Program-made: the position numbers and the translations under genes
Shown: one piece after another, positions 1 to 64,000 of the stretch
How the letters are laid out: the number at the start of each line of letters is the position of its first letter
Position numbering within the stretch: the stretch's first letter is position 1
Notes under the pieces: generated by a model
Database searches by the model: none
Seen by the model: the letters and a program-made list of their open reading frames with translations, nothing else
What the model was told of the DNA's origin: nothing
Source of the DNA: Thioalkalivibrio sp. ALJT
GTDB taxonomy: Bacteria > Pseudomonadota > Gammaproteobacteria > Ectothiorhodospirales > Ectothiorhodospiraceae
Direction of reading: 5' to 3'
Assembly (NCBI RefSeq): GCF_000381825.1
Contig: NZ_KB907122.1
Span: 310,001 to 374,000 of the forward strand
Length of the DNA: 64,000 nt

Positions 1-803
1 TGAGTCGCATCAAGACCTCGTCTCCGATTCGCAAACGCTTCGGCCAGAATTTTCTGCACGACACCGGCATCCTGGCGCGCATCGTCGCCGCCATCGACCC
101 GCAGCCGGGAGATACCGTCCTTGAGATCGGCCCCGGTCGCGGCGCCCTGACCGCCGTCCTGCTCGAACGCCTGGAGCGCCTGGTGGCGGTGGAGATCGAC
201 CGTGACCTCGCCAGCGGGCTGCGGGCCGGCTTCCCGCCCGAGCGGCTGGAACTGCATACGGGCGACGCCCTGCACCTGCGCCTGAGCGAGCTGGGGCCCC
301 TACCCGACGAGGGCTGGCGCGTGGTCGGCAACCTGCCCTACAACATCTCCACCCCTCTGATGTTTCACCTGCTGGAGCAGGTCGGCGCGATCCACGACAT
401 GCACTTCCTGCTGCAGCGCGAGGTGGTCGAGCGCCTCACGGCGGCCCCGGGCAGCAAACGCTACGGGCGCCTGACGGTCATGGTGGCCGCGCGTGCCGAA
501 GCCCGGGCCCTGTTCACGGTCCCGCCGGGGGCCTTTCATCCGCCGCCCAAGGTCTACTCCGCGGTAGTGCGCATCACGCCCCTGGCCAAGCCCCGGGTCG
601 CGGCCGCGCTATACCCGACCTTTGCCAAGGTGGTGAACCAGGCCTTCTCCAGCCGCCGCAAGACCCTGCGCCGCGGGCTGGCGGGACTGGCCGAAGTCGC
701 CGATATCGAGGCCGTCGGGCTGGACCCCGGCGAACGTCCGGAAAACATCGGCATCGCCGGATTCGAGGCACTGGCCCGGCAGCTCCACGCAGACGCCGGC
801 TGA
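1..803 (+). CDS. rsmA: 16S rRNA dimethyladenosine transferase RsmA (KsgA), 5' end one base outside
   Basis: Methylates the two adjacent adenines in the terminal helix of 16S rRNA, using SAM, late in 30S assembly. The reading frame runs from the window edge: bases 1-2 are TG, so the start codon is almost certainly NTG with its first base just outside, giving 267 aa, the usual length. The SAM-binding motif VLEIGPGRGALT lies near residues 40-51 and the catalytic NLPYNIS motif near residue 110. A basic RNA-binding C-terminus (SSRRKTLRRGL) is present. In E. coli rsmA is followed directly by apaG-apaH; here glk lies between them. Identification is secure. Confidence 0.96.
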   Translation, partial: SRIKTSSPIRKRFGQNFLHDTGILARIVAAIDPQPGDTVLEIGPGRGALTAVLLERLERLVAVEIDRDLASGLRAGFPPERLELHTGDALHLRLSELGPLPDEGWRVVGNLPYNISTPLMFHLLEQVGAIHDMHFLLQREVVERLTAAPGSKRYGRLTVMVAARAEARALFTVPPGAFHPPPKVYSAVVRITPLAKPRVAAALYPTFAKVVNQAFSSRRKTLRRGLAGLAEVADIEAVGLDPGERPENIGIAGFEALARQLHADAG

Positions 804-847
804 CACCCCGCGCGAAACCTGCGGCCACGATCGGCTACCATGGCCGC

Positions 848-1825
848 ATGGACCTGATCGTTGCCGATGTCGGCGGGACCAACACCCGCGTCGCACGCGC
901 CCATCGCGAAGGGGACAGCTGGTCTCTGCACGACGCGCAGCGCTATCGCAGCCGCGATTACCCCGACCTTGCGACCATCCTCGAACACTGGCGCAACGAA
1001 CAGACCTCGGTGACGACCCTCGCCGCTGCGGGACTTGCAGTCGCCGGCCCCGTACACGGCGGTCGCGCCCGAGTCACCAACCTCTCCTGGCCGGCCCTGG
1101 ACGCGCATGCGCTGAGCGCTCAACTGGCCCTTCCCGCCACTCTGCTGAATGATTTCGCCGCCATCGGCGCAAGCCTGGATGCACTGCGCCCGAATGACCT
1201 GTTGTACCTGCAGGAAGGGACCCGCGACCCGGCGGGCATGCGCCTGGTCGCAGGGGCGGGAACCGGCCTCGGCACCTGCATGGTGGGGCCACCGGGTGCC
1301 GCCACCGTCTATCCCGGCGAGGGGGGGCATGCGCGCTTTTCGCCCAGCGATGCCGAGGAGGCCGCGCTGGCCGCCTTCATTGGCCGCGAACGGGGTCACT
1401 GTACCCGCGAGCATCTGCTCAGCGGCCGCGGTATTGCCCGCATGGGTCGTTTCGAGCTCGAGCGCCAACCAGACCCGGATCTGCAGCAGGCCCTGGACCA
1501 GGCCAATCCGGCCGCAGCCATCAGCGAACTGGCACTGGCAGGCCATGCGGCCGCCGCAGCCGTGATCGAACGCTTTGTCGCAGTCTATGCCGGTCAGCTG
1601 GCCGACATGGCCCTGACCGCCCTGCCCGGCGGCGGTATCTTTCTGGCCGGCGGTATTGCCCCGCGCTGGAGCGCGGCCTTTCGCGGCCCCCGCTTCCGCA
1701 GCGCCTTTCACAATCGCCCACCGATGACCCACCTGCTTGAGCAATTGCCCGTGGCCCTTATCATGCACCCCGAACCCGGCCTGCTGGGGGCTGCTGTCAG
1801 CGCCAGCCGGTCGGTGCAGCCCTGA
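848..1825 (+). CDS. glk: Glucokinase (bacterial Glk family)
   Basis: ATP-dependent phosphorylation of glucose to glucose-6-phosphate in the cytoplasm. The protein of 325 aa opens with the phosphate-binding motif VADVGGTNTR (residues 5-14) and has the sugar-binding LLNDFAA motif near residue 100, a Gly-rich GAGTGLGT adenosine motif near residue 137, and a C-terminal FLAGGIAPR. This is the E. coli-type Glk family rather than the ROK family, because the ROK zinc-cysteine signature is absent. ATG at 848 is used; there is no strong Shine-Dalgarno sequence. It follows rsmA by 44 bp on the same strand. The position between rsmA and apaGH is unusual. Confidence 0.93.
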   Translation: MDLIVADVGGTNTRVARAHREGDSWSLHDAQRYRSRDYPDLATILEHWRNEQTSVTTLAAAGLAVAGPVHGGRARVTNLSWPALDAHALSAQLALPATLLNDFAAIGASLDALRPNDLLYLQEGTRDPAGMRLVAGAGTGLGTCMVGPPGAATVYPGEGGHARFSPSDAEEAALAAFIGRERGHCTREHLLSGRGIARMGRFELERQPDPDLQQALDQANPAAAISELALAGHAAAAAVIERFVAVYAGQLADMALTALPGGGIFLAGGIAPRWSAAFRGPRFRSAFHNRPPMTHLLEQLPVALIMHPEPGLLGAAVSASRSVQP

Positions 1826-1883
1826 CACCGGGTCGCGCCCGCAGCCGGGCGCGACCCGTCCACGAACCTGGAGCCCTATCCGC

Positions 1884-2282
1884 ATGAATCCGACCCCAGA
1901 GCACGACACCGAGGCCCACAGCATCGAGATTGAAGTCTCCACCGCCTACGTGGAAGACCAGTCGGAACCCGATGACGACCGCTATGTGTTCGCCTACCAC
2001 GTGGTCATTCGCAACGCGGGCGCGCTGACCGTGCAGTTGATCAACCGTCACTGGATCATCCGCGACGGCCGCGAGCAAACACAGGAGGTCCGCGGCGAAG
2101 GCGTGGTCGGGGAACAGCCCCGCATTGCCCCGGGCGACAGCTTCGAATATACCAGCGGCACGGTCATCGAAACCCCGGTGGGTACCATGGAGGGCTCCTA
2201 CGGCATGCGCGACGAACGCGGCAACAGCTTCGACGCGCCGATCCCCCCGTTCACCCTCTCCGTCCCGCGTACCCTGCACTAG
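1884..2282 (+). CDS. apaG: ApaG domain protein (Co2+/Mg2+ efflux-associated)
   Basis: ApaG is a small beta-sandwich protein of the fibronectin-III-like fold; its biochemical role is unsettled (linked genetically to divalent metal resistance). The frame is open further upstream, but the family N-terminus begins at ATG 1884 (MNPTPEHDTEAHS), giving 132 aa, close to the usual 125. The conserved core VIRNAGALTVQLINRHWIIRD and the Gly-rich GEQPRIAPGDSFEYTSGT stretch are intact. Its TAG stop overlaps the GTG start of apaH by one base, so the two are translationally coupled. Confidence 0.94.
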   Translation: MNPTPEHDTEAHSIEIEVSTAYVEDQSEPDDDRYVFAYHVVIRNAGALTVQLINRHWIIRDGREQTQEVRGEGVVGEQPRIAPGDSFEYTSGTVIETPVGTMEGSYGMRDERGNSFDAPIPPFTLSVPRTLH

Positions 2283-3115
2283 TGGCACTGTACGCCGTCG
2301 GCGACCTTCAGGGCTGCCTGGACCCGCTGGAGCGCCTGCTGGCCCGGGTCCGGTTCGACCCGACCCGCGACCACCTCTGGCTGGTCGGGGACCTGGTCAA
2401 TCGCGGTCCCGATTCGCTGGGCTGTCTGCGGCGGCTGATGGACCTGGGCCCCGCCGTGACGGCAGTGCTGGGCAACCACGACCTGCACCTGCTGGCCACC
2501 GCCCACGGGGTTCGCACGCCCGGTCGCAAGGACACCCTGCGTCCGGTGCTGGACGCACCCGATGCCGCCGAGATCCTGGAATGGCTCGCGCAGCGCCCCC
2601 TGCTGCAGCGTGACGCCGCACGCGGCTGGACCCTGGTGCACGCGGGCCTGCCACCCGCCTGGGATCCGGACCGGGCCGCGCAAGAGGCGCAGCGAGTAGA
2701 GACCGAATTGCGCGACCCGACCCGACGCCAGGCCCTTTTCGAAGTGATGTACGGCAACGAACCGACCCGCTGGGACCCCGACCTCGACGGCTACGACCGG
2801 CTGCGCTACACCATCAACGCCTTCACCCGCATGCGCTACATCACAGCCTCAGGCGACCTGGAATTCGCCGGCAATGGCCCGCCGGAAGATGCGCCAGCGA
2901 CGCTCACGCCATGGTTCCGGGTACCGGGGCGCGCGGCGGCCGGGCACCCGATCGTATTCGGACACTGGGCTGCGCTCGGACATCGGGTGGGACCCGACTG
3001 GCTGGCGCTGGACAGTGGCTGCGTCTGGGGCAACTGCATGACGCTTGCCCGCCTCGATCACACCGACGGCGACCCGGCACGCGTCACCACCTGGCAGACG
3101 CCCTGCCCCGCCTGA
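2282..3115 (+). CDS. apaH: Symmetrical bis(5'-nucleosyl)-tetraphosphatase ApaH
   Basis: Hydrolyses Ap4A symmetrically to two ADP and also decaps Np4-capped RNA in enterobacteria. The protein of 277 aa starts with GTG that overlaps the apaG stop (TAGTG). Calcineurin-like phosphoesterase motifs are visible: GDLQGC (residues 8-13), GDLVNRGPDS (residues 38-47), GNHDLH (about residue 63), a histidine in VHAGLPP (about 120) and FGHWAALG near residue 220. These are the metal and phosphate ligands of the family. Downstream is a non-coding repeat, so the operon rsmA-glk-apaG-apaH probably ends here. Confidence 0.95.
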   Translation: MALYAVGDLQGCLDPLERLLARVRFDPTRDHLWLVGDLVNRGPDSLGCLRRLMDLGPAVTAVLGNHDLHLLATAHGVRTPGRKDTLRPVLDAPDAAEILEWLAQRPLLQRDAARGWTLVHAGLPPAWDPDRAAQEAQRVETELRDPTRRQALFEVMYGNEPTRWDPDLDGYDRLRYTINAFTRMRYITASGDLEFAGNGPPEDAPATLTPWFRVPGRAAAGHPIVFGHWAALGHRVGPDWLALDSGCVWGNCMTLARLDHTDGDPARVTTWQTPCPA

Positions 3116-3161
3116 GCGGCGCGGTAACGCACACCGCCTTTCAAACACTCGCCGCTGTCAT

Positions 3162-3979
3162 CCAGCCGCCTGCCTTGTTGTGGCTGGTCCTGGCTCGGCC
3201 CCGGGTGTTTACGGTGCCTTCGGTCCACATACTGCCCGGCGCTGACTCGCCAGCGCGCCCCGAGTGACTTCTTTGCTCATGCAAAGAAGTCACCAAGAAA
3301 CACGCCCGACTGCCGCGACCCCGGCCCGCTGTGCGGGCCGGGGTTTCCCTCGCTCCGAGGCTTTTCGCGGGCGGCGCTGAACTCGCTGCGCCTGCGGCTC
3401 CGCTCAGACATCCAGCGCCCCCGTTTCTATTTTGAATCGTCCCGCGAAAACCCTCTCCGCTCGGCGCGACGACAACGGGGAGGCAGGTCAATACAACGGC
3501 TGTCCCGACCTTCGTGCTTTTGGTTGGAGGCTGGGTTTTCCGGCATCTGGGCACGCTCGGCCTGCGGCCATAGCGTGCCGCGCCCGCGAGCGGGCGCCGG
3601 GGGCTTTCGGGCGGCGGTGCCTATGGTTAGGCGGAAGCGTAGGGATACGGTTGGTTTTGACCTTCGCCTCCCGTATGGGGCCCCTCGCGGAGGGCGTGAT
3701 GGGCGGCCCGTTTTCCATAAATTCGGGGCGCTGGATGTCTGAGCGAAGCCGCAGGCGCAGCGAGTTCAGCGCCGCCGGCCCAGCACGTCCGGAGCGAGGT
3801 TCCCGGGCGAAATCCGGGTGCGCCTCGACGGGTCCTTTCTTGGGCAAGCAAGAAAGCCAGTTGTTGATCAAAAACGGGCGCGGCGCGCTGGCGAGTCAGC
3901 GCACGGCAGTACATGGACCGGAGGCACCGTAAACACCAGAGGACGAACCAGGCCTAGCCACCACGAGGCAGGCGGCCAG
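3162..3979. repeat. F1 foldback element, copy A (about 818 bp, non-coding)
   Basis: Non-coding block filling the gap between apaH and ilvA. The outer about 90 bp at each end are inverted copies of one another: bases 3238-3256 (GCGCTGACTCGCCAGCGCG) recur exactly inverted near 3883-3902, and similarity extends outward to a CCGCCTGCC-type terminus. Inside are a perfect 13-bp hairpin at 3264-3293, an 8-bp hairpin at 3835-3856, and a second pair of inverted arms (3371-3419 against 3727-3777). The whole block could fold on itself. Copy B is at 56014-56806 and a minimal copy at 60714-60869. Open frames inside are by-products of GC content. No transposase and no clear target duplication is seen. Boundaries are good to about 5 bp. 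Confidence 0.85.
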
Positions 3980-4026
3980 ACGAAGGACCTTGCTGCGATG
4001 ACGAACAAGCGCCTGGTGAAATACGG

Positions 4027-5541
4027 TCAGCGCAGGAAGAGTGAATACGCCGGGTTGCTGGTCTCTTCGTGCCACGGATACCCGACCTCCTTCAGGAATT
4101 CGCGAAACCGCGCTCGATCCTCCGCCGGGATCTGCATACCGACCAGCACACGCCCGTAGGCCGCGCCATGATTGCGGTAATGGAACAGACTGATGTTCCA
4201 GGTCTGCCCCATATGAGTCAGAAAATTCAGCAATGCCCCCGGACGCTCCGGGAACTCGAAACGGTAGAGGCGCTCGTGCCGGACCTCACCACCATGACCG
4301 CCAACCATGTGCCGCAGGTGCAGCTTGGCCACCTCGTTTTCGGTCATGTCGAGGACCTCGTACCCCGCTGACTGCAACGCCTCCAGGATCTCCTGGCGCT
4401 CGGCATCACCGCCCTGCAATTTGATGCCGGCGAACACCTGGGCGCGTTCGGCGTCCGCATAGCGATAGTTGAACTCGGTGATGCCACGCTTGCCGATGGC
4501 CTGGCAGAACTGGCGGAAACTGCCCGGACGCTCGGGGATGGTGACCGCGAACAGGGCCTCGCGGTGCTCGCCGATCTCGGCGCGTTCGGCCACGTGGCGC
4601 AGGCGGTCAAAGTTGATATTGGCGCCACTGAGTACCGCGGCCAGGTTCGCCCCCTGGAGGCCTTCGCGCTGGAGATACTGCTTCATGCCGGCCACAGCTA
4701 GGGCCCCGGCCGGCTCGGCGACCACACGGGTGTCGTCGAAGACATCCTTGATCGCCGCGCAGATCGCGTCGGTGTCCACCAGCAGCACCTCGTCGACCAG
4801 CTCGCGGCACAGACGGAAGGTCTCCTTCCCGACCTGCCGCACGGCGGCACCGTCGGCAAAGATCCCGACTTGCTTGAGGCTGACCCGCCGCTTCTGTTGT
4901 AACGCCTTGTACATCGACGGGGCATCGTCCGGCTCCACGCCGATCACCCGGATCTCCGGGCGCAGGCGCTTGATGTAAGCCGCCATGCCAGCCGCCAGCC
5001 CCCCGCCCCCGATGCACACGAACACCGCATCAAGTTCGGCCGGGTGCTGACGCAGCAGCTCCATCGCCACCGTGCCCTGCCCGGCGATCACATCCGGGTC
5101 GTCGAACGGGTGGATGAAGGTGTAACCGTGTTGCGCCTCCAGCTCGCGGGCGTGCGCCGCGGCCTCATCGAAGGAGTCGCCGTGCAGCACGGCCTTGCCG
5201 CCGAAGCGGCGTACCGCCGCGATCTTGATCGACGGCGTCGTAACGGGCATCACGATCACGGCCTTGATGCCCAGATGGCTCGCCCCCAGCGCAACCCCCT
5301 GGGCATGATTGCCGGCGGAGGCCGCCACCACGCCCCGTGCGCGCTGTTCCGGAGTCAACTGGGCGATCTTGTTGTAGGCGCCGCGCAGCTTGAACGAGAA
5401 CACCGGCTGCAGGTCCTCGCGCTTGAGCCACAAGGTGGAGCCCAGACGTTGCGAAAGCGTCGGCATCGGGTCCAGCGGTGTCTCGCGCGCCACATCGTAG
5501 ACACGGGCGGTCAGGATCTTCTCGAGATAGGGGTATTTCAT
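4027..5541 (-). CDS. ilvA: Threonine ammonia-lyase, biosynthetic (IlvA)
   Basis: PLP-dependent deamination of threonine to 2-oxobutanoate, first committed step of isoleucine synthesis. The protein of 504 aa compares with 514 in E. coli. The PLP lysine is K51 in the [11 protein letters not shown] motif, the phosphate-binding loop is [10 protein letters not shown] near residue 177, and two ACT-like regulatory domains fill about residues 325-495, so this is the feedback-controlled biosynthetic form rather than the short catabolic TdcB. ATG at 5541 aligns with the family start. It is transcribed divergently from rpiA, with 102 bp between start codons. Confidence 0.96.
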
Positions 5542-5643
5542 GGCGAAACCATAGCATGCACGGCAACCGTCGTTGTGCTTGTCGCGGGACCCGAGCAGTC
5601 GGTATCCTCAATGAGTTATGGACCGTATATGCGAGAGACGTTG

Positions 5644-6306
5644 ATGAATCAGGACGAAATGAAAAAGGCCGTTGCCGAGGCAGCGCTGGAACGGATCGAG
5701 AACGGCTGGGTCGTCGGGGTAGGCACCGGCTCCACCGCCAACTACTTCATCGACGCCCTGGCGGGCATCAAGAGCAGGATTGACGGGGCCGTGGCTTCCA
5801 GCGAGGCCAGTGCCGAGCGCCTGCGCGGCCACGGCATCGAGGTGCTGGACCTGAACGCCTCCGGGCCGCTGCCCATCTACGTGGACGGCGCCGACGAGGC
5901 GACCCGGCATCTGCACCTGACCAAGGGCGGTGGCGGCGCACTGACCCGCGAGAAGATCGTGGCGGCGGCCTCGAAGACCTTCGTCTGCGTGGTGGACGAG
6001 ACCAAGGTTGTGGACTATCTCGGCACCTATCCGCTGCCGATCGAGGTGATCCCGATGGCGCGCAGCCATGTGGCCCGCGCCCTGTCGAAGCTGGGCGGTA
6101 ATCCGGAGCTGCGCGAGGGCTTCCGCACCGACAACGGCAACGTGATCCTCGACGTGCACAACCTGCGCATCATGAATCCGGTAGAGCTGGAATCCGAGCT
6201 GGACCATATCGCCGGCGTAGTGACCAATGGTCTGTTCGCCCGACGCGCCGCCGATGTCATGCTGGTCGGCTCCTCTTCCGGTGTCGAGGAGATGGTCGCC
6301 CGCTAA
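5644..6306 (+). CDS. rpiA: Ribose-5-phosphate isomerase A
   Basis: Interconverts ribose-5-phosphate and ribulose-5-phosphate in the non-oxidative pentose phosphate pathway. Starting at ATG 5644 ([14 protein letters not shown]) gives 220 aa, matching the 219-aa E. coli enzyme; upstream open frame is not part of the gene. Motifs seen: [14 protein letters not shown] near residues 23-36, DGADE near residue 82, and [11 protein letters not shown] near residue 94, all of which line the active site. The next gene begins 20 bp downstream, so the DUF2905 gene is likely cotranscribed. Confidence 0.95.
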
Positions 6307-6326
6307 AACGGGCAGGATCGCGCGCC

Positions 6327-6536
6327 ATGTCCGAGACGGGCAAGTGGCTGATCCTCGTCGGCGGGCTGATCGTGCTGATCGGCCTGCTGTGGCCCTGGCT
6401 GGGCAAGATACCCTGGGGGCGGCTGCCCGGGGACATCATCATCGAGGGCGAGAACAGTCGCTTCTACTTCCCGATCACCACCATGCTGATCGTCAGCGTG
6501 ATCATCTCGCTCCTGCTGGCGTTTTTCCGGCGCTGA
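6327..6536 (+). CDS. DUF2905 small membrane protein
   Basis: A 69-aa protein with two hydrophobic segments (about residues 6-24 and 47-65) separated by a polar loop carrying the DUF2905 core WLGKIPWGRLPGDI and the motif FYFPITTMLI. The family is common in bacteria and its function is unknown. The ATG at 6327 lies 20 bp after the rpiA stop, suggesting cotranscription. It ends convergently against the large oxidoreductase gene. Confidence 0.88.
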   Translation: MSETGKWLILVGGLIVLIGLLWPWLGKIPWGRLPGDIIIEGENSRFYFPITTMLIVSVIISLLLAFFRR

Positions 6537-6541
6537 CCACA

Positions 6542-6575
6542 CCCGAACCCGCCACCAACAACCGGCGGGCTCGGG
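6542..6575. terminator. Hairpin between convergent genes
   Basis: A 13-bp interrupted inverted repeat (CCCGA-a-CCCGCC against GGCGGG-c-TCGGG) with a 9-nt loop sits between the DUF2905 stop and the convergent oxidoreductase stop. There is no U-tract, so it may be a weak bidirectional terminator or an mRNA-end stabiliser. Confidence 0.5.
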
Positions 6576-6596
6576 CAGGGTTGCGGCCCGGCGGCG

Positions 6597-9500
6597 TTAC
6601 AGCAGGACCTTCTCGATACCCCCCTCGCGGGCGCGATCGATGAAGTTTTTCTGCCAGCCTTCGCCCATCAAGCGATTGGCCATTTCGACTACGATGTAAT
6701 CGGTATCCAGACCGGTATCCTCACGATACCGCGCCAGACCCTGCTGGCAGGCCGGGCAGGAGGTCAGCATCTTCACGTTGCCGTCTTTCGCCTGCTCCTC
6801 ACCGGTCAGTTCCTTGATGCCCTTGTGCAGTTCTTCCTGCTTGCGGAAGCGCACCTGGGTGGCGATATCCGGGCGACTGATCGCGAACGTGCCCGCCTCG
6901 CCGCAGCAGCGGTTGGACTGCAGGACTTCCTGACCCAGCAGCTTGGCCGCAACGTCCGTCGGCTTGTGCGACTTCATCGGCGAGTGGCAGGGGTCGTGGT
7001 ACATGTACTGCACGCCCGTGAGCCCGTCGAGCTTCACGCCCTTCTCCATCAGGTACTCGTGGATGTCCAGTAGCCGGCAGCCGGGGAAGATGCGCTCGAA
7101 CTCGTACTTCAGGAGCTGGTCCATGCAGGTTCCGCAGGAGACCACCACTGTCTTGATGTCAAGGTAATTGAGGGTAGTCGCAAGGCGATGGAAGAGCACG
7201 CGATTCTCGGTGCTGATCTGCGAGCCTTTCTCGAAATCGCCACCGGCATTTTGCGGATACCCGCAGCACAGGTAACCCGGCGGCAGCACGGTCTGCGCGC
7301 CCACGTCGTAGAGCATGGCCAGCGTCGCCAGCCCCACCTGACTGAACAGGCGTTCGGAGCCGCAACCCGGGAAGTAGAACACTGCGTCCGAATCCAGGTC
7401 GGTCTTGACCGGATCGCGCAGGATCGGCACATAGCGTGAATCCTCGAGACCCAGCATCTGCCGCGTGGTCTGACTCGGAAGCCCGGCCGGCATCGGCTTC
7501 TTCACGAAGTGCACGACCTGCTCATGCACCGGCGCCTTGCCGGTGGTCGAGCGCGGGGTCTTGCCCGCGCCGGTCAGGTTCAGCTTCTTGAACGCGAAGT
7601 GTCCCAGACGCTGGGCCGCGTAGCCCATCTGGATCGCGCCCTTGCGGAGGCCCTTGATGGTGGCCGGGTCCTTTGTGTTGAGGAAGGCCATGGACATCAT
7701 CGTGGCGGGTGTCGCCTTGCGCTTGCCCTTCTTGCTGAGGATCGAGCGCATGTGCATGGTCACGTCGCCGAAGTCGATATCCACCGGGCACGGGTTCAGA
7801 CACTTGTGGCAGATCGTGCAGTGATCCGCGACGTCGTTCATCTCCTCGAAGTGGTTCAGGGACAGCCCGCGCCGGGTCTGCTCCTCGTACAGGAAGGCCT
7901 CGACGATCAGCCCGGTCGCAAGGATCTTGTTGCGCGGGGAATACAGCAGGTTCGCGCGCGGGACATGCGTATTGCACTCCGGCTTGCACTTGCCACAGCG
8001 CAGGCAGTCCTTGATCTCGTCGTTGAGATCGCCCAGCTCGCTCTGCTCCAGGATCAGCGCCTCCTGCTTCACCAGGCGCAAAGACGGCGTGTAGGCATTG
8101 GACAGCCCGGAGCCCTCCAGCAGCTTGCCGGCATTGAACACGCCGTTCGGGTCGACCTGCTTCTTGTACTTCGCGAACGACTCGATGCGCTCGGGTTCCA
8201 GATACTGCATCTTGGTCAGGCCAATCCCGTGCTCGCCGGAGATCACGCCATTCAGCTCGCGCGCCAGGCGCATCACGTCGTCCACCAGGCGCTCGGCCTG
8301 GTGCATCATCTGGTAGTCGTTGGAGTTGACCGGGATGTTGGTGTGCACGTTGCCATCGCCCGCATGCATGTGCAGGGCGATGAACAGTCGACTGGTCAGC
8401 ACACGATCGTGAATCGCCGTCAGACGCTTGCGCACCGGCTCCATCTGATGACCACCGAAGACCTCGAACAGCGGACGCTCGACCTCGGCCCGATAGGAGA
8501 TACGCAGACTGCGGCGCAGCAACAGGTTCATCAACTTGTCGTGATCGCGAAGATCGGCGCGGGCCGGCGCATCCAGCAGCGCGTCGCATTCCGAGGCAAG
8601 CGTGAAGAAATTCTCCGATATCGCGGTCCAGCGCTTCTTGACCGCCTCCAGGAGCTCGACCGCACGTTCGCGCTTGGATTCGAACCACTGCTGCCCCTCG
8701 CCGCCGGTATCCTCCAGCAGCTCGCGCAACTCCGGATGGTCGCCGCGCATGCACTCCAGCATCTCGTCGACCATGGTCAGCTTGTTCTTCAGCGACTCGC
8801 GCACGTTCAGGGACTCAATCCCCTCGGTGTATTCCGCCAGCCGCTCCAGCGGGATCACCACGTCCTCGTTAATCTTGAACGCGTTGGTGTGATGCGCGAT
8901 CGCCGCCGTACGGGCCCGGTCTGCCCAGAAGCGTTTGCGCGCCTCGGGGCTGACCGCAATGAAGCCCTCGCCGTTGCGGGCATTGGCCGCTCGCACCATA
9001 CGGGCCGCCAGTTTGCCCAGGGCCTCTTCATCGTCCGAGACGATGTCGGCAATCAGGACCATCTTCGGCAGATCGCCGCGGGCTCCCTTCGGGGTGTACT
9101 TGACCGCACGCACATAGCGTTCGTCCAGGTGTTCCAGGCCCGCCAGCAGGACCGCGTCCTCGGCATCCACCGCGTCCTTGATCTCCACGATCGCCGGCAC
9201 CGCCTGGTGCAGGTCGGTCCCGTAGAACTCCAGGCAGACGGTGCGAATGTTATCCGGCATCCGGTGCAGGATGAACTCCGCCGAGGTGATCAGTCCGTCG
9301 CAACCTTCCTTCTGGATACCCGGCACGCCCATCAGGGTCTTGTCGGTCACGTCCTTGCCCAGCCCCAGCTTGCGGAAGTGCTGTCCCGGCATCTCGAGGA
9401 CCTCGGGCTCGCCCTTCGGGGTCTTGCCGTCCGGCTGGTAACGCGATATCCGAAAGCGCACCGTCGCGGCGTCGTGGATCTTGCCAAGGTTGTGGTCGAG

Positions 9501-10439
9501 ACGCTCGACATACATCCATTCCGCATCGGGCGTCACCATGGTCCAGGCCGCCAGATTGTCCAGCGCAGTCCCCCAGAGCACGGCCTTCTTGCCACCGGCA
9601 TTCATGGCCACGTTACCGCCGATGGTCGAGGCATCCTGCGAGGTCGGGTCGACCGCGAACACCAGCCCGTTGCGGTCGGCGAGCTCGGAGACCCGTTTGG
9701 TGACCACCCCCGCCTCCACGTGCACCACCGGCACATCCTGATCCACGCCCGGCAAGGCACGCCGTCGGACATCCCCGAGGCCTTCCAGCTTTTCGGTATT
9801 GATGACCGCGGAGCGCTTGGACAGCGGAACCGCGCTCCCGGTATAGCCCGTACCGCCCCCGCGGGGAATCACCGTAAGGCCAAGATCAATGCAAGCCGCC
9901 ACCAACGGGCCCATCTCCTGTTCGGAGTCGGGGGTCAGGACCACGAAGGGGAGCTCGACACGCCAGTCGGTCGCATCGGTCACGTGCGAGACCCGCGCCA
10001 GGCCGCCGAACTGAATGTTGTCCTTGTGCGTCAGTCCCTTCATGCGCTTGCGCACCCGCTCACGCAGCGCCTCTGTTTCCGTAAACTCGCGGGCGAACGC
10101 CGAAACCGCCGCCTGAGCGCGCTCGGCCAGCTTCAGCGCCTTCTCGTTGCCGTCGGCGCGGGCCGCGATCTGGCCCAGACGATGCTGCATCGCATCGATC
10201 AGGGCCTTGCGCCGCTTCTTGTCCTCGAGCAGATCATCCTGGATATAGGGGTTGCGGCTGACCACCCACATATCGCCCAGCACCTCGAACAGCATGCGCG
10301 CAGACACGCCCGTGCGGCGTTCGCCGCGCAGCTCGTTCAGGAGGTCCCAGGTATCGGATCCGAGGAAGCGGATGACGATTTCGCGGTCGGAAAATGAAGT
10401 GTAGTTATAGGGTATTTCGCGAACGCGTTCGGCGGTCAT
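6597..10439 (-). CDS. Giant FAD-binding oxidase / Fe-S / CCG-domain oxidoreductase with DUF3683
   Basis: A single 1280-aa polypeptide fusing modules usually split between GlcD/DLD and GlpC/GlcF-type proteins. In order: DUF3683 (about residues 1-130), FAD_binding_4 with [16 protein letters not shown] (about 190-205) and a [10 protein letters not shown] loop (about 270), FAD-oxidase C domain with [12 protein letters not shown] (about 680), two 4Fe-4S motifs ([11 protein letters not shown] near 810; [12 protein letters not shown] near 870), and CCG-type cysteines (PGCGSERL near 1023, CCGYPQN near 1059, CGTCMDQ near 1105, CCGEAGT near 1178). It should oxidise a 2-hydroxy acid such as D-lactate or glycolate and pass electrons toward quinone; the substrate is inferred, not shown. 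An upstream ATG (10556) exists, but ATG 10439 ([12 protein letters not shown]) fits the domain start and has a G-rich ribosome site. Confidence 0.88.
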
Positions 10440-10681
10440 TGAGGCTTGGCCCCCCGGTTCAGAATGAGCGCAAAGAGTAACGGGTCCGTGCCGGGGGCGC
10501 ATGAACTCGCACTCTTCGTCCATGCTTTTGGGTGCCAAACTATCTTGCCGCCGCACCCGGGGATGGAACCTGACCCGGTTCCGGAGACGGGAACCGCACC
10601 CGTCCAGTCAGGCGCGGCGGGTGCCTGTGCGCCGCCGATCCGCCCGCAACCGAAACGCGCGACGCACCGCAGCGGAATCGG

Positions 10682-11599
10682 TCAGAAAAGCTTTTCTTCC
10701 ATCTCCAGGTAGACCGCGTTCGCATTGCTGCGATTGGTCTGCTCGAATGCGGGGAGGTCTTCGTAGTCGCTCCAGTCCATGGCTGCGTAGGCCTCCTCGA
10801 AGGAGTCCATGTTTTCCACCGCGACCGCCATGTGCTCGCGCAGCTTGACCAGATAGTCGCGCGTAAACCGGACGGCCCGCGCCGCCTGATCCGTGCCCTC
10901 ACCATGACCGGGCACGAGAAACTTCAGATCCATCTCCATCAGCTCCTCCAGACGCCGCACCCAGTTACCGGAATCCAGCGCGGCATCGCCCAGGAACGGG
11001 ATGCGCCCATCGAACACGATATCCCCGGCGAAGACCACACCCGTCTCCTCCACCACCATGATGATATCGTCGGGCGAGTGCGCCGGACCGGCGTGGACGC
11101 AACGAAAGGTCTTGCCACCCAGCTGGATGATGTAATCGTCCTCGAAGAATTCATCCGGCGGGATAATCTGGGTGTCTTCATCTACCCAGGGCGCCAGCAC
11201 GCCCCGCCGCTGCTCCAGACGCGACGCCGCGCCAGGGCCAGCCAGGTACTCACGGGCTCGGGCCTGGCCGATGATCGTGGCATCGGTATGGTCCGCGAAG
11301 GCCTGCAGGCCGTAAATATGATCCGCGTGATAATGCCCTGCGATCACGTACTTGATCGGCTGATCGGTAACCTCGCGGATGCGCCGGATCATCTCGAACC
11401 CAAGCGGGGGCGTACCCAGCGCGTCGTACACCACCACGCCCTCGTCGGTGACCACAAACCCGGCGTTCGAGGTATGCCCCTGGTTCTCCGGGTCCGGGAT
11501 ACCGGAGATCCCGACCATATACCAGGTATCGGCGCCCTCCACCTCCTGGGCGGACGTATCAACGGTCACGGGCTCGTAGGGGTTATCGGGTACCGACAT
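10682..11599 (-). CDS. MBL-fold metallo-hydrolase, SoxH-like
   Basis: A 305-aa metallo-beta-lactamase-fold hydrolase. Zinc ligands are visible: HYHADH (about residue 90), a histidine in AGPAHSPDD (about 178), an aspartate in FAGDIVFDGR (about 195) and a histidine in VPGHGEG (about 235). There is no cysteine persulfide-dioxygenase signature. Proteins of this shape near sulfur or quinoprotein genes are called SoxH or quinoprotein relay metallohydrolase, but the substrate cannot be told from sequence. ATG 11599 is preferred over ATG 11614 because GAGGAGAG stands 7-8 nt upstream. The gap to the next gene on the strand (10439) is 242 bp, without recognisable features. Confidence 0.82.
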   Translation of the reverse strand: MSVPDNPYEPVTVDTSAQEVEGADTWYMVGISGIPDPENQGHTSNAGFVVTDEGVVVYDALGTPPLGFEMIRRIREVTDQPIKYVIAGHYHADHIYGLQAFADHTDATIIGQARAREYLAGPGAASRLEQRRGVLAPWVDEDTQIIPPDEFFEDDYIIQLGGKTFRCVHAGPAHSPDDIIMVVEETGVVFAGDIVFDGRIPFLGDAALDSGNWVRRLEELMEMDLKFLVPGHGEGTDQAARAVRFTRDYLVKLREHMAVAVENMDSFEEAYAAMDWSDYEDLPAFEQTNRSNANAVYLEMEEKLF

Positions 11600-11776
11600 C
11601 AACACTCTCCTCATCCTTTCCGGGTCTTTCCTGGCTGCACAGCCAGCGACTTTGCACGCTTCCTGAACATTCAGACGCCAGCGGACCGCCAGAATTCCTG
11701 CCGGTTACCATTGGCCCGGCCTCTACAGGGAGTGTAGCGAGTTTGACGAGGGGCAAGAAGCCAGGGCAAAACGCGG

Positions 11777-12105
11777 CGCGCGTGCAGTGCTTCGCTGCGC
11801 TCCGCCGAACCTTCCAGGTTCGAACCCTGGACTCGCTCAAATATCCATAGAAAAGGGCCCCGCGAGGGGGCCCTTCTCCTGAAGTAACGACCAGTCCGAA
11901 GCAAATGGCGGTGAGCCCCGTCGAGGCGCACACCGCCATGGCTGGGGGACCAGGATGATTCGGCGACTGCGCCGCCTCACCCCTTCGGGGCTGCACGCGC
12001 GACGCGCGTGCAGTGCTTCGCTGCGCTCCGCCGAACCTTCCAGGTTCGAACCCTGGACTCGCTCAAATATCCATAGAAAAGGGCCCCGCGAGGGGGCCCT
12101 TCTCT
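11777..12105. repeat. Two perfect 103-bp direct repeats downstream of tRNA-Gln
   Basis: Bases 11777-11879 and 12003-12105 are identical, 226 bp apart. Each unit carries a palindrome that looks like a tRNA T-arm (CCAGG-TTCGAAC-CCTGG) and the main part of an intrinsic terminator hairpin reading on the minus strand (at 11844-11879 and 12070-12110). Between the units lies an 18-base copy of the tRNA-Gln 3' end and a perfect 11-bp palindrome (11991-12013). The arrangement is a tandem duplication of the tRNA downstream region. The rest of the 11600-11776 stretch shows nothing I recognise. Confidence 0.85.
11939..11956 (-). other. Duplicated 3' end of tRNA-Gln
   Basis: These 18 bases are identical to 12111-12128, the last 18 nt (half T-stem, acceptor strand, CCA) of tRNA-Gln. 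A 3'-terminal tRNA duplicate of this size is the classical footprint of site-specific integration, but only 172 bp separate the copies and no integrase is present, so it may equally come from the tandem duplication seen here. Confidence 0.6.
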
Positions 12106-12110
12106 ATGGA
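12070..12110 (-). terminator. Intrinsic terminator of tRNA-Gln
   Basis: Directly downstream of the tRNA on the minus strand: an 18-bp near-perfect stem (TCCATAGA-AAGGGCCCC type) with a GCGA/TCGC tetraloop, including a TTTTCT stretch on the descending side. It begins right after the encoded CCA. A second copy lacking the outer 6 bp is at 11844-11879. Confidence 0.7.
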
Positions 12111-12184
12111 TGGCTGGGGGACCAGGATTCGAACCTGGGTTGACGGAGTCAGAGTCCGTAGTCCTACCGCTAGACGATCCCCCA
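12111..12184 (-). tRNA. glnV-like: tRNA-Gln (anticodon CTG)
   Basis: Read on the minus strand, the 74-nt sequence folds into a full cloverleaf: acceptor TGGGGGA pairing TCCCCCA, D-arm with AGCGGTAGGAC, anticodon stem ACGGA/TCCGT around loop CTCTGAC (anticodon CTG), T-arm CCAGG-TTCGAAT-CCTGG, discriminator G and encoded CCA. The T1-A72 opening pair is typical of glutamine tRNAs. It lies 40 bp downstream of rpsI on the same strand and may be read through from the ribosomal operon. Confidence 0.96.
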
Positions 12185-12224
12185 GTAAACCGGGTCGGGC
12201 GTTGCCCGAAATTCGAGACGTATT

Positions 12225-12617
12225 TTAACGCTTCGAGTACTGGGTTGCACGACGGGCCTTGCGCAGGCCGATCTTCTTCCGCTCCACCTCGCGGGCGTCA
12301 CGGGTGAGGTGGCCGCCACGACGCAGCGGCGAGCGCATCTCTTCATTGTACTGCACCAGAGCGCGGGCAATGCCCAGACGGATCGCGCCAGCCTGACCGT
12401 TGCCACCACCACCTTTCACGGTTGCGACCACGTCAAAGTTATCGGTCGACTCGGTCGCCTCCAGCGGCTGACGTACCACCATGCGCGAGGTCTGACGGCC
12501 GAAGAACTCGTCCAGCGGCTTCTCGTTAACCGTGATGTTGCCCGTACCGGGACGCAGGAAGACGCGCGCAGCGGCGGTTTTGCGGCGGCCGGTGCCATAA
12601 TACTGATTGCTAGCCAT
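12225..12617 (-). CDS. rpsI: 30S ribosomal protein S9
   Basis: Component of the 30S head whose C-terminal tail reaches the P site. Exactly 130 aa, as in E. coli, starting [20 protein letters not shown] at ATG 12617 and ending with the basic tail [11 protein letters not shown]. The motif [19 protein letters not shown] is intact. It follows rplM by 31 bp on the same strand, the universal rplM-rpsI pair, under the promoter at 13121-13149. Confidence 0.98.
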
Positions 12618-12648
12618 TCGGATCGATTCCCTTGCTGTTTCTTGCGGC

Positions 12649-13077
12649 TCAGACTTCGAGCGGCTGCGGCTGCTGGGCCGTGTGCCGATGTTCGGTGCCG
12701 GCGTAGACCTTGAGCTTCTTGAACATGGCCCGGCCAAGCGGGTTGCGCGGCAACATGCCCTTGACGGCAAGCTCCAGCACTTTCTCCGGATGACGCTCGA
12801 TCATCTGGGTGAAGTTGGCTTCCTTGATACCACCCGGGTAGCCGGTGTGGTGGAAGTACTTCTTGTCCATGGCCTTGTTGCCGGAGACGCGAATCTTTTC
12901 CGCATTGATCACGACGATATAGTCGCCGGTGTCGACGTGCGGCGTGTACACGGGCTTGTGCTTCCCGCGCAGACGGCGTGCGATCTCCGTGGCGAGTCGC
13001 CCGAGGGTCTTGCCGTCGGCGTCGACGAGAAACCAGTCGCGTTCGACTTCTGCCGGCTTGGCGCTGATGGTGCTCAT
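12649..13077 (-). CDS. rplM: 50S ribosomal protein L13
   Basis: Early 50S assembly protein. 142 aa, the E. coli length, from ATG 13077 ([15 protein letters not shown]). The signature [20 protein letters not shown] and the [17 protein letters not shown] block are present. First gene of the rplM-rpsI operon. Longer upstream open frame is not coding. The ribosome site is modest (CGGAG). Confidence 0.98.
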
Positions 13078-13120
13078 GATGTTCGATGCTCCGAGGTCGG
13101 GGCGATTCAGAAAGCGCGCA

Positions 13121-13149
13121 ATAATAACGCTTCCCGTCAGCCGATTCAA
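13121..13149 (-). promoter_or_regulatory. Sigma-70 promoter of rplM-rpsI
   Basis: On the minus strand TTGAAT (13149-13144) and TATTAT (13126-13121) are separated by 17 bp, matching the -35/-10 consensus at 5/6 and 5/6 positions. A start near 13114 leaves a leader of about 37 nt before rplM. The remaining 13150-13391 region holds only the terminator described next. Confidence 0.75.
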
Positions 13150-13321
13150 GCGCGGCGGAAAGGAATTCCACCCGGCAAAACACGGACGCAGGACCGGACG
13201 GGCGCGCAAGGCGCCGCGCCGGCCCACGGACAGCTGTTCACGGGCCAGGCAGCGCCGGATTCGTCCGACAACGAACCAGGCGCCACCGTCCGTAAAGCGC
13301 GCACAATACAAAAATACAAAA

Positions 13322-13345
13322 GGGGGCACCCCGAAAGGTGCCCCC
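13322..13345 (-). terminator. Intrinsic terminator of the DUF4168 gene
   Basis: A 9-bp perfect stem GGGGGCACC/GGTGCCCCC with loop CCGAAA. On the minus strand it is followed by a T-rich CTTTTGTATTTTTG run. It lies 47 bp past the DUF4168 stop and insulates that gene from rplM. Confidence 0.85.
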
Positions 13346-13391
13346 TCCTGCCTGCCCCGGGCACCCGGCCCGGGCAAGCTGCTTCACCCGC

Positions 13392-13871
13392 TTACAGCTG
13401 AGCTTCGGCGCGTTCCTGCACTTCCTGCATCAGCTCGGGATCGTTCTGCAGCGCCATGGCGACTTCGTTGTATTCCTCGACGCTCATGCCCGCATCTTCG
13501 ACCGCGCTGACCATTTCGTCCTGCGCTTCCTGCTGCATGGACTGGGCCTCGGTCTCGTCCTCGGCGCTCTGCAGGCGGTTGGCGAAGTCCTCGCGCACTT
13601 CCTGCACGGCAACGAAGGCCGACACGAAGGTGTCAATGTCTTGCTCGCTCAGGTCCACCGACGGCGCTTCCTGCATCGGGGCACCGCCCTGTGCGGCACC
13701 ACCCTGGGCACCGGCACCACCTTCATGGGCCGGCGGCTGTCCACCCTGGGCACCGCCCATGTCACCGCCGCCAGCACCACCTTCGGCACCGCCATACTGG
13801 GCTGAGGCCGCGCCGCCAACGGCGAACAGGGAGGTAAGGGCCAGGGTGAGGATCGTCTTGCGCATGTTCAT
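13392..13871 (-). CDS. Exported DUF4168 protein, probable sigma-54-controlled effector
   Basis: A 159-aa periplasmic protein. Residues 1-24 form a Sec signal peptide (MNMRKTILTLALTSLFAVGG then ASA-Q cleavage). Residues 26-66 are a Gly/Gln/Pro-rich linker with several Met, and residues about 70-159 are the acidic helical DUF4168 domain (ending with the GMSVEEYNEVA motif and an NDPELMQEV block). Family function is unknown. AAGGAG stands 9 nt before ATG 13871. A sigma-54 promoter and paired palindromes lie upstream, next to an NtrC-type activator and kinase on the same strand, so this is the likely output of that two-component system, in the way ZraP is of ZraSR. It is not related to ZraP in sequence as far as I can see. 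Confidence 0.83.
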   Translation of the reverse strand: MNMRKTILTLALTSLFAVGGAASAQYGGAEGGAGGGDMGGAQGGQPPAHEGGAGAQGGAAQGGAPMQEAPSVDLSEQDIDTFVSAFVAVQEVREDFANRLQSAEDETEAQSMQQEAQDEMVSAVEDAGMSVEEYNEVAMALQNDPELMQEVQERAEAQL

Positions 13872-14021
13872 GTTTAAGCTCCTTATTGGCTTTGAGGATC
13901 GTTCCGAACGGGTGTCGGGATCGCATCCCGCCAAGCGTTCAACCCGTTTTCTTCGCAACGTATGGAGGCCGATTCTCCCGGTTGGGTCCGGTCGGCGGCC
14001 CTGGTTGCTGCTCAAAGCAAA

Positions 14022-14037
14022 TGCAGGTGGCGTGCCA
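14022..14037 (-). promoter_or_regulatory. Sigma-54 (-24/-12) promoter
   Basis: Minus strand TGGCACGCCACCTGCA matches the consensus TGGCAC-N5-TTGCW with one change (C for T before TGC) and the correct GG-to-GC spacing. Transcription would start near 14011, giving a leader of about 140 nt before the DUF4168 ATG. The nearby NtrC-type gene makes the match meaningful. Confidence 0.72.
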
Positions 14038-14130
14038 AAAAAGAAAAATACCAAAAACGAACTTACTAGTCAGATACTTACAAACAGAAAACGACCCCAC
14101 ACAGGGTCCGGCCGGGGCCCGCTAGAGTGG

Positions 14131-14173
14131 GTCAGGCTGACACATGGGTCGACCTGACCCGGGTCAGGCTGTC
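14131..14173. promoter_or_regulatory. Paired palindromes, likely enhancer sites for the NtrC-type regulator
   Basis: GTCAGGCTGAC (14131-14141, a perfect dyad) and GTCAGGCTGTC (14163-14173, one mismatch) are centred 32 bp apart, about three helical turns, with a third imperfect dyad GGGTCGACCTGACCC (14146-14160) between. They sit about 125 and 157 bp upstream of the predicted sigma-54 start, the usual range for bacterial enhancer-binding proteins, and overlap the last codons of the regulator gene. Confidence 0.65.
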
Positions 14174-15590
14174 ACGTCGGGTCGATTTCTCCGAGCTTGC
14201 GATAAAGGGTCTTGCGGCCAATCCCGAGGATTCGCGCCGCGCGCTGCTTGTTGCCGCCCACGTGTTCCAGTACCCGCTGGATGTATTCGCGTTCGCGCTC
14301 CTCCAGCGTCGGCCACTGGGTGTCATCCGCCACACCCGGCACCGGGGCACCCCCCGCATCCGCCGGCCCAGTTGCGGCGGGGTCAGTCGCGGCCCCTCCC
14401 TGCTCGAAGATCCGCTCGGGCAGATCGCAGGGCTCGATGACCTCGCCCGCCGCCAGCGTGGCGGCCCGCTCCATCAGGCTCGCCAGTTCGCGCACGTTGC
14501 CGGGGAACGGGTAACGCAGCAGGGCACGCAGCGCCTCCGGGCTCAAGCGCCGTTCGGGGAGACCTCGGGCCAGACTCTGTTCGCGCAGGAACTGCAGCGC
14601 CAATCGCTCGACATCCTCGCCACGCTCGCGCAGTGGCGGGATCTCGATACGAAAGGTCTCCAGCCGGTAATACAGATCCTCGCGGAAACGCCCCTCGGCG
14701 ATGTGCGCCTGCAGGTCCTGGTGCGTAGCGGCCACGATGCGCACGTTCGTGGCGATCTCCTCGTTGGACCCCACGGGCCGCACGCGGCCATCTTGCAGTA
14801 GCCGCAGCAGCTTGCTCTGCATCGCCGCAGGCATCTCCGCGATCTCGTCCAGGAACAGGGTCCCCCCGTCTGCCTCGGTGAACAGGCCACGGCGCGCCCC
14901 CCGGGCCCCGCTGAAGGCACCGGCGACATGCCCCAGCAATTCCGACTCCAGCAGGGCTTCGGGGATGCCCGCACAGTTGATCGCGACAAACGGCCCCTCG
15001 GCGCGCGGACTCTCGGCGTGCAGGGCACGGGCTACCAGCTCCTTGCCGGTACCGGATTCGCCGGTAATCAGCACACTGCCGTCGGCCACCGCAATCCGCC
15101 GAATCAGATCGAACAACCGCAACATGGCCGGGCTGGAACCCTGCATGCCATGGAAGCCGTTACCCTGCGCCAGCACCTCCCGGTAACGGCGGACCTCGGC
15201 CTGCAACTGGCGGGCCTCAGTGACGCGGTCGGCAGCCAGACGCAGATGGTCCAGATCCACCGGCTTGGTAAGGAAGTCGTCGGCCCCGGCCTTCAGCGCG
15301 GTCACCGCCTGATCAATGGTCCCGAAACCGGTCAGCATGATGAATCCGGGGATGGGTGCCAGCGCCCGCGTCACCTCCAGCACCCGGAAGCCGTCAGCCC
15401 CCGGCAGGCGCAGATCACTGACTACCAGACTGAAGGTATGCTGCGCCAGCACCTGTTCGGCATCCTCGGCGCTGCCCACTGCGGTCACGGCATATCCCGC
15501 CTCGCTCAGCTCCTCCGCCAGGAGCTCGCGGTGGCCTCGATCGTCTTCCACAACCAGGACCGACTCCCGGGTCTGCATCCGGCCACTCAT
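14172..15590 (-). CDS. Sigma-54-dependent response regulator (NtrC family)
   Basis: A 472-aa activator with three domains. Receiver, residues 10-125: acidic pair E15/D16/D17, phosphoacceptor D59 in VVSDLRLPG and K109. AAA+ domain, about 145-380: Walker A GESGTGKE (177-184), Walker B LFLDEI (245-250) and the sigma-54 contact loop reading GAFSGA (224-229) rather than GAFTGA. Fis-type helix-turn-helix, about 435-470, with NKQRAARILGIGRKTLYRKL. The start ATG overlaps the kinase stop by 4 nt (ATGA), so kinase and regulator are one translationally coupled operon. Target most likely the adjacent DUF4168 promoter. The signal is unknown. Confidence 0.93.
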   Translation of the reverse strand: MSGRMQTRESVLVVEDDRGHRELLAEELSEAGYAVTAVGSAEDAEQVLAQHTFSLVVSDLRLPGADGFRVLEVTRALAPIPGFIMLTGFGTIDQAVTALKAGADDFLTKPVDLDHLRLAADRVTEARQLQAEVRRYREVLAQGNGFHGMQGSSPAMLRLFDLIRRIAVADGSVLITGESGTGKELVARALHAESPRAEGPFVAINCAGIPEALLESELLGHVAGAFSGARGARRGLFTEADGGTLFLDEIAEMPAAMQSKLLRLLQDGRVRPVGSNEEIATNVRIVAATHQDLQAHIAEGRFREDLYYRLETFRIEIPPLRERGEDVERLALQFLREQSLARGLPERRLSPEALRALLRYPFPGNVRELASLMERAATLAAGEVIEPCDLPERIFEQGGAATDPAATGPADAGGAPVPGVADDTQWPTLEEREREYIQRVLEHVGGNKQRAARILGIGRKTLYRKLGEIDPT

Positions 15591-17083
15591 CGGGACATCT
15601 CCTCGTCACTGGTGCCAGTGCCTTTGCGATCCCCGGGTTCCATTGGCAGGGTCACGATGAAGCGCGTCGCCCCCGGCACACTGCGATCCAGCTGCACCTG
15701 TCCGCCGTGATCTTCCAGGGCGACCTGCACCACGGCGAGGCCGAGCCCGGTGCCCTGACCGGTCGGCTTGGTGGTGTAGAACGGTTCGAACAGGCGCTCG
15801 GCCTGGTCATCCCCAATCCCGCGCCCGGCCTCGGGGCCATCATCCGCCACCACCAGCTCGACGCCCTCCGGCACCGCCCTCCAGCTCACCTCCACCGCGC
15901 GTGCCGCCGCCTGGGACGCGTTCTCCAGCAGATTCTCCAGGGCCTGCCCCAGACGCAGCGGATCGGCCACCAGCGTCAGCGGTTCGCCATCCACGTGAAA
16001 CGCCACTGCCCGATCGCAATGACGGGAGCGGACGCGTTCGATCAGATCCGCCACCAGCGTCCCCAGCTCCAGCGATCGCTGCTGCAGCGGGTTACGCCGG
16101 GCGAAGTCCAGCAACTGGCGCACAATCACCTCCACCCGCTCCAGCTCGGCCTTCAGGGCCTGCATCTCCTTGCGCGCCGGATCCCCGTCCGGCAGGTGCC
16201 GGATCGCGCGCTGCACCCGCCCCGCAATAATGCCCAGGGGCGTCCCCAGCTCATGCGCCACCCCGGCCGCAAGCTGGCCGATGGCCGCCAGCTTTTCCGA
16301 GTGCCGCAATTTCTCCTCCAGGCGCACCTGTTCACGGCGCTGAACCTCCAGTTCAGCCTCCGAGGCCTCGCGCCGCTCCATCATGCGATTCATCGACACC
16401 GCCAGCCCGCGCAACTCGGCCGGCCCGACCTCCGGTGCGCGCAGACCACGTTGGCCCTCCCCGATCGCACCCATGGCGGCCATCAAGCGCGAGACATGCC
16501 GGCCCACCGCGCGGTGATAGCCGAACAGGACCACCAGCAGGAACAGCCCGGACACCGCCAGCAACAACACCAGGCCCTGGCCCTGCAACTGAGTCACATA
16601 GGCTCGGAACGGGGTCACATCGCGGGTCACCTGCAACAATCCGACAATCCGCCCGGCGGGATCGGACAGCGGCAGAAAAAAGGAGAAGGTCTCGCGGCCC
16701 CGGTGCTCGCCAAAGGCCCCGAGACTCCCGGTTTCGCTGATCACCCGCGCCTCCCCGCGCCGCTGCAGAGTCGGACTCGGGGGACCACTGGCTGCCACCA
16801 TACGTCCGTCGGCATCGTAGACGTAGACCCCGAATACCTCCTCGATCTGAAACAGCGAATCCAGCGACTGCTGCACCGCCGCGGCATCGTCCTGCAGCAT
16901 CGCACTGGCCACCGGCAGACGGATCGAGCGCGCGACCAGCTCGATATCCTCCTGCATACGGTTCTCCATCTGTGTCTGGAATTCCTGCAGTCCGAGCGCC
17001 ACTACGGCCGCCATCAGCAGCAACAGCGGTAACAACACGAAGGACAACACTGCGGTACGCAGACTGTTCAGACGTCGGGTCAT
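15587..17083 (-). CDS. Membrane sensor histidine kinase (NtrB/ZraS-like)
   Basis: A 498-aa inner-membrane kinase. TM1 about residues 8-32, a periplasmic sensor of about 135 residues (33-168) predicted from its content to be a single Cache/PAS-like fold, TM2 about 169-189, HAMP about 190-245, then the H-box with H277 in GVAHELGTPLG, N-box ENLLENASQAA near 390, and G-boxes DDGPEAGRG and GQGTGLGLAVV. HELGTPLG is typical of the kinases that partner NtrC-like regulators. The sensor lacks an evident metal-binding cluster, so the stimulus cannot be read. It is coupled to the regulator gene; a terminator at 17213 separates it from upstream transcription. Confidence 0.93.
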   Translation of the reverse strand: MTRRLNSLRTAVLSFVLLPLLLLMAAVVALGLQEFQTQMENRMQEDIELVARSIRLPVASAMLQDDAAAVQQSLDSLFQIEEVFGVYVYDADGRMVAASGPPSPTLQRRGEARVISETGSLGAFGEHRGRETFSFFLPLSDPAGRIVGLLQVTRDVTPFRAYVTQLQGQGLVLLLAVSGLFLLVVLFGYHRAVGRHVSRLMAAMGAIGEGQRGLRAPEVGPAELRGLAVSMNRMMERREASEAELEVQRREQVRLEEKLRHSEKLAAIGQLAAGVAHELGTPLGIIAGRVQRAIRHLPDGDPARKEMQALKAELERVEVIVRQLLDFARRNPLQQRSLELGTLVADLIERVRSRHCDRAVAFHVDGEPLTLVADPLRLGQALENLLENASQAAARAVEVSWRAVPEGVELVVADDGPEAGRGIGDDQAERLFEPFYTTKPTGQGTGLGLAVVQVALEDHGGQVQLDRSVPGATRFIVTLPMEPGDRKGTGTSDEEMSR

Positions 17084-17212
17084 GGCAAAGCGGCCGGTCG
17101 GGAAAACACGGATGAATGTACACGCCGCACCCGGAGATCACTGTTGTGCGGGCACGGCAGGCCGAGCAGCGACCATGGTAGACATGCGCGCGACCGGGAG
17201 GCCAATGGCAGG

Positions 17213-17309
17213 CAAAAAAAACGCGGGCCAGAGCCCGCGCCAAGAAAACCACCAAAGGAGGATGGAGGAGTCCACTAACCGCTGACAGGGGGAGGTCAGC
17301 AATTAGCGT
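17213..17309 (-). ncRNA. Probable small RNA or terminated leader with C-rich loops
   Basis: On the minus strand a promoter-like TTGACA is followed by about 97 nt that end in a strong intrinsic terminator (stem CGCGGGC/GCCCGCG, then eight T). The 5' part folds into a hairpin with stem GCTGAC/GTCAGC (17300-17281), loop CTCCCCCT, and an outer CTAA/TTAG pairing. Between the hairpins lies an unpaired ACTCCTCCATCCTCCTTTGG stretch. CUCC-rich loops are the mark of anti-Shine-Dalgarno regulatory RNAs. It stands 130 nt upstream of the kinase ATG on the same strand, so a premature-termination leader of the kinase operon is the alternative. No similar known RNA comes to mind. Confidence 0.45.
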
Positions 17310-17315
17310 ATGCGA

Positions 17316-17344
17316 ATCTTCTAATATGGAGATGCTGGTGTCAA
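17316..17344 (-). promoter_or_regulatory. Promoter of the candidate small RNA
   Basis: Perfect -35 TTGACA (17344-17339) followed 17 bp later by GAAGAT (17321-17316), a weak -10 matching at the two most important positions. A start near 17309 is predicted. Confidence 0.4.
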
Positions 17345-17527
17345 CAGAAAAATGCAATGAAAGTCACACATTCACTCTGTCGCCACCAACCCACACCCTC
17401 GAAGACTTGCATACCGGAAAGACGCCCACCCAAGCGATCTATTCCCGAGTTCGAGTACAGTCGCCGGGGCGGCACTGATGAGTGCTCCCCGGCCCGAAAC
17501 CACGCCCTCATTTACGGATCCATCATT

Positions 17528-18208
17528 ATGCTTCGTCACCTGAGCCACCCCGTCACCCCATTGGCACAAAACGCCACCCTGATCTGGTGCGACGTTACCG
17601 GCGCCGGCGCCTGGGTCGACCCCGGCGCAGATGCCGCAGACCTGGCGCAGATCGCCCGCGAACAAGGCGTGCGCCTGGATAAGATTCTGTTGACCCATGG
17701 CCACCTGGACCATGTCGGCGCTACGGCCGAACTGGCCCGGGTGGCCGGCCTGCCGATCATCGGACCGCATCGCGCCGACGCTTTCTGGCTGGATCAGCTG
17801 CCGAATCAGGCGCGGGTCTTCGGGGTACCCGAGATCCCGCCCCTGACCCCGGACCAATGGCTGGAAGACGGCGACCGCGTCGAACTGGGCGAACTCACCC
17901 TGGACGTGCTGCACTGCCCCGGGCACACCCCGGGCCACGTGGTGTTCCACGAGCCCGCAAGCCGGCTGGCTCTGGTCGGCGATGTCCTCTTCCATGGCGC
18001 CATCGGCCGCAGCGACTTCCCCCACGGCAACGGCCGCGAACTGCTCGAATCCATCACCGGCAAGCTCTGGCCTCTGGGGGACGACACCCGTTTTGTCCCC
18101 GGTCACGGGCCGGAGTCCACCTTCGGAGCAGAACGCCGCAGCAATCCATTTGTCGGGGACGCGGCCCTCGCGGCTGGCGGTGCGCCCGGACGCGGCCGGT
18201 TCTATTAA
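17528..18208 (+). CDS. MBL-fold hydrolase, glyoxalase II-like (YcbL type)
   Basis: A 226-aa protein of the type II glyoxalase-like YcbL group, cytoplasmic. The dinuclear metal motif THGHLDH (about residues 56-62), a histidine in CPGHTPGHVV (about 136), an aspartate in VGDVLFHGAIGRSDF (about 157) and a final VPGHGPES histidine (about 196) are intact. YcbL proteins have glyoxalase II activity in some enterobacteria; exact substrate here is uncertain. ATG 17528 begins the family N-terminus; the ribosome site is weak. It may matter that gloB is not at its usual mltD/rnhA location in this window. Confidence 0.85.
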   Translation: MLRHLSHPVTPLAQNATLIWCDVTGAGAWVDPGADAADLAQIAREQGVRLDKILLTHGHLDHVGATAELARVAGLPIIGPHRADAFWLDQLPNQARVFGVPEIPPLTPDQWLEDGDRVELGELTLDVLHCPGHTPGHVVFHEPASRLALVGDVLFHGAIGRSDFPHGNGRELLESITGKLWPLGDDTRFVPGHGPESTFGAERRSNPFVGDAALAAGGAPGRGRFY

Positions 18209-18272
18209 CCCCGTCTGTTAGGGAGACGCTGGTTCATCCATGCGCCGCGAATGGGCCCCGGCCTGAACGAAG

Positions 18273-18295
18273 AAGGCCGCCCTGATGGCGGCCTT
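18273..18295. terminator. Bidirectional terminator hairpin
   Basis: Perfect 9-bp stem AAGGCCGCC/GGCGGCCTT with a 5-nt loop, between the convergent MBL hydrolase and htpX genes. Confidence 0.65.
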
Positions 18296-18326
18296 CCGAT
18301 ATCTGCCAGAGGCCCCGTTACCCGGT

Positions 18327-19214
18327 TCAGCCGTTGGCACGCAGCGACGCGATGCGCTGCTCGATCGGCGGGTGGCTCATGAACAGTTTCTTCAGCCCCT
18401 CGGCCATGCCCCCGCGGATACCGAACGCCGCCATCTGATCGGGCATGTCCACCTGGCGTCCGGAGGCACGCGCCAGCGACTCCAGCGCACCGATCATCTT
18501 GTCGCGTCCGGCCAGTTTCGCCCCGGCCTCGTCGGCGCGGAACTCGCGTTGACGCGAGAACCACATGACGATGATCGAGGCCAGGATCGCCAGGATGATC
18601 TCGGCGACGATGGTCGTGATCCAGAATGCCGGGCCATGGCCCGACTCGTTCTTGAAGACGACCCGATCGACGAAGTGCCCGATCACGCGCGCGAGGAAGA
18701 TCACGAAGGTGTTCACCACCCCCTGAATCAGTGCCAGCGTGACCATGTCGCCATTGGCCACGTGCCCGACCTCGTGGCCCAGCACGGCCTCGACCTCGCC
18801 CTGCCCCATGTTCTGCATCAGTCCGGTGCTGACCGCAACCAGTGCATTGTTCTTGCTCATGCCGGTAGCGAAGGCGTTCGGGTCCGGCGAGTCATAGATG
18901 CCCACCTCCGGCATGCCGATCCCGGCCTCACGCGCCTGGCGCTTGACGGTCTCCAGCAGCCACTGCTCGGTGGCGTTGCGCGGTTTGTCGATCACGTGGA
19001 CCTTCATCGTCTTCTTCGCCATCCACTTGGAGATGGCCAGCGAGATAAAGGAACCACCAAACCCGAATACCGCAGCAAAGATCAGCAGCGCATTCAGGTC
19101 GAGGTGAACCCCCTCGTCGTCGAGGATGCGCTCCACTCCCAGGATGCGCAGCGTAATGCTGAGCACGATGATGATGGCGAAGTTCGTCGCCAGAAACAAC
19201 GCAATACGTTTCAT
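18327..19214 (-). CDS. htpX: Membrane protease HtpX
   Basis: Inner-membrane zinc metalloprotease that degrades damaged membrane proteins alongside FtsH. 295 aa (E. coli 293) from ATG 19214 ([14 protein letters not shown]), chosen because AGGAAGG lies upstream and homologues start here. The HEVGH motif is residues 147-151, the third ligand glutamate lies in the REFRADE motif near residue 222. Four hydrophobic segments are visible (about 4-24, 40-60, 158-178, 193-213). A sigma-32-like promoter is found upstream. Confidence 0.96.
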
Positions 19215-19259
19215 GAAGCCTTCCTGTACCCCATAGATATTCAATCAGGATGCGCTAAT

Positions 19260-19286
19260 ACTCGGGGCACTTTACTGGAATTCAAG
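19260..19286 (-). promoter_or_regulatory. Possible heat-shock promoter of htpX
   Basis: Minus strand CTTGAA (19286-19281), 13-bp spacer, then CCCCGAGT (19267-19260). The -35 is perfect for sigma-32 and the -10 keeps the CCCC core, but has GA in place of AT. htpX is heat-induced in E. coli, which supports the reading. Confidence 0.45.
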
Positions 19287-19321
19287 CGCCCCGGGAACAG
19301 ACCACGATTGCCGCTCCGGGT

Positions 19322-21583
19322 TCAGGCTGGCCGTACTTCCAGGCGATCCCCGTTCTGGTAGCCGCGCGGCAGCCGGCGCCCGCGGCGGGCGCGCGCGGCC
19401 ACATACGCCGCCCACTCGGCCGGGGCCAGCGCCTTGAAACGCTTGCCCGCATGCACGACCAGGGTGTCCTGTGGTCCCAGAACGGCCGCATCGAGCACCC
19501 GCTCGGTGCCGTCCTTCAGTGCTGCAGAAGGGATACCGATCAGCTTGTTGCCCTTGCCGCGCGCCAGTTCCGGGAGGTCAACGGCCGGGAACAACAGCAG
19601 GTAGCCGCGGGTGGTGACGACCGCGATGTGGTCCTCGTGCGGATTGCGCACCGGCGCCGGCTGCAGCACCGCGGACCCGTCGGGCACAGTGAGCACGTTC
19701 TTGCCCGCCTTCTGCCGGCCCAGCAGATCGCCAAGCTTCACGACGAAACCGTAGCCATGATCCGAGCCCAGCAGCCAGCGGTCCTCCTCCGCCCCGGTGG
19801 CCATGCCGACAAAATGTGCGCCCTCCGGCGGGTTCACGCGACCGGATAGCGGCTCACCCTGCCCGCGCGCGGACGGCAGGGTATGGGCGGGAATGGTATA
19901 GGTACGGCCGGTGGAGTCGATGAACACGACCGGCTGGTTGCTACGCCCGGTGACTGCGGCCTGGAAGGCATCCCCGGCCTTGTAGTTCAGACCGCGGGCA
20001 TCCACGTCGTGGCCCTTGGCCGCGCGCGCCCAGCCCTTCTCCGACAGCACAATGGTCAGCGGCTCGGTGGGCACCAGCGCGGATTCGTCCAGGGCCTGCG
20101 CGGCGGCGCGCTGGACCAGCGGCGAGCGGCGCTCGTCGCCATAGTCCGCGGCGTCTTTCTCGATCTCGCGGCGCACCTGGGTGCGCAGGCGGCGTTCGGA
20201 CCCCAGGGTCTTCTCCAGCTGGTCGCGCTCGCGGGCCAGTTCGTCCTGCTCGCCGCGGATCTTCATCTCCTCGAGCCTGGCCAGGTGGCGCAGCTTCAGT
20301 TCCAGGATCGCCTCGGCCTGGATATCGCTCAAGCCAAAGCGGCTCATCAGTTCGGGCTTGGGCTGGTCGTACTCGCGGATGATCGCGATCACCTCATCGA
20401 TGTTGAGATAAGCGGTCAGCAGGCCTTCCAGCACATGCAGCCGCGCCTGCACCTTTTCGAGGCGCCACTGCAGGCGCCGGCGCACGGTCTCGATGCGGAA
20501 GGTCAGCCATTCACTGAGCAGCCCGGCCAGGTCGCGCACCTGCGGGCGCCCGTCGAGGCCGATCACATTCATGTTCACGCGGTAGGTCTTTTCCAGATCC
20601 GTGGTCGCGAACAGGTGGGCCATCAGCGCCTCGACATCGACGCGGTTCGAGCGCGGGGTAATCACCAGACGGGTCGGGTGCTCGTGATCGGACTCGTCGC
20701 GCAGGTCCTCGACCATCGGCAGCTTCTTCGCGCGGATCTGGCTGGCGATCTGCTCCAGCAGCTTGGCCCCGGAGACCTGGTGCGGCAGCGCGGTGACCAC
20801 GATGTCGTCGCCTTCGCGTTCATAGCGCGCCCGCGCGCGGATCGAGCCCTGCCCGGTCTCGTAGACCCGCCGCAGCTCGGCGGGCGGGGAAATAATCTCG
20901 GCCTCGGTGGGAAAATCCGGCGCCGGCAGGTGCTCGCACAGCTCCGCCACCGTCGCCTTCGGGTGCTCCAGCAGGTGTACGCAGGCCGCGGCCACCTCGC
21001 GCAGGTTGTGCGGCGGGATGTCGGTGGCCATGCCCACGGCGATCCCGGAGCCACCGTTCAGCAGCACATTCGGAAGCCGGGCCGGTAACACCTTCGGCTC
21101 CTCCAGCGCGCCGTCGAAATTCGGCACCCAGTCCACGGTGCCCTGCCCCAGCTCGGACAACAGCAAGCGGGCGTAGCGCGACAGGCGCGACTCGGTGTAG
21201 CGCATCGCGGCGAAGGACTTGGGATCGTCCGGCGAACCCCAGTTGCCCTGGCCATCGACAAAGGGGTAGCGGTAGGAGAACGGCTGCGCCATCAGCACCA
21301 TCGCCTCGTAGCAGGCCGAGTCGCCATGCGGATGGAACTTGCCGAGCACGTCGCCAACGGTGCGCGCGGACTTCTTGTACTTGGCCGTGGCCGACAGCCC
21401 CAACTCGCTCATCGCGTAGATGATGCGGCGCTGCACGGGCTTGAGCCCGTCACCGATATGCGGCAGCGCTCGGTCCAGGATCACGTACATGGAATAGTCC
21501 AGGTACGCCTTCTCGGTGAAGTCCTTCAGCGGCAGCTGCTCGCTACTGCCGGGGAACAGACCCAGGGTCTCGGTATCGGTCAT
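19322..21583 (-). CDS. parC: DNA topoisomerase IV subunit A
   Basis: DNA-cleaving subunit of topoisomerase IV, which decatenates daughter chromosomes. 753 aa, as in E. coli. The catalytic tyrosine lies in [12 protein letters not shown] (about residue 122), and the quinolone-determining region reads [12 protein letters not shown], that is with the drug-sensitive Ser and Glu. The C-terminal part is a ParC-type incomplete beta-pinwheel, with no GyrA box, which separates it from gyrA. parE is not in the window. It ends 107 bp before the htpX start and both may share transcription. Confidence 0.96.
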
Positions 21584-21719
21584 CGGCGGTCTCGCGGACG
21601 TGGATAAGCCGGGCTTTCATGCCGGGCCCGGCCCGCGTACTGTAGCGGGCAAGCGCCGGGCATTCCACGGCGCGGCGGCCAAACGCAATACCGGATCGCA
21701 GCAACGGAGGAGCCCGCTC

Positions 21720-23141
21720 GTGCCGGATACAGGCTGGATCGCCAGTATCACTGCGGCTGCCGTCTTCGTCTTCGCGGCGGCCAGCGCCGTGCACGCCCTG
21801 CTGCAGCGCCGCGATACCGGCACCATCATCGCCTGGGTCGGACTGATCGTGCTGCTGCCCCTGGCCGGTTCCCTGCTCTACTGGCTGTTTGGCGTCAATC
21901 GCATCCGGCGCCGCGCCCACGCGTTGCGCGCCGGCTACCTGATCACCGACCCCAGCCTCGAGCACACCACCCGGATCGAGCCCCCGGCGCGCTGGGCGCG
22001 CCTGCTGCGAGCCGGGGACCAGCTGAGCCCGTTCCGTCTGACCGGCGGCAACGCCATCGACCCCCTGTTCGACGGTGATCGCGCCTATGCGCGCATGCTG
22101 GACGCGATCGACAACGCCCGCGACAGCATCGCTCTGGCCACCTATATCTTCGACTGCGACCCGGTGGGCGAACGCTTCATCACATGCCTGCATCAGGCCC
22201 GGGACCGCGGCGTGCAAGTGCGTGTCCTGATCGACGCCATCGGCGCTCGCTACAGCCGGCGCAATACCCTCCGCCGGCTGCGCCGCGCCGGGATCCCGGC
22301 TGCGACCTTCATGCCGGTTCACCTGCCCCGCAGCCTCGCCGCCTTCAATCTGCGCAATCACCGCAAGATGCTGGTGGTCGACGGCCAGCGCGCGTTCACC
22401 GGGGGCATGAACATCCGTCGCGGACACAGCCATGCCGACCCCGGCCGACACCCCGTCCAGGATCTCCACTTCGAGTTGCGAGGCCCTGCCTGCGCCCAGC
22501 TGCAGCGCGTATTCGGGGAGGACTGGCTGTTCGCCACCGGCGAGCGCCTGAACGGGTCGAAATGGTTCCCGGAGACCCTCGCTGCCGCGGGGGCAAGGGC
22601 CTGCCGCGGTCTGCCGGATGGCCCGGACGAGGACTTCGAGGTCCTCCATTTCACGTTGCAGGTGGCGCTGGCCGAGGCCCGCGAGCAGGTCACCATCGCG
22701 ACCCCGTACTTCCTGCCCGGCGTCGCCCTGACCGGAGCCCTCAAGGCCGCGGCCCTGCGCGGGGTGCAAGTGGACATCCTGATACCGGCGCGCAGCAACC
22801 TGCGTCTGGTGGAATGGGCCAGCCGTCCGCAACAGGCCGAGCTGCTGGAACGTGGCTGCCGACTGTGGCTCACGCCCGAGCCCTTCAATCATTCCAAGCT
22901 CATGCTGGTCGACCGGGAATGGGCCCTGGTCGGGTCGGCCAACTGGGACCCGCGCAGCCTGCGCCTGAACTTCGAGTTCAATCTGGAATGCCTGGATCGC
23001 GGTCTCGGCGCGGAGCTCGCACGCTGGGCCGACGACCTGCGCGCACAGGCTCACCCCCTGACGCTCGAAGAGGTGCGCGCGCGACCGTTGCTCGGCCAGC
23101 TACGCGACGGCGCCGCGCGCCTGTTAACGCCTTACCTGTGA
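21720..23141 (+). CDS. cls: Cardiolipin synthase (phospholipase D family)
   Basis: Condenses two phosphatidylglycerols to cardiolipin at the inner membrane. 473 aa with two N-terminal membrane segments (about 5-25 and 38-58) and two PLD HKD motifs: NHRKMLVVD with GGMN (about residue 213) and NHSKLMLVD with GSANWDPRSL (about 390). The GTG at 21720 is chosen because GGAGGAG lies 9 nt upstream. It is divergent from parC. The DUF3293 gene starts within 12 bp of its stop. Confidence 0.93.
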   Translation: MPDTGWIASITAAAVFVFAAASAVHALLQRRDTGTIIAWVGLIVLLPLAGSLLYWLFGVNRIRRRAHALRAGYLITDPSLEHTTRIEPPARWARLLRAGDQLSPFRLTGGNAIDPLFDGDRAYARMLDAIDNARDSIALATYIFDCDPVGERFITCLHQARDRGVQVRVLIDAIGARYSRRNTLRRLRRAGIPAATFMPVHLPRSLAAFNLRNHRKMLVVDGQRAFTGGMNIRRGHSHADPGRHPVQDLHFELRGPACAQLQRVFGEDWLFATGERLNGSKWFPETLAAAGARACRGLPDGPDEDFEVLHFTLQVALAEAREQVTIATPYFLPGVALTGALKAAALRGVQVDILIPARSNLRLVEWASRPQQAELLERGCRLWLTPEPFNHSKLMLVDREWALVGSANWDPRSLRLNFEFNLECLDRGLGAELARWADDLRAQAHPLTLEEVRARPLLGQLRDGAARLLTPYL

Positions 23142-23153
23142 GGTGACATGGAC

Positions 23154-23702
23154 ATGGCAACCCGCGAAACCCGCCATAGCCAGCCGATCCTTCCAGGGGG
23201 CGACCACAACTCCGGCAGCCGGCACACCGCATCCCCACAACCGCCGCCGCGGCGCACCCCGGCACTGGAACAGGCCTATCGCGCCGCCGACTACGAACTG
23301 ACGACTGCAACCGGGCGTCACCTGTTCCACGTCGACCAGCCCGCGCCGGCTGTCGCGGCCTGGATGCGCCACCATGGCCTGCACCGGCTGGTGATCCTGA
23401 CCGCCTGCAACCCCGGCAGCCAGCCCATGAGCGCCACGGCCAACGCCCACCGCCAGCGCCAGCTGGAGGCCGCCGTCCGCGACCGGGGACTGGCGGCCTG
23501 GCCCGCCTGCAATCGCGACCCGCAGGGACACTGGCCCGACGAGCCGGGGCTCGCCATCGCCGAACTTCCCGACGCGCTGCTTGCCACCTGGCTGACAGAC
23601 TTCGGGCAGAACGCGGCGCTGATGCTGGAACCGCCGGCTGCGCCACGGCTCGTCTGGCACCCGGCACTGGGCCGGGGCAGACGTAACGCCAGGTCAGATT
23701 GA
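23154..23702 (+). CDS. DUF3293 protein
   Basis: A 182-aa cytoplasmic protein of unknown function. The DUF3293 core is clear: AYRAADYEL, ITACNPGSQPMSATANAHR-like block (around residues 85-105), and the GHWPDEPGLAI and FGQNAALM motifs. Two in-frame ATGs are possible (23148 and 23154); the second gives a 7-nt spacing to the GAGGTGA ribosome site that overlaps the cls stop. Cotranscription with cls is likely. The N-terminal 35 residues are low-complexity. Confidence 0.82.
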   Translation: MATRETRHSQPILPGGDHNSGSRHTASPQPPPRRTPALEQAYRAADYELTTATGRHLFHVDQPAPAVAAWMRHHGLHRLVILTACNPGSQPMSATANAHRQRQLEAAVRDRGLAAWPACNRDPQGHWPDEPGLAIAELPDALLATWLTDFGQNAALMLEPPAAPRLVWHPALGRGRRNARSD

Positions 23703-23729
23703 ATCACGCCCGTACGCAGGCACCCCGAA

Positions 23730-23745
23730 CCGGGGCGAGCCCCGG
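23730..23745. terminator. Hairpin between convergent genes
   Basis: CCGGGGC-GA-GCCCCGG, a perfect 7-bp stem with a two-base loop, between the DUF3293 stop and the convergent CopD-like stop. No T-run is present. Confidence 0.4.
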
Positions 23746-23772
23746 CATTCGCAACGGCGACGAAAGATCCGC

Positions 23773-24240
23773 TTACAGGGGCAGACGACCACCCGCGGCG
23801 ACCGCGATGGTCACCAGGCCAATCACCGTATTGATCCCGACCAGGATGCGAATCTGGCCCAGCCGCCGCAGTCCCTCGGCGGCGTTATCCGCCGCAATCG
23901 CCTGACGCATGCGGCGGAACGGAGCGAAAAACACGTGGGCAAAAATGGCCATCATGACCAGCCCCAGCAGCAACATGGTATGCACGCTGGGGTGCACGCC
24001 CCCCATGCCGCTGAATACCCCGAAGATGATGTAGAACCCGGTCGCCAGGATCACCAGCACCGAAACCCAGACCCAGGGGAAGAAGCGCGCGAACACCCCC
24101 TCCCAGAGCTTCAGCCGGGCCATCCCCTCAAGCTGCTGCCCCGCCACCGGGCGCAGGAACATGTAGGCGAAGAACATGCCGCCCACCCAGATCACCACCG
24201 CCAGTACATGCAGCACGTTCGCCAGTGCGTATCCCGTCAT
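23773..24240 (-). CDS. CopD-family integral membrane protein
   Basis: A 155-aa protein with four predicted membrane helices (about 5-27, 50-72, 82-103, 130-150). The first carries the family pattern LHVLAVVIWVGGMFF. CopD-family proteins are associated with copper uptake or heme-binding, but most short stand-alone members have no assigned role. ATG 24240 is chosen over longer upstream frame because AGGAAGCAGG precedes it and the hydrophobic N-terminus starts here. It is divergent from ridA, with 150 bp between. Confidence 0.78.
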   Translation of the reverse strand: MTGYALANVLHVLAVVIWVGGMFFAYMFLRPVAGQQLEGMARLKLWEGVFARFFPWVWVSVLVILATGFYIIFGVFSGMGGVHPSVHTMLLLGLVMMAIFAHVFFAPFRRMRQAIAADNAAEGLRRLGQIRILVGINTVIGLVTIAVAAGGRLPL

Positions 24241-24390
24241 TACCTGCTTCCTCTGTGTCGTTGTCCGTGAGCCGCGCAGTGTATCCATCCGCGCCCTGTT
24301 CTGCCGAGTCTGCGGGCACCCCACAGCGGCGCCCGGATCAGTAGAATAACGCCAGCCTCGACAATCCATTCGGCCGAACAAGGAGCCCGC

Positions 24391-24780
24391 ATGACCCGCG
24401 AGATCATCCAGACCGAAAACGCCCCGGCCGCCATCGGCCCGTATTCCCAGGCCGTGCATGCCGGCGACACGCTGTACCTGTCAGGCCAGATCCCGCTGGA
24501 CCCGACCACCATGGAGCTTGTCGGTGGCGGCATTGAGAATCAGATCCGCCAGGTGTTCACCAACCTGCAGGCCGTCCTCGAAGCGGCCGGGGCGAGCACG
24601 GCTGACATCGCCAAGCTGAATATCTTCCTGACCGACCTCAGTCACTTCCCGCTGGTCAACGAGATCATGACCGAGGTCTTTGGCGAGCCCTACCCCGCAC
24701 GCGCCGCGATCGGCGTGGCCGCCCTCCCCAAGGGCGCCCAGGTGGAGATGGACGCCATTGCCTACTGCCCGCGCGGCTGA
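24391..24780 (+). CDS. ridA: RidA family enamine/imine deaminase
   Basis: Hydrolyses the reactive 2-aminoacrylate/imine intermediates released by PLP enzymes such as IlvA, which is also encoded in this window. 129 aa, the family length. The signature IGPYSQAV is at the N-terminus, the carboxylate-binding arginine is in [13 protein letters not shown] (about residue 104), and the acidic residue in VEMDAIA (about 120) is present. AAGGAG stands 5-6 nt before ATG 24391. recG starts 22 bp downstream. Confidence 0.95.
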
Positions 24781-24802
24781 ACACGCCACGCGGACCGCAT
24801 CG

Positions 24803-26866
24803 GTGGACCTGCAGGCCCCGCTGACTACGCTGAAGGGGGTGGGTCCGGCCGTGGCCGAGCGCCTTGAGCGCCTCGGTCTGCGGCAGGCGAGGGACCTGCT
24901 GTTTCACCTGCCACTCCGGTTCGAGGATCGCACTCGACTGACCCCGCTTGCGGCACTGCGCCCGGGCCAGGCCGCCCTGTTCGACGGGCGCGTTACCCAT
25001 GCCGAAGTGGTTCATCGCCGCCGGCGCATGCTGGTGGTGACACTGGCCGACGACCGGGCGCAAATCCTGCTGCGTTTCTTCCACTTCGGGGCCAACCAGC
25101 AGCGACGCCTGAGCCCGGGTACGCGCATCCGCGCCTTTGGCGAACCCCGCGGCGTACCGGGCGCGCTGGAATGCGTGCACCCGGAGGTGCAGACCGTGGG
25201 GAACACCCCGCCCGCGCTGGAATCACACCTGACCCCCATCTACCCCGCGGCCGAGGGCCTCTCGCAAAACCTGCTGCGCCGGTTGGTGGCACATGCCCTG
25301 CCCGGGATGCAGGCCCTGCCAGATCTGCTGCCCGAACTGTCCCGGCAGGGCCTGCCGGGACTGCATCCCGCGCTGGAACAGCTGCACCATCCCCCGGCGC
25401 AGAGCGATACCCGGGACGCGCCGGAACCAGCGGAGCCGCGCAGCCCGGCGCGCACCCGCCTGGCTCTGGAGGAACTCTGCGCCCACCAGCTGGCACGCAT
25501 TCAGCACAGTCGAACACCACGGGATCGGCGCAGCGCCCCGGTCATCCGGCCGCCCGGAGCCCTGTGGCAACGGCTGCGCCAGCAGCTGCCCTTCAAGCCG
25601 ACTGGCGCACAGGAACGTGTGACCGCCGAGATCCTCGCCGACCTGGCGCAACCGCAGCCGATGAACCGGCTGGTGCAGGGCGATGTGGGCTCGGGCAAGA
25701 CCCTGGTCGCGGTGGCGGCCACACTGGCGGCGGTGGAGGCCGGCTACCAGGTCGCCTTCATGGCCCCGACCGAACTGCTGGCGCGCCAGCACGGGCGCAA
25801 CCTCGCCCAGTGGCTGGAGCCGCTGGGCGTCTCCATCGCCTGGCTGGGGGGCCGTCAGACCGCGAACGAGCGCGGTCAACTGCTCGCCGAGCTGGCCGAC
25901 GGCCAGCGCCAGGTCGCGATTGGCACCCACGCCCTGTTCCAGGAAGAGGTTCGCTTCCACCGTCTGGGACTGGCCATCATCGACGAGCAGCACCGCTTCG
26001 GAGTCCACCAGCGCATGGCCCTCCGCGACAAGGGCAATGGCTGGATGCCTCACCAGCTGATCATGACCGCAACCCCGATCCCGCGCACCCTCGCCATGGC
26101 CCTGTACGCGGAACTCGCCAGCTCGGTGATCGACGAACGCCCCCCTGGCCGCAGCCCCGTGCGCACCGCACTGATCAGCCACGAGCGCCGGGACGAGGTC
26201 ATCGAGCGCATCCGCGCTGCCTGCGGTGCCGGTACCCAGGCCTACTGGGTCTGCCCGCTGGTAGAGGAATCGGAACAGCTGGAGGCGGAGTCCGCCGAGG
26301 CCACGGCCGAGCGCCTGCGCGCGGCACTCCCCGAACTGAGCATCGGCCTGGCGCACGGGCGCATGAAGGGCCGCGAACGCGATGCCGTGATGGAGCACTT
26401 CCGTGCCGGTGGCATTGATCTGCTGGTGGCCACCACGGTGATCGAGGTCGGTGTCGATGTACCCAATGCAAGCCTGATGATCATCGAGAATGCGGAACGC
26501 ATGGGCCTGTCACAGCTGCACCAGCTACGGGGTCGGGTCGGGCGCGGCAATACCGCCTCCGCCTGCGTACTGCTGTACCGCCCGCCACTGGGCGACACCG
26601 CCCGCGAGCGCCTGGAGGCCATGCGTCGCACCAACGATGGCTTCGAGATCGCCGAGGTCGACCTGAAGCTGCGTGGCCCGGGGGAACTGCTGGGCACACG
26701 CCAGACCGGCGATCGCAGCTTCCGCGTCGCCGACTGGGCTCGCGATCAGGATCTCCTGGACGCGGCCACCCGGCTCGCGTTGCAGGTCGAAAGCGACACG
26801 CCCCGTGCCACCGCCCTGATCGAGCGCTGGCTGGGCAGCGCCACCCGCTACGCCACCGTGGGATAA
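24803..26866 (+). CDS. recG: ATP-dependent DNA helicase RecG
   Basis: Branch-migrating helicase that remodels stalled forks and R-loops. Starting with GTG 24803 (VDLQAPLTTLKGVGP) gives 687 aa (E. coli 693). N-terminal wedge/OB domain about residues 1-240, then helicase motifs: Walker A QGDVGSGKT (about 292), DEQHRFGVHQR (DExH-like, about 395), TATPIPRTLA, and the C-terminal LRGRVGRG with the TRG-like hairpin following. The ribosome site before the GTG is weak (GCGGA), so the start is the least certain part. Overlapped frames upstream lie within ridA. ridA-recG adjacency suggests one transcript. Confidence 0.95.
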   Translation: MDLQAPLTTLKGVGPAVAERLERLGLRQARDLLFHLPLRFEDRTRLTPLAALRPGQAALFDGRVTHAEVVHRRRRMLVVTLADDRAQILLRFFHFGANQQRRLSPGTRIRAFGEPRGVPGALECVHPEVQTVGNTPPALESHLTPIYPAAEGLSQNLLRRLVAHALPGMQALPDLLPELSRQGLPGLHPALEQLHHPPAQSDTRDAPEPAEPRSPARTRLALEELCAHQLARIQHSRTPRDRRSAPVIRPPGALWQRLRQQLPFKPTGAQERVTAEILADLAQPQPMNRLVQGDVGSGKTLVAVAATLAAVEAGYQVAFMAPTELLARQHGRNLAQWLEPLGVSIAWLGGRQTANERGQLLAELADGQRQVAIGTHALFQEEVRFHRLGLAIIDEQHRFGVHQRMALRDKGNGWMPHQLIMTATPIPRTLAMALYAELASSVIDERPPGRSPVRTALISHERRDEVIERIRAACGAGTQAYWVCPLVEESEQLEAESAEATAERLRAALPELSIGLAHGRMKGRERDAVMEHFRAGGIDLLVATTVIEVGVDVPNASLMIIENAERMGLSQLHQLRGRVGRGNTASACVLLYRPPLGDTARERLEAMRRTNDGFEIAEVDLKLRGPGELLGTRQTGDRSFRVADWARDQDLLDAATRLALQVESDTPRATALIERWLGSATRYATVG

Positions 26867-27254
26867 CCGATAAGGCGATCGCACCACGCAGGCAGCAAAG
26901 GAAGACCTGATTCGCAACGACGTTCAGCCCGTCCCGGGGATGGTTTGCACCCGGGCCGGCACCCCGCCACCACTGTGACAGGGTGCGGTTGAACGTAGCG
27001 AAACGCACCGTGCCCGATTGGCGCAGCGCCCTCGACGGGATTCGCTGGGCGCATCCCATCCTGCGCCCCGAGGTGTGGCGAACGCTCGTCGCCAACCCAG
27101 AAGGCAAAAGCAGCAACAGGCAGACGGGAAGATTGGCAGGGGTTGAGGGCAGTGCGATTACCCCGGAATGCTCAACACGAATCTCGTCCTGTCTCCCCAC
27201 CTTCCTGTGAAGCGCTGTTGACCGCTCTGGCGCGCCGCGCCCCGGGCCGCGGAA
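26867..27254. other. 388-bp intergenic region with a REP-like hairpin
   Basis: Lies between convergent recG and the DJ-1 gene. Bases 26981-27009 form an imperfect hairpin of the kind GGTGCGgTT...GAAaCGCACC, which resembles the widespread REP-like sequence of gammaproteobacteria. Near 27190-27225 is a CTTCCTGTGAA...TTGACC stretch also found, decayed, near 44230 and 49235. The 75-codon open frame here has no ribosome site or recognisable product. Confidence 0.45.
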
Positions 27255-27797
27255 TCAGGGCCTGAGCAGGGGGCCTTCGACGGCGTCACGGGCGGCCCGC
27301 CCGGCGAGCTGCTCGATCAGGGTCAGGGCGAAGTCCATCGCGGCACCCGGCCCACGGCCGGTGATCAGGCGCCCGTCCACCTCCACTAGGGCGCCGCTGG
27401 AGGGCACCCCGGCGGCATCCAGGGCACCGGTGTAGGCCGTCACCCGCCGCCCCTCCAGCAGCCCGGCCGCGGCCAGAGCCCTGGGGCCGGCACAGATCGC
27501 CGCGACAAAACCGCCACGTTCGGCCTGGGCCCGCAGGAGCCCCTGCACCCGGGCATCATCCCGCAGGTGGTCGGCGCCGGGCAGACCACCCGGCAGTACG
27601 ATCAGGTCGAAGGTAGCATCCAGCACCGGGTCCAGGGGGGTATCCGGCTGGATGACCGTGCCGCGGGAACAGGTCACCGGGCCGGACTCCAGCCCGGCCA
27701 CCGTCACCTCGAACCGGGCCCGCCGCAGCAGGTCGATTACGGTGACTGCCTCCAGCTCCTCGGCCCCGGCAGCCAGGGGCACCAGCACACTCGGCAT
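27255..27797 (-). CDS. DJ-1/PfpI family protein (YajL-like)
   Basis: A 180-aa cytoplasmic protein of the DJ-1/YajL group, reported as protein/nucleotide deglycases or chaperones protecting against oxidative and glyoxal stress. The conserved glutamate E14 (AAGAEELEAV) and nucleophilic C102 in AAICAGPRALAAAG (nucleophile elbow) are both present, as is the LPGG motif. ATG 27797 with GAGGG upstream is preferred to the TTG at 27803. An F3 repeat (27827-27988) fills the gap to ctpA, which is upstream on the same strand. Confidence 0.88.
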   Translation of the reverse strand: MPSVLVPLAAGAEELEAVTVIDLLRRARFEVTVAGLESGPVTCSRGTVIQPDTPLDPVLDATFDLIVLPGGLPGADHLRDDARVQGLLRAQAERGGFVAAICAGPRALAAAGLLEGRRVTAYTGALDAAGVPSSGALVEVDGRLITGRGPGAAMDFALTLIEQLAGRAARDAVEGPLLRP

Positions 27798-27826
27798 TTG
27801 CAAGCCCTCGCTGACTGTACCGTGCC

Positions 27827-27988
27827 AGGAGCCTGTCGGGTTGGGGCGATCGTCGCGAGCGTACGGGCAAAGCGGGGCCCTTTTTGCGGTCTCTCGAGGC
27901 GCATAGCGGGGCTATGTCGAGAGAGCGCGGAAAAGGGGCCGCCGTCCCGCACGCGCAGCAGATCCGTCCCGACTCCTGCAGATTCCTA
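27827..27988. repeat. F3 repeat, copy a (about 162 bp)
   Basis: Left end AGGAGCCTGTCGGGTTGGGG continues into CGATCGTCGCGAGCG; right end is the other arm, read inverted (CTGCTGCGCG type), finishing GACTCCTGCAGATTCCTA. Relative to copy e (51416-51579) it is in reverse orientation. The right terminus includes CTA, the complement of the ctpA stop codon TAG at 27986-27988. Non-coding; it contains a near-palindromic TCTCGAGGCGCATAG-type centre. Confidence 0.75.
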
Positions 27989-29263
27989 GCGACGGTTGTA
28001 GAAGTTCAGACCCTTGAGCAGGTTGAGCGCCTCGTTCATGCCGTAGTCGCGCTCGGCCAGGGTCTCGCCGTTATCGTCATCGTCGCCGTCTACCGCCTCC
28101 GGCAGACCATCGCGCCCCAGGCGCACACCACCATTATCGTCGTCGGAGCGCTGCACCACGAGCTGCTGCAGACGGATATCCGGTTCGATCCCGTCCGAAT
28201 TGATCGCACGCCCCTTGGGGGTGAAATAACGCGCAGTCGTGAGCTTGATGCCAGTGCTCTCCGTCAGCGGCAGGATGGTCTGGACCGAGCCCTTGCCAAA
28301 GGTGTTCTGCCCCATGACCACGGCCCGCTTGTTGTCCTGCAGGGCACCCGCGACGATCTCCGAGGCCGAGGCCGAACCGCGGTTGACCAGCACCACCATC
28401 GGCGCCCCGTTAAGGACGTCGCCAGGCGAGGCCCGGTAGCGGAACTGCGAATCCTCGCGCCGACCCTCGGTGTACACGATCAGACCTTCCTCAAGGAAGG
28501 CGTCGGACACACCCACGGCGCCGTTCAGGATGCCGCCGGGGTTATTCCGCAGATCGAGGATCAGGCCCTTGAGCTCACCCTCCTCCTGCATCTCTTCCAC
28601 CGTGCGGACAAGGTCGCGTGCCGTGCGCTGCTGGAAGTTGCTGATGCGGATATAGCCATAGCCATCCTCCACGACCTCGGAGCGCACGCTCTGCACCTGG
28701 ATCACGTCGCGGGTGATGGTGATCTCCATCGGAGTGTCCTTGCCCTCGCGCAGCACGGTCAGGGTGATATCAGAACCCTTCTCGCCACGCATCGTCGCGA
28801 CGGCATCGGACAGGGACATCCCCTGCACCGACTCGCCATCCAGACGGACGATCAAATCCCCTGCCTCGATGCCGGCGCGGCTGGCCGGGGTGTCGTCGAT
28901 CGGGGCAATCACCTTCACGAAGCCGTCTTCCATACCCACTTCGATGCCAAGACCGCCGAACTCACCGGAGGTCCCGACCTGCATGTCCTCAAAGTCCTGC
29001 TCATCCAGATAGGCCGAGTGTTCATCCAGACCGGACAGCATCCCCTGGATTGCGTTGTCCAGAAGATCCTTGTCCTCCACCTCGGTGACGAAGTTGCGCT
29101 TGATGCGCATGTACACATCGGTGAATCGCTGCAGATCCTCGATCGGAAGCGCAGAGTTCGCGCCGTTGCCACGGTCAGCGTAGACGGCCACCGAAACACT
29201 CAGCATGACCCCGACCACCAACCCGACAACCAGGGCATATCCGGTGCGGCAAGACTTACTCAT
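27986..29263 (-). CDS. ctpA: Carboxy-terminal processing peptidase (S41)
   Basis: Periplasmic, membrane-anchored PDZ serine protease that trims envelope proteins; in other gammaproteobacteria the homologue degrades peptidoglycan hydrolases. 425 aa from ATG 29263 (MSKSCRTGYALV). N-terminal membrane anchor about residues 7-28, PDZ about 95-180 with GGLGIEVG, S41 core with the catalytic serine in GSASASEIVAGALQ (about 293) and lysine in FGKGSVQT (about 322). An acidic low-complexity tail follows. The last codon boundary abuts an F3 repeat that supplies its TAG. envC precedes it on the same strand by 114 bp, a conserved pair. Confidence 0.94.
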   Translation of the reverse strand: MSKSCRTGYALVVGLVVGVMLSVSVAVYADRGNGANSALPIEDLQRFTDVYMRIKRNFVTEVEDKDLLDNAIQGMLSGLDEHSAYLDEQDFEDMQVGTSGEFGGLGIEVGMEDGFVKVIAPIDDTPASRAGIEAGDLIVRLDGESVQGMSLSDAVATMRGEKGSDITLTVLREGKDTPMEITITRDVIQVQSVRSEVVEDGYGYIRISNFQQRTARDLVRTVEEMQEEGELKGLILDLRNNPGGILNGAVGVSDAFLEEGLIVYTEGRREDSQFRYRASPGDVLNGAPMVVLVNRGSASASEIVAGALQDNKRAVVMGQNTFGKGSVQTILPLTESTGIKLTTARYFTPKGRAINSDGIEPDIRLQQLVVQRSDDDNGGVRLGRDGLPEAVDGDDDDNGETLAERDYGMNEALNLLKGLNFYNRR

Positions 29264-29377
29264 GAACCTGTCCTCACTTGAGGTGACTTGTTGTGGTGAT
29301 GGTAGCACCGGCAACGTGATCCGCGCCTGAATACGCGCCGTTTTCCGGCCTGTTCGCCCCGGCGCCGGGCACCCTGC

Positions 29378-30556
29378 CTATTGAGAGGGCCACCAGCCCT
29401 CAGGGTTCAATGGCCCCCCGTTGTGGCGGATCTCGAAATACAACCCGGGGGCAATCGCCTCGCTTCCGGTCCCGGCGACCGCCAGCTGCTGTCCGGCCGC
29501 GACCGAATCACCCTCGGCCACCAGGATCTCCTCAACATTGCTGTAAAGCGTCAGGTAGCGATCGCCGTGGTCCACGATCACCAGGAAACCGTAGCCCTGC
29601 ATCCAGTCGGCATACGCCACGCGCCCGTCGTGCACGGACCGAACCGTCTCGCCATTCTCGACCGCCAGCACCGTACCGCGCCAGCGCGAGCGCAACCCGC
29701 TGCCCCGCGACTCGTTGAAACGACGGATCACCCGACCCTCTGCCGGGCGCGGCAATTCACCCTCCAGCTGGGCGAAGTCCACACCCGGCCGCATCGCCGG
29801 GGCCGCCTCCCGTGCCCGTGCGCGCGCCGTGCTGCGAGCCTCGACCTCCTCGATCACGGCCTCCAGGGTCTCGGCGTTCCGCTGCAGTCGCTCCAGCTCC
29901 AGCTTTTCATCCTGGATGGCTGCCTCCAACTCGGACATGGCCTGATACTGGCGCGCCGCCTCGCGCTCGAACTCGGCCAGGGCAGCTCGCGCCTGCGCCT
30001 CCTTGTCGGCCAGCACCTCGCGTTCGCGCGCCAGCTCCTCGCGCGCCGCTTCCAGCGCCTCCAGGCCCTCGCGCAGCCCCGCCAGCGCCTGCTCCCGGGC
30101 GCTGCGAATGCGCGTGGCAAAGGCCGCGTGGTGACGGTCATCACCGGCTCGATCGGGGCTGCGCCCGGGATGACGCTCGCGCTGCCACTGGTCGCGCACC
30201 AGGCGTGCAGCCACCGCGCGCTCGGCATCCAGGCGGTCACGAGCCGCGTCGACACGAGCCTCCTGTTCGGCTACCAGCTTCTCCTGCTGCGACTGGGCCT
30301 GCTCCAGCTCGCGCAGCTCGCGCCGTGAGGTCTCGGTCCCGCGGGCGGCCTCCGCCAGAAGGTCTTCCAGGTGCTCCAGCGCCGCCTGGCGCTCCTGCTG
30401 ACTGCGCTGTATATCCTGTATGGCCTCGCGGGTCTCGCGCAGCTCGGCCTCCGGCTCCAGAGCCACCGCAGCACCCGCCAGCAACAGGGTCAACGGCATA
30501 CACCAGAACAGGGCACGGAAACCGCTACGGGGAGTCAAGATTGCGCAAATTCGCAT
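29378..30556 (-). CDS. envC: Murein hydrolase activator EnvC
   Basis: Periplasmic coiled-coil protein that activates the amidases AmiA/AmiB at the septum. 392 aa with a signal peptide (about residues 1-33), long coiled coil (about 35-255, rich in Glu/Arg/Ala), and a LytM domain (about 275-390). The LytM domain lacks the zinc histidine/aspartate, having RWRGTVLA where active peptidases have HxGxD, exactly as in E. coli EnvC, so it is an activator and not an enzyme. No strong ribosome site precedes ATG 30556. It is divergent from the ArsR gene. In E. coli gpmM would precede envC; it is absent here. Confidence 0.92.
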   Translation of the reverse strand: MRICAILTPRSGFRALFWCMPLTLLLAGAAVALEPEAELRETREAIQDIQRSQQERQAALEHLEDLLAEAARGTETSRRELRELEQAQSQQEKLVAEQEARVDAARDRLDAERAVAARLVRDQWQRERHPGRSPDRAGDDRHHAAFATRIRSAREQALAGLREGLEALEAAREELAREREVLADKEAQARAALAEFEREAARQYQAMSELEAAIQDEKLELERLQRNAETLEAVIEEVEARSTARARAREAAPAMRPGVDFAQLEGELPRPAEGRVIRRFNESRGSGLRSRWRGTVLAVENGETVRSVHDGRVAYADWMQGYGFLVIVDHGDRYLTLYSNVEEILVAEGDSVAAGQQLAVAGTGSEAIAPGLYFEIRHNGGPLNPEGWWPSQ

Positions 30557-30628
30557 ATCGGGGTACGTTTAGGTTCTTATATTCTGACCCGGTTGCAAGA
30601 TCCCCTCGCAACCAAGAAGAGGCATCCC

Positions 30629-30964
30629 GTGAGCAACGAAACGGTTGAATTCGAAATATCGGTCGAAGACGGCCTGATGTCCCAGGACGAAGACATCGAG
30701 CGTGCCTCGCGCTCGCTCAAGGCCATGTCCCACCCGCTACGCCTGAAGATTCTCTGCATTCTCGGTGATCGCGAAATCAGCGTACAGGAAATCGTGGATC
30801 AGGTCGGGACCTCGCAGAGCAACATCTCGCAGCACCTGGGTATCCTTCGCGACAAGGGCATTCTCGCCACCCGCAAAGACGCCAACCGGGTCTTTTATCG
30901 CGTCGGGGACTCCCGGACCCTCCGTCTGATCGGTATGATGCAGGACGTTTTCTGCAGCTCCTGA
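30629..30964 (+). CDS. ArsR-family repressor, persulfide-sensor type (SqrR/BigR/YgaV-like)
   Basis: A 111-aa winged-helix dimeric repressor. The DNA helix reads VGTSQSNISQHLGILRDKGI (about residues 59-78) followed by the RKDANRVFYRV wing. Two cysteines stand at C43 (LKILCILGD) and C109 (QDVFCSS), the spacing and contexts of the dithiol pair that forms a tetrasulfide bridge in SqrR and BigR. No arsenic CVC motif is present. Start GTG 30629 with AGAGG upstream; it lies between the divergent envC and the rhodanese gene 28 bp downstream, which it may control. A TATATT -10-like box is at 30578-30583. The sulfide-sensing role is inferred. Confidence 0.85.
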   Translation: MSNETVEFEISVEDGLMSQDEDIERASRSLKAMSHPLRLKILCILGDREISVQEIVDQVGTSQSNISQHLGILRDKGILATRKDANRVFYRVGDSRTLRLIGMMQDVFCSS

Positions 30965-30992
30965 CAATCACTCCACCGATCTGGTTTCCCGA

Positions 30993-31421
30993 ATGCTTGA
31001 ACGTCTGCCCGAATTCCTTGCCAATCACCCCATCCTGACCGGCGCCCTGCTCGCCGTCGTCGGCATGATCCTGTTCGCCGAATTCCGGCGCCTGAACCGC
31101 AAATACCGTTCGCTGTCCCCCGCCGAGGCGGTGCGAGTGATCAACCAGGACGACACCCTGGTGCTGGACGTGCGCGAGGATAGCGAGGTCGCGGCCGGCC
31201 GCATCGGCGGCGCCAAGCACATCCCGCTGGGCAGCCTGCAAAAGCGCATGGGTGATATCGAGAAACACAAGGAAACGCCCGTGGTGGTCTACTGCCGCAG
31301 CGGCAACCGTTCTGCAAGCGCCGCACAACAGCTCACTGCAGCCGGGTTTCAGGACGTGGTCAACCTGCAGGGCGGCATCCAGGCATGGCAGTCCGCCAAC
31401 ATGCCGGTGAAGAAGAAATAA
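30993..31421 (+). CDS. yibN: Membrane-anchored rhodanese (YibN)
   Basis: A 142-aa protein with an N-terminal membrane helix (about 12-29) and a single rhodanese domain. The active-site loop is CRSGNRS with C101, able to carry a persulfide. It is the first gene of the conserved yibN-grxC-secB-gpsA set; its TAA overlaps the grxC ATG by one base (TAATG). Downstream of a persulfide-type ArsR, so a role in sulfane-sulfur handling is plausible but unproven. Confidence 0.92.
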   Translation: MLERLPEFLANHPILTGALLAVVGMILFAEFRRLNRKYRSLSPAEAVRVINQDDTLVLDVREDSEVAAGRIGGAKHIPLGSLQKRMGDIEKHKETPVVVYCRSGNRSASAAQQLTAAGFQDVVNLQGGIQAWQSANMPVKKK

Positions 31422-31711
31422 TGCAGTTCGAAGTCTACTCCAGCGGCCACTGTCCGTTCTGCCTGCTCGCCCGACGCCTGCTCAACCAGCGCGGCTACCC
31501 GTTTACGGAATACGCGGTCGACCGCGAACCGGGTCTGCGCGCAGAGATGGAACAGCGCGCCAGCGGCCGGACCTCGGTCCCCCAGATATTCCTTGGCGAC
31601 ACCCATATCGGCGGCTTCGACGACCTGCAGGCACTCGACAGCCGCGGGGAACTGGAGCCGCTGGCCGCGAAGGCCGGGCTGGCACCCGGAACCGACGACG
31701 CCTCCGGGTAG
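31421..31711 (+). CDS. grxC: Glutaredoxin 3
   Basis: Glutathione-dependent disulfide reductase, 96 aa. The active site is C11-P-F-C14, a variant of the usual CPYC. The cis-proline motif SVPQIFLGD and the GGFDDLQAL glutathione-binding motif are intact. Start ATG 31421 overlaps the yibN stop by one base. The gap to secB is about 98 bp. Confidence 0.95.
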   Translation: MQFEVYSSGHCPFCLLARRLLNQRGYPFTEYAVDREPGLRAEMEQRASGRTSVPQIFLGDTHIGGFDDLQALDSRGELEPLAAKAGLAPGTDDASG

Positions 31712-31809
31712 GCCGGCGGGCACGGTCTCAGCCGGACCGGCCGACATCCGCGCCCAGACACTTCGTTCGACAACCCACATCCCGAATCCAGGACACTGCG
31801 AGACCCATC

Positions 31810-32334
31810 ATGGCTGAAGAGAACACCCCGACTAGCGGCAATGGCGCAGCTCAGGACGAACAAAAGACGCGTCCGGACTTCTCCATCCAGAAGGTTTTCA
31901 TCAAGGACCTGTCCTTCGAGGCGCCGGACTCCCCCGAGGTGTTCATGCGCGAGTGGAAAGGCGACACCAACATCCAGTTGAACACCAATGCCCGACCGAT
32001 CGACGACGCCGCAGATGCCTTCGAGGTGGAACTGGGGCTGACCGTAACGACCGAGTCCAACGGCAAGACCGCGTATCTGGTGGAGATCAAGCAGGCCGGC
32101 GTGTTCATCGTGCGCAACTTCCCCGAAGACCAGCGCAACCATCTGCTGGGTGCCTACTGCCCCAACGTGCTGTTCCCCTTCGCGCGTGAAACGGTTGCCG
32201 ACCTGGTCCTCAAGGGCGGTTTCCCGCAGCTGTTGCTGCAACCGGTCAACTTTGAATCGTTGTACGCCCGGCACCTGCAGGAACAGCAGCAAAAGGCCGG
32301 CGGCGAAGCGCAAGAACCGACCCAGCAGGCCTGA
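31810..32334 (+). CDS. secB: Protein-export chaperone SecB
   Basis: Tetrameric cytosolic chaperone that keeps precursors unfolded and delivers them to SecA. 174 aa, slightly longer than the 155 of E. coli owing to N- and C-terminal low-complexity extensions. Core motifs: FSIQKVFIKDLSFEAP, FIVRNF and the LLGAYCPNVLFPFARE block, followed by GGFPQLLLQPVNF. The ribosome site is poor. Conserved neighbours grxC and gpsA. Confidence 0.96.
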   Translation: MAEENTPTSGNGAAQDEQKTRPDFSIQKVFIKDLSFEAPDSPEVFMREWKGDTNIQLNTNARPIDDAADAFEVELGLTVTTESNGKTAYLVEIKQAGVFIVRNFPEDQRNHLLGAYCPNVLFPFARETVADLVLKGGFPQLLLQPVNFESLYARHLQEQQQKAGGEAQEPTQQA

Positions 32335-32436
32335 CGCCGGGCGCCCGGGTCAACACGGCTGCATGAGCACGCTCGCGTTGCATCATCCCCAGGTCTCCCG
32401 AGACCCGGCGCGCGAGGATGGCATTGCAGCCCCCCT

Positions 32437-32527
32437 GTGCGAAATGACGGCTCGGCAGTCACCGCACATTCAACGCACGCCAAAGCGACAAAGCCGCGAG
32501 CGTGTACACGCAGCCGTGTTTCCCTGA
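32437..32527. repeat. Decayed arm of an F2 element upstream of gpsA
   Basis: This stretch aligns along about 85 bases with the inverted left arm of F2 copy B (49268-49355): both share GTCACCGC, CATTCAACGCAC or CATTGAACGCAC, and AAAGCGAC, and the end CCCTG falls 3 bases before the gpsA ATG. Only one arm is left. gpsA has no visible Shine-Dalgarno sequence, in line with its leader being repeat-derived. Confidence 0.5.
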
Positions 32528-32528
32528 G

Positions 32529-33521
32529 ATGCGCATCGCGGTCCTCGGAGGCGGCTGTTGGGGCACGGCACTGGCACTGCATGCCGCGCGTCTGCATGAC
32601 GACGTGGTCCTGTGGGTTCGCGACGCCGCAACCGCCGCGCAGCTGCAGGACACGCGCGAGAATGCCCGTTACCTGCCCGGCCACCGCTTCCCCGACAGCC
32701 TTCGCGCCAGCGCCGATCCGGCCAGCGTCGATGACCGCGATCTGGTCCTGCTCGCGGTCCCATCCGGTGCATTCCGCGAGACCCTGCGCTGGCTGGCGCC
32801 GCGCCTGAAACGGCAACAGATCGTGGCCTGGGCAACCAAGGGGCTGGAGACCGCAACCGGCGCCTGGCTGCACGAAATCGCGGAGGATGAGCTGGGCCCC
32901 GAACGACCGCCAGCCCTCGTCTCCGGGCCCTCCTTCGCCGCCGAGGTCGCGCAGGAACAGCCTACCGCGCTGTCCGTCGCATCCACGGACGAGGCCCACA
33001 TGGACTGCCTGGTGCAGGCCCTGCACGGGCGATCGCTGCGACTTTATCGCAACCCCGACGTGATCGGAGTCGAACTGGGCGGGGCCCTGAAGAACGTACT
33101 GGCCGTCGCCACGGGCATCGCGGATGGCGCCGGTTTCGGGACCAATGCCCGCGCCGCATTAATGACTCGGGGCCTGGCCGAGATCCAGCGCTTCGGGGCC
33201 GCCGTCGGCGCCCGCCCCAGCACCCTGACCGGCCTCTCCGGACTGGGGGACATGATCCTCACCTGCACCGACGACCAGTCGCGCAATCGCCGCCTCGGCC
33301 GGATGCTGGGCGAAGGACTGGACCTGGCAACGGCCCGGGCACGGGTCGGCCAGTCCGTGGAGGGCGTGGAGACGGCCCGGGTCGCCGTCACACGGGCGCG
33401 GGCACTGGAAGTGGACATGCCGATCTGCGCCGAGGTACACGCCGTGCTCTACCAGGGCCGCCCGGTCCACGACACCGTGCGCCGCCTGCTGGAGCGCGAC
33501 CCCACGCGCGAGGAAAGTTAG
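32529..33521 (+). CDS. gpsA: Glycerol-3-phosphate dehydrogenase [NAD(P)+]
   Basis: Reduces dihydroxyacetone phosphate to sn-glycerol-3-phosphate for phospholipid synthesis. 330 aa from ATG 32529 (MRIAVLGGGCWGTALA), the dinucleotide motif at residues 6-16. The catalytic lysine lies in GVELGGALKNVLAVA (about residue 187), and GLSGLGDMILTC follows. The upstream GTG at 32502 would add nine residues without homology. The TAG stop at 33519-33521 runs into an F3 repeat terminus. Confidence 0.95.
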   Translation: MRIAVLGGGCWGTALALHAARLHDDVVLWVRDAATAAQLQDTRENARYLPGHRFPDSLRASADPASVDDRDLVLLAVPSGAFRETLRWLAPRLKRQQIVAWATKGLETATGAWLHEIAEDELGPERPPALVSGPSFAAEVAQEQPTALSVASTDEAHMDCLVQALHGRSLRLYRNPDVIGVELGGALKNVLAVATGIADGAGFGTNARAALMTRGLAEIQRFGAAVGARPSTLTGLSGLGDMILTCTDDQSRNRRLGRMLGEGLDLATARARVGQSVEGVETARVAVTRARALEVDMPICAEVHAVLYQGRPVHDTVRRLLERDPTREES

Positions 33522-33671
33522 GAGCCGGTCGGGTTCGGGCAGCTCTGCTTGCCCGTGGGCAGGAGAGCCGCTCTTTCCCCCTGTCTCTTGTTACAGCGTC
33601 CCCACGATGCGCCTCGAAGATCGGGAAAAGGGCCTCACGCTCGCGACGATCGCCCAGACCCGACCGACTAC
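33520..33671. repeat. F3 repeat, copy b (about 152 bp)
   Basis: Begins AGGAGCCGGTCGGGTTCGGG, inside the gpsA stop codon (TAG-GAGCC), and ends ...GCCCAGACCCGACCGACTA. A TA dinucleotide stands at both ends. The centre matches the other copies (TTGTTACAGCGTCCCC, GCCTCGAAGATC, GGGCCTCACGCTCGCGACGA). Lies between codirectional gpsA and the TM2 gene. Confidence 0.7.
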
Positions 33672-33776
33672 CGGGGCGAACGCGCGACAAAATCCCCGCA
33701 CGCGTCACCCGCACAATCGCCCCGTATCCCGGATGCGGCTACCGTGGAACCTCACGCGAATGCAATGGAGGCAGCG

Positions 33777-34355
33777 ATGAGCAAGGCCTGGAAGGAACTC
33801 GACCTCGAAGGCGGTGGCCTGCAGGCCATCAATGCCCGGCTGGCGCAAGAGATGCGGACACGCCCCGCGGCCTACGCGGCCTGGATCCTGTTCCCGCTGG
33901 GACTGCACCGCTTCTACCTGCGCGAGCCCCGGGGTGGCGCCGGCTTCCTGCTGCTCACGGCCACCACGCTGGGCCTGGCCCTGCTCGCCCCCGCCGCCTG
34001 GTGGCTGGCGCCCCTCGGCATCACCCTGCTGTGGGCGGGCGTGGATCTGTGGTGGATTGACCGCCGTGTGACCGACTACAACAAGGAACTGCGCAAGCAG
34101 GTGTTCCTGCGCCGTGGCCACAAACCGCCGCAGGACTATCGCGGCCGCTATACCAGCGACGAGGACGCCCGCCGCGAACTGCAGGAATACCAGCGCATCA
34201 AGGAGACCGAAAAGGCCGGACATCCCGGCCCTGCCGGAGCCGACGACCGCGATCGCGACGTGGGCGGCCGCCGCCGCATGCCCAGTTTCAATGAACAGGA
34301 GGCCATGCTGCGGCAGATGCGTGGCGACCGGAAGCCCGACACCCGCGAGGACTGA
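33777..34355 (+). CDS. TM2-domain membrane protein
   Basis: A 192-aa protein with two hydrophobic helices (about residues 35-80) separated by a short turn, fitting the TM2 domain: YAAWILFPLGLHRFYLREP followed by the W..DL-W..D pattern in LWAGVDLWWIDRR. The C-terminal about 100 residues are charged, cytoplasmic and low-complexity. TM2 proteins have no single known function. ATG 33777 has GGAGG with good spacing; the longer upstream frame runs through the F3 repeat. Confidence 0.75.
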   Translation: MSKAWKELDLEGGGLQAINARLAQEMRTRPAAYAAWILFPLGLHRFYLREPRGGAGFLLLTATTLGLALLAPAAWWLAPLGITLLWAGVDLWWIDRRVTDYNKELRKQVFLRRGHKPPQDYRGRYTSDEDARRELQEYQRIKETEKAGHPGPAGADDRDRDVGGRRRMPSFNEQEAMLRQMRGDRKPDTRED

Positions 34356-34392
34356 CCGCGGGCCCGGGATACGGGTTCGAGCCCCGCGCCGA

Positions 34393-34677
34393 TCAGCTGT
34401 CGCCGGGGCGCCATACGCCGCTGGCCGCCTGCGGCGGCGGAGCGGCCTGCTTGCGGCTCTCCACATCCACGAATACCGATTCGGTGAACTGCGACAACTG
34501 CTTCAGGTACTCCTTGCGCTCGTTCACCGACTCCGGCATCTGCGCAACCATGAACCCGGTAATCGCGCTCAGGTACTGCACGGCCACGATGGGTTGCTGC
34601 GCCTTCGGGTCCACTTCGGTCAGCAGATCCTGGACCTTCTGGATCAGTTCGCCGGACAACTGCAGGGTATCGCTCAT
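34393..34677 (-). CDS. Small conserved-looking protein, unknown function
   Basis: 94 aa, soluble and mostly helical (MSDTLQLSGELIQKVQDLLT... then an Ala/Pro/Gln-rich tail). No domain recognised. Support for being real: AGAGG seven bases before ATG 34677, a good start context and codon use like neighbours. It ends convergently against the TM2 gene. The 291 bp upstream (34678-34968) shows only weak, decayed repeat-like sequence near 34800. Confidence 0.6.
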   Translation of the reverse strand: MSDTLQLSGELIQKVQDLLTEVDPKAQQPIVAVQYLSAITGFMVAQMPESVNERKEYLKQLSQFTESVFVDVESRKQAAPPPQAASGVWRPGDS

Positions 34678-34968
34678 GGGTGCCTCTCGCGGTTCGTAAA
34701 AACGTCGCGAACAGGCTACGACAAGCCCCGACCGTCCGAAAGCGGCCGCAGGAAGCGCGGGCCTTTCCCTGCCGCTCGCGCCTTTTCTGTTCACCCCGCA
34801 GCACACGAAGAAGGTCCCGGGCGTTCAAGGAAGACCGGGAGAAGCGAAGAAACGCCTGCGAGTCGCGTCATCACTGAAAAGCCCCCACCCCATCGCTCTT
34901 GCGATCTTCAACCCTTTCTGTCGATGCTCTTTCCTGCGTGGGCTTCGTGGTTCAATTCAGGGCGCAGC

Positions 34969-36627
34969 TCAAAGGCGCCGACGCGAATCGTCTTCGTCTT
35001 GCGCCTCGGGGGCATCGTCGTCCACATCATAGTCCTCATGGACACGATCCGGCGGCACGGTCCATGGCTCGCTGGGCAGGATCCTGTGTTCTCCGGGCCG
35101 CGGGGCGTAGCGCTCCGTCTCCAGGCCCCGAATCAGACCTACGACCATCATCAGCATGACCAGCGAAAACGGCAGTGCGGCCAGGATGACCGCGTTCTGC
35201 AACACCTCCAGCCCCCCGGCCACCAGCAACACCCCGGTGACCACCCCGATCACCGCGCCCCAGAGGATCAGGTGTATCGAGCGGTGTTCGGTGGACCCAT
35301 GGGCCAGCAGCGTATTAATCACCACGATGCCGGCGTTCGCAGAGGTCAGCAGGTAGGTGGCAATCAGGATCGTGATTAGAATCGCCCCGACCTGCCCGAT
35401 CCACCACGGCTCCAGGGTCTCCATGGTGGCGAAGGTCGCCATGGTCAGGTCCTCAGAGACGCGCTCGGCGATGTTCCCGATCCCCTCCACCTCGGCGTGC
35501 AAGGCCGTCCCGCCCAGCATGCCAAGCCAGAAGAAAGTGATCAGGGTCGGCACCAGCAGGACCCCCATCACGAATTCGCGCAGCGTGCGCCCCCGCGAGA
35601 TACGCGCAATGAACAGGCCGACGAAGGGTGCCCAGGCCAGCCACCAGCCCCAGTAAAAGACCGTCCAGTCGGAATGCCACTCATCCATGTGATGGGCATG
35701 GGTGTAGAGCGACAGCCCCAGCAGGTTCTGCAAATAACTGCCGCTGGACTGCACCACCAGGGCCAGCAGGTACTGGGTCGGGCCCCAGACCAGCAGCAAT
35801 CCCAGCAGGGCCACGCTAAACCAGAGATTGGCCTGACTGACGCGCTGCACACCGGACTGCATGCCGGCCACCACCGAGACGATGGCCACCACCGTCAACA
35901 GGGCTGTCAGCATCAGCAGTCCGCGGTCGCCCTCCAGGGTGAGCCCGATGGTCTGGGCCAGCCCGGTCTCCAGCTGCTGGATCCCCAGCCCCAACGTGGT
36001 CGCAATACCGAACACGGTGGCGATGATTGCCAGCAGATCGACCAGATCCCCCGGCCAGGTATGGCTGTACTTTCCGATCAGGGGGTGCAGCGCAGAACGC
36101 AAAGCCAGCGGCTGGCCCTTGCGAAATCCGAAATAGGCCAGGATCAGGGCCAGCAGCGCGAACACCCCCCAGGCATTCAGCCCCCAGTGGAAATAGGTCA
36201 GCACCATGGACATGTCAGCGGCTGCGGCCTGTTCGTCGTTGCTCCCCAGGAAAGGGTTGCCGCCGTAATGCGACAGTGGTTCCGCCACGGCCCAGAACAG
36301 AAGCCCCACACCCATGCCCGCGGCAAACAGCATCGACAACCAGGACAGTGTGGTGAACTCCGGCACTTCGTCGTCCCGGCCCAGGCGGACATTTTTGTAG
36401 CGCCCGACCCCAAGCCAGACCACCATGGCCAGGAAGAAGGCCATGATGACCACGTAGTACCACTCCAGAAATGGCGTAACGAAGCTGCGCGCATCGCCTA
36501 CGGCCGCGCCCAGTTCATCGGTGCGATAAACCCCCAGCAGGGCGATGATCACCACCAGCAACAGGGCCAGCGGCGCAATACGCGGATTCAGCCCCTTGAA
36601 CGGGCCACGGGTGGCAACGTTATACAT
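34969..36627 (-). CDS. BCCT-family betaine/choline/carnitine transporter
   Basis: Inner-membrane secondary carrier for quaternary ammonium compounds such as glycine betaine, usually driven by sodium or protons, and used for osmoprotection. 552 aa with 12 hydrophobic segments. The signature GMGVGLLFWAVAEPLSHY (about residue 92) and the motif WGWWLAWAPFVGLFIARISRGR (two halves each typical of the family, about 330) are present. A C-terminal acidic tail (VDDDAPEAQDEDD) may be an osmosensory domain. Its start codon lies 10 bp from an F3 repeat, which therefore forms its whole upstream leader. Confidence 0.93.
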   Translation of the reverse strand: MYNVATRGPFKGLNPRIAPLALLLVVIIALLGVYRTDELGAAVGDARSFVTPFLEWYYVVIMAFFLAMVVWLGVGRYKNVRLGRDDEVPEFTTLSWLSMLFAAGMGVGLLFWAVAEPLSHYGGNPFLGSNDEQAAAADMSMVLTYFHWGLNAWGVFALLALILAYFGFRKGQPLALRSALHPLIGKYSHTWPGDLVDLLAIIATVFGIATTLGLGIQQLETGLAQTIGLTLEGDRGLLMLTALLTVVAIVSVVAGMQSGVQRVSQANLWFSVALLGLLLVWGPTQYLLALVVQSSGSYLQNLLGLSLYTHAHHMDEWHSDWTVFYWGWWLAWAPFVGLFIARISRGRTLREFVMGVLLVPTLITFFWLGMLGGTALHAEVEGIGNIAERVSEDLTMATFATMETLEPWWIGQVGAILITILIATYLLTSANAGIVVINTLLAHGSTEHRSIHLILWGAVIGVVTGVLLVAGGLEVLQNAVILAALPFSLVMLMMVVGLIRGLETERYAPRPGEHRILPSEPWTVPPDRVHEDYDVDDDAPEAQDEDDSRRRL

Positions 36628-36637
36628 CCTTGATCCT

Positions 36638-36801
36638 GGAAGCCTGTCAGACTCTGGACAAAGCGGCTGCGCGCGGAAGAGCCGCCCCCTCTCCGCTCTC
36701 TCTCGTTACATGGTACCCACCATGCACCTCGAGAGACCGAACCGGAGGCCTCACTTTCCGGCCCCACGCTGGTGACAATCGTCTCACCCCGACAGGCTCC
36801 T
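36638..36801. repeat. F3 repeat, copy c (about 164 bp)
   Basis: Ends GGAAGCCTGTCAGACTCTGG and CCCCGACAGGCTCCT are inverted copies. The centre carries TCTCGTTACATGGTACCCACCATGCACCTCGAGAG. It lies 10 bp upstream of the BCCT transporter ATG on the minus strand and 47 bp past the stop of the preceding codirectional gene, so it must form the leader or promoter region of the transporter. Confidence 0.75.
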
Positions 36802-36848
36802 GATCATGCGCCCGCACGCGGTACCCGGTTGCGCGCGACGCCTGGCGC

Positions 36849-38015
36849 TCAGAGACCCGACACCTGCGGCGAGCGGGCCCACGTGCCAGCAACGTGCGCG
36901 GCAGTGCGGAAACCCTGAATGACCCGATGCACGAAGGCCAGCTTCTCGATGGCCGCCGCAGTCAGGACGAACGGATAGACATGCGGGTGACCCATGCTGC
37001 GATTGAGGCTGTTCAGGGCACCCGCCAGTGGCAGCCAGTGGTCAATCAGCAGATCGAACGCTTCCGTAGCATAGGCATCGAAGGCCGGCTGCCCGCCGTC
37101 GGCCCGCAGCCGCGCCGATAGCCCGGCCCGAGGCACAATGTCCATACCGTAGGCCGCCGCCGTATCCAGGGTATCCACGATGTGCATATAGTGCGCCCAG
37201 GTCTCCGCCCAGTCCTCCCAGGGGTGAGAGCTGGCATAGGCAGAGACGAATGCATCCTGCCAGTCGGCCGGCGGCCCTGCGGCGTAATGGCGCCGCAGGG
37301 CCGTATCATAATCCTCGCGCTCGTCGCCGAAATGCTCGCGAAACGCCGTGTGCCAGTGGGTATCGCGGATCAGGCGGTCCCAGTAATAGTGCGCGGACTC
37401 GTGCCGAAAATGGCCCAGGATGGTCCGATACGGTTCCGCCATCGCCTCGCGCATGCGCTCACGCACCGCGGGGTCGGCCTCGGCAATATTGAGCGTGATC
37501 AGCCCGTTGGCATGGCCCGTCACCACCCGCCCGCCCTCGCGGAAGTCGGGGTTCGGGTCTGCGAGAAAGTCGAACGCCAGGCCTGCAGGCTCGCTCTTCC
37601 TGGGCACCACCGGCAGCCCCAGCCGCAGCAGGCCGTAGACCAGCCGCCGCTTCTCGACCTCCAGGCGCTCCCACAGACGCGCATTGCCGGGGACACTGAG
37701 ATCCGGAATGGTCCTGTTCAGACGGCAGGCGCGGCAGAAGGGATCCGGGTCATCATGCGGGACCAGCCAGTTGCACACCGCATCCACGGCATAGTGCCGA
37801 CACTGGCGGTACAAACGCCCGGACGGGTCGTCCGCGACCCGCCACAAACCGCCGGGGATCGGACGCCCGCCGGCATCCTTCGCGTCCCCCGCCATCACCA
37901 GTGCCGAGACCCTCAGGGCATCCGGGCGAAACCCCAGCCGGTGCCCGCAGCTGGTACAGATCGTGTTGTCGAAATGCACCGCCTGGTGGCAAACCTCGCA
38001 TTCGAATACCTGCAT
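36849..38015 (-). CDS. Putative zinc-binding metallopeptidase with N-terminal zinc ribbon
   Basis: 388 aa. An N-terminal zinc ribbon has C6xxC9 and C20xxC23; further cysteines C/H follow (CRHY..., FCRACR about residue 95). The catalytic-type motif HESAH lies near residue 205 (LGHFRHESAHYYWD), with an acidic WAETWAHY motif about 60 residues on that could give the third ligand. This is the family called putative zinc-binding metallopeptidase, for which no substrate is known. GGGGGG stands upstream of ATG 38015. The 276 bp upstream contains only the clpB terminator. Confidence 0.78.
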   Translation of the reverse strand: MQVFECEVCHQAVHFDNTICTSCGHRLGFRPDALRVSALVMAGDAKDAGGRPIPGGLWRVADDPSGRLYRQCRHYAVDAVCNWLVPHDDPDPFCRACRLNRTIPDLSVPGNARLWERLEVEKRRLVYGLLRLGLPVVPRKSEPAGLAFDFLADPNPDFREGGRVVTGHANGLITLNIAEADPAVRERMREAMAEPYRTILGHFRHESAHYYWDRLIRDTHWHTAFREHFGDEREDYDTALRRHYAAGPPADWQDAFVSAYASSHPWEDWAETWAHYMHIVDTLDTAAAYGMDIVPRAGLSARLRADGGQPAFDAYATEAFDLLIDHWLPLAGALNSLNRSMGHPHVYPFVLTAAAIEKLAFVHRVIQGFRTAAHVAGTWARSPQVSGL

Positions 38016-38239
38016 GGCACCCCCCGCTGTATGCGCGACATGCGCCCGGAACCCGTTTCCGTCCCCAGCCTACGCCGATCGTCCACGGACGTCGCGAACG
38101 GATGCCCCGCCACGGTGCAAGACACCCGATTCGAGACGGAGTGCGAGCGTCGGCACCCGCTGCGTGACCCGCCCGCGGTGCTGGATTCTTCAGCATACCG
38201 CGTTGTGCAAGCCCGCCTCGCGGGAAAGTCACCGTGGTC

Positions 38240-38265
38240 AAAAAAGGCCCGCGCAGGCGGGCCTT
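38240..38265 (-). terminator. Intrinsic terminator of clpB
   Basis: Stem AAGGCCCGC/GCGGGCCTT with a 4-nt loop. On the minus strand it is followed by TTTTTTT-type sequence; about 27 bp past the clpB stop. Confidence 0.85.
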
Positions 38266-38291
38266 GTACAGGGTCAAGCTGCGATGCTGCG

Positions 38292-40880
<2,589 letters not shown>

Positions 40881-40920
40881 TGGGAAACCCCTCGGTCAAA
40901 TCTTGGTGAACTGACACGAA

Positions 40921-40948
40921 TCATGGGGGCAACCCGGGCGGCTTCAAG
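40921..40948 (-). promoter_or_regulatory. Sigma-32 heat-shock promoter of clpB
   Basis: Minus strand CTTGAA (40948-40943), a 14-bp spacer and CCCCATGA (40928-40921) match the consensus CTTGAA-N13/14-CCCCATNT. Start of transcription near 40915, about 35 nt before the ATG. Confidence 0.85.
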
Positions 40949-40994
40949 GAGGATCGCGACAAACGACCGCCGTTGAGGGGGAGCGGCCAGGGCC

Positions 40995-41058
40995 AGGGGC
41001 CTGTCGGGTTGGGGCGATCGTCGTGAGCATGGGGCAGCAGATCCGTCCCCAATCCGCA
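40995..41058. repeat. F3 repeat, copy d (internally deleted)
   Basis: AGGGGCCTGTCGGGTTGGGG plus CGATCGTCGTGAGCAT of one arm joins directly to GGGGCAGCAGATCCGTCCCC of the other arm, so the central about 100 bp is missing. Eight bases on, an F2 element begins. Both lie between pgeF and the clpB promoter. Confidence 0.65.
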
Positions 41059-41065
41059 TGGCCCA

Positions 41066-41414
41066 CCAGGGAGACGCTGATTGAATCGCACGTCCGCGCT
41101 CGAGTCGCTTTTGCGTGCGTTTAATGCGCGGTGACGGCCGTGCAGTCACTCTGCTACAGGAGAACCGCAACGCCGTTCCCGCGCCCGTTGTTGATCAAAA
41201 AACGGGCGGCCGAGCGCCTGCTTTCAATAGCTTGTGGGGTTGGTGCCCCCCGATTCTGAATGAATATGGCCCGATCCTGCGTTGCGCCCCGAATCCATCA
41301 GAAACGGGCGGGTAGAACCACTACCCGCTGTACGATGCGTCTTGTCTCGGAACGCTTGTCTCCAGAAACTGGGGGCACCCACGCGGACGTGCGATTCAAT
41401 CAGCGTCTCCCTGG
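41066..41414. repeat. F2 element, copy A (349 bp, perfect 33-bp inverted ends)
   Basis: The first 33 bases (41066-41098, starting CCAGGGAGACGCTGATTGAA) recur exactly inverted at 41382-41414. Internal hairpins include GCCCGTT/AACGGGC around GTTGATCAAA (41180-41207) and GCGGGTAG/CTACCCGC (around 41309-41330). No coding capacity supported. The right end lies inside pgeF and carries its last five codons and stop. The second copy at 49268-49615 is about 90 percent alike. Confidence 0.88.
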
Positions 41415-42184
41415 AGTGGCTCGATCCACACCAGCGTGCCCATGCGCCCGGTCTCACCGTCGCGACGGTAGGAAAAGAAGTGTTCCGCCTCGCGGAAGGT
41501 GCAGCGGCCACCGCCGGCCACGCGGCGCACGCCCGCGCGCTCGAGCCGTCTGCGGGCCAGCTGGTACAGGTCCGCCAGCAGACGGCCTGCCCCAGCCGCA
41601 ACAAAGGCGGCCCCGGCCCCCGGGTCCTGCTCCAGGAAGGCCGCGCGGACTTCGGGTCCGACCTCGAAGGCCCCCGGCCCGATGGACGCGCCCATCCAGG
41701 CCTGCACCGGAGCATCCGGACGCCCTGCGTGCAGGGCCTCCAGGGTCGCCTCAAGCACGCCACCGACCAGACCGCGCCAGCCGGCATGAGCCACACCCAC
41801 GGCCCGGCCATCGGCAGTGGCCATTACCACGGGCAGGCAGTCGGCGGTCTGCACCGCACAGACCACGCCGGGGCGGTCGGTGACCACGGCATCGGCCTCG
41901 AGGGTCATGCCCTGCGCCTGCGCCGCCTGCAGATCCTCGGCCCGGACCACCTGCGTGCCGTGGACCTGACGCGGCCAGTCGACCGCCTGCGCAAGCCCCA
42001 ACTCTTGCTCCAGGCGTTGCCGGTTTGCAGCGACACGTGCGCGCTCATCACCCGTGTGCAGGGCCAGGTTCAGCGTGTCCCAGGGGGCGGGGCTGACACC
42101 GCCCCGACGTGTGGTCTGCAGCGCGCGTACCGGCGCCGGCAATGCCGCCGGGGGCGGCACGAGCAGGGACAGGGGCTCAGCCAT
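41396..42184 (-). CDS. pgeF: Purine nucleoside phosphorylase / peptidoglycan editing factor PgeF
   Basis: Laccase-domain protein (YfiH/YlmD family); shown to prevent L-Ser misincorporation in the muropeptide stem in E. coli, and reported as purine nucleoside phosphorylase in other members. 262 aa. Zinc ligands visible: H81 in RQVHGTQVV, C119-type in VQTADCLPV and H137-type in AHAGWRGLVGG. The start at ATG 42184 overlaps the rluD stop by 8 nt (ATGGCTGA). Normal members end near GRMGTLVW; here a tail (IEPLQGDAD) runs into the F2 repeat, which contributes the last codons and TGA. Confidence 0.9.
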   Translation of the reverse strand: MAEPLSLLVPPPAALPAPVRALQTTRRGGVSPAPWDTLNLALHTGDERARVAANRQRLEQELGLAQAVDWPRQVHGTQVVRAEDLQAAQAQGMTLEADAVVTDRPGVVCAVQTADCLPVVMATADGRAVGVAHAGWRGLVGGVLEATLEALHAGRPDAPVQAWMGASIGPGAFEVGPEVRAAFLEQDPGAGAAFVAAGAGRLLADLYQLARRRLERAGVRRVAGGGRCTFREAEHFFSYRRDGETGRMGTLVWIEPLQGDAD

Positions 42185-43136
42185 CCGGATGCCCCCCGGC
42201 ATCGTCGCGCAGGGCGGTCAGCAAAGCCGCGAAATCCGCCGGCAACGGGGCCTCGAAGCTGCAGGGTGCGCCGGTGACGGGGTGTTCGAACTCCAGCCGC
42301 GCCGCGTGCAGGGCCTGGCGCTTGCAGGCCGCCAGGGTCGCACGAATTGCCTCGCTCATGCCCCGGACCGGGCGCGGCCGCCCCCCGTAGGTCAGATCGC
42401 CCACAATCGGATGCCGGACATACGCCATGTGGACCCGGATCTGGTGAGTGCGTCCGGTCTCCAGGCGCACATTCAGGAGCGTGTGGGCCGGGAAGCGCTC
42501 GGCCACGCGGTAATGGGTTACGGCGGGCTTGCCGCCGGCGGTGACCGCCTGGCGCTTGCGGTCGACCGGATGACGCCCGATCGGTTCGTCGATGGTGGAT
42601 CCGCTGATGACCCGGCCCTGCACCAGCGCGCGGTATTCGCGGTGCACCGTGCGCGCCTGCAACTGCCGCACCAGGGCCGTCTGGGCCTCCGGGGTGCGCG
42701 CGACCACCATCAGGCCGGTGGTGTCCTTGTCCAGACGGTGCACCACCCCCGCCCGCGGCAGTTGCGCCAGTTCCGGGGCATGGTGCAGCAATCCGTTGAC
42801 CAGGGTACCGTCGCGATGCCCGGCCGCCGGATGCACCACCAGCCCGGCGGGCTTGTTGATCACCAGTATCGCGGCATCCGCATATACGATGTCCAGCGCG
42901 ATGGGTTCGGGTTCTGCCGCCAGTACCGGCGCATCCGGGGGGCTCAGTTCCACCCGTTCCCCGCCCTGAACCGGCGTGCGCGGACGCGGATGCGCCCCGT
43001 CAACCCGCAGAGCGCCTTCCTTCAGCCACTGCGTCAACTGACTGCGGGAGTACTCCGGAAACAGGCGCGCCAGCGCCGCATCCAGGCGCTGCCCGGCCGC
43101 CTCCTCCGGCAGAAAGGCCTCGCGGGTCGTGCTCAT
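42177..43136 (-). CDS. rluD: 23S rRNA pseudouridine synthase RluD
   Basis: Makes pseudouridines in helix 69 of 23S rRNA (E. coli positions 1911, 1915, 1917), needed for 50S maturation. 319 aa: S4 domain about residues 15-75, catalytic D136 in VVHRLDKDTTGLM, and the REYRALVQG and GRTHQIRVHM motifs. Immediately divergent from bamD, as in E. coli, with pgeF overlapped downstream. Confidence 0.95.
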   Translation of the reverse strand: MSTTREAFLPEEAAGQRLDAALARLFPEYSRSQLTQWLKEGALRVDGAHPRPRTPVQGGERVELSPPDAPVLAAEPEPIALDIVYADAAILVINKPAGLVVHPAAGHRDGTLVNGLLHHAPELAQLPRAGVVHRLDKDTTGLMVVARTPEAQTALVRQLQARTVHREYRALVQGRVISGSTIDEPIGRHPVDRKRQAVTAGGKPAVTHYRVAERFPAHTLLNVRLETGRTHQIRVHMAYVRHPIVGDLTYGGRPRPVRGMSEAIRATLAACKRQALHAARLEFEHPVTGAPCSFEAPLPADFAALLTALRDDAGGHPDG

Positions 43137-43216
43137 CGCCTCGCCCTGCTCGCCGCCACCGGGGCGTGATGTTGTAGAATCCGTGGACTTTGATTCATCT
43201 GTGAGGCCTCGCCGTG

Positions 43217-44059
43217 ATGTTTGTCCCGCAACTGCCGCGCCTGCTCGTCGTTCTGCTCGTGGCTCTCGTGGTCGCCGGCTGTGCCGGAGGGCGCGAAGAT
43301 CCCACGCTGGGCTGGTCAGCCAGCCAGCTCTACGGCGAGGCCAAGAACGCCCTCAATGAGCGCAACTACGACCTGGCCGTCGACTACTACGAAAAACTCG
43401 AGGCCCGTTATCCCTTCGGACGCTACGCCCAGCAGGCCCAGATCGAGATCCCCTACGCCTATTACAAGGCCGGCGAGCCGGAACCGGCCCTGGCTGCAGT
43501 CGATCGCTTCGTGCAGCTGAATCCGCGTCACCCGAACCTGGATTATGCGTACTACCTGCGCGGGTTGATCAACTTCAACCGCCAGCAGGGGATTCTGTCC
43601 AACCTGTTCCCGCGCGACCCCGCCGAGATGGACCCGGAACCCTTTGATCGCGCCTTCCAGGATTTCGACCGCCTGATCCGGGAATTTCCGGACAGCCGTT
43701 ACGCTGCGGACGCCTACCAGCGCATGATCTTTATCCGCAACGCACTGGCCGCCTACGAACTGCGCGTGGCCGAGTTCTACATGGAACGCACTGCCTGGGT
43801 AGCGACGGCCCAGCGCGCCCGCAACATAGTGGCCGTTTATCCCGGCTCCGAGGTCATGCCCCGGGCCCTCTCCGTGCTCTACCGCGCCTACAGCGAACTG
43901 GGTCTGGACGACCACGCCGAGAACACGATGACGGTACTGGAGCTGAACTACCCGGATGCCGCCGTGGCCGCTCGCGCCGGTGAACTGGTCGCGATCGACG
44001 GTCACGAACGCGGCGGCTTGTGGCCCGTGCTGGACCGCATCCCGTTCCTCACCAACTGA
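43217..44059 (+). CDS. bamD: Outer-membrane assembly lipoprotein BamD
   Basis: Essential BAM-complex lipoprotein binding BamA. 280 aa from ATG 43217, with a signal peptide and lipobox VVAGC (lipidated C22). Five TPR-type helical repeats follow (for example LYGEAKNALNERNYDLAVDYY at about residues 38-58). A GTG at 43214 would add one residue; GAGG upstream suits either. Divergent promoter region shared with rluD carries a TAGAAT box at about 43174. Confidence 0.95.
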   Translation: MFVPQLPRLLVVLLVALVVAGCAGGREDPTLGWSASQLYGEAKNALNERNYDLAVDYYEKLEARYPFGRYAQQAQIEIPYAYYKAGEPEPALAAVDRFVQLNPRHPNLDYAYYLRGLINFNRQQGILSNLFPRDPAEMDPEPFDRAFQDFDRLIREFPDSRYAADAYQRMIFIRNALAAYELRVAEFYMERTAWVATAQRARNIVAVYPGSEVMPRALSVLYRAYSELGLDDHAENTMTVLELNYPDAAVAARAGELVAIDGHERGGLWPVLDRIPFLTN

Positions 44060-44295
44060 GCCACCCCCGGGCGCTCGTTCGGTCCGCTTCGGTACAGCGG
44101 AAAGCGTCTACAGGAAGACTCGAAGAGGAGAAGGATGATGCCCCGGGTGTGGGGAGCCGGGGTTGGCTGGTGCCGTTACAGCCCCGAACATCCGCGACAC
44201 CCGCTCATCCTTCCCGTCTGCCCAGCTTCCTGTGAACCGCCCTTGACCTTCTTCGTGCGCTTTAAGGACCCATCAAGCGCACGCGGAACGGTTCT

Positions 44296-44691
<396 letters not shown>

Positions 44692-44817
44692 TCAAACCCC
44701 CGGCCCTGCGCCGCGATTCCCGCCCCCTCGCAACGTTCGAAGCGGCTCCGGATTCACCCCAAAGCGCACGAAGGCACGGAGAAGGGCCCGGTCAAAGCCA
44801 GCGCGCGCCGGTGTGGA

Positions 44818-46512
44818 TCAGTCGGGGTGGTAGCCGGAGGTGATCGGGTAGCGCCGGTCGCGGCCGAAGGCCCGGCGGCTGACACGGACGCCCGGCGGGG
44901 CCTGACGGCGCTTGTACTCGGCCCGGAACACCAGCCGCGCGATGCGCTCCACGGTGACCCGGTCAAAGCCATCGGCCACAATCGCGTCCACCGAGCGCTC
45001 CTGCTCGACAAAGGCCTCCAGCACCGCGTCCAGCACCTCGTAGGGTGGCAACGAATCGGCATCCTTCTGGTCAGGTGCCAGTTCGGCGCTGGGCGGGCGT
45101 TCGATCACCCGCTCGGGGATCGCCGCGCCGCGCGTGTTGCGCCAGCGCGCCAGGCGGTACACCCACTGCTTGGAGACGTCCTTGAGCGGAGCGAAGCCGC
45201 CGTTCATGTCGCCGTACAATGTGGAGTAGCCTACGGCCATCTCCGACTTGTTGCCGGTGGCCAGCAGCAGCTTGCCGCTGCGGTTCGACAGCGCCATCAG
45301 CAGTACCCCACGGGCCCGCGACTGCAGGTTCTGCTCAGTCACATCTCCCGCGTGGGCAGGCATCGCAGCAAACGCCGGTGACAGCCCCTCGAGGAAGTCC
45401 TGCACCATCGGCTCAATCGCGATCTCGTGGTATTCGATCCCCAGCAGCCGGGCCTGCGCCTCGGCGTCCTCGATACTCATGGACGCGGTGTAGCGATACG
45501 GCATCATGACCGCCGTCACAGCGGCCGGACCCAGCGCATCCACGGCCAGCGCGGCCGTCAGCCCCGAATCGATCCCTCCGGACAGGCCCAGCAGGACGCC
45601 GGGAAACCCCGTCTTGGCGACATAGTCGCGAATGCCGATCATCAGGGCCTGGTAGAGGTCGCGGGCATCCGCCTCGTCCGGCTCCGGGCCGGGATCGGCC
45701 AGGGTCGGGCGGATCCCGCAGGCGGACAGATGCATGGTCTCGGGCCGCGGCTGCAACTCGACCCCCGACGGTCCGCGCCCGGCCTGCACCAGCGCATACC
45801 CGGTCGCCCAGGCCGGCAGCACCGCGCGCGCGCCGTGCGCAGCGTCGTGTACGAAGGAGCGGCCGTCGAACACCAGTTCGTCCTGCCCGCCCACCTGGTT
45901 CACGTAGACCACCGGGCAGTCGGTCTCGGCCACGCGCGCGCCCACCACCTGCAGGCGCTCCTCGGCCTTGCCGCGATGATAGGGCGAGGCATTCAGGTTC
46001 AGGATCAGTTCGGCGCCGGCCGCCTTTGCGGAAGCGGCCGGCGCCGCCTGCCAGATGTCCTCGCAGACGGTCAGGCCGATCCGCCAGCCCGCGAGCTCGA
46101 CCACACAGGCCTGCTCGCCGGCAACAAAATAGCGCTGTTCGTCGAATACCGAATAATTGGGCAGGACCTGCTTGGCATAGCGCGCGATCTCGCGGCCGTC
46201 GCGCAGCCACAGCGCGGCATTCACCAGGCCTTGCTCGGTGCTTACGGGCGCGCCAAGGATCACGTCGATGCCCTGCACCGCGCACGTGATCGCCGCCAGA
46301 GTCTGTTCCACCGCGCGCAGGAAGGCCGGGCGCAACAGCAGGTCCTCCGGGGGGTAACCGGTCAGGGCAAGTTCAGGGAAGACCACTGCGCGCGCACCAG
46401 CGGCGCGGGCCTGTGCGATGGCGTCCTCGATCAGGTGGCGGTTGGTGTCCAGCCCGCCCACGATCGGGTTGATCTGGGCCAGGGCCAGCGGCAGGTCATC
46501 GGCAGACGCCAT
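44818..46512 (-). CDS. nadE: Glutamine-dependent NAD+ synthetase
   Basis: Amidates nicotinate adenine dinucleotide to NAD+ with ammonia from glutamine. 564 aa: N-terminal nitrilase-like glutaminase about residues 1-265 (catalytic E in VFPELALTGYPPED, C in LTVCEDIWQ), C-terminal synthetase with PP-loop LLGLSGGIDSGLTAAL (about 300) and a RNTRGAAIPERVI tail. sucD ends 9 bp upstream on the same strand, so nadE likely belongs to the sucCD transcript. Confidence 0.95.
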   Translation of the reverse strand: MASADDLPLALAQINPIVGGLDTNRHLIEDAIAQARAAGARAVVFPELALTGYPPEDLLLRPAFLRAVEQTLAAITCAVQGIDVILGAPVSTEQGLVNAALWLRDGREIARYAKQVLPNYSVFDEQRYFVAGEQACVVELAGWRIGLTVCEDIWQAAPAASAKAAGAELILNLNASPYHRGKAEERLQVVGARVAETDCPVVYVNQVGGQDELVFDGRSFVHDAAHGARAVLPAWATGYALVQAGRGPSGVELQPRPETMHLSACGIRPTLADPGPEPDEADARDLYQALMIGIRDYVAKTGFPGVLLGLSGGIDSGLTAALAVDALGPAAVTAVMMPYRYTASMSIEDAEAQARLLGIEYHEIAIEPMVQDFLEGLSPAFAAMPAHAGDVTEQNLQSRARGVLLMALSNRSGKLLLATGNKSEMAVGYSTLYGDMNGGFAPLKDVSKQWVYRLARWRNTRGAAIPERVIERPPSAELAPDQKDADSLPPYEVLDAVLEAFVEQERSVDAIVADGFDRVTVERIARLVFRAEYKRRQAPPGVRVSRRAFGRDRRYPITSGYHPD

Positions 46513-46521
46513 CGCCGAGGG

Positions 46522-47397
46522 TCAGACGCGATCGAGCGCGGACTGCATGGCCTGGCCGAGCTCGGCCGGGCTCTCGGCCACGCTCGCCCCGGCCGCGCGC
46601 AGGGCCGCCATCTTCTGTTCGGCCGTGCCCTGGCCACCGGCGATGATCGCCCCGGCATGCCCCATGCGACGTCCGGGCGGCGCGGTGGCGCCCGCGATGT
46701 AGGCCGCCACGGGCTTGTCGAATTCGCTCTCGATATAGCGCGCGGCGCGTTCCTCGGCATCGCCACCGATCTCGCCGACCAGCAGCACGCCGTCGGTCTC
46801 CGGATCGTCGCGGAACAGCCGCAGGCAGTCGACAAAATCGAGTCCCTGGATCGGATCGCCGCCGATGCCGATACAGGTACTCTGACCCAGCCCCCGATCC
46901 GAGGTCTGCTTGACCGCCTCGTAGGTCAGGGTGCCGGAGCGCGAAACGATGCCGATGCGCCCGCGCTGGTGGATGTAGCCGGGCATGATGCCGACCTTGC
47001 AGGCATCCGGGGTGATGATGCCGGGGCAGTTCGGACCAATCAGACGGGTCGGGCTGCCGGCGAGGACCTGCTTCACCCGGATCATGTCCTGTACCGGGAT
47101 ACCCTCGGTGATGCATACGGCCAACTCGATGCCGGCATCCGCCGCCTCGCAGATCGCATCCGCCGCGAATGGGGCCGGGACATAAATCATGCTGACGGTC
47201 GCGCCGGTCTGCGCCACCGCATCGGCGACGCTATCGAACACCGGACGGTCCAGATGCGTCTGCCCGCCCTTCCCGGGCGTCACACCCCCGACCAGCTGTG
47301 TGCCGTACGCGATCGCCTGCTCGGAGTGGAAGCTGCCCTGCTTGCCGGTAAAGCCCTGGCAGATCACCTTTGTATCGCGGTCGACAAGGATGCTCAT
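46522..47397 (-). CDS. sucD: Succinyl-CoA synthetase subunit alpha
   Basis: TCA-cycle substrate-level phosphorylation; the alpha subunit binds CoA and carries the phosphohistidine. 291 aa. CoA-binding N-terminus with [10 protein letters not shown], and the phosphohistidine in [18 protein letters not shown] (about residue 248). Its ATG overlaps the sucC stop by 4 nt. Confidence 0.96.
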
Positions 47398-48554
47398 GCC
47401 ACGGCCTCCACCACGGCACGCGCCGCTCGGTCGAGATCCGCGGCCGGGATCACGTCCAGACCGGAACGCGCCAGCGCCTCGCGGCCCTGCTCCGCATTGG
47501 TACCTTCCAGCCGCACCACCACCGGCACCTGGACCTGCACCTCGCGGATCGCGGCAATGATGCCCTCGGCGATCAGGTCGCAGCGCACGATGCCGCCAAA
47601 GATATTCACCAGTACCGCACTTACCGAAGGGTCCGACAGGATCAGTTTGAACGCGGCCGTGACCCGCTCCACCGTCGTGCCGCCGCCCACATCCAGGAAG
47701 TTGGCCGGCTCGCCGCCGTGGTGCTTGATCAGATCCATGGTGGCCATGGCCAGGCCCGCACCGTTCACCATGCAGCCGATGGAACCATCCAGGCGGATGT
47801 AGTTGAGGTCGTGCTCGTGCGCCTCTTCTTCGGCCGGGTCGCGCTGGCGCACGTCGCGTTCGGCCATCAGCGCCTTCTGGCGGTAGGCGGCGGAGTCGTC
47901 CACGGTCAGCTTGGCGTCGATGGCCAGGAGCTGATCGTCAGCGGTCAGCACCAGCGGGTTGATCTCCAGCAGCTGCGCATCCAGCTGCTGGAACAGGGCA
48001 TGGGCATTGGTTACCAGCTGGGCCATCGCCTTCGCCGGCTCGCCCGACAGTCCGAGGGCAAAGGCGACCCGGCGCCCGTGAAACGGCATCACGCCCGTGA
48101 CCGGGTGGATCGGCAGGGTGATCACCGCCTCGGGACGCTCGGCGGCGAGGGTCTCGATGTCCATGCCCCCTTCGGCGGAGACCACCAGCGCCAGGCGCTC
48201 GCGGGCACGATCCACCAGCAGGGCGAAATAGAACTCGCGGGCGATATCGGCAGCCGGTTCCAGCAGGAGCTGATCCACCGGCAGGCCCTCGGGGCCGCTC
48301 TGGCCGGTGACCAGGCGCGAACCCAGCAGCTTCTCCGCCGCCTCGCGTGCCGCCTCGGGGGAATCCGCCATCACCACGCCGCCGGCCTTGCCGCGCCCGC
48401 CGGAATGCACCTGAGCCTTGACCAGCACGCGCTCGCCGCCCAGCGCCTGCCAGGCCGCGGGGAGCTCGTCGGCGTGGGTGATCACCTGTCCGTCGGGAAC
48501 GGGGATGCCGGCGTCGCGAAAGCGCGCCTTGGCCTGAAATTCGTGAAGATTCAT
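47394..48554 (-). CDS. sucC: Succinyl-CoA synthetase subunit beta
   Basis: ADP-forming beta subunit, 386 aa, with ATP-grasp fold ([15 protein letters not shown] near residue 46, LEINPLVLT near 208) and C-terminal ligase domain ([14 protein letters not shown] near 320). First gene of sucC-sucD-nadE(-glnB) on the minus strand. Confidence 0.96.
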
Positions 48555-48620
48555 GGGCGTGGAGGATAGCCGTGTGCCCTTTTCCCGACAACTTGCGGGA
48601 CGGACGCGGGCAGCAGGTCC

Positions 48621-49001
48621 TCAGGCGGCCTGCACTGGAATATCGTGGCCCGTGCGCACGATCGCGTTGCGGGCGTCGAGATACACGAGATTCGGGGTGT
48701 ATTCGCGGGCCGCGGTTGCCTCCATCTGCGCATAGGCACAGATGATCACGCGATGCCCCACCGCCGCCTTGTGCGCGGCCGCGCCATTCACCGAGATGAT
48801 GCCGGAGCCCGGCTCGCCCTCGATCGCGTAGGTAGTGAAGCGCTCGCCGTTGTCCACGTTGTAGATCTGGATCTGCTCGAACGGCAGGATGCCGGCGGCT
48901 TCCAGCAGCCGCGTATCAATGGCGCAAGAACCCTCGTACTCCAGCTCGCAATGAGTGACCTGGGCCTTGTGCAGCTTGCCCTTGAGCATGGTGACGTGCA
49001 T
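48621..49001 (-). CDS. panD: Aspartate 1-decarboxylase
   Basis: Pyruvoyl enzyme making beta-alanine for pantothenate. 126 aa from ATG 49001 ([11 protein letters not shown]). Self-cleavage site G24-S25 in EYEGSCAID and ISVNGAAAH are intact. Separated from panC by 644 bp, of which 348 are an F2 element; the rest (49002-49267) is decayed repeat-like sequence with no gene. Confidence 0.95.
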
Positions 49002-49267
49002 CGGCGATTTTCCCGGCGATAACCTCTGGGGGCGCCGAATTATCCGCGATCCCGGCGACCACGGCAAACTCACCTGTTCGGGGCCGTGTTTTGCACCGCA
49101 AAGCCCGCGCAGGAAAACGCATTCACAGGCAGACGCAAGGACTGCGAGCCGAGCAGTGTGCGGCGCAGCGCAATCGGTCACGCGCATTCTGGCCCCGGCG
49201 CCGTGGCAAGCCCGGTTGGGTCACGCTCTCCCCGCCTTCCTGTCAATCGGCCTTGAACCGCTTCGTG

Positions 49268-49615
49268 CCAGGGAGACGCTGATTGAAACGCACGTCCGCG
49301 CTCGAGTCGCTTTTGTGTGCGTTCAATGCGCGGTGACGGCCGTGCAGTCATTCGCGCAAGGGAACCGCAACGCCGCTCCCACGCCCGTTGTTGCTCAAAA
49401 ACGGGCGACCGAGCCGCTGCTTTCAATAGCTTGTGGGGTTGGTGCCCCCCCCGATTCTGAATGAATATGGCCCGATCCTGCGTTGCGCCCCGCATCCATC
49501 AGAAACGGGCGGGTAGAACCTCTACCCGCTGTTTGAGGCGCCTTGTCTCGGAACGCTTGTCTCCAGAAACTGGGGGCGCCCACGCGGACGTGGGATTCAA
49601 TCAGCGTCTCCCTGG
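49268..49615. repeat. F2 element, copy B (348 bp)
   Basis: Starts CCAGGGAGACGCTGATTGAA, and ends in its inverse CAGCGTCTCCCTGG, with two mismatches in the 33-bp arms. About 90 percent alike to copy A through the centre, with GCCCGTT/AACGGGC and GCGGGTAGA/TCTACCCGC hairpins kept. It lies between panD and panC; its right end is 30 bp past the panC stop. Confidence 0.85.
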
Positions 49616-49645
49616 CGCGGGCTTCGTGGTGACAAAACGATGGGC

Positions 49646-50524
49646 TCAGTCGGTGCGGGTGCGGACATTGTCAATCAGACGCACGTCCTCCAGCCAGGCC
49701 GCGGCCAGGACCACCAGGTCCTGTTCCGCCAGCGGCACCCCCGCTTCCGGCTCCAGCAGGTCATCGACGCGCCGGATCGACAGGTATTCCGGATCGAACC
49801 CGGCCGCGCGCAGGCGCTCGCAGGCGCGCCCCTCCACTTCGGGGACACGATCGGCCTCGAATACGGTCGCGGTGCGGCAAACGCTGGCGACCTCGTCCAG
49901 CACCCGCTTGAGTGCGGGCGCCACGGAGCGCGCCGATTCGGGCAACTGGCTGTTGCGCGAGCTGAAGGCCAGCCCGTCCGGCTCGCGCACGATGGGGACC
50001 GCCTCCACCCGGGTCGGGATGTCCAGACCCTGCACCATGCGTTCGATCAGTTTGAACTGCTGGTAGTCCTTCTCGCCGAACAGGGCCAGGTCGGGCCGCA
50101 CCAGGTTAAACAGCTTGGTCACCACGGTTGCCACGCCATCAAAATGCCCCGGACGGTAGGCGCCTTCCAGGATCTCCGACAGCACCGGCACCACCACTCG
50201 CACCGGGGACACCCCGTCATCGGGGTACATGTCCTCGCTACTGGGGCAGAACAGCGCATCGACACCGGCATCGGCCGCCAGCCGGGCATCCGCCTCCAGA
50301 GTGCGCGGATAGCGTTCCAGGTCCTCGACGCGATCAAACTGCAGCGGGTTCACGAAGATCGACACCACCACCTGCTGGGCGCGCGCCCGCGCATGGCGAA
50401 TCAGGGTCAAATGACCCTCGTGGAGATTGCCCATGGTGGGCACCAGCGCCACGGTGCCGCGCCCCTTACGCGACCACTCTTGATGCATGGCGACCAACTG
50501 TCGCCGATCACGCAGTATTCTCAT
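49646..50524 (-). CDS. panC: Pantothenate synthetase
   Basis: Pantoate-beta-alanine ligase, ATP to AMP. 292 aa. Motifs VPTMGNLHEGHLTLI (HIGH-like, about residue 28), VSIFVNPLQFDR, and GEKDYQQFKLI (KMSKS-like context) with the FSSRNSQL segment. panB lies 63 bp upstream on the same strand. Confidence 0.96.
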   Translation of the reverse strand: MRILRDRRQLVAMHQEWSRKGRGTVALVPTMGNLHEGHLTLIRHARARAQQVVVSIFVNPLQFDRVEDLERYPRTLEADARLAADAGVDALFCPSSEDMYPDDGVSPVRVVVPVLSEILEGAYRPGHFDGVATVVTKLFNLVRPDLALFGEKDYQQFKLIERMVQGLDIPTRVEAVPIVREPDGLAFSSRNSQLPESARSVAPALKRVLDEVASVCRTATVFEADRVPEVEGRACERLRAAGFDPEYLSIRRVDDLLEPEAGVPLAEQDLVVLAAAWLEDVRLIDNVRTRTD

Positions 50525-50587
50525 GCGTCAGGTCCGTCCTGGTCCCGGGGGAGACACGGATAAAGGGGCAGCATGGATCCGTGTCTC

Positions 50588-51382
50588 CTAACGGAAGGTA
50601 TGCACACCGGACTGCGGAAACGCTCGCGTGCGTACGGCCTCGCAGTACGCCTTTACCGCACCCTCCAGGGAACCGCCATCGGCGAGGAAGTCCCGTGCGA
50701 AACGCGGCGGCTCCGGCGTCAGGCCGAGCACATCGGACAGCACCAGCACCTGGCCATCGCAGCGGGGGCTGGCACCGATACCGATCACGGGCACCCCGGC
50801 ACTGCGCACAATGGCATCGGCCAGACTCTCCGGGATGCCTTCCAGCAGCAGGGCCTGCGCGCCGACATCCTCCAGACGTGCGGCCAGCGATTCCATCTCC
50901 GCCGCCGCCCTCGGGTCGCGTCCCTGGACCCGGTGTCCGCCAAAGCGATGCACGGCCTGCGGTGTCAGCCCCAGGTGGGCGCAGACGGGGATCCCGGCGG
51001 CAACCAGCCGCTCGACGACCGGCACCTCGATCGCACCACACTCGATCTTGACCATGTGCGCCCCCGCGCGCAGCAGCGCCCCGGCCTGGGCCAGCGCGGT
51101 GGCCGGATCCACGTCGCCCAGGAACGGGATGTCCGCCATGATCAGGGCCTGCGTGCTGCCGCGGGCCACACCGGCAACGTGGTAGACCATGTCCTCCAGC
51201 GTAACCGGCAGGGTAGTCGCATGACCCTGGACCACCATGCCCAGGGAATCGCCCACCAGGATCACATCCACCCCGCAGCGGTCCAGAAGACCAGCAAAGG
51301 CCGCATCATAGGCCGTCAGGCAGGTAATAGGCTCGCCGGCCTCCTTGCGTCTTGCCAGGGTATTCACGGTAATCGGCCGCAT
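50588..51382 (-). CDS. panB: 3-methyl-2-oxobutanoate hydroxymethyltransferase
   Basis: Transfers a hydroxymethyl group from methylene-THF to ketoisovalerate, making ketopantoate. 264 aa. LTAYDAAFAGLLD and VGDSLGMVVQGHATTLPV (metal and substrate binding) are present. ATG 51382 gives 7-nt spacing to GGAGG; ATG 51388 would be too close. An F3 repeat begins 33 bp upstream and fills the whole gap to dgk. Confidence 0.95.
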   Translation of the reverse strand: MRPITVNTLARRKEAGEPITCLTAYDAAFAGLLDRCGVDVILVGDSLGMVVQGHATTLPVTLEDMVYHVAGVARGSTQALIMADIPFLGDVDPATALAQAGALLRAGAHMVKIECGAIEVPVVERLVAAGIPVCAHLGLTPQAVHRFGGHRVQGRDPRAAAEMESLAARLEDVGAQALLLEGIPESLADAIVRSAGVPVIGIGASPRCDGQVLVLSDVLGLTPEPPRFARDFLADGGSLEGAVKAYCEAVRTRAFPQSGVHTFR

Positions 51383-51415
51383 CCTCATGCCTCCCCGGGC
51401 AGTCCGGCTCGCCTG

Positions 51416-51579
51416 GGAGCCTGTCGGGTTTGGGACAGATCTGCTGCGCGTACAGGGGAACGGTCCCCGTTTCCGCTCGTTCTCGTTACATCGTCCCCGC
51501 TACACGCATCAAGAGACCCAAAAGAGGGCCTCACGCCCCCAACACGCTCGCGACGATTGCCCAAAACTGACAGGCCCCT
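51416..51579. repeat. F3 repeat, copy e (about 164 bp)
   Basis: Reference copy: GGGAGCCTGTCGGGTTTGGG at the left, CCCAAAACTGACAGGCCCCT at the right (inverted). Centre TCTCGTTACATCGTCCCCGC and CACGCATCAAGAGACCC. On the minus strand its right end supplies the TAG stop of dgk (51580-51578). Confidence 0.78.
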
Positions 51580-52228
51580 AGAGCGAGATCGGCAACGGAT
51601 TGAAGTAGTGCCGTCCACCCTGAACCGACTCCAGAAACTGCATCAACTGGTCGAAATCGGCCGGGTTGTGTACCCAGTCGATCTCGGTGGCGTTCACGAT
51701 CACGAGTGCCGGCCCCTCGAAATGATAGAAGAACTCCGCGTAGGCGGCGTTCAGCCGTTCCAGGTAACCGCCATGGATGTGACGTTCATACGGTCGGGCC
51801 CGCTGCCGGATGCGTTCCTGCAACACATCCACCGGCGCCTGCAGATAGATCACCAGATCCGGCTGCGGCAGCCCGCCACGCAGGTGGCGGAACATCTCGC
51901 GATAGATCTCCAGTTCGTCCGGGTGGAGATTCAGCTCGGCAAACAGCGGGTCCTTGTCCATCAGGTAATCGGATACGTGTCGCTGCTCGAACAGGCCCTT
52001 CTGCGCCATCGGCGTCAGCTGGCGCACACGCTGCACCAGAAAATGCAGCTGGGTCGCCAGGGCATGCTTGCCCGGGTCCTGATAAAAACGGTCAAGAAAC
52101 GGGTTCTCGTCGGGGGCCTCGAAGATACCCTCGGCCCCGAGGTGTTCGGCCAGCCGCTGCGCCAGGCTCGACTTTCCGACACCGATGGGACCCTCCACCG
52201 CGATAAAGTCGAAATCACCGAGGCTCAT
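51578..52228 (-). CDS. Deoxynucleoside kinase (dAK/dGK type)
   Basis: 216 aa cytosolic kinase that phosphorylates deoxynucleosides in a salvage route. P-loop GPIGVGKSS (about residues 14-22), FLDRFYQDP, EQRHVSDYL (the ERS/DR-type) and the RQRARPYERHI lid region are present. Common at this pcnB-folK-panB locus in gammaproteobacteria. Exact nucleoside cannot be read. Start overlaps the folK stop by 4 nt; the stop codon lies in an F3 terminus. Confidence 0.88.
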   Translation of the reverse strand: MSLGDFDFIAVEGPIGVGKSSLAQRLAEHLGAEGIFEAPDENPFLDRFYQDPGKHALATQLHFLVQRVRQLTPMAQKGLFEQRHVSDYLMDKDPLFAELNLHPDELEIYREMFRHLRGGLPQPDLVIYLQAPVDVLQERIRQRARPYERHIHGGYLERLNAAYAEFFYHFEGPALVIVNATEIDWVHNPADFDQLMQFLESVQGGRHYFNPLPISL

Positions 52229-52767
52229 CCGCGGCCCTCCGCGATCGCCTTGTCTTCCCCCGGCTCCTTGATCGGTATCAGCCCTGCGCCGTCGAAGCGC
52301 TGCGCGAGCGGTTCCAGCGCACCCAGGCCCGGGATTCGCAGCCCCGGCGCCAGTTCCAGCAGAGGAAGCACCACGAAGTCCCGTTCGGCGATACCGGTGT
52401 GCGGCACCTGCAGCCCGGGCAGTTCCAGCTGCCGGTCGCCGAACAGCAGCAGATCCAGGTCCAGAAGCCGCGGCCCCCAGCGGGTGCCGTCACGCTCGCG
52501 GCCGCAGGCGCATTCGATCGCCTGCAACCCCTCCAGCAATTCCAGAGGCGCCAGGCGTGTCTGCAGACGGGCCACCGCGTTTACATAGTCGGGCTGGTCC
52601 TGGGGGCCCATCGGCGGGTTGCGAAACAGGCGTGACCGACCGGTCAGGCGCGTCTGTGGCAGATCGCGGGCCAGACGCACAAACGATTCGCGAACCTGGG
52701 CCTCGGGATCGCCCAGGTTCGCACCAATACCAATATAGGCCTGAACGCCACTACTGGTGGTGGTCAT
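52225..52767 (-). CDS. folK: HPPK, 2-amino-4-hydroxy-6-hydroxymethyldihydropteridine pyrophosphokinase
   Basis: Transfers pyrophosphate to 6-hydroxymethyl-dihydropterin in folate synthesis. 180 aa. GIGANLGD, RWGPRLLDLDLLLFG (acidic metal ligands) and VPHTGIAERDFVVLPL are intact. Start overlaps pcnB stop by 4 nt and its stop overlaps the dgk start by 4 nt. Confidence 0.95.
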   Translation of the reverse strand: MTTTSSGVQAYIGIGANLGDPEAQVRESFVRLARDLPQTRLTGRSRLFRNPPMGPQDQPDYVNAVARLQTRLAPLELLEGLQAIECACGRERDGTRWGPRLLDLDLLLFGDRQLELPGLQVPHTGIAERDFVVLPLLELAPGLRIPGLGALEPLAQRFDGAGLIPIKEPGEDKAIAEGRG

Positions 52768-54191
52768 TCGCTACCCCCCTGATCGCCCCCGGAAGGGGAA
52801 TTGCCGCTGCCACCGTCCTGGCCGCCGCCCCCGGAATCACCCTTGCGGCCACGCCGGCGCCGACGACCGCCACGACGCGCGCGGCCCTTGGGGCCTTTCC
52901 CTGAAGCCGTGCCCGCCAGGGCCTTCTGCCCGGCCTCGTCCTGCTCCTGAAGCTCGGTCCACCAGCGGCACAACTCCGGATCGGCATCCCCGGCGCGGGC
53001 GCGCAGACACAGGAAGTCATAGCCGGCGCGAAACCGCGGATGCGTCAGCAGACGCAGTGCGCGCCCGCCCCGGGAACGCTCCAGCCGGGCCTGCAGCTCC
53101 CAGATCTCGCGCACGACCAGGCTGAACCGTTTGGGGATCGAGACCGTCTTCACCTGACGATCCAGCACCTCGGCCATCGCCTGTTGCCAGGCCGGGATCT
53201 CCTGCTCCCCGGCCTCGATGCGCGCCGCCGCCTCCACCTGAACCGGGGCCCACAGGATCGCCGCGTAGAGAAAGGCCGGATTGACACCCAGCCCCTCGTT
53301 GATGCGCTTGTCGGTATTCAGCAGCGATTCGACCAGGAACTGGCGACGATCGGCCCCCGTCTCCGGGTCGGCGAAGCACGCGGCCGCCTCCGGGAACATG
53401 GGCGCGAACAGCCCGAAGCGTTCCAGCTCGTCCAGACAGGTGACCGCCGCACCGCTGTGGAACAGCTTGATCACCTCGTCGAACAGACGCGCCGGCGCCA
53501 CGGTCTGCATCAGCGTGGCCACATCCCGGATGCCCGCCTCGACCTCGGGGGCAATACGCAGCCCCAGCTTGGCGGAGAAGCGCACCGCGCGCAGCATGCG
53601 CACCGGGTCCTCGCGCAGGCGCGTCTCGACATCATCCCCGATCAAGCGCAACACCCCCGCGCGCAGGTCCTCGACGCCGCCGGTGTAATCCAGCACCGAG
53701 AAATCCTCGATGTCGTAATACAGTGCGTTCACGCTGAAGTCGCGCCGCACCGCATCCTGCTCGATCGTGCCGTAGCGGTTGTCGCGCAAGATGCGGCCCT
53801 CGTCGGACAAGGCCACCTGCTCGTCACCCTCGGCGTCGTCATGCGGCGCGCGGAAGGTAGCGACCTCGATCATCTCGCGACCGAACAGGACATGTGCCAG
53901 ACGGAAGCGACGCCCGATCAGACGGCAGTTGCGGAACAGGCCCCGCACCTGTTCCGGCGTCGCATCAGTGGCGACATCGAAATCCTTGGGTTCGCGCCCC
54001 AGCAGCAGATCGCGCACGCCGCCCCCCACCAGGCAGGCACGGTAACCGGCCTCCCGCAGGCGGTAGAGCACCTTCAGGGCGTTATCGTCGATCAGGGCGC
54101 GCGAGATGCCGTGTTCCGCACGCTCGTAGACGCGCGGTTCCGGCAAGTCGCCGTCGCGACGGGATCGGGTTGCGGGGTCTGCCTGTGTCAC
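52764..54191 (-). CDS. pcnB: Poly(A) polymerase I
   Basis: Adds 3' poly(A) tails that speed RNA decay. 475 aa. Nucleotidyltransferase core with LVGGGVRDLLLGREPKDFD (about residue 57), RRDFSVNALYYD and the RNA-binding domain ERFGLFAPM. A C-terminal Arg/Gly-rich tail (for example GRARRGGRRRRRGRK) is expected for RNA binding. The set pcnB-folK-dgk-panB-panC has four-base overlaps through dgk, then repeats. Confidence 0.95.
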   Translation of the reverse strand: MTQADPATRSRRDGDLPEPRVYERAEHGISRALIDDNALKVLYRLREAGYRACLVGGGVRDLLLGREPKDFDVATDATPEQVRGLFRNCRLIGRRFRLAHVLFGREMIEVATFRAPHDDAEGDEQVALSDEGRILRDNRYGTIEQDAVRRDFSVNALYYDIEDFSVLDYTGGVEDLRAGVLRLIGDDVETRLREDPVRMLRAVRFSAKLGLRIAPEVEAGIRDVATLMQTVAPARLFDEVIKLFHSGAAVTCLDELERFGLFAPMFPEAAACFADPETGADRRQFLVESLLNTDKRINEGLGVNPAFLYAAILWAPVQVEAAARIEAGEQEIPAWQQAMAEVLDRQVKTVSIPKRFSLVVREIWELQARLERSRGGRALRLLTHPRFRAGYDFLCLRARAGDADPELCRWWTELQEQDEAGQKALAGTASGKGPKGRARRGGRRRRRGRKGDSGGGGQDGGSGNSPSGGDQGGSE

Positions 54192-54255
54192 TCGAAGCCG
54201 TATCGGTGGTCGAAAGGCCCGTATGGTAACAGCTTGGCCCGGTTCATCCCGCTTT

Positions 54256-54714
54256 TTAAACGCGATGCAGGGCGGCGGTATCGCCGGTCAGACGGTAGCG
54301 CAGATAATCATCCAGGATGCGCCGATGATCGAAGACCAGGACCTGGCCCGGATCATCCGGCGCCAGCCAGGCGCAGTCAGCGGCATCGTCGGCCGCCCGC
54401 GCCTGGCCCTGACCACGGGCGATGTAGACCGCACTGACGGTGTGTCCGCGTGGATCACGACCGGGGTCGGAATACACACCAAGCAGGGTCTCCAGCGTGA
54501 CCTCCAGGCCGGTTTCCTCACGCGCCTCGCGTACCGCCGCATGCTCGGTGGTCTCGCCCACATCGACAAAACCACCCGGCAAGGCCCAGCCATGCGGGGG
54601 ATTACGGCGCTCGATCACCAGCACACGACCCGGCTGCGCCGGGTGATGGATCACCAGGTCGACCGCAAGCCTGGGCGTGACCGGGGCGCCGCCGGCACCT
54701 GCGGGTAGACTCAT
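54256..54714 (-). CDS. Nudix hydrolase
   Basis: 152 aa with a full Nudix box (GX5EX7REUXEEXGU), starting at GGFVDVGETTEHA and ending REAREETGL. The WALPGG motif precedes it. Substrate unknown; the nearest pattern is ADP-ribose/NADH or (deoxy)nucleotide-type. ATG 54714 overlaps the Hsp15 stop by 4 nt, so the two are coupled. It ends 65 bp before pcnB. Confidence 0.85.
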   Translation of the reverse strand: MSLPAGAGGAPVTPRLAVDLVIHHPAQPGRVLVIERRNPPHGWALPGGFVDVGETTEHAAVREAREETGLEVTLETLLGVYSDPGRDPRGHTVSAVYIARGQGQARAADDAADCAWLAPDDPGQVLVFDHRRILDDYLRYRLTGDTAALHRV

Positions 54715-55151
54715 TCGGGGTCGCTCCTGTCACTGGCATCCTGCCGGATAAAACGGCGAATCTTGCGCCGATCACGCTTGTCCGGCCGCCGCCCCGGGGC
54801 ACTGTCGGCAGCAGCGCGTTCGGCCCGGCGGCGCTCGCCTTCGGCTACGCGCCGGGCCTCGCTTTCGGGGGTCTCGGCATACAGGGTCCGGGCCTCGCTC
54901 GCCGGTCGGCGCTGATCATGGAGCGCGACCACGTCCACCTCCCAGACCTGGGGGCCACGATGGATGCTCAGGCGATCACCGGGATGCAGCCGCCGCGCCG
55001 GCTTGCAGCGCTCGCCATTCACATGGACCTTGCCGCCACTGACCGCCTCGGTCGCCAGCGCACGGGTCTTGAAGAAACGCGCAGCCCACAGCCACTTGTC
55101 GATTCGCAGCCCGGCGCTGCCCGGCGCGTCCGGCCCGTTACCCCTGCCCAA
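54711..55151 (-). CDS. hslR: Ribosome-associated heat-shock protein Hsp15 (S4 domain)
   Basis: RNA-binding protein that recycles free 50S subunits carrying nascent chains. S4 motif LRIDKWLWAARFFKTRALAT through GGKVHVNG, then QRRPASEA and a basic RRPDKRDRRKIRRF tail. The start is doubtful: no ATG or GTG lies near the family N-terminus, TTG 55151 gives 146 aa, and ATG 55268 would overlap the divergent GST start. I use the TTG. Confidence 0.82.
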   Translation of the reverse strand: MGRGNGPDAPGSAGLRIDKWLWAARFFKTRALATEAVSGGKVHVNGERCKPARRLHPGDRLSIHRGPQVWEVDVVALHDQRRPASEARTLYAETPESEARRVAEGERRRAERAAADSAPGRRPDKRDRRKIRRFIRQDASDRSDPE

Positions 55152-55266
55152 GGGTTCCCCGGGTCGACCGGAGCGGAGACAATGCGCGTTCTTTCCAAGC
55201 GAGGAGCCGGCGGGCCGGGGCCACTCGGGACGGCAATCGCCCCACCCGCGGACGCCGAACATCACC

Positions 55267-55956
55267 ATGAATCTGCCGCATCTGCACCTGATCAGTTTCG
55301 CTATCTGTCCGTTCGTTCAGCGTAGCGTGATCACGCTGAAATACAAGAAGGTCCCGTTCGAGCTGGACCTGATCAACCTGCTCGACCCACCGGACTGGTT
55401 TCGCGAACGCTCGCCGCTGGGCAAGGTCCCCGTGCTGATCGTCGATCGCGAAACCGTCCTGTTCGAATCGGCCGTAATCAATGAGTACATCGATGCCATC
55501 ACCCCGCCCCCGCTGATGCCGGCGGAGCCGCTGGAACAGGCCCGCACACGCGCCTGGATCGAGTACCTCTCGGAACAGACCCTCGCCCAGTACCAGTGGA
55601 TGACCGCCAGCACCGAAGACGCCTTCGAGCTGGCACGCCATACCGCCGCTCGCGGCCTGGAGCGCCTGGAACAGCAGATGACGCGGGATGATCACCTGGC
55701 CACCCCGGATTTCTCGCTGATCGACGCCGCGCTGGCCCCGATCCTGATGCGCTATACGCTGCTGGAGGATCCGGACAGTCCATGGGAGGCGGATTGCTTC
55801 CCGCGGCTGGCCGGGCGCTGGGAAGCTCTGCGTGACATGCCGGCCGTGCGCGACTCCGTGCCAACCGACTTCACCGCGCAGCTGGCCGACTACCTGCGCC
55901 AGCGGGAGGGCTTCGCGCCCGCGCATTTCGCGGCGAAGCTCGCCGCATCCACCTGA
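55267..55956 (+). CDS. Glutathione S-transferase family protein (omega/SspA-like)
   Basis: 229 aa cytosolic protein with thioredoxin-fold N-terminus carrying ICPFVQRSVITL (cysteine-type active site, as in omega GSTs), a cis-proline in GKVPVLI, ESAVINEYID, and an all-helical C-terminal domain. Cysteine-type members act as thiol transferases or reductases. ATG 55267 follows a weak ribosome site. An F1 repeat follows it. Confidence 0.84.
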   Translation: MNLPHLHLISFAICPFVQRSVITLKYKKVPFELDLINLLDPPDWFRERSPLGKVPVLIVDRETVLFESAVINEYIDAITPPPLMPAEPLEQARTRAWIEYLSEQTLAQYQWMTASTEDAFELARHTAARGLERLEQQMTRDDHLATPDFSLIDAALAPILMRYTLLEDPDSPWEADCFPRLAGRWEALRDMPAVRDSVPTDFTAQLADYLRQREGFAPAHFAAKLAAST

Positions 55957-56013
55957 CCCGGGCCTTCCTCGACCACCCGCGCGCGGTTCGGCATCGGGTG
56001 TCTGCACTGCCTC

Positions 56014-56806
56014 CGGCCCGCTTCCTGCCTGGTGGTGGCTGGGCCTGGTTCGGCATCCGGTGTTTACGGTGCCTTCGGTCCGCGACCTGCCAGGCGCTGA
56101 CTCGCCAGCGCGCCCCGAGTGACTTCTTTGCTCGTGCAAAGAAGTCACCAAGAAACACGCCCGACTGCCGCGACCCCGGCCCGCTGTGCGGGCCGGGGTT
56201 TCCCTCGCTCCGAGGGTTTTCGCGGGCGGCGCTGAACTCGCTACGCCTGCGGCTCCGCTCAGACATCCAGCGCCTTGAATCCCGCGAAAACCCTTTCCAC
56301 TCGGCGCGACGACAACGGGGGGTTAAGGTCAAGACAACGGCCGTCCGGACGTTCTTGCGAATGGATGAAGGCTGGGTCTTCGAACATCCTGGGCACGCTC
56401 GGCCTGCGGCCGTTGCGTGCCGCGCCCGCGGCGCGGGCGCCAGGGGCTTTCAAGTGGCAGGGCCGTTGTGGTGTCGCGGGGTCGGAATGCCTTCTGTCTT
56501 GACCTTCGCCTCCCGTATGGAGCCCCTCGCGGAGGGCGTGATGGGCCGGGAGAAGGCGCTGGATGTCTGAGCGAAGCCGAAGGCGTAGCGAGTTCAGCGC
56601 CACCGGCCCAGCGCGTCCGGAGCGAGGTTCCCGGGCGAAATCCGGGTGCCCTTCTTTGGGTACTTTCTTGGGCAAGCAAGAAAGCCAGTTGTTGATCAAA
56701 AACGGGCGGGGCGCGCTGGCGAGTCAGCGCCGGGCAGGCGGCGGACCGAAGGCACCGTAAACACCAAGCGACGAACCAGGACCAGCCTCAACAAGGCAGG
56801 CGGTCA
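56014..56806. repeat. F1 foldback element, copy B (about 793 bp, non-coding)
   Basis: Same plan as copy A: outer inverted arms (GCGCTGACTCGCCAGCGCG near 56095, inverted at about 56710-56728), the GTGACTTCTTTGC/GCAAAGAAGTCAC hairpin at 56119-56148 with loop TCGT rather than TCAT, inner inverted arms (about 56224-56273 against 56549-56600) and the CTTTCTTG hairpin near 56665. Fills the space between the GST gene and fur. Frames inside are mirror-image artefacts; no gene is seen. Confidence 0.85.
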
Positions 56807-56868
56807 AATCAGAGCCACCTGAACGCCCGGGGCCAAACAGCCCTCGGTGCGCAACACCCCGAAAGTGG

Positions 56869-57294
56869 TCAGGCAGGACGGTACGGACAGGCGCTGTCCA
56901 GACAGTCGCCGTACAGGACCAGGGCGTGGTCCTTGATGGAAAAACCGTGTTGCTGGGCAACCTCGCTCTGACGCCGCTCGATGGTCTCGTCGAAGAATTC
57001 TTCCACGCGGCCACACTGGTTGCAGACGATATGATCATGATGCCCGCCCCGCTCCAGTTCAAAGACGGCCTGATTGCCCTCCAGGTGCAACCGGCACACC
57101 AGCCCCGCGGCCTCGAACTGGGTCAGCACGCGGTAGACCGTCGCCAGACCGATCTCCTCGCCGGAATCCAGCAATTCGCGATAAATCGCCTCGGCACTCA
57201 GGTGACGTGTCTCCGAGGTCTCGAGGATCTCGAGGATCTTCATCCTCGGCAGCGTAACCTTGAGCCCCGCCTTCTTGAGGTTGTTTGTCTCCAT
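56869..57294 (-). CDS. fur: Ferric uptake regulator Fur
   Basis: Iron-dependent repressor. 141 aa from ATG 57294 (METNNLKKAGLKVTLPR). DNA-binding winged helix about residues 1-80 (ATVYRVLTQFEAAGL), GGHHDHIVCNQCGRV (C93xxC96-type zinc) and a C-terminal CLDSACPYRPA (second CxxxxC pair, structural zinc). Divergent from bamE, with 97 bp between. No AT-rich Fur box is seen in that gap. Confidence 0.96.
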   Translation of the reverse strand: METNNLKKAGLKVTLPRMKILEILETSETRHLSAEAIYRELLDSGEEIGLATVYRVLTQFEAAGLVCRLHLEGNQAVFELERGGHHDHIVCNQCGRVEEFFDETIERRQSEVAQQHGFSIKDHALVLYGDCLDSACPYRPA

Positions 57295-57391
57295 CACCTG
57301 TTTCCTGCGACCACCGGCTTGAGGGCGGCGGTATGCTTTGGTGTACCATGCGCGTTCACGGCCCACTAGACGCCGAGGACCGCCCGTTCAG

Positions 57392-57754
57392 ATGATTAAG
57401 ATTCTCATTTCTATTGCCGTGGCTGCAAGCCTGCTCAGCGCCTGTGGCGGCTTCAACCAGTTCCGTCTGGACGTGCAGCAAGGCAATGTGATCGATCCAG
57501 CCCAGGTCGCCCAGATCCAGCCCGGCATGACACCGCAGCAGGTGCGCTTCCTGATGGGTTCGCCACAGCTGGAGGCCGCATTCCGCGCCGATGATCGCTG
57601 GGACTACATCTATCACCGCCGGCCAGGCTTCGGCGCGACCGAACGCCAGCATGTCACGGTCCATTTCGACGACGGCGTAGTCAGCCATGTAGAGGCCAAC
57701 ATCCCGCAGCCCGTGGCGCAGGAAGACCACCCGGTGGACATGAACGCCCACTGA
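57392..57754 (+). CDS. bamE: Outer-membrane assembly lipoprotein BamE
   Basis: BAM-complex lipoprotein (SmpA/OmlA). 120 aa with lipobox LLSAC (C18) and the conserved IQPGMTPQQVRFLMGSP motif. The frame begins at ATG 57392. Convergent with rnfH. Confidence 0.95.
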   Translation: MIKILISIAVAASLLSACGGFNQFRLDVQQGNVIDPAQVAQIQPGMTPQQVRFLMGSPQLEAAFRADDRWDYIYHRRPGFGATERQHVTVHFDDGVVSHVEANIPQPVAQEDHPVDMNAH

Positions 57755-57758
57755 CGCC

Positions 57759-57775
57759 GCGCCGCTCTCCGGCGC
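57759..57775. terminator. Hairpin between bamE and rnfH
   Basis: GCGCCG/CGGCGC stem with a 5-nt CTCTC loop in the 29-bp gap between convergent stops. No T-run. Confidence 0.4.
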
Positions 57776-57783
57776 ACGCCTGA

Positions 57784-58125
57784 TCAGGTTTTCGGGCCGG
57801 ATGCAGAATCCGGGGTTGTCGCGCCGGCGCCCTCCCCCTTGCTCGGCTTTTTGCGGCCCTTTCCGGCACGCTGGCGGCGCACCTCCTTCGGGTCCGCGAG
57901 CAGCGGCCGATAGACCTCGATGCGATCACGCGGCCGCAGTACCGTGTCGCGTCGAGTAATCTTGCCAAAGATCCCGACCTTGACCGTCTCCAGGTCGATC
58001 TCGGGGAACTGCTTTTCGATCTCCGACTGCCGCAACGCGGTGTCCACGGTCGTACCCTCGGGCACCACCAGGGGCAGGATGACCTGACGCGCCGGGAGCG
58101 CATAGGCGACCTCTACCCGAATCAT
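57784..58125 (-). CDS. rnfH: RnfH family protein
   Basis: Ubiquitin-like-fold protein of unknown biochemistry (UPF0125). 113 aa from ATG 58125 (MIRVEVAYALP), with KVGIFGKITRRDTVLRPRDR and the EVYRPLLADPKEVRR motif; the tail is Lys/Gly-rich. ratA starts 28 bp upstream on the same strand. Confidence 0.9.
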   Translation of the reverse strand: MIRVEVAYALPARQVILPLVVPEGTTVDTALRQSEIEKQFPEIDLETVKVGIFGKITRRDTVLRPRDRIEVYRPLLADPKEVRRQRAGKGRKKPSKGEGAGATTPDSASGPKT

Positions 58126-58153
58126 GCCGTCCTCGGCTGCCGGCGCCGTGGGA

Positions 58154-58594
58154 CTATCCGGCACCGTGCACCTCGCGGGCGCGCTGGACAAAGGCATCCA
58201 CCAGCGAGTTGGCAATCTGGTTGAACACCGGTCCGATCGCAAACGCCATGATGCGGTTGGCGAACTCGAACTCCAGCTCCAGGGCAATGCGGGTGCGTCC
58301 GCCCTCGACCTGGGAGAAGCTCCAGGTCCCGTGCAGCCGCCGGAACGGACCGGAGACCAGACGTATGTCAATACTCTCCGGGCGCTTGAGCGTGTTGCGG
58401 GTGGTGAACGACTTGTGCAGCGCCCCCTTGGCCAGCTCGATCGTCCCCTCGACCTCATGTTCACCACGCGGACGCGCGGAGGCACTGCGACACCCCGGCA
58501 GGAACTCGGGATAGGCATCGACGTCGTTCACCAGGTTGAACATCTGCTCGCGGGTGTAGGGCACATCCGCGTAGCGTCGAATCTTCGAGGCCAT
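58154..58594 (-). CDS. ratA: RatA/YfjG-type START-domain protein
   Basis: 146 aa, coenzyme-Q-binding (COQ10/START) fold. In E. coli called RatA, a claimed inhibitor of 70S formation; a ubiquinone-related role is also proposed. YPEFLPGCRSA and GPFRRLHGTWSF are the recognised motifs. Its ATG shares one base with the transporter stop (TGATG), so it is coupled to it. Confidence 0.9.
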   Translation of the reverse strand: MASKIRRYADVPYTREQMFNLVNDVDAYPEFLPGCRSASARPRGEHEVEGTIELAKGALHKSFTTRNTLKRPESIDIRLVSGPFRRLHGTWSFSQVEGGRTRIALELEFEFANRIMAFAIGPVFNQIANSLVDAFVQRAREVHGAG

Positions 58595-59952
58595 CAAATC
58601 AGTTCCACCGCGCGGAGGAACACGAACAGGATCGCGATCGGGGCCACGAAACGGACCAGGAAGTACCACACCTGGTACAAACCGGGGTGCTGCATGCGCA
58701 GCTCGGACTGGACCGAACGCTCCGTCATGCGCCAGCCGACGAAGATCGCAATCAGGAAGCCACCCAGCGGCAACAGGATGTTGGCCGTGACATAGTCGAA
58801 CAGGTCCAGGATGCCCATATCGAACAGGGTGTAGTCAGACCAGACATTCAACGACAGCAGGGCACCGATCCCCAGGAACCAGGCACCGATCGCGATCAGG
58901 GTCGTCGCCGTCACCCGCGTCAGCCCCAGATTTTCGACCAGGAAGGCCACGGCCGGCTCGATGATCGAGATCGCCGACGTCCAGGCCGCGAACACCAGCA
59001 GCACGAAGAACATGGTGCCGAAATACAGCCCGCCCGGCATGTCGGCAAAGGCCAGCGGCAGCGTCACGAAGATCAGCCCCGGACCCTGCTCGGCCGACAG
59101 GCCGGCCCCGAGCACGATGGGGAAGATCGCCAGCCCCGCCATGATCGCAACCAGCGTATCCGCCCCGACCACCGCCGTGGAGGTCCGCGCGATGGAGGCA
59201 TCACTCTGCAGGTAACTGCCGTAGATCATGATCGCACCCATGCCGAGACTGAGCGTGAAGAACGCCTGCCCCATGGCCAGCAACACCGCGTTCGCAGACA
59301 GGGCGGAGAAGTCCGGATACAGCAGGAACTCGAGCCCGGCGAAGAACTGACCCTGAACCATCGCATAGCCAACCATGACCACCAGCATCAGGAACAGCAG
59401 CGGCATCAGGATGGTGACGGCCTTCTCCAGGCCCGACTGCACCCCGCGCGCCACCACGATCGCCGTCATCACCATAAAGATCGTATGCCAGGCCAGAAGC
59501 GCCTCGGGATCGGCCAGCATGCCACCGAACATCGACTCGGACCCCTCGGCGTCCAGCCCCAGAAAGCCACCGCTCCCCGACTTGAACACGTAGGACAGCG
59601 ACCAGCCCGCGACCACACTGTAGAACGACAGGATCAGGAAACCGGCCAGTACCCCGATCCACCCGATCATGCCCCAGGCGCGTGACAGCCCCTCCTCGCG
59701 CGCCAGCGCCGACATCGTGTTGATCGGACTCTGCCGCCCGCGCCGCCCGAGCATGATCTCGGCCATCATGATCGGCAGACCGATCAACAGGATGCAGCCG
59801 AGATACACCAGCACGAAGGCGCCACCACCGTTCTCTCCGGCAATGTAGGGGAAGCGCCAAATATTGCCGAGGCCGACGGCCGAGCCGGTGGCCGCAAGGA
59901 TAAACGCCAGGCGGGTGGTCCATTGCCCGTGGATCGAGGTCGTGGCAGGCAT
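58594..59952 (-). CDS. Sodium-dependent transporter, NSS/SNF family
   Basis: 452-aa inner-membrane carrier, about 11-12 hydrophobic segments. The Na-binding N-terminal motif [20 protein letters not shown] (about residues 23-42) is present; related to LeuT and MhsT-type amino-acid carriers. The substrate is uncertain. ATG 59952 with AAGGAG upstream. Overlaps ratA by one base downstream, and is divergent from smpB. Confidence 0.94.
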
Positions 59953-60149
59953 CAAATGGCTCCTTTTTGAGCGCAGACGAAGGGCACTTGCACGCCCGCC
60001 CGCCCCGTGCCCACTCGGGCGCGGCCAGGCGAACGCGGCGCAAAGTCGCTCGGAATTGTGGGGCAGCAGCCAGCGTGGCTCAACTTTCGCCACCCGACGG
60101 GTGGTCGTGCACTGCTTCCCGCGGCCACCTGCAGTACACTGCGCAGCCT

Positions 60150-60629
60150 ATGGGAAAGAAGAAGAAACAAGGCGGAGACCCCTCCAGCACCATCGCCCTG
60201 AACCGCAAGGCGCGCCACGATTTCTTTATCGAGGACCGTCTGGAAGCCGGACTGGCGCTCGAGGGCTGGGAGGTCAAGTCCATGCGCGCCGGACGCGCGC
60301 AGCTAAGCGAATCCTACGTGCTGCTGCGCAACGGCGAGGCCTTCCTGTTCGGTGCGCACATCACCCCCCTGCCCACCGCCTCCACCCATATCCACCCGGA
60401 CCCGAGCCGCACCCGCAAACTGCTGCTGCATCGCTCCGAGATCAACCGCCTCGTCGGCGCCGTGGAGCGCAAGGGCTATACCCTGGTGCCAATGGCCCTG
60501 TACTGGAAGCGTGGCCGCGCCAAGCTCGAGATCGGGCTGGCCAAGGGCAAGAAGGAGTTCGACAAGCGCGCCGCCAAGAAGGACAAGGACTGGGAACGCG
60601 AGCGGGCGCGGATTCTGAAGCACGGCTAA
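60150..60629 (+). CDS. smpB: SsrA-binding protein SmpB
   Basis: Binds tmRNA to rescue stalled ribosomes. 159 aa, the family length, from ATG 60150. [18 protein letters not shown] and the [15 protein letters not shown] motif, and a C-terminal basic tail ([12 protein letters not shown]). No tmRNA gene is found in the window. Confidence 0.96.
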
Positions 60630-60713
60630 CGCCGCAGCCCCCCGCCCACCGTCCCCGTTCCGGCTCGCGCCGGGAGTCCCTGCCCCGTCAGTCGCAGTTT
60701 CCTGTGCCCTGCT

Positions 60714-60869
60714 CCAGCCGCCTGCCTTGGTTTGGCTGGCCATATTCAGCATCCGGTGTTTACGATGCCTTCGGTCCGTCGCCTGCCTCGTGGTGGCAGG
60801 CGCCGGACCGGGGCCACCGTAAACACCGAGCAACGAACCCGGTCTAGCCACAACACGGCAGGCGGCCGG
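60714..60869. repeat. F1 element, minimal copy C (156 bp)
   Basis: Only the two outer arms, joined almost directly: CCAGCCGCCTGCCTTGGTTT...GTGTTTACGATGCCTTCGGTCC at the left, and GGCCACCGTAAACACCGAGCAACGAACC...GGCAGGCGGCC at the right, around a short CCTGCC-tcgtggt-GGCAGG hairpin. Non-coding. It sits between smpB and dnaQ. The 287-bp gap holds nothing else. Confidence 0.72.
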
Positions 60870-60916
60870 GGGAACGCATCAGAAGGCCGGAGTAGCGCCA
60901 GTGCCGGACGACGGAA

Positions 60917-61627
60917 TCAGGCGTTGGCGCGCCAGCGGCAGGTGCCGCCGGCTGCCTCGTCGAGGGTCTGCAGGAGCGCCTCGTGCGCCGCCAGCTCCTC
61001 CGCCGTCGGCTCGATCACAGGCAGCGGCTTGCCCGAACGCCGCGCCTGAACCGGCCCGGCCGCAGCGTCCCCGTCACCCCCGGCATCCAGCGTCAGCGCC
61101 ACCTGCCCCCCGGTCATCGCCAGATAGACATCCGCCAGCAACTCGGCATCCAGCAAGGCACCATGCAGGGTGCGGCCCGAGCTGTCGACCTCGTAACGCT
61201 TGCACAGTGCATCCAGGGAATTGCGTGCCCCCGGGTGCATGCGCCGCGCCATCACCAGCGAATCCAGCACGGTGCAGACCTCGCCCAGCTCGGTCGCCGG
61301 TGCCGCATCCCCCAGCAGCCGCAACTCATGGTTGATGAAGCCGACATCGAAGGGGGCGTTATGGATGATCAGTTCCGCTCCGCGCACGAACTCGATAAAT
61401 TCACCGACCACATCGGCAAAACGCGGCTTGTCGGCGAGGAATTCGTTGGTGATCCCGTGCACTTCGATCGCGCCGGCATCAATCTCCCGATCCGGCTGCA
61501 GGTATTCGTGCAGCTTGCGGCCGGTTGGCCGGCGATTATCCAGCTCCAGGCACCCGATCTCGATGATGCGGTGGCCCTCGGCAGGCTCCAGGCCCGTGGT
61601 CTCGGTATCCAGCACAATCTGTCGCAT
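60917..61627 (-). CDS. dnaQ: DNA polymerase III subunit epsilon
   Basis: Proofreading 3'-5' exonuclease. 236 aa from ATG 61627. Exo I DTETTGL (D7, E9), Exo II IIHNAPFDVGF, Exo III with HGALLDAELLAD are intact. rnhA lies 10 bp upstream on the same strand. Confidence 0.96.
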   Translation of the reverse strand: MRQIVLDTETTGLEPAEGHRIIEIGCLELDNRRPTGRKLHEYLQPDREIDAGAIEVHGITNEFLADKPRFADVVGEFIEFVRGAELIIHNAPFDVGFINHELRLLGDAAPATELGEVCTVLDSLVMARRMHPGARNSLDALCKRYEVDSSGRTLHGALLDAELLADVYLAMTGGQVALTLDAGGDGDAAAGPVQARRSGKPLPVIEPTAEELAAHEALLQTLDEAAGGTCRWRANA

Positions 61628-61637
61628 GGTGGCTTTC

Positions 61638-62099
61638 TCAGTTCGGGATGGGTTCGCCGGCCAACAGGGCATCAATGCCGATGTTGGCCAGTTCATCGGC
61701 ACGCTCGTTCTCCGGGTGACCGCTATGACCACGAACCCAGTACCACTCGATGTCGTGGCGGGCGGCCTGAGTATCCAGCGCTTCCCAGAGGTCGCGGTTC
61801 TTGACCGGAGACCCGCTGGCAGACCGCCAGTTGCGCCGTTTCCAGCCCGGCAGCCACTCGGTCACGCCCTGCTTCACGTACTTGGAATCCGTAACCAGCT
61901 CCACCGTGCAGGGACGCTTGAGCGTCTCCAGGGCACGGATTGCGGCCGTCAGCTCCATGCGGTTGTTGGTGGTCTCGGGTTCCGCCCCGTACAGCTCGCG
62001 CTCGGTGCCCCGGTAGCGCAGGATCGCACCCCAGCCCCCGGGACCGGGATTTCCGCGGCAGGCACCGTCGGTGTAGATATAGACACGCTCGTCAGCCAT
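61638..62099 (-). CDS. rnhA: Ribonuclease HI
   Basis: Degrades RNA in RNA-DNA hybrids. 153 aa from ATG 62099. Active-site acids D11, E49, D71, and the later D ([13 protein letters not shown]) are seen. Its ATG overlaps the methyltransferase stop by 8 nt (ATGGCTGA). In E. coli rnhA and dnaQ are divergent, here they are codirectional. Confidence 0.95.
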
Positions 62100-62853
62100 G
62101 AAAACGGCGGGCTCCGGAATGAGGAGAGCGCGAGGATACCAGTCCCGGCCGCAGCGCGGGATTGGGGACCGCAAAGCGGAAGCGACGGGCCGGACGCAGG
62201 GGCAGATCCACACGTTTGTGCGCCACAGTCAGGATCATGCTGGCAAGCGGCGGCAGTCCGCGCAGCGACCAGGCATCCATGGGCGCAAGGCGCCTTTGCC
62301 AGACCGCCGGCAGCCCCGGCGGCAGCAGGCTCAGGCTCCACTGATCGAGGACCTCGAGATCGGCGGCTTCCAACCATTCGCGGTATTGCCTTCGCCGCAG
62401 CCCTTCAGGCAGAGGCGAAGGCCGGACGCCCTGGCGCCCACCCCGCTGCAGGCGGTTGCCTTCCAGCAGGAACACGCGGCCCTCGGGCTCCAGGACGCGC
62501 GCCGCCTCGGCCATGACTGTCTCCGGATGCTCGCTTTGCACGCAGGCATGCGCGAGCACAATGCGTCGGGCACAGCCAGATTCCAGTGGCCAGGCCTCCG
62601 GGGCCATGCGCAGCACCGGTTGTGCGGGGACGACCCGCACCAGCGGGGCCTGCACGGCATCGCGCTCTTCCAGGATCGGCACCGGGGCCAGCTCTACCGC
62701 CAGATCACCAGGGCCGGGATCGCCATAGCGTCGAATCCGTTCCAGCAGGCGTTCGCGAACCCGCTGGCCCTGTGGCTGGCCATACCAGAGCGCCAACCAG
62801 TGCAGGAACAGGTCTTGGTGATCCCCCCTCTCTGGTTTATCCTCTAGCCCCAT
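62092..62853 (-). CDS. Class I SAM methyltransferase, YafS-like
   Basis: 253 aa. The methyltransferase fold is weakly conserved: no clean GxGxG motif, but the [24 protein letters not shown] block and VFLLEGNRL are typical of the YafS family, which in E. coli lies at this mltD-gloB-yafS-rnhA locus. ATG 62853 has GGAGG upstream. Divergent with mltD, with start codons overlapping (CATG). C-terminal about 60 residues are Arg/Pro-rich. Confidence 0.75.
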
Positions 62854-64000
62854 GAAATCACGCCTCCACACGCGGCTTCGGACCGCCCTGATCCTCGGCC
62901 TGACGGCCCTGTTCGCCTCTGCCTGTAGCCTACACGACTCCGGGCGCACGCTGGGCACCGATCAGCCAGACGTTGAACCGCGCACCACCGAAGATGTGCA
63001 GGCAGCCATGCAGCGCCAGCGCCGCGATGCAGCACAACGCGCCGAGGAAACCGACGACCTGTGGGAGCGGGCCCGACTGGGGTTCGGTTTCAGCGAAGCG
63101 CTGGACCATGAACGCGTGGATCGCTACATCGAACACTACCGCGACCACCCGCGCATCATCGAATACTCCACCCGGCGCGCGGAACCGTTTGCCTATTTCA
63201 TCCTGTCCGAGATTGAGGCGCGCGACATGCCCGCCGAGCTCCTGCTGCTCCCGATCGTGGAGAGCGGCTTTGTCGCGCAGGCAACCTCGGGCAGCAGCGC
63301 CGCCGGGATCTGGCAGTTCATGCCGGCGACCGGCGACTATTTCGATCTGACACGCGACCATTGGTACGACGGCCGCCGCGACGTCTACAAGTCCACCCTC
63401 GCCGCCCTGGACTACCTGCAGGCACTGCACCGCCGCTTCGACGACTGGTATCTGGCGCTGGCAGCCTACAACTATGGTCAAGGCAACCTCCAGCGCGCAA
63501 TCAACCGCAACGCGGCGCGCGGCGAGCCCACCGATTACTGGAGCCTGGACCTGCCCTCCGAGCCCACCGGGTACGTACCGCGCCTGCTTGCCCTGCGCCA
63601 CCTCTTCCTGGAGCCGGACGCCCACGACATCGCGATCACGCCCATCGCCAACAAACCGGCCCTGGAGATGATCAAACCCGGCCGTCAGGCGGACTTCTCG
63701 CTGATTGCGGAGCTGGTGGACATGGACACCGAGACCCTCAAGGCGCTCAATCCCGGGTACCACCGGCATGCCACCCACCCCGGGGGCGCGCAGCACCTGT
63801 TCGTACCCCGCGAGGTCATGCCGAGACTGCAGACCGCACTGGAGGCACGCAGTGATGAACCGCTGATGCGATTCCGCGAGTACACCGTGCGCAGCGGCGA
63901 CAACCTTGGGCGCATCGCCAGGCGCGCCGGGACCCGCGTCACGGTGTTGCGCGACATGAACGACCTCGATGGCGACCTGATCCGTGTCGGCCAGACCCTG
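62852..64000 (+). CDS. mltD: Membrane-bound lytic murein transglycosylase D, 3' truncated by the window
   Basis: Lipoprotein cleaving peptidoglycan to anhydromuropeptides. 383 codons are visible, with the frame still open at 64000. Lipobox SAC at C25, SLT domain with catalytic E137 in LLPIVESGF, SAAGIWQFMPATG and LAAYNYGQGN, and a first LysM domain (YTVRSGDNLGRIA, about residues 343 on) cut at the end; members have up to two or more LysM. The start shares two bases with the methyltransferase start on the other strand. No clear ribosome site. Confidence 0.93.
   Translation, partial: MKSRLHTRLRTALILGLTALFASACSLHDSGRTLGTDQPDVEPRTTEDVQAAMQRQRRDAAQRAEETDDLWERARLGFGFSEALDHERVDRYIEHYRDHPRIIEYSTRRAEPFAYFILSEIEARDMPAELLLLPIVESGFVAQATSGSSAAGIWQFMPATGDYFDLTRDHWYDGRRDVYKSTLAALDYLQALHRRFDDWYLALAAYNYGQGNLQRAINRNAARGEPTDYWSLDLPSEPTGYVPRLLALRHLFLEPDAHDIAITPIANKPALEMIKPGRQADFSLIAELVDMDTETLKALNPGYHRHATHPGGAQHLFVPREVMPRLQTALEARSDEPLMRFREYTVRSGDNLGRIARRAGTRVTVLRDMNDLDGDLIRVGQTL

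Follow-up and report, generated by a model that had tools for sequence, protein, structure and literature searches.

NmsRA and NmsRB of Neisseria (also NgncR_162/163 or RcoF; Rfam family RF02877) act on ribosome binding site (RBS) regions through the loop of their second stem-loop (SL2) and the linker between SL1 and SL2, and anti-Shine-Dalgarno (anti-SD) mutants and reporter tests have been reported for these RNAs (PMC5362039, PMC9973317). The CU-rich double-hairpin RNAs of Burkholderia (bdhR1/ncS27) are filed as RF02278 (PMC5688073), and RBS-directed pairing has been reported or predicted for relatives in this family (PMC5688073, PMC11722255). One of them, S17S of Bordetella, is reported to depend on Hfq, to be processed by RNase E and to repress by pairing with ribosome binding sites, and has a 27-nt region that is conserved in Betaproteobacteria (PMC11722255).

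Here we computed the RNA anatomy, conservation, covariation and homology of a locus found in a window of 64,000 nt of Thioalkalivibrio sp. ALJT (GCF_000381825.1, NZ_KB907122.1, positions 310,001-374,000, forward strand), as well as a conserved 20-nt target complementarity and the presence of hfq. Judged from its sequence, the feature is a real small RNA (sRNA) whose expression and regulation are predicted, and its best reading is that of a diverged gammaproteobacterial sister of the RF02278/NmsR anti-SD sRNAs. Hairpin sRNAs exposing CUCC anti-SD loops also occur in another class, the Alphaproteobacteria, where the “cuckoo” and CcsR RNAs lie at other loci than this sRNA.

Results

The whole feature, promoter and sRNA together, is encoded on the minus strand, at 17344-17213 of the window. 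A preliminary description had proposed a short RNA of about 97 nt assembled from a TTGACA box, a hairpin, a linker and a GC terminator that ends in eight T, and all these elements are indeed present on the minus strand. The -35 box TTGACA is at 17339-17344; almost every relative keeps TTGAC, with a constant spacing to TATTAG. The sRNA itself covers 17309-17213, its 5' end being placed from the promoter and its 3' end from the terminator, so that the length of 97 nt counts from a presumed start at about 17309, about 7 nt past the -10 region. The predicted fold consists of three hairpins, SL1 (17308-17273), a weak SL2 (17268-17249) and the terminator SL3, and reaches -42.4 kcal/mol compared to -24.9 ± 2.9 in shuffled sequences (z -5.95; none of 200 shuffles as good).

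SL1 is a 14-bp hairpin (arms 17308-17295 and 17286-17273) with the loop CUCCCCCU at 17294-17287, variable in sequence and conserved as a stem. Next come ACUCCUCCAUCCUCCUUUGGUGG, a short linker rich in U and the GC-rich terminator with its eight T. Within the linker and second hairpin, which together occupy 17271-17249, two anti-SD sites can be told apart. The first, SSR1 or site 1, is the linker ACUCCUCCA (17271-17263), which is near-invariant in 40 distinct sequences and aligns with CUCCUCCA of RF02278. The second, SL2 or site 2, reads CCUCCA-UCCUCCUU-UGGUGG (17268-17249) and forms a weak stem with the anti-SD loop UCCUCCUU, its alignment columns being invariant. SL3 (17241-17214) is an intrinsic terminator, GCGCGGGCUCUGGCCCGCGU plus U8, with its stem at 17241-17222 and T8 at 17221-17214; a terminator scan picks it up at 17241-17220.

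A simple sigma-70 scan passes no promoter at the locus since its -10 region is non-consensus (GAAGAT, 17321-17316). A promoter is supported by conservation instead, as TTGACN-N12-TATTAG occurs with the exact spacer in 51 of 71 distinct upstream sequences. Over the -10 region lies the conserved element TATTAGAAGATTCGCATA (17326-17309, minus strand), a degenerate form of a TATTAGAA-N2-TTCTAATA dyad. Of the 52 sequences that contain ATATTAGA, 50 retain a T at the -10 end and 50 an A close to the end of the dyad, and near-perfect dyads are found at the loci L177 of Thiobacillus (TATTAGAAAATTCTAATA) and L166 (TATTAGAGAATTCTAATA). Because this conservation exceeds what a sigma-70 promoter needs, we infer that TATTAGAA-N2-TTCTAATA is the operator of a dedicated regulator; a pattern search for more operator-like sites gave few and inconsistent matches, which did not name the regulator. 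Some genera have other promoter types with TGCAGTGCAGCA. A different promoter, TTGACATGTGCAGTGCAGCATA or similar, with a TGCAGTGCAGCA repeat is found upstream of L112, L116, L117, L119, L129, L130 and L178, and this repeat resembles operators of the PhaR type (polyhydroxybutyrate).

A blastn search for the 146-nt region recovered it from nearly all the genus and family genomes covered, and other families of the class have it as well; plasmids and phages yielded nothing useful. The alignment reveals a core of 22 nt, CUCCUCCAUCCUCCUUUGGUGG, with hardly any change between Thioalkalivibrio and other families; variation is seen in the flanks and in SL1. The terminator has five pairs changed on both sides (36 cells compared to 13.9 ± 2.9 when shuffled; slid controls at most 15). 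In SL1, 6 of 12 pairs are changed on both sides (19 cells compared to 6.0 ± 2.2 when shuffled) and pairing is kept in 90.8% of the cells (slid controls at most 64.5%). The pairs of the SL2 stem hardly vary, so that covariation is uninformative there; at L128, two of them are broken and CCUCCUUUGGUGG is retained, which hints that sequence may weigh more than the SL2 stem. The anti-SD sRNA announced by the preliminary description is thus borne out: the compensatory changes for which a covariance test had been suggested are found in the terminator and SL1, and near relatives do not diverge at the expense of the stems. Of the anti-SD loops and linker that it had described, the linker and loop 2 are conserved, but the CUCC of loop 1 is not, this loop being mostly a C-run in the genus and often not C-rich in other families.

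We then asked how far the sRNA extends, using a covariance model of 58 positions (R1) made with 40 sequences from Thioalkalivibrio, the family and the class. R1 scores 74.4 bits (E 1.7e-15) at the window locus, whose sequence is among the 40 used to build it. It matches 186 of 370 genomes of the class at E<=0.1 and, by a hand count of the listed best E-values, about 106 of 370 at E<=1e-6; the class is meant in the GTDB sense, with Betaproteobacteria inside, and 106/370 is not a share of Gammaproteobacteria in the narrow sense. The matches with names are Thioalkalivibrio AKL19, whose kinase shares 85% identity with the one encoded beside the window locus and places the window in a Thioalkalivibrio genome, as well as an Ectothiorhodospiraceae MAG, a Gammaproteobacteria MAG and a Thiobacillus MAG. 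Outside the class, R1 gave weak matches alone, with E no better than about 5e-5. Matches below about 35 bits include other sRNAs: L174 (genome G595; 33.6 bits) is PrrF, an iron sRNA that reaches 157.9 bits with its Rfam model and slightly resembles the R1 family. Literature searches, weak on subscription papers, returned no report of this sRNA in Gammaproteobacteria.

Several genomes carry two to several neighbouring copies, namely G375 (C1/C22; 7 matches in this genome), G301 (C3:141781-142057), G209 (C27) and G178 (C83), an arrangement that resembles the sibling pair of Neisseria. A second related sRNA-like copy is also seen in some Thioalkalivibrio, at G004:C3:89457-89512 (L227; minus strand CUUCCUCCUUUGGUGGUCUUUUUGGGCCCGGG..CCCGGGCCUUUUU), G022:C25:26253-26272 and G017:C51:13027-13090 (L185; 43.4 bits with RF02278).

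At gathering thresholds, Rfam finds nothing at the sRNA locus; the sole match in the window is a tRNA gene (12114-12184, minus strand). At permissive thresholds the best models at the locus are RF02278, ncS16 and NmsRb, all full length and all below cut-off. Ranked by score, the Rfam matches here have 28.1 bits (cut-off 50), 24.7 bits (cut-off 52) and 22.6 bits (cut-off 48). RF02278 reaches 28.1 bits (E 0.00028 in 121 nt) and aligns over model positions 1-64, including CUCCUCCA, the anti-SD loop, UGGUGG and the terminator. In most relatives its best match in the genome is this same locus, also at full length, and 0 of 58 are above cut-off. NmsR/RF02877 stays at 24.7 bits, with a full-length alignment (1-91) that spans SL1, linker, SL2 and terminator and that agrees with the fold in the SL1-SSR1-SL2-SL3 layout with two anti-SD stretches. 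No tandem sibling as in NmsR was found in the own genome, where R1 has one strong match and a next best of 26.4 bits. As both gathering thresholds are missed, we do not file the sRNA in RF02278 or RF02877.

The likeness to RF02278 and NmsR could be convergent: terminator-ended anti-SD RNAs rich in C and U might evolve time and again, with a separate invention in this lineage. The sub-threshold scores, the different terminator and SL1, a loop 2 that is 4 nt shorter and the presence of PrrF (33.6 bits) among the weak R1 matches would fit such an origin. However, we found graded intermediates. First, the loci L166, L168, L170, L171 and L177 (Thiobacillus) score 52.4 to 65.6 bits with RF02278, above its cut-off. 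Second, R1, which was built without them, finds them at 36.2 to 57.4 bits, with E-values of 7e-7 or stronger for L166, L168 and L177 and of 2.7e-6 for L170 and L171. Third, they share CUCCUCCA-n-UCCUCCUUUGGUGG, and the TATTAGAA element also stands upstream of the Thiobacillus copy, as does TATTAGAG upstream of L166. Since the intermediates score with both models, the gap between this sRNA and RF02278 is closed, and convergence appears unlikely. In addition, the reverse complement of the S17 primer published in PMC11722255 is TGGTGGATTTAGCCC, the same junction as in L168.

In the Thioalkalivibrio loci that we examined with their flanks, the sRNA is flanked on one side by a divergent metallo-hydrolase gene and on the other by the gene of a sensor histidine kinase (CHASE8/HAMP/HisKA/HATPase; 15587-17083, minus strand), which lies outside the RNA and is a neighbour in this genus only. 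The kinase is on the same strand, with its ATG at 17083, 130 nt downstream of the sRNA, and this order is kept in all these loci. Such an arrangement would suit a cis-acting leader or attenuator, the other function that the preliminary description had considered, whose hairpins and terminator would govern read-through into the operon of the kinase and a sigma-54 response regulator. Outside the genus, however, the same RNA with its core lies beside unrelated genes, between tgt and queA (L126, L144), upstream of rplM (L123, L127), upstream of purH (L112) or elsewhere, and no such kinase was found nearby. We found no conserved tie to a regulated downstream gene, as an attenuator or riboswitch would have; the terminator is strong, no competing antiterminator is seen in the fold, and complementarity to the kinase leader is slight (-2.0 kcal/mol). 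An attenuator is thus very improbable, and the change of flanking genes outside the genus argues for a trans-acting sRNA instead of a kinase-operon leader.

Downstream of the response regulator, the window holds rpsI, rplM and the DUF4168 gene (12225-13900). The latter, taken at first for a direct neighbour of the sRNA, has its ATG at 13871, 3.3 kb away and behind the kinase and response regulator genes. With rplM-rpsI just 4 kb downstream in the window and the sRNA directly upstream of rplM in L123 and L127, our data suggest that the sRNA has long had its place next to rplM and that the kinase, regulator and DUF4168 genes were inserted later, which may have split the locus.

To predict targets, we combined genome-wide blastn and pattern searches with an ungapped helix scan of 955,518 positions, that is both strands of about 480 kb or about 18% of the genome. 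The scan replaced a gapped duplex scan which included part of the terminator and was swamped by GC-rich chance pairing. Beside the sRNA gene, the best blastn match in the own genome is G000:C2:225031-225050, which recurs in the genus; in the direction 225050-225031 it belongs to the leader of an OMPP1/FadL/TodX gene (PF03349, E 1.8e-20). There, CAAGAAGACCACCAAAGGAG of the FadL mRNA pairs with CUCCUUUGGUGGUUUUCUUG of the sRNA (17260-17241, minus strand); the pairing spans 20 nt, a single G-U among them, and takes in the SD. In the helix scan this site forms a contiguous 20-bp helix of -37.1 kcal/mol, the next best, the sRNA gene itself excepted, being -27.2. An SD-complementary RNA pairs to some degree with many leaders. 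When the folding of both RNAs was counted, the FadL interaction reached a ddG of -26.3 kcal/mol compared to -6.4 ± 3.4 for shuffled leaders (minimum -19.8) and beat all 592 sampled ORF starts. The leaders of the DUF4168, kinase and metallo-hydrolase (MBL) genes gave only -3.4, -2.0 and -4.0 kcal/mol, and the AAGGAG of the DUF4168 gene, singled out earlier as a possible pairing site, is a 6-nt generic SD.

The FadL site is also conserved. In 15 Thioalkalivibrio leaders, which form one clade and do not stand for many independent events, 20 of 20 positions are invariant in the site, compared to 9 of 40 upstream, 2 of 8 downstream and 30 of 45 at the gene start. Among 30 genomes of the genus, those with the exact site all carry the sRNA linker UUUUCUUG, and the site was not found in the clades with the linker UUUAAUUG or similar, a co-occurrence that again reflects one clade and not many independent events. 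The extended site was not seen in the FadL leader of the members G010, G012, G016, G018, G031, G034 and G036. Just upstream of the site, AACAACAAGAAG resembles an Hfq motif of the ARN type. The gene after FadL, in the same direction (315 aa, no Pfam match; in L210), has AAAGGAGGAU-GCC-AUG (G000:C2:223525-223540), which is complementary to the sRNA loop and present in several relatives too, and is a weaker candidate. Together, these data make the OMPP1/FadL-type outer-membrane transporter gene the clearest predicted target in Thioalkalivibrio.

Discussion

The locus has an intrinsic terminator with a U-tract and, by conservation only, its own promoter, and hfq is present in the genome (100.8 bits). 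Most probably it encodes an independent trans-acting sRNA of about 97 nt, sister of RF02278/NmsR and most likely Hfq-dependent, that represses selected mRNAs by anti-SD pairing. The sRNA would have a regulated promoter to itself and owe its stability to Hfq. Its exposed anti-SD stretches, ACUCCUCCA, UCCUCCUUU and the following GGUGGUUUUCUUG, would then pair with ribosome binding sites, either through SSR1 or through the SL2 loop with opening of SL2, and translation of the targets would be blocked. In this chain, it is a prediction that the sRNA is transcribed, binds Hfq and represses its targets, and that a dedicated regulator acts on the TATTAGAA element.

The core is an SD complement, and RF02278 RNAs of Burkholderia inhibit growth when overexpressed (PMC5688073, PMC11722255), so one may wonder whether the sRNA is a global anti-SD RNA that blocks many ribosome binding sites at once, slows translation and inhibits growth like the “toxic sRNA” of RF02278. 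We consider this improbable, as the invariant region reaches past the anti-SD core (UUUGGUGG), one leader has a conserved, extended complementarity of 20 nt, and the homologue S17S showed little toxicity in E. coli and has selected genes as its targets (PMC11722255). A sponge RNA that sequesters a protein, instead of a base-pairing sRNA, could also have such motif repeats and such a strong hairpin. The CsrA motif is a GGA in a loop; this pattern is absent here, the invariance suits base pairing to the SD and a conserved complementary mRNA exists, which together leave a sponge hardly credible.

As far as sequence comparison tells, RNAs hitherto described in betaproteobacteria have an unlisted cousin in a sulfur bacterium of salt lakes and in many gammaproteobacteria related to it. 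This joins an unlisted gammaproteobacterial set with RNAs on which work in Neisseria, Burkholderia and Bordetella has run separately, and supplies a covariance model that finds these sRNAs. The target with its conserved 20-nt pairing is directly testable, and in one sRNA with an invariant core and a clade-specific linker both parts can be dissected. More tentatively, and with less than even confidence, we propose a single, vertically inherited anti-SD sRNA lineage that would predate the split between Beta- and Gammaproteobacteria, is unannotated in most Gammaproteobacteria and, under the conserved TATTAGAA-N2-TTCTAATA operator, might regulate nutrient uptake and central metabolism across the class, its linkers being adapted in each lineage to particular targets such as FadL.

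Compared to known systems, the sRNA shares with RF02278 site 1 (CUCCUCCA), the weak anti-SD-loop hairpin ending in UGGUGG, the intrinsic terminator with a U-tract and the stand-alone genes. It differs from that family by an extra 5' hairpin (SL1) within the transcript, by a loop 2 that is 4 nt shorter than the consensus, by the terminator sequence and by its occurrence in Gammaproteobacteria. With NmsRA/NmsRB, which are under RelA control in Neisseria, it has in common SL1, the single-stranded anti-SD, an SL2 with a CUCCUUU loop, the linker and the terminator, as well as a TTGACA promoter and a length of about 90 nt, so that its layout, SL1-SSR1-SL2-SSR2-SL3, is that of NmsR. In contrast to the tandem genes of Neisseria, whose targets are TCA, methylcitrate and amino-acid genes, the sRNA is single-copy here and its predicted target is FadL.
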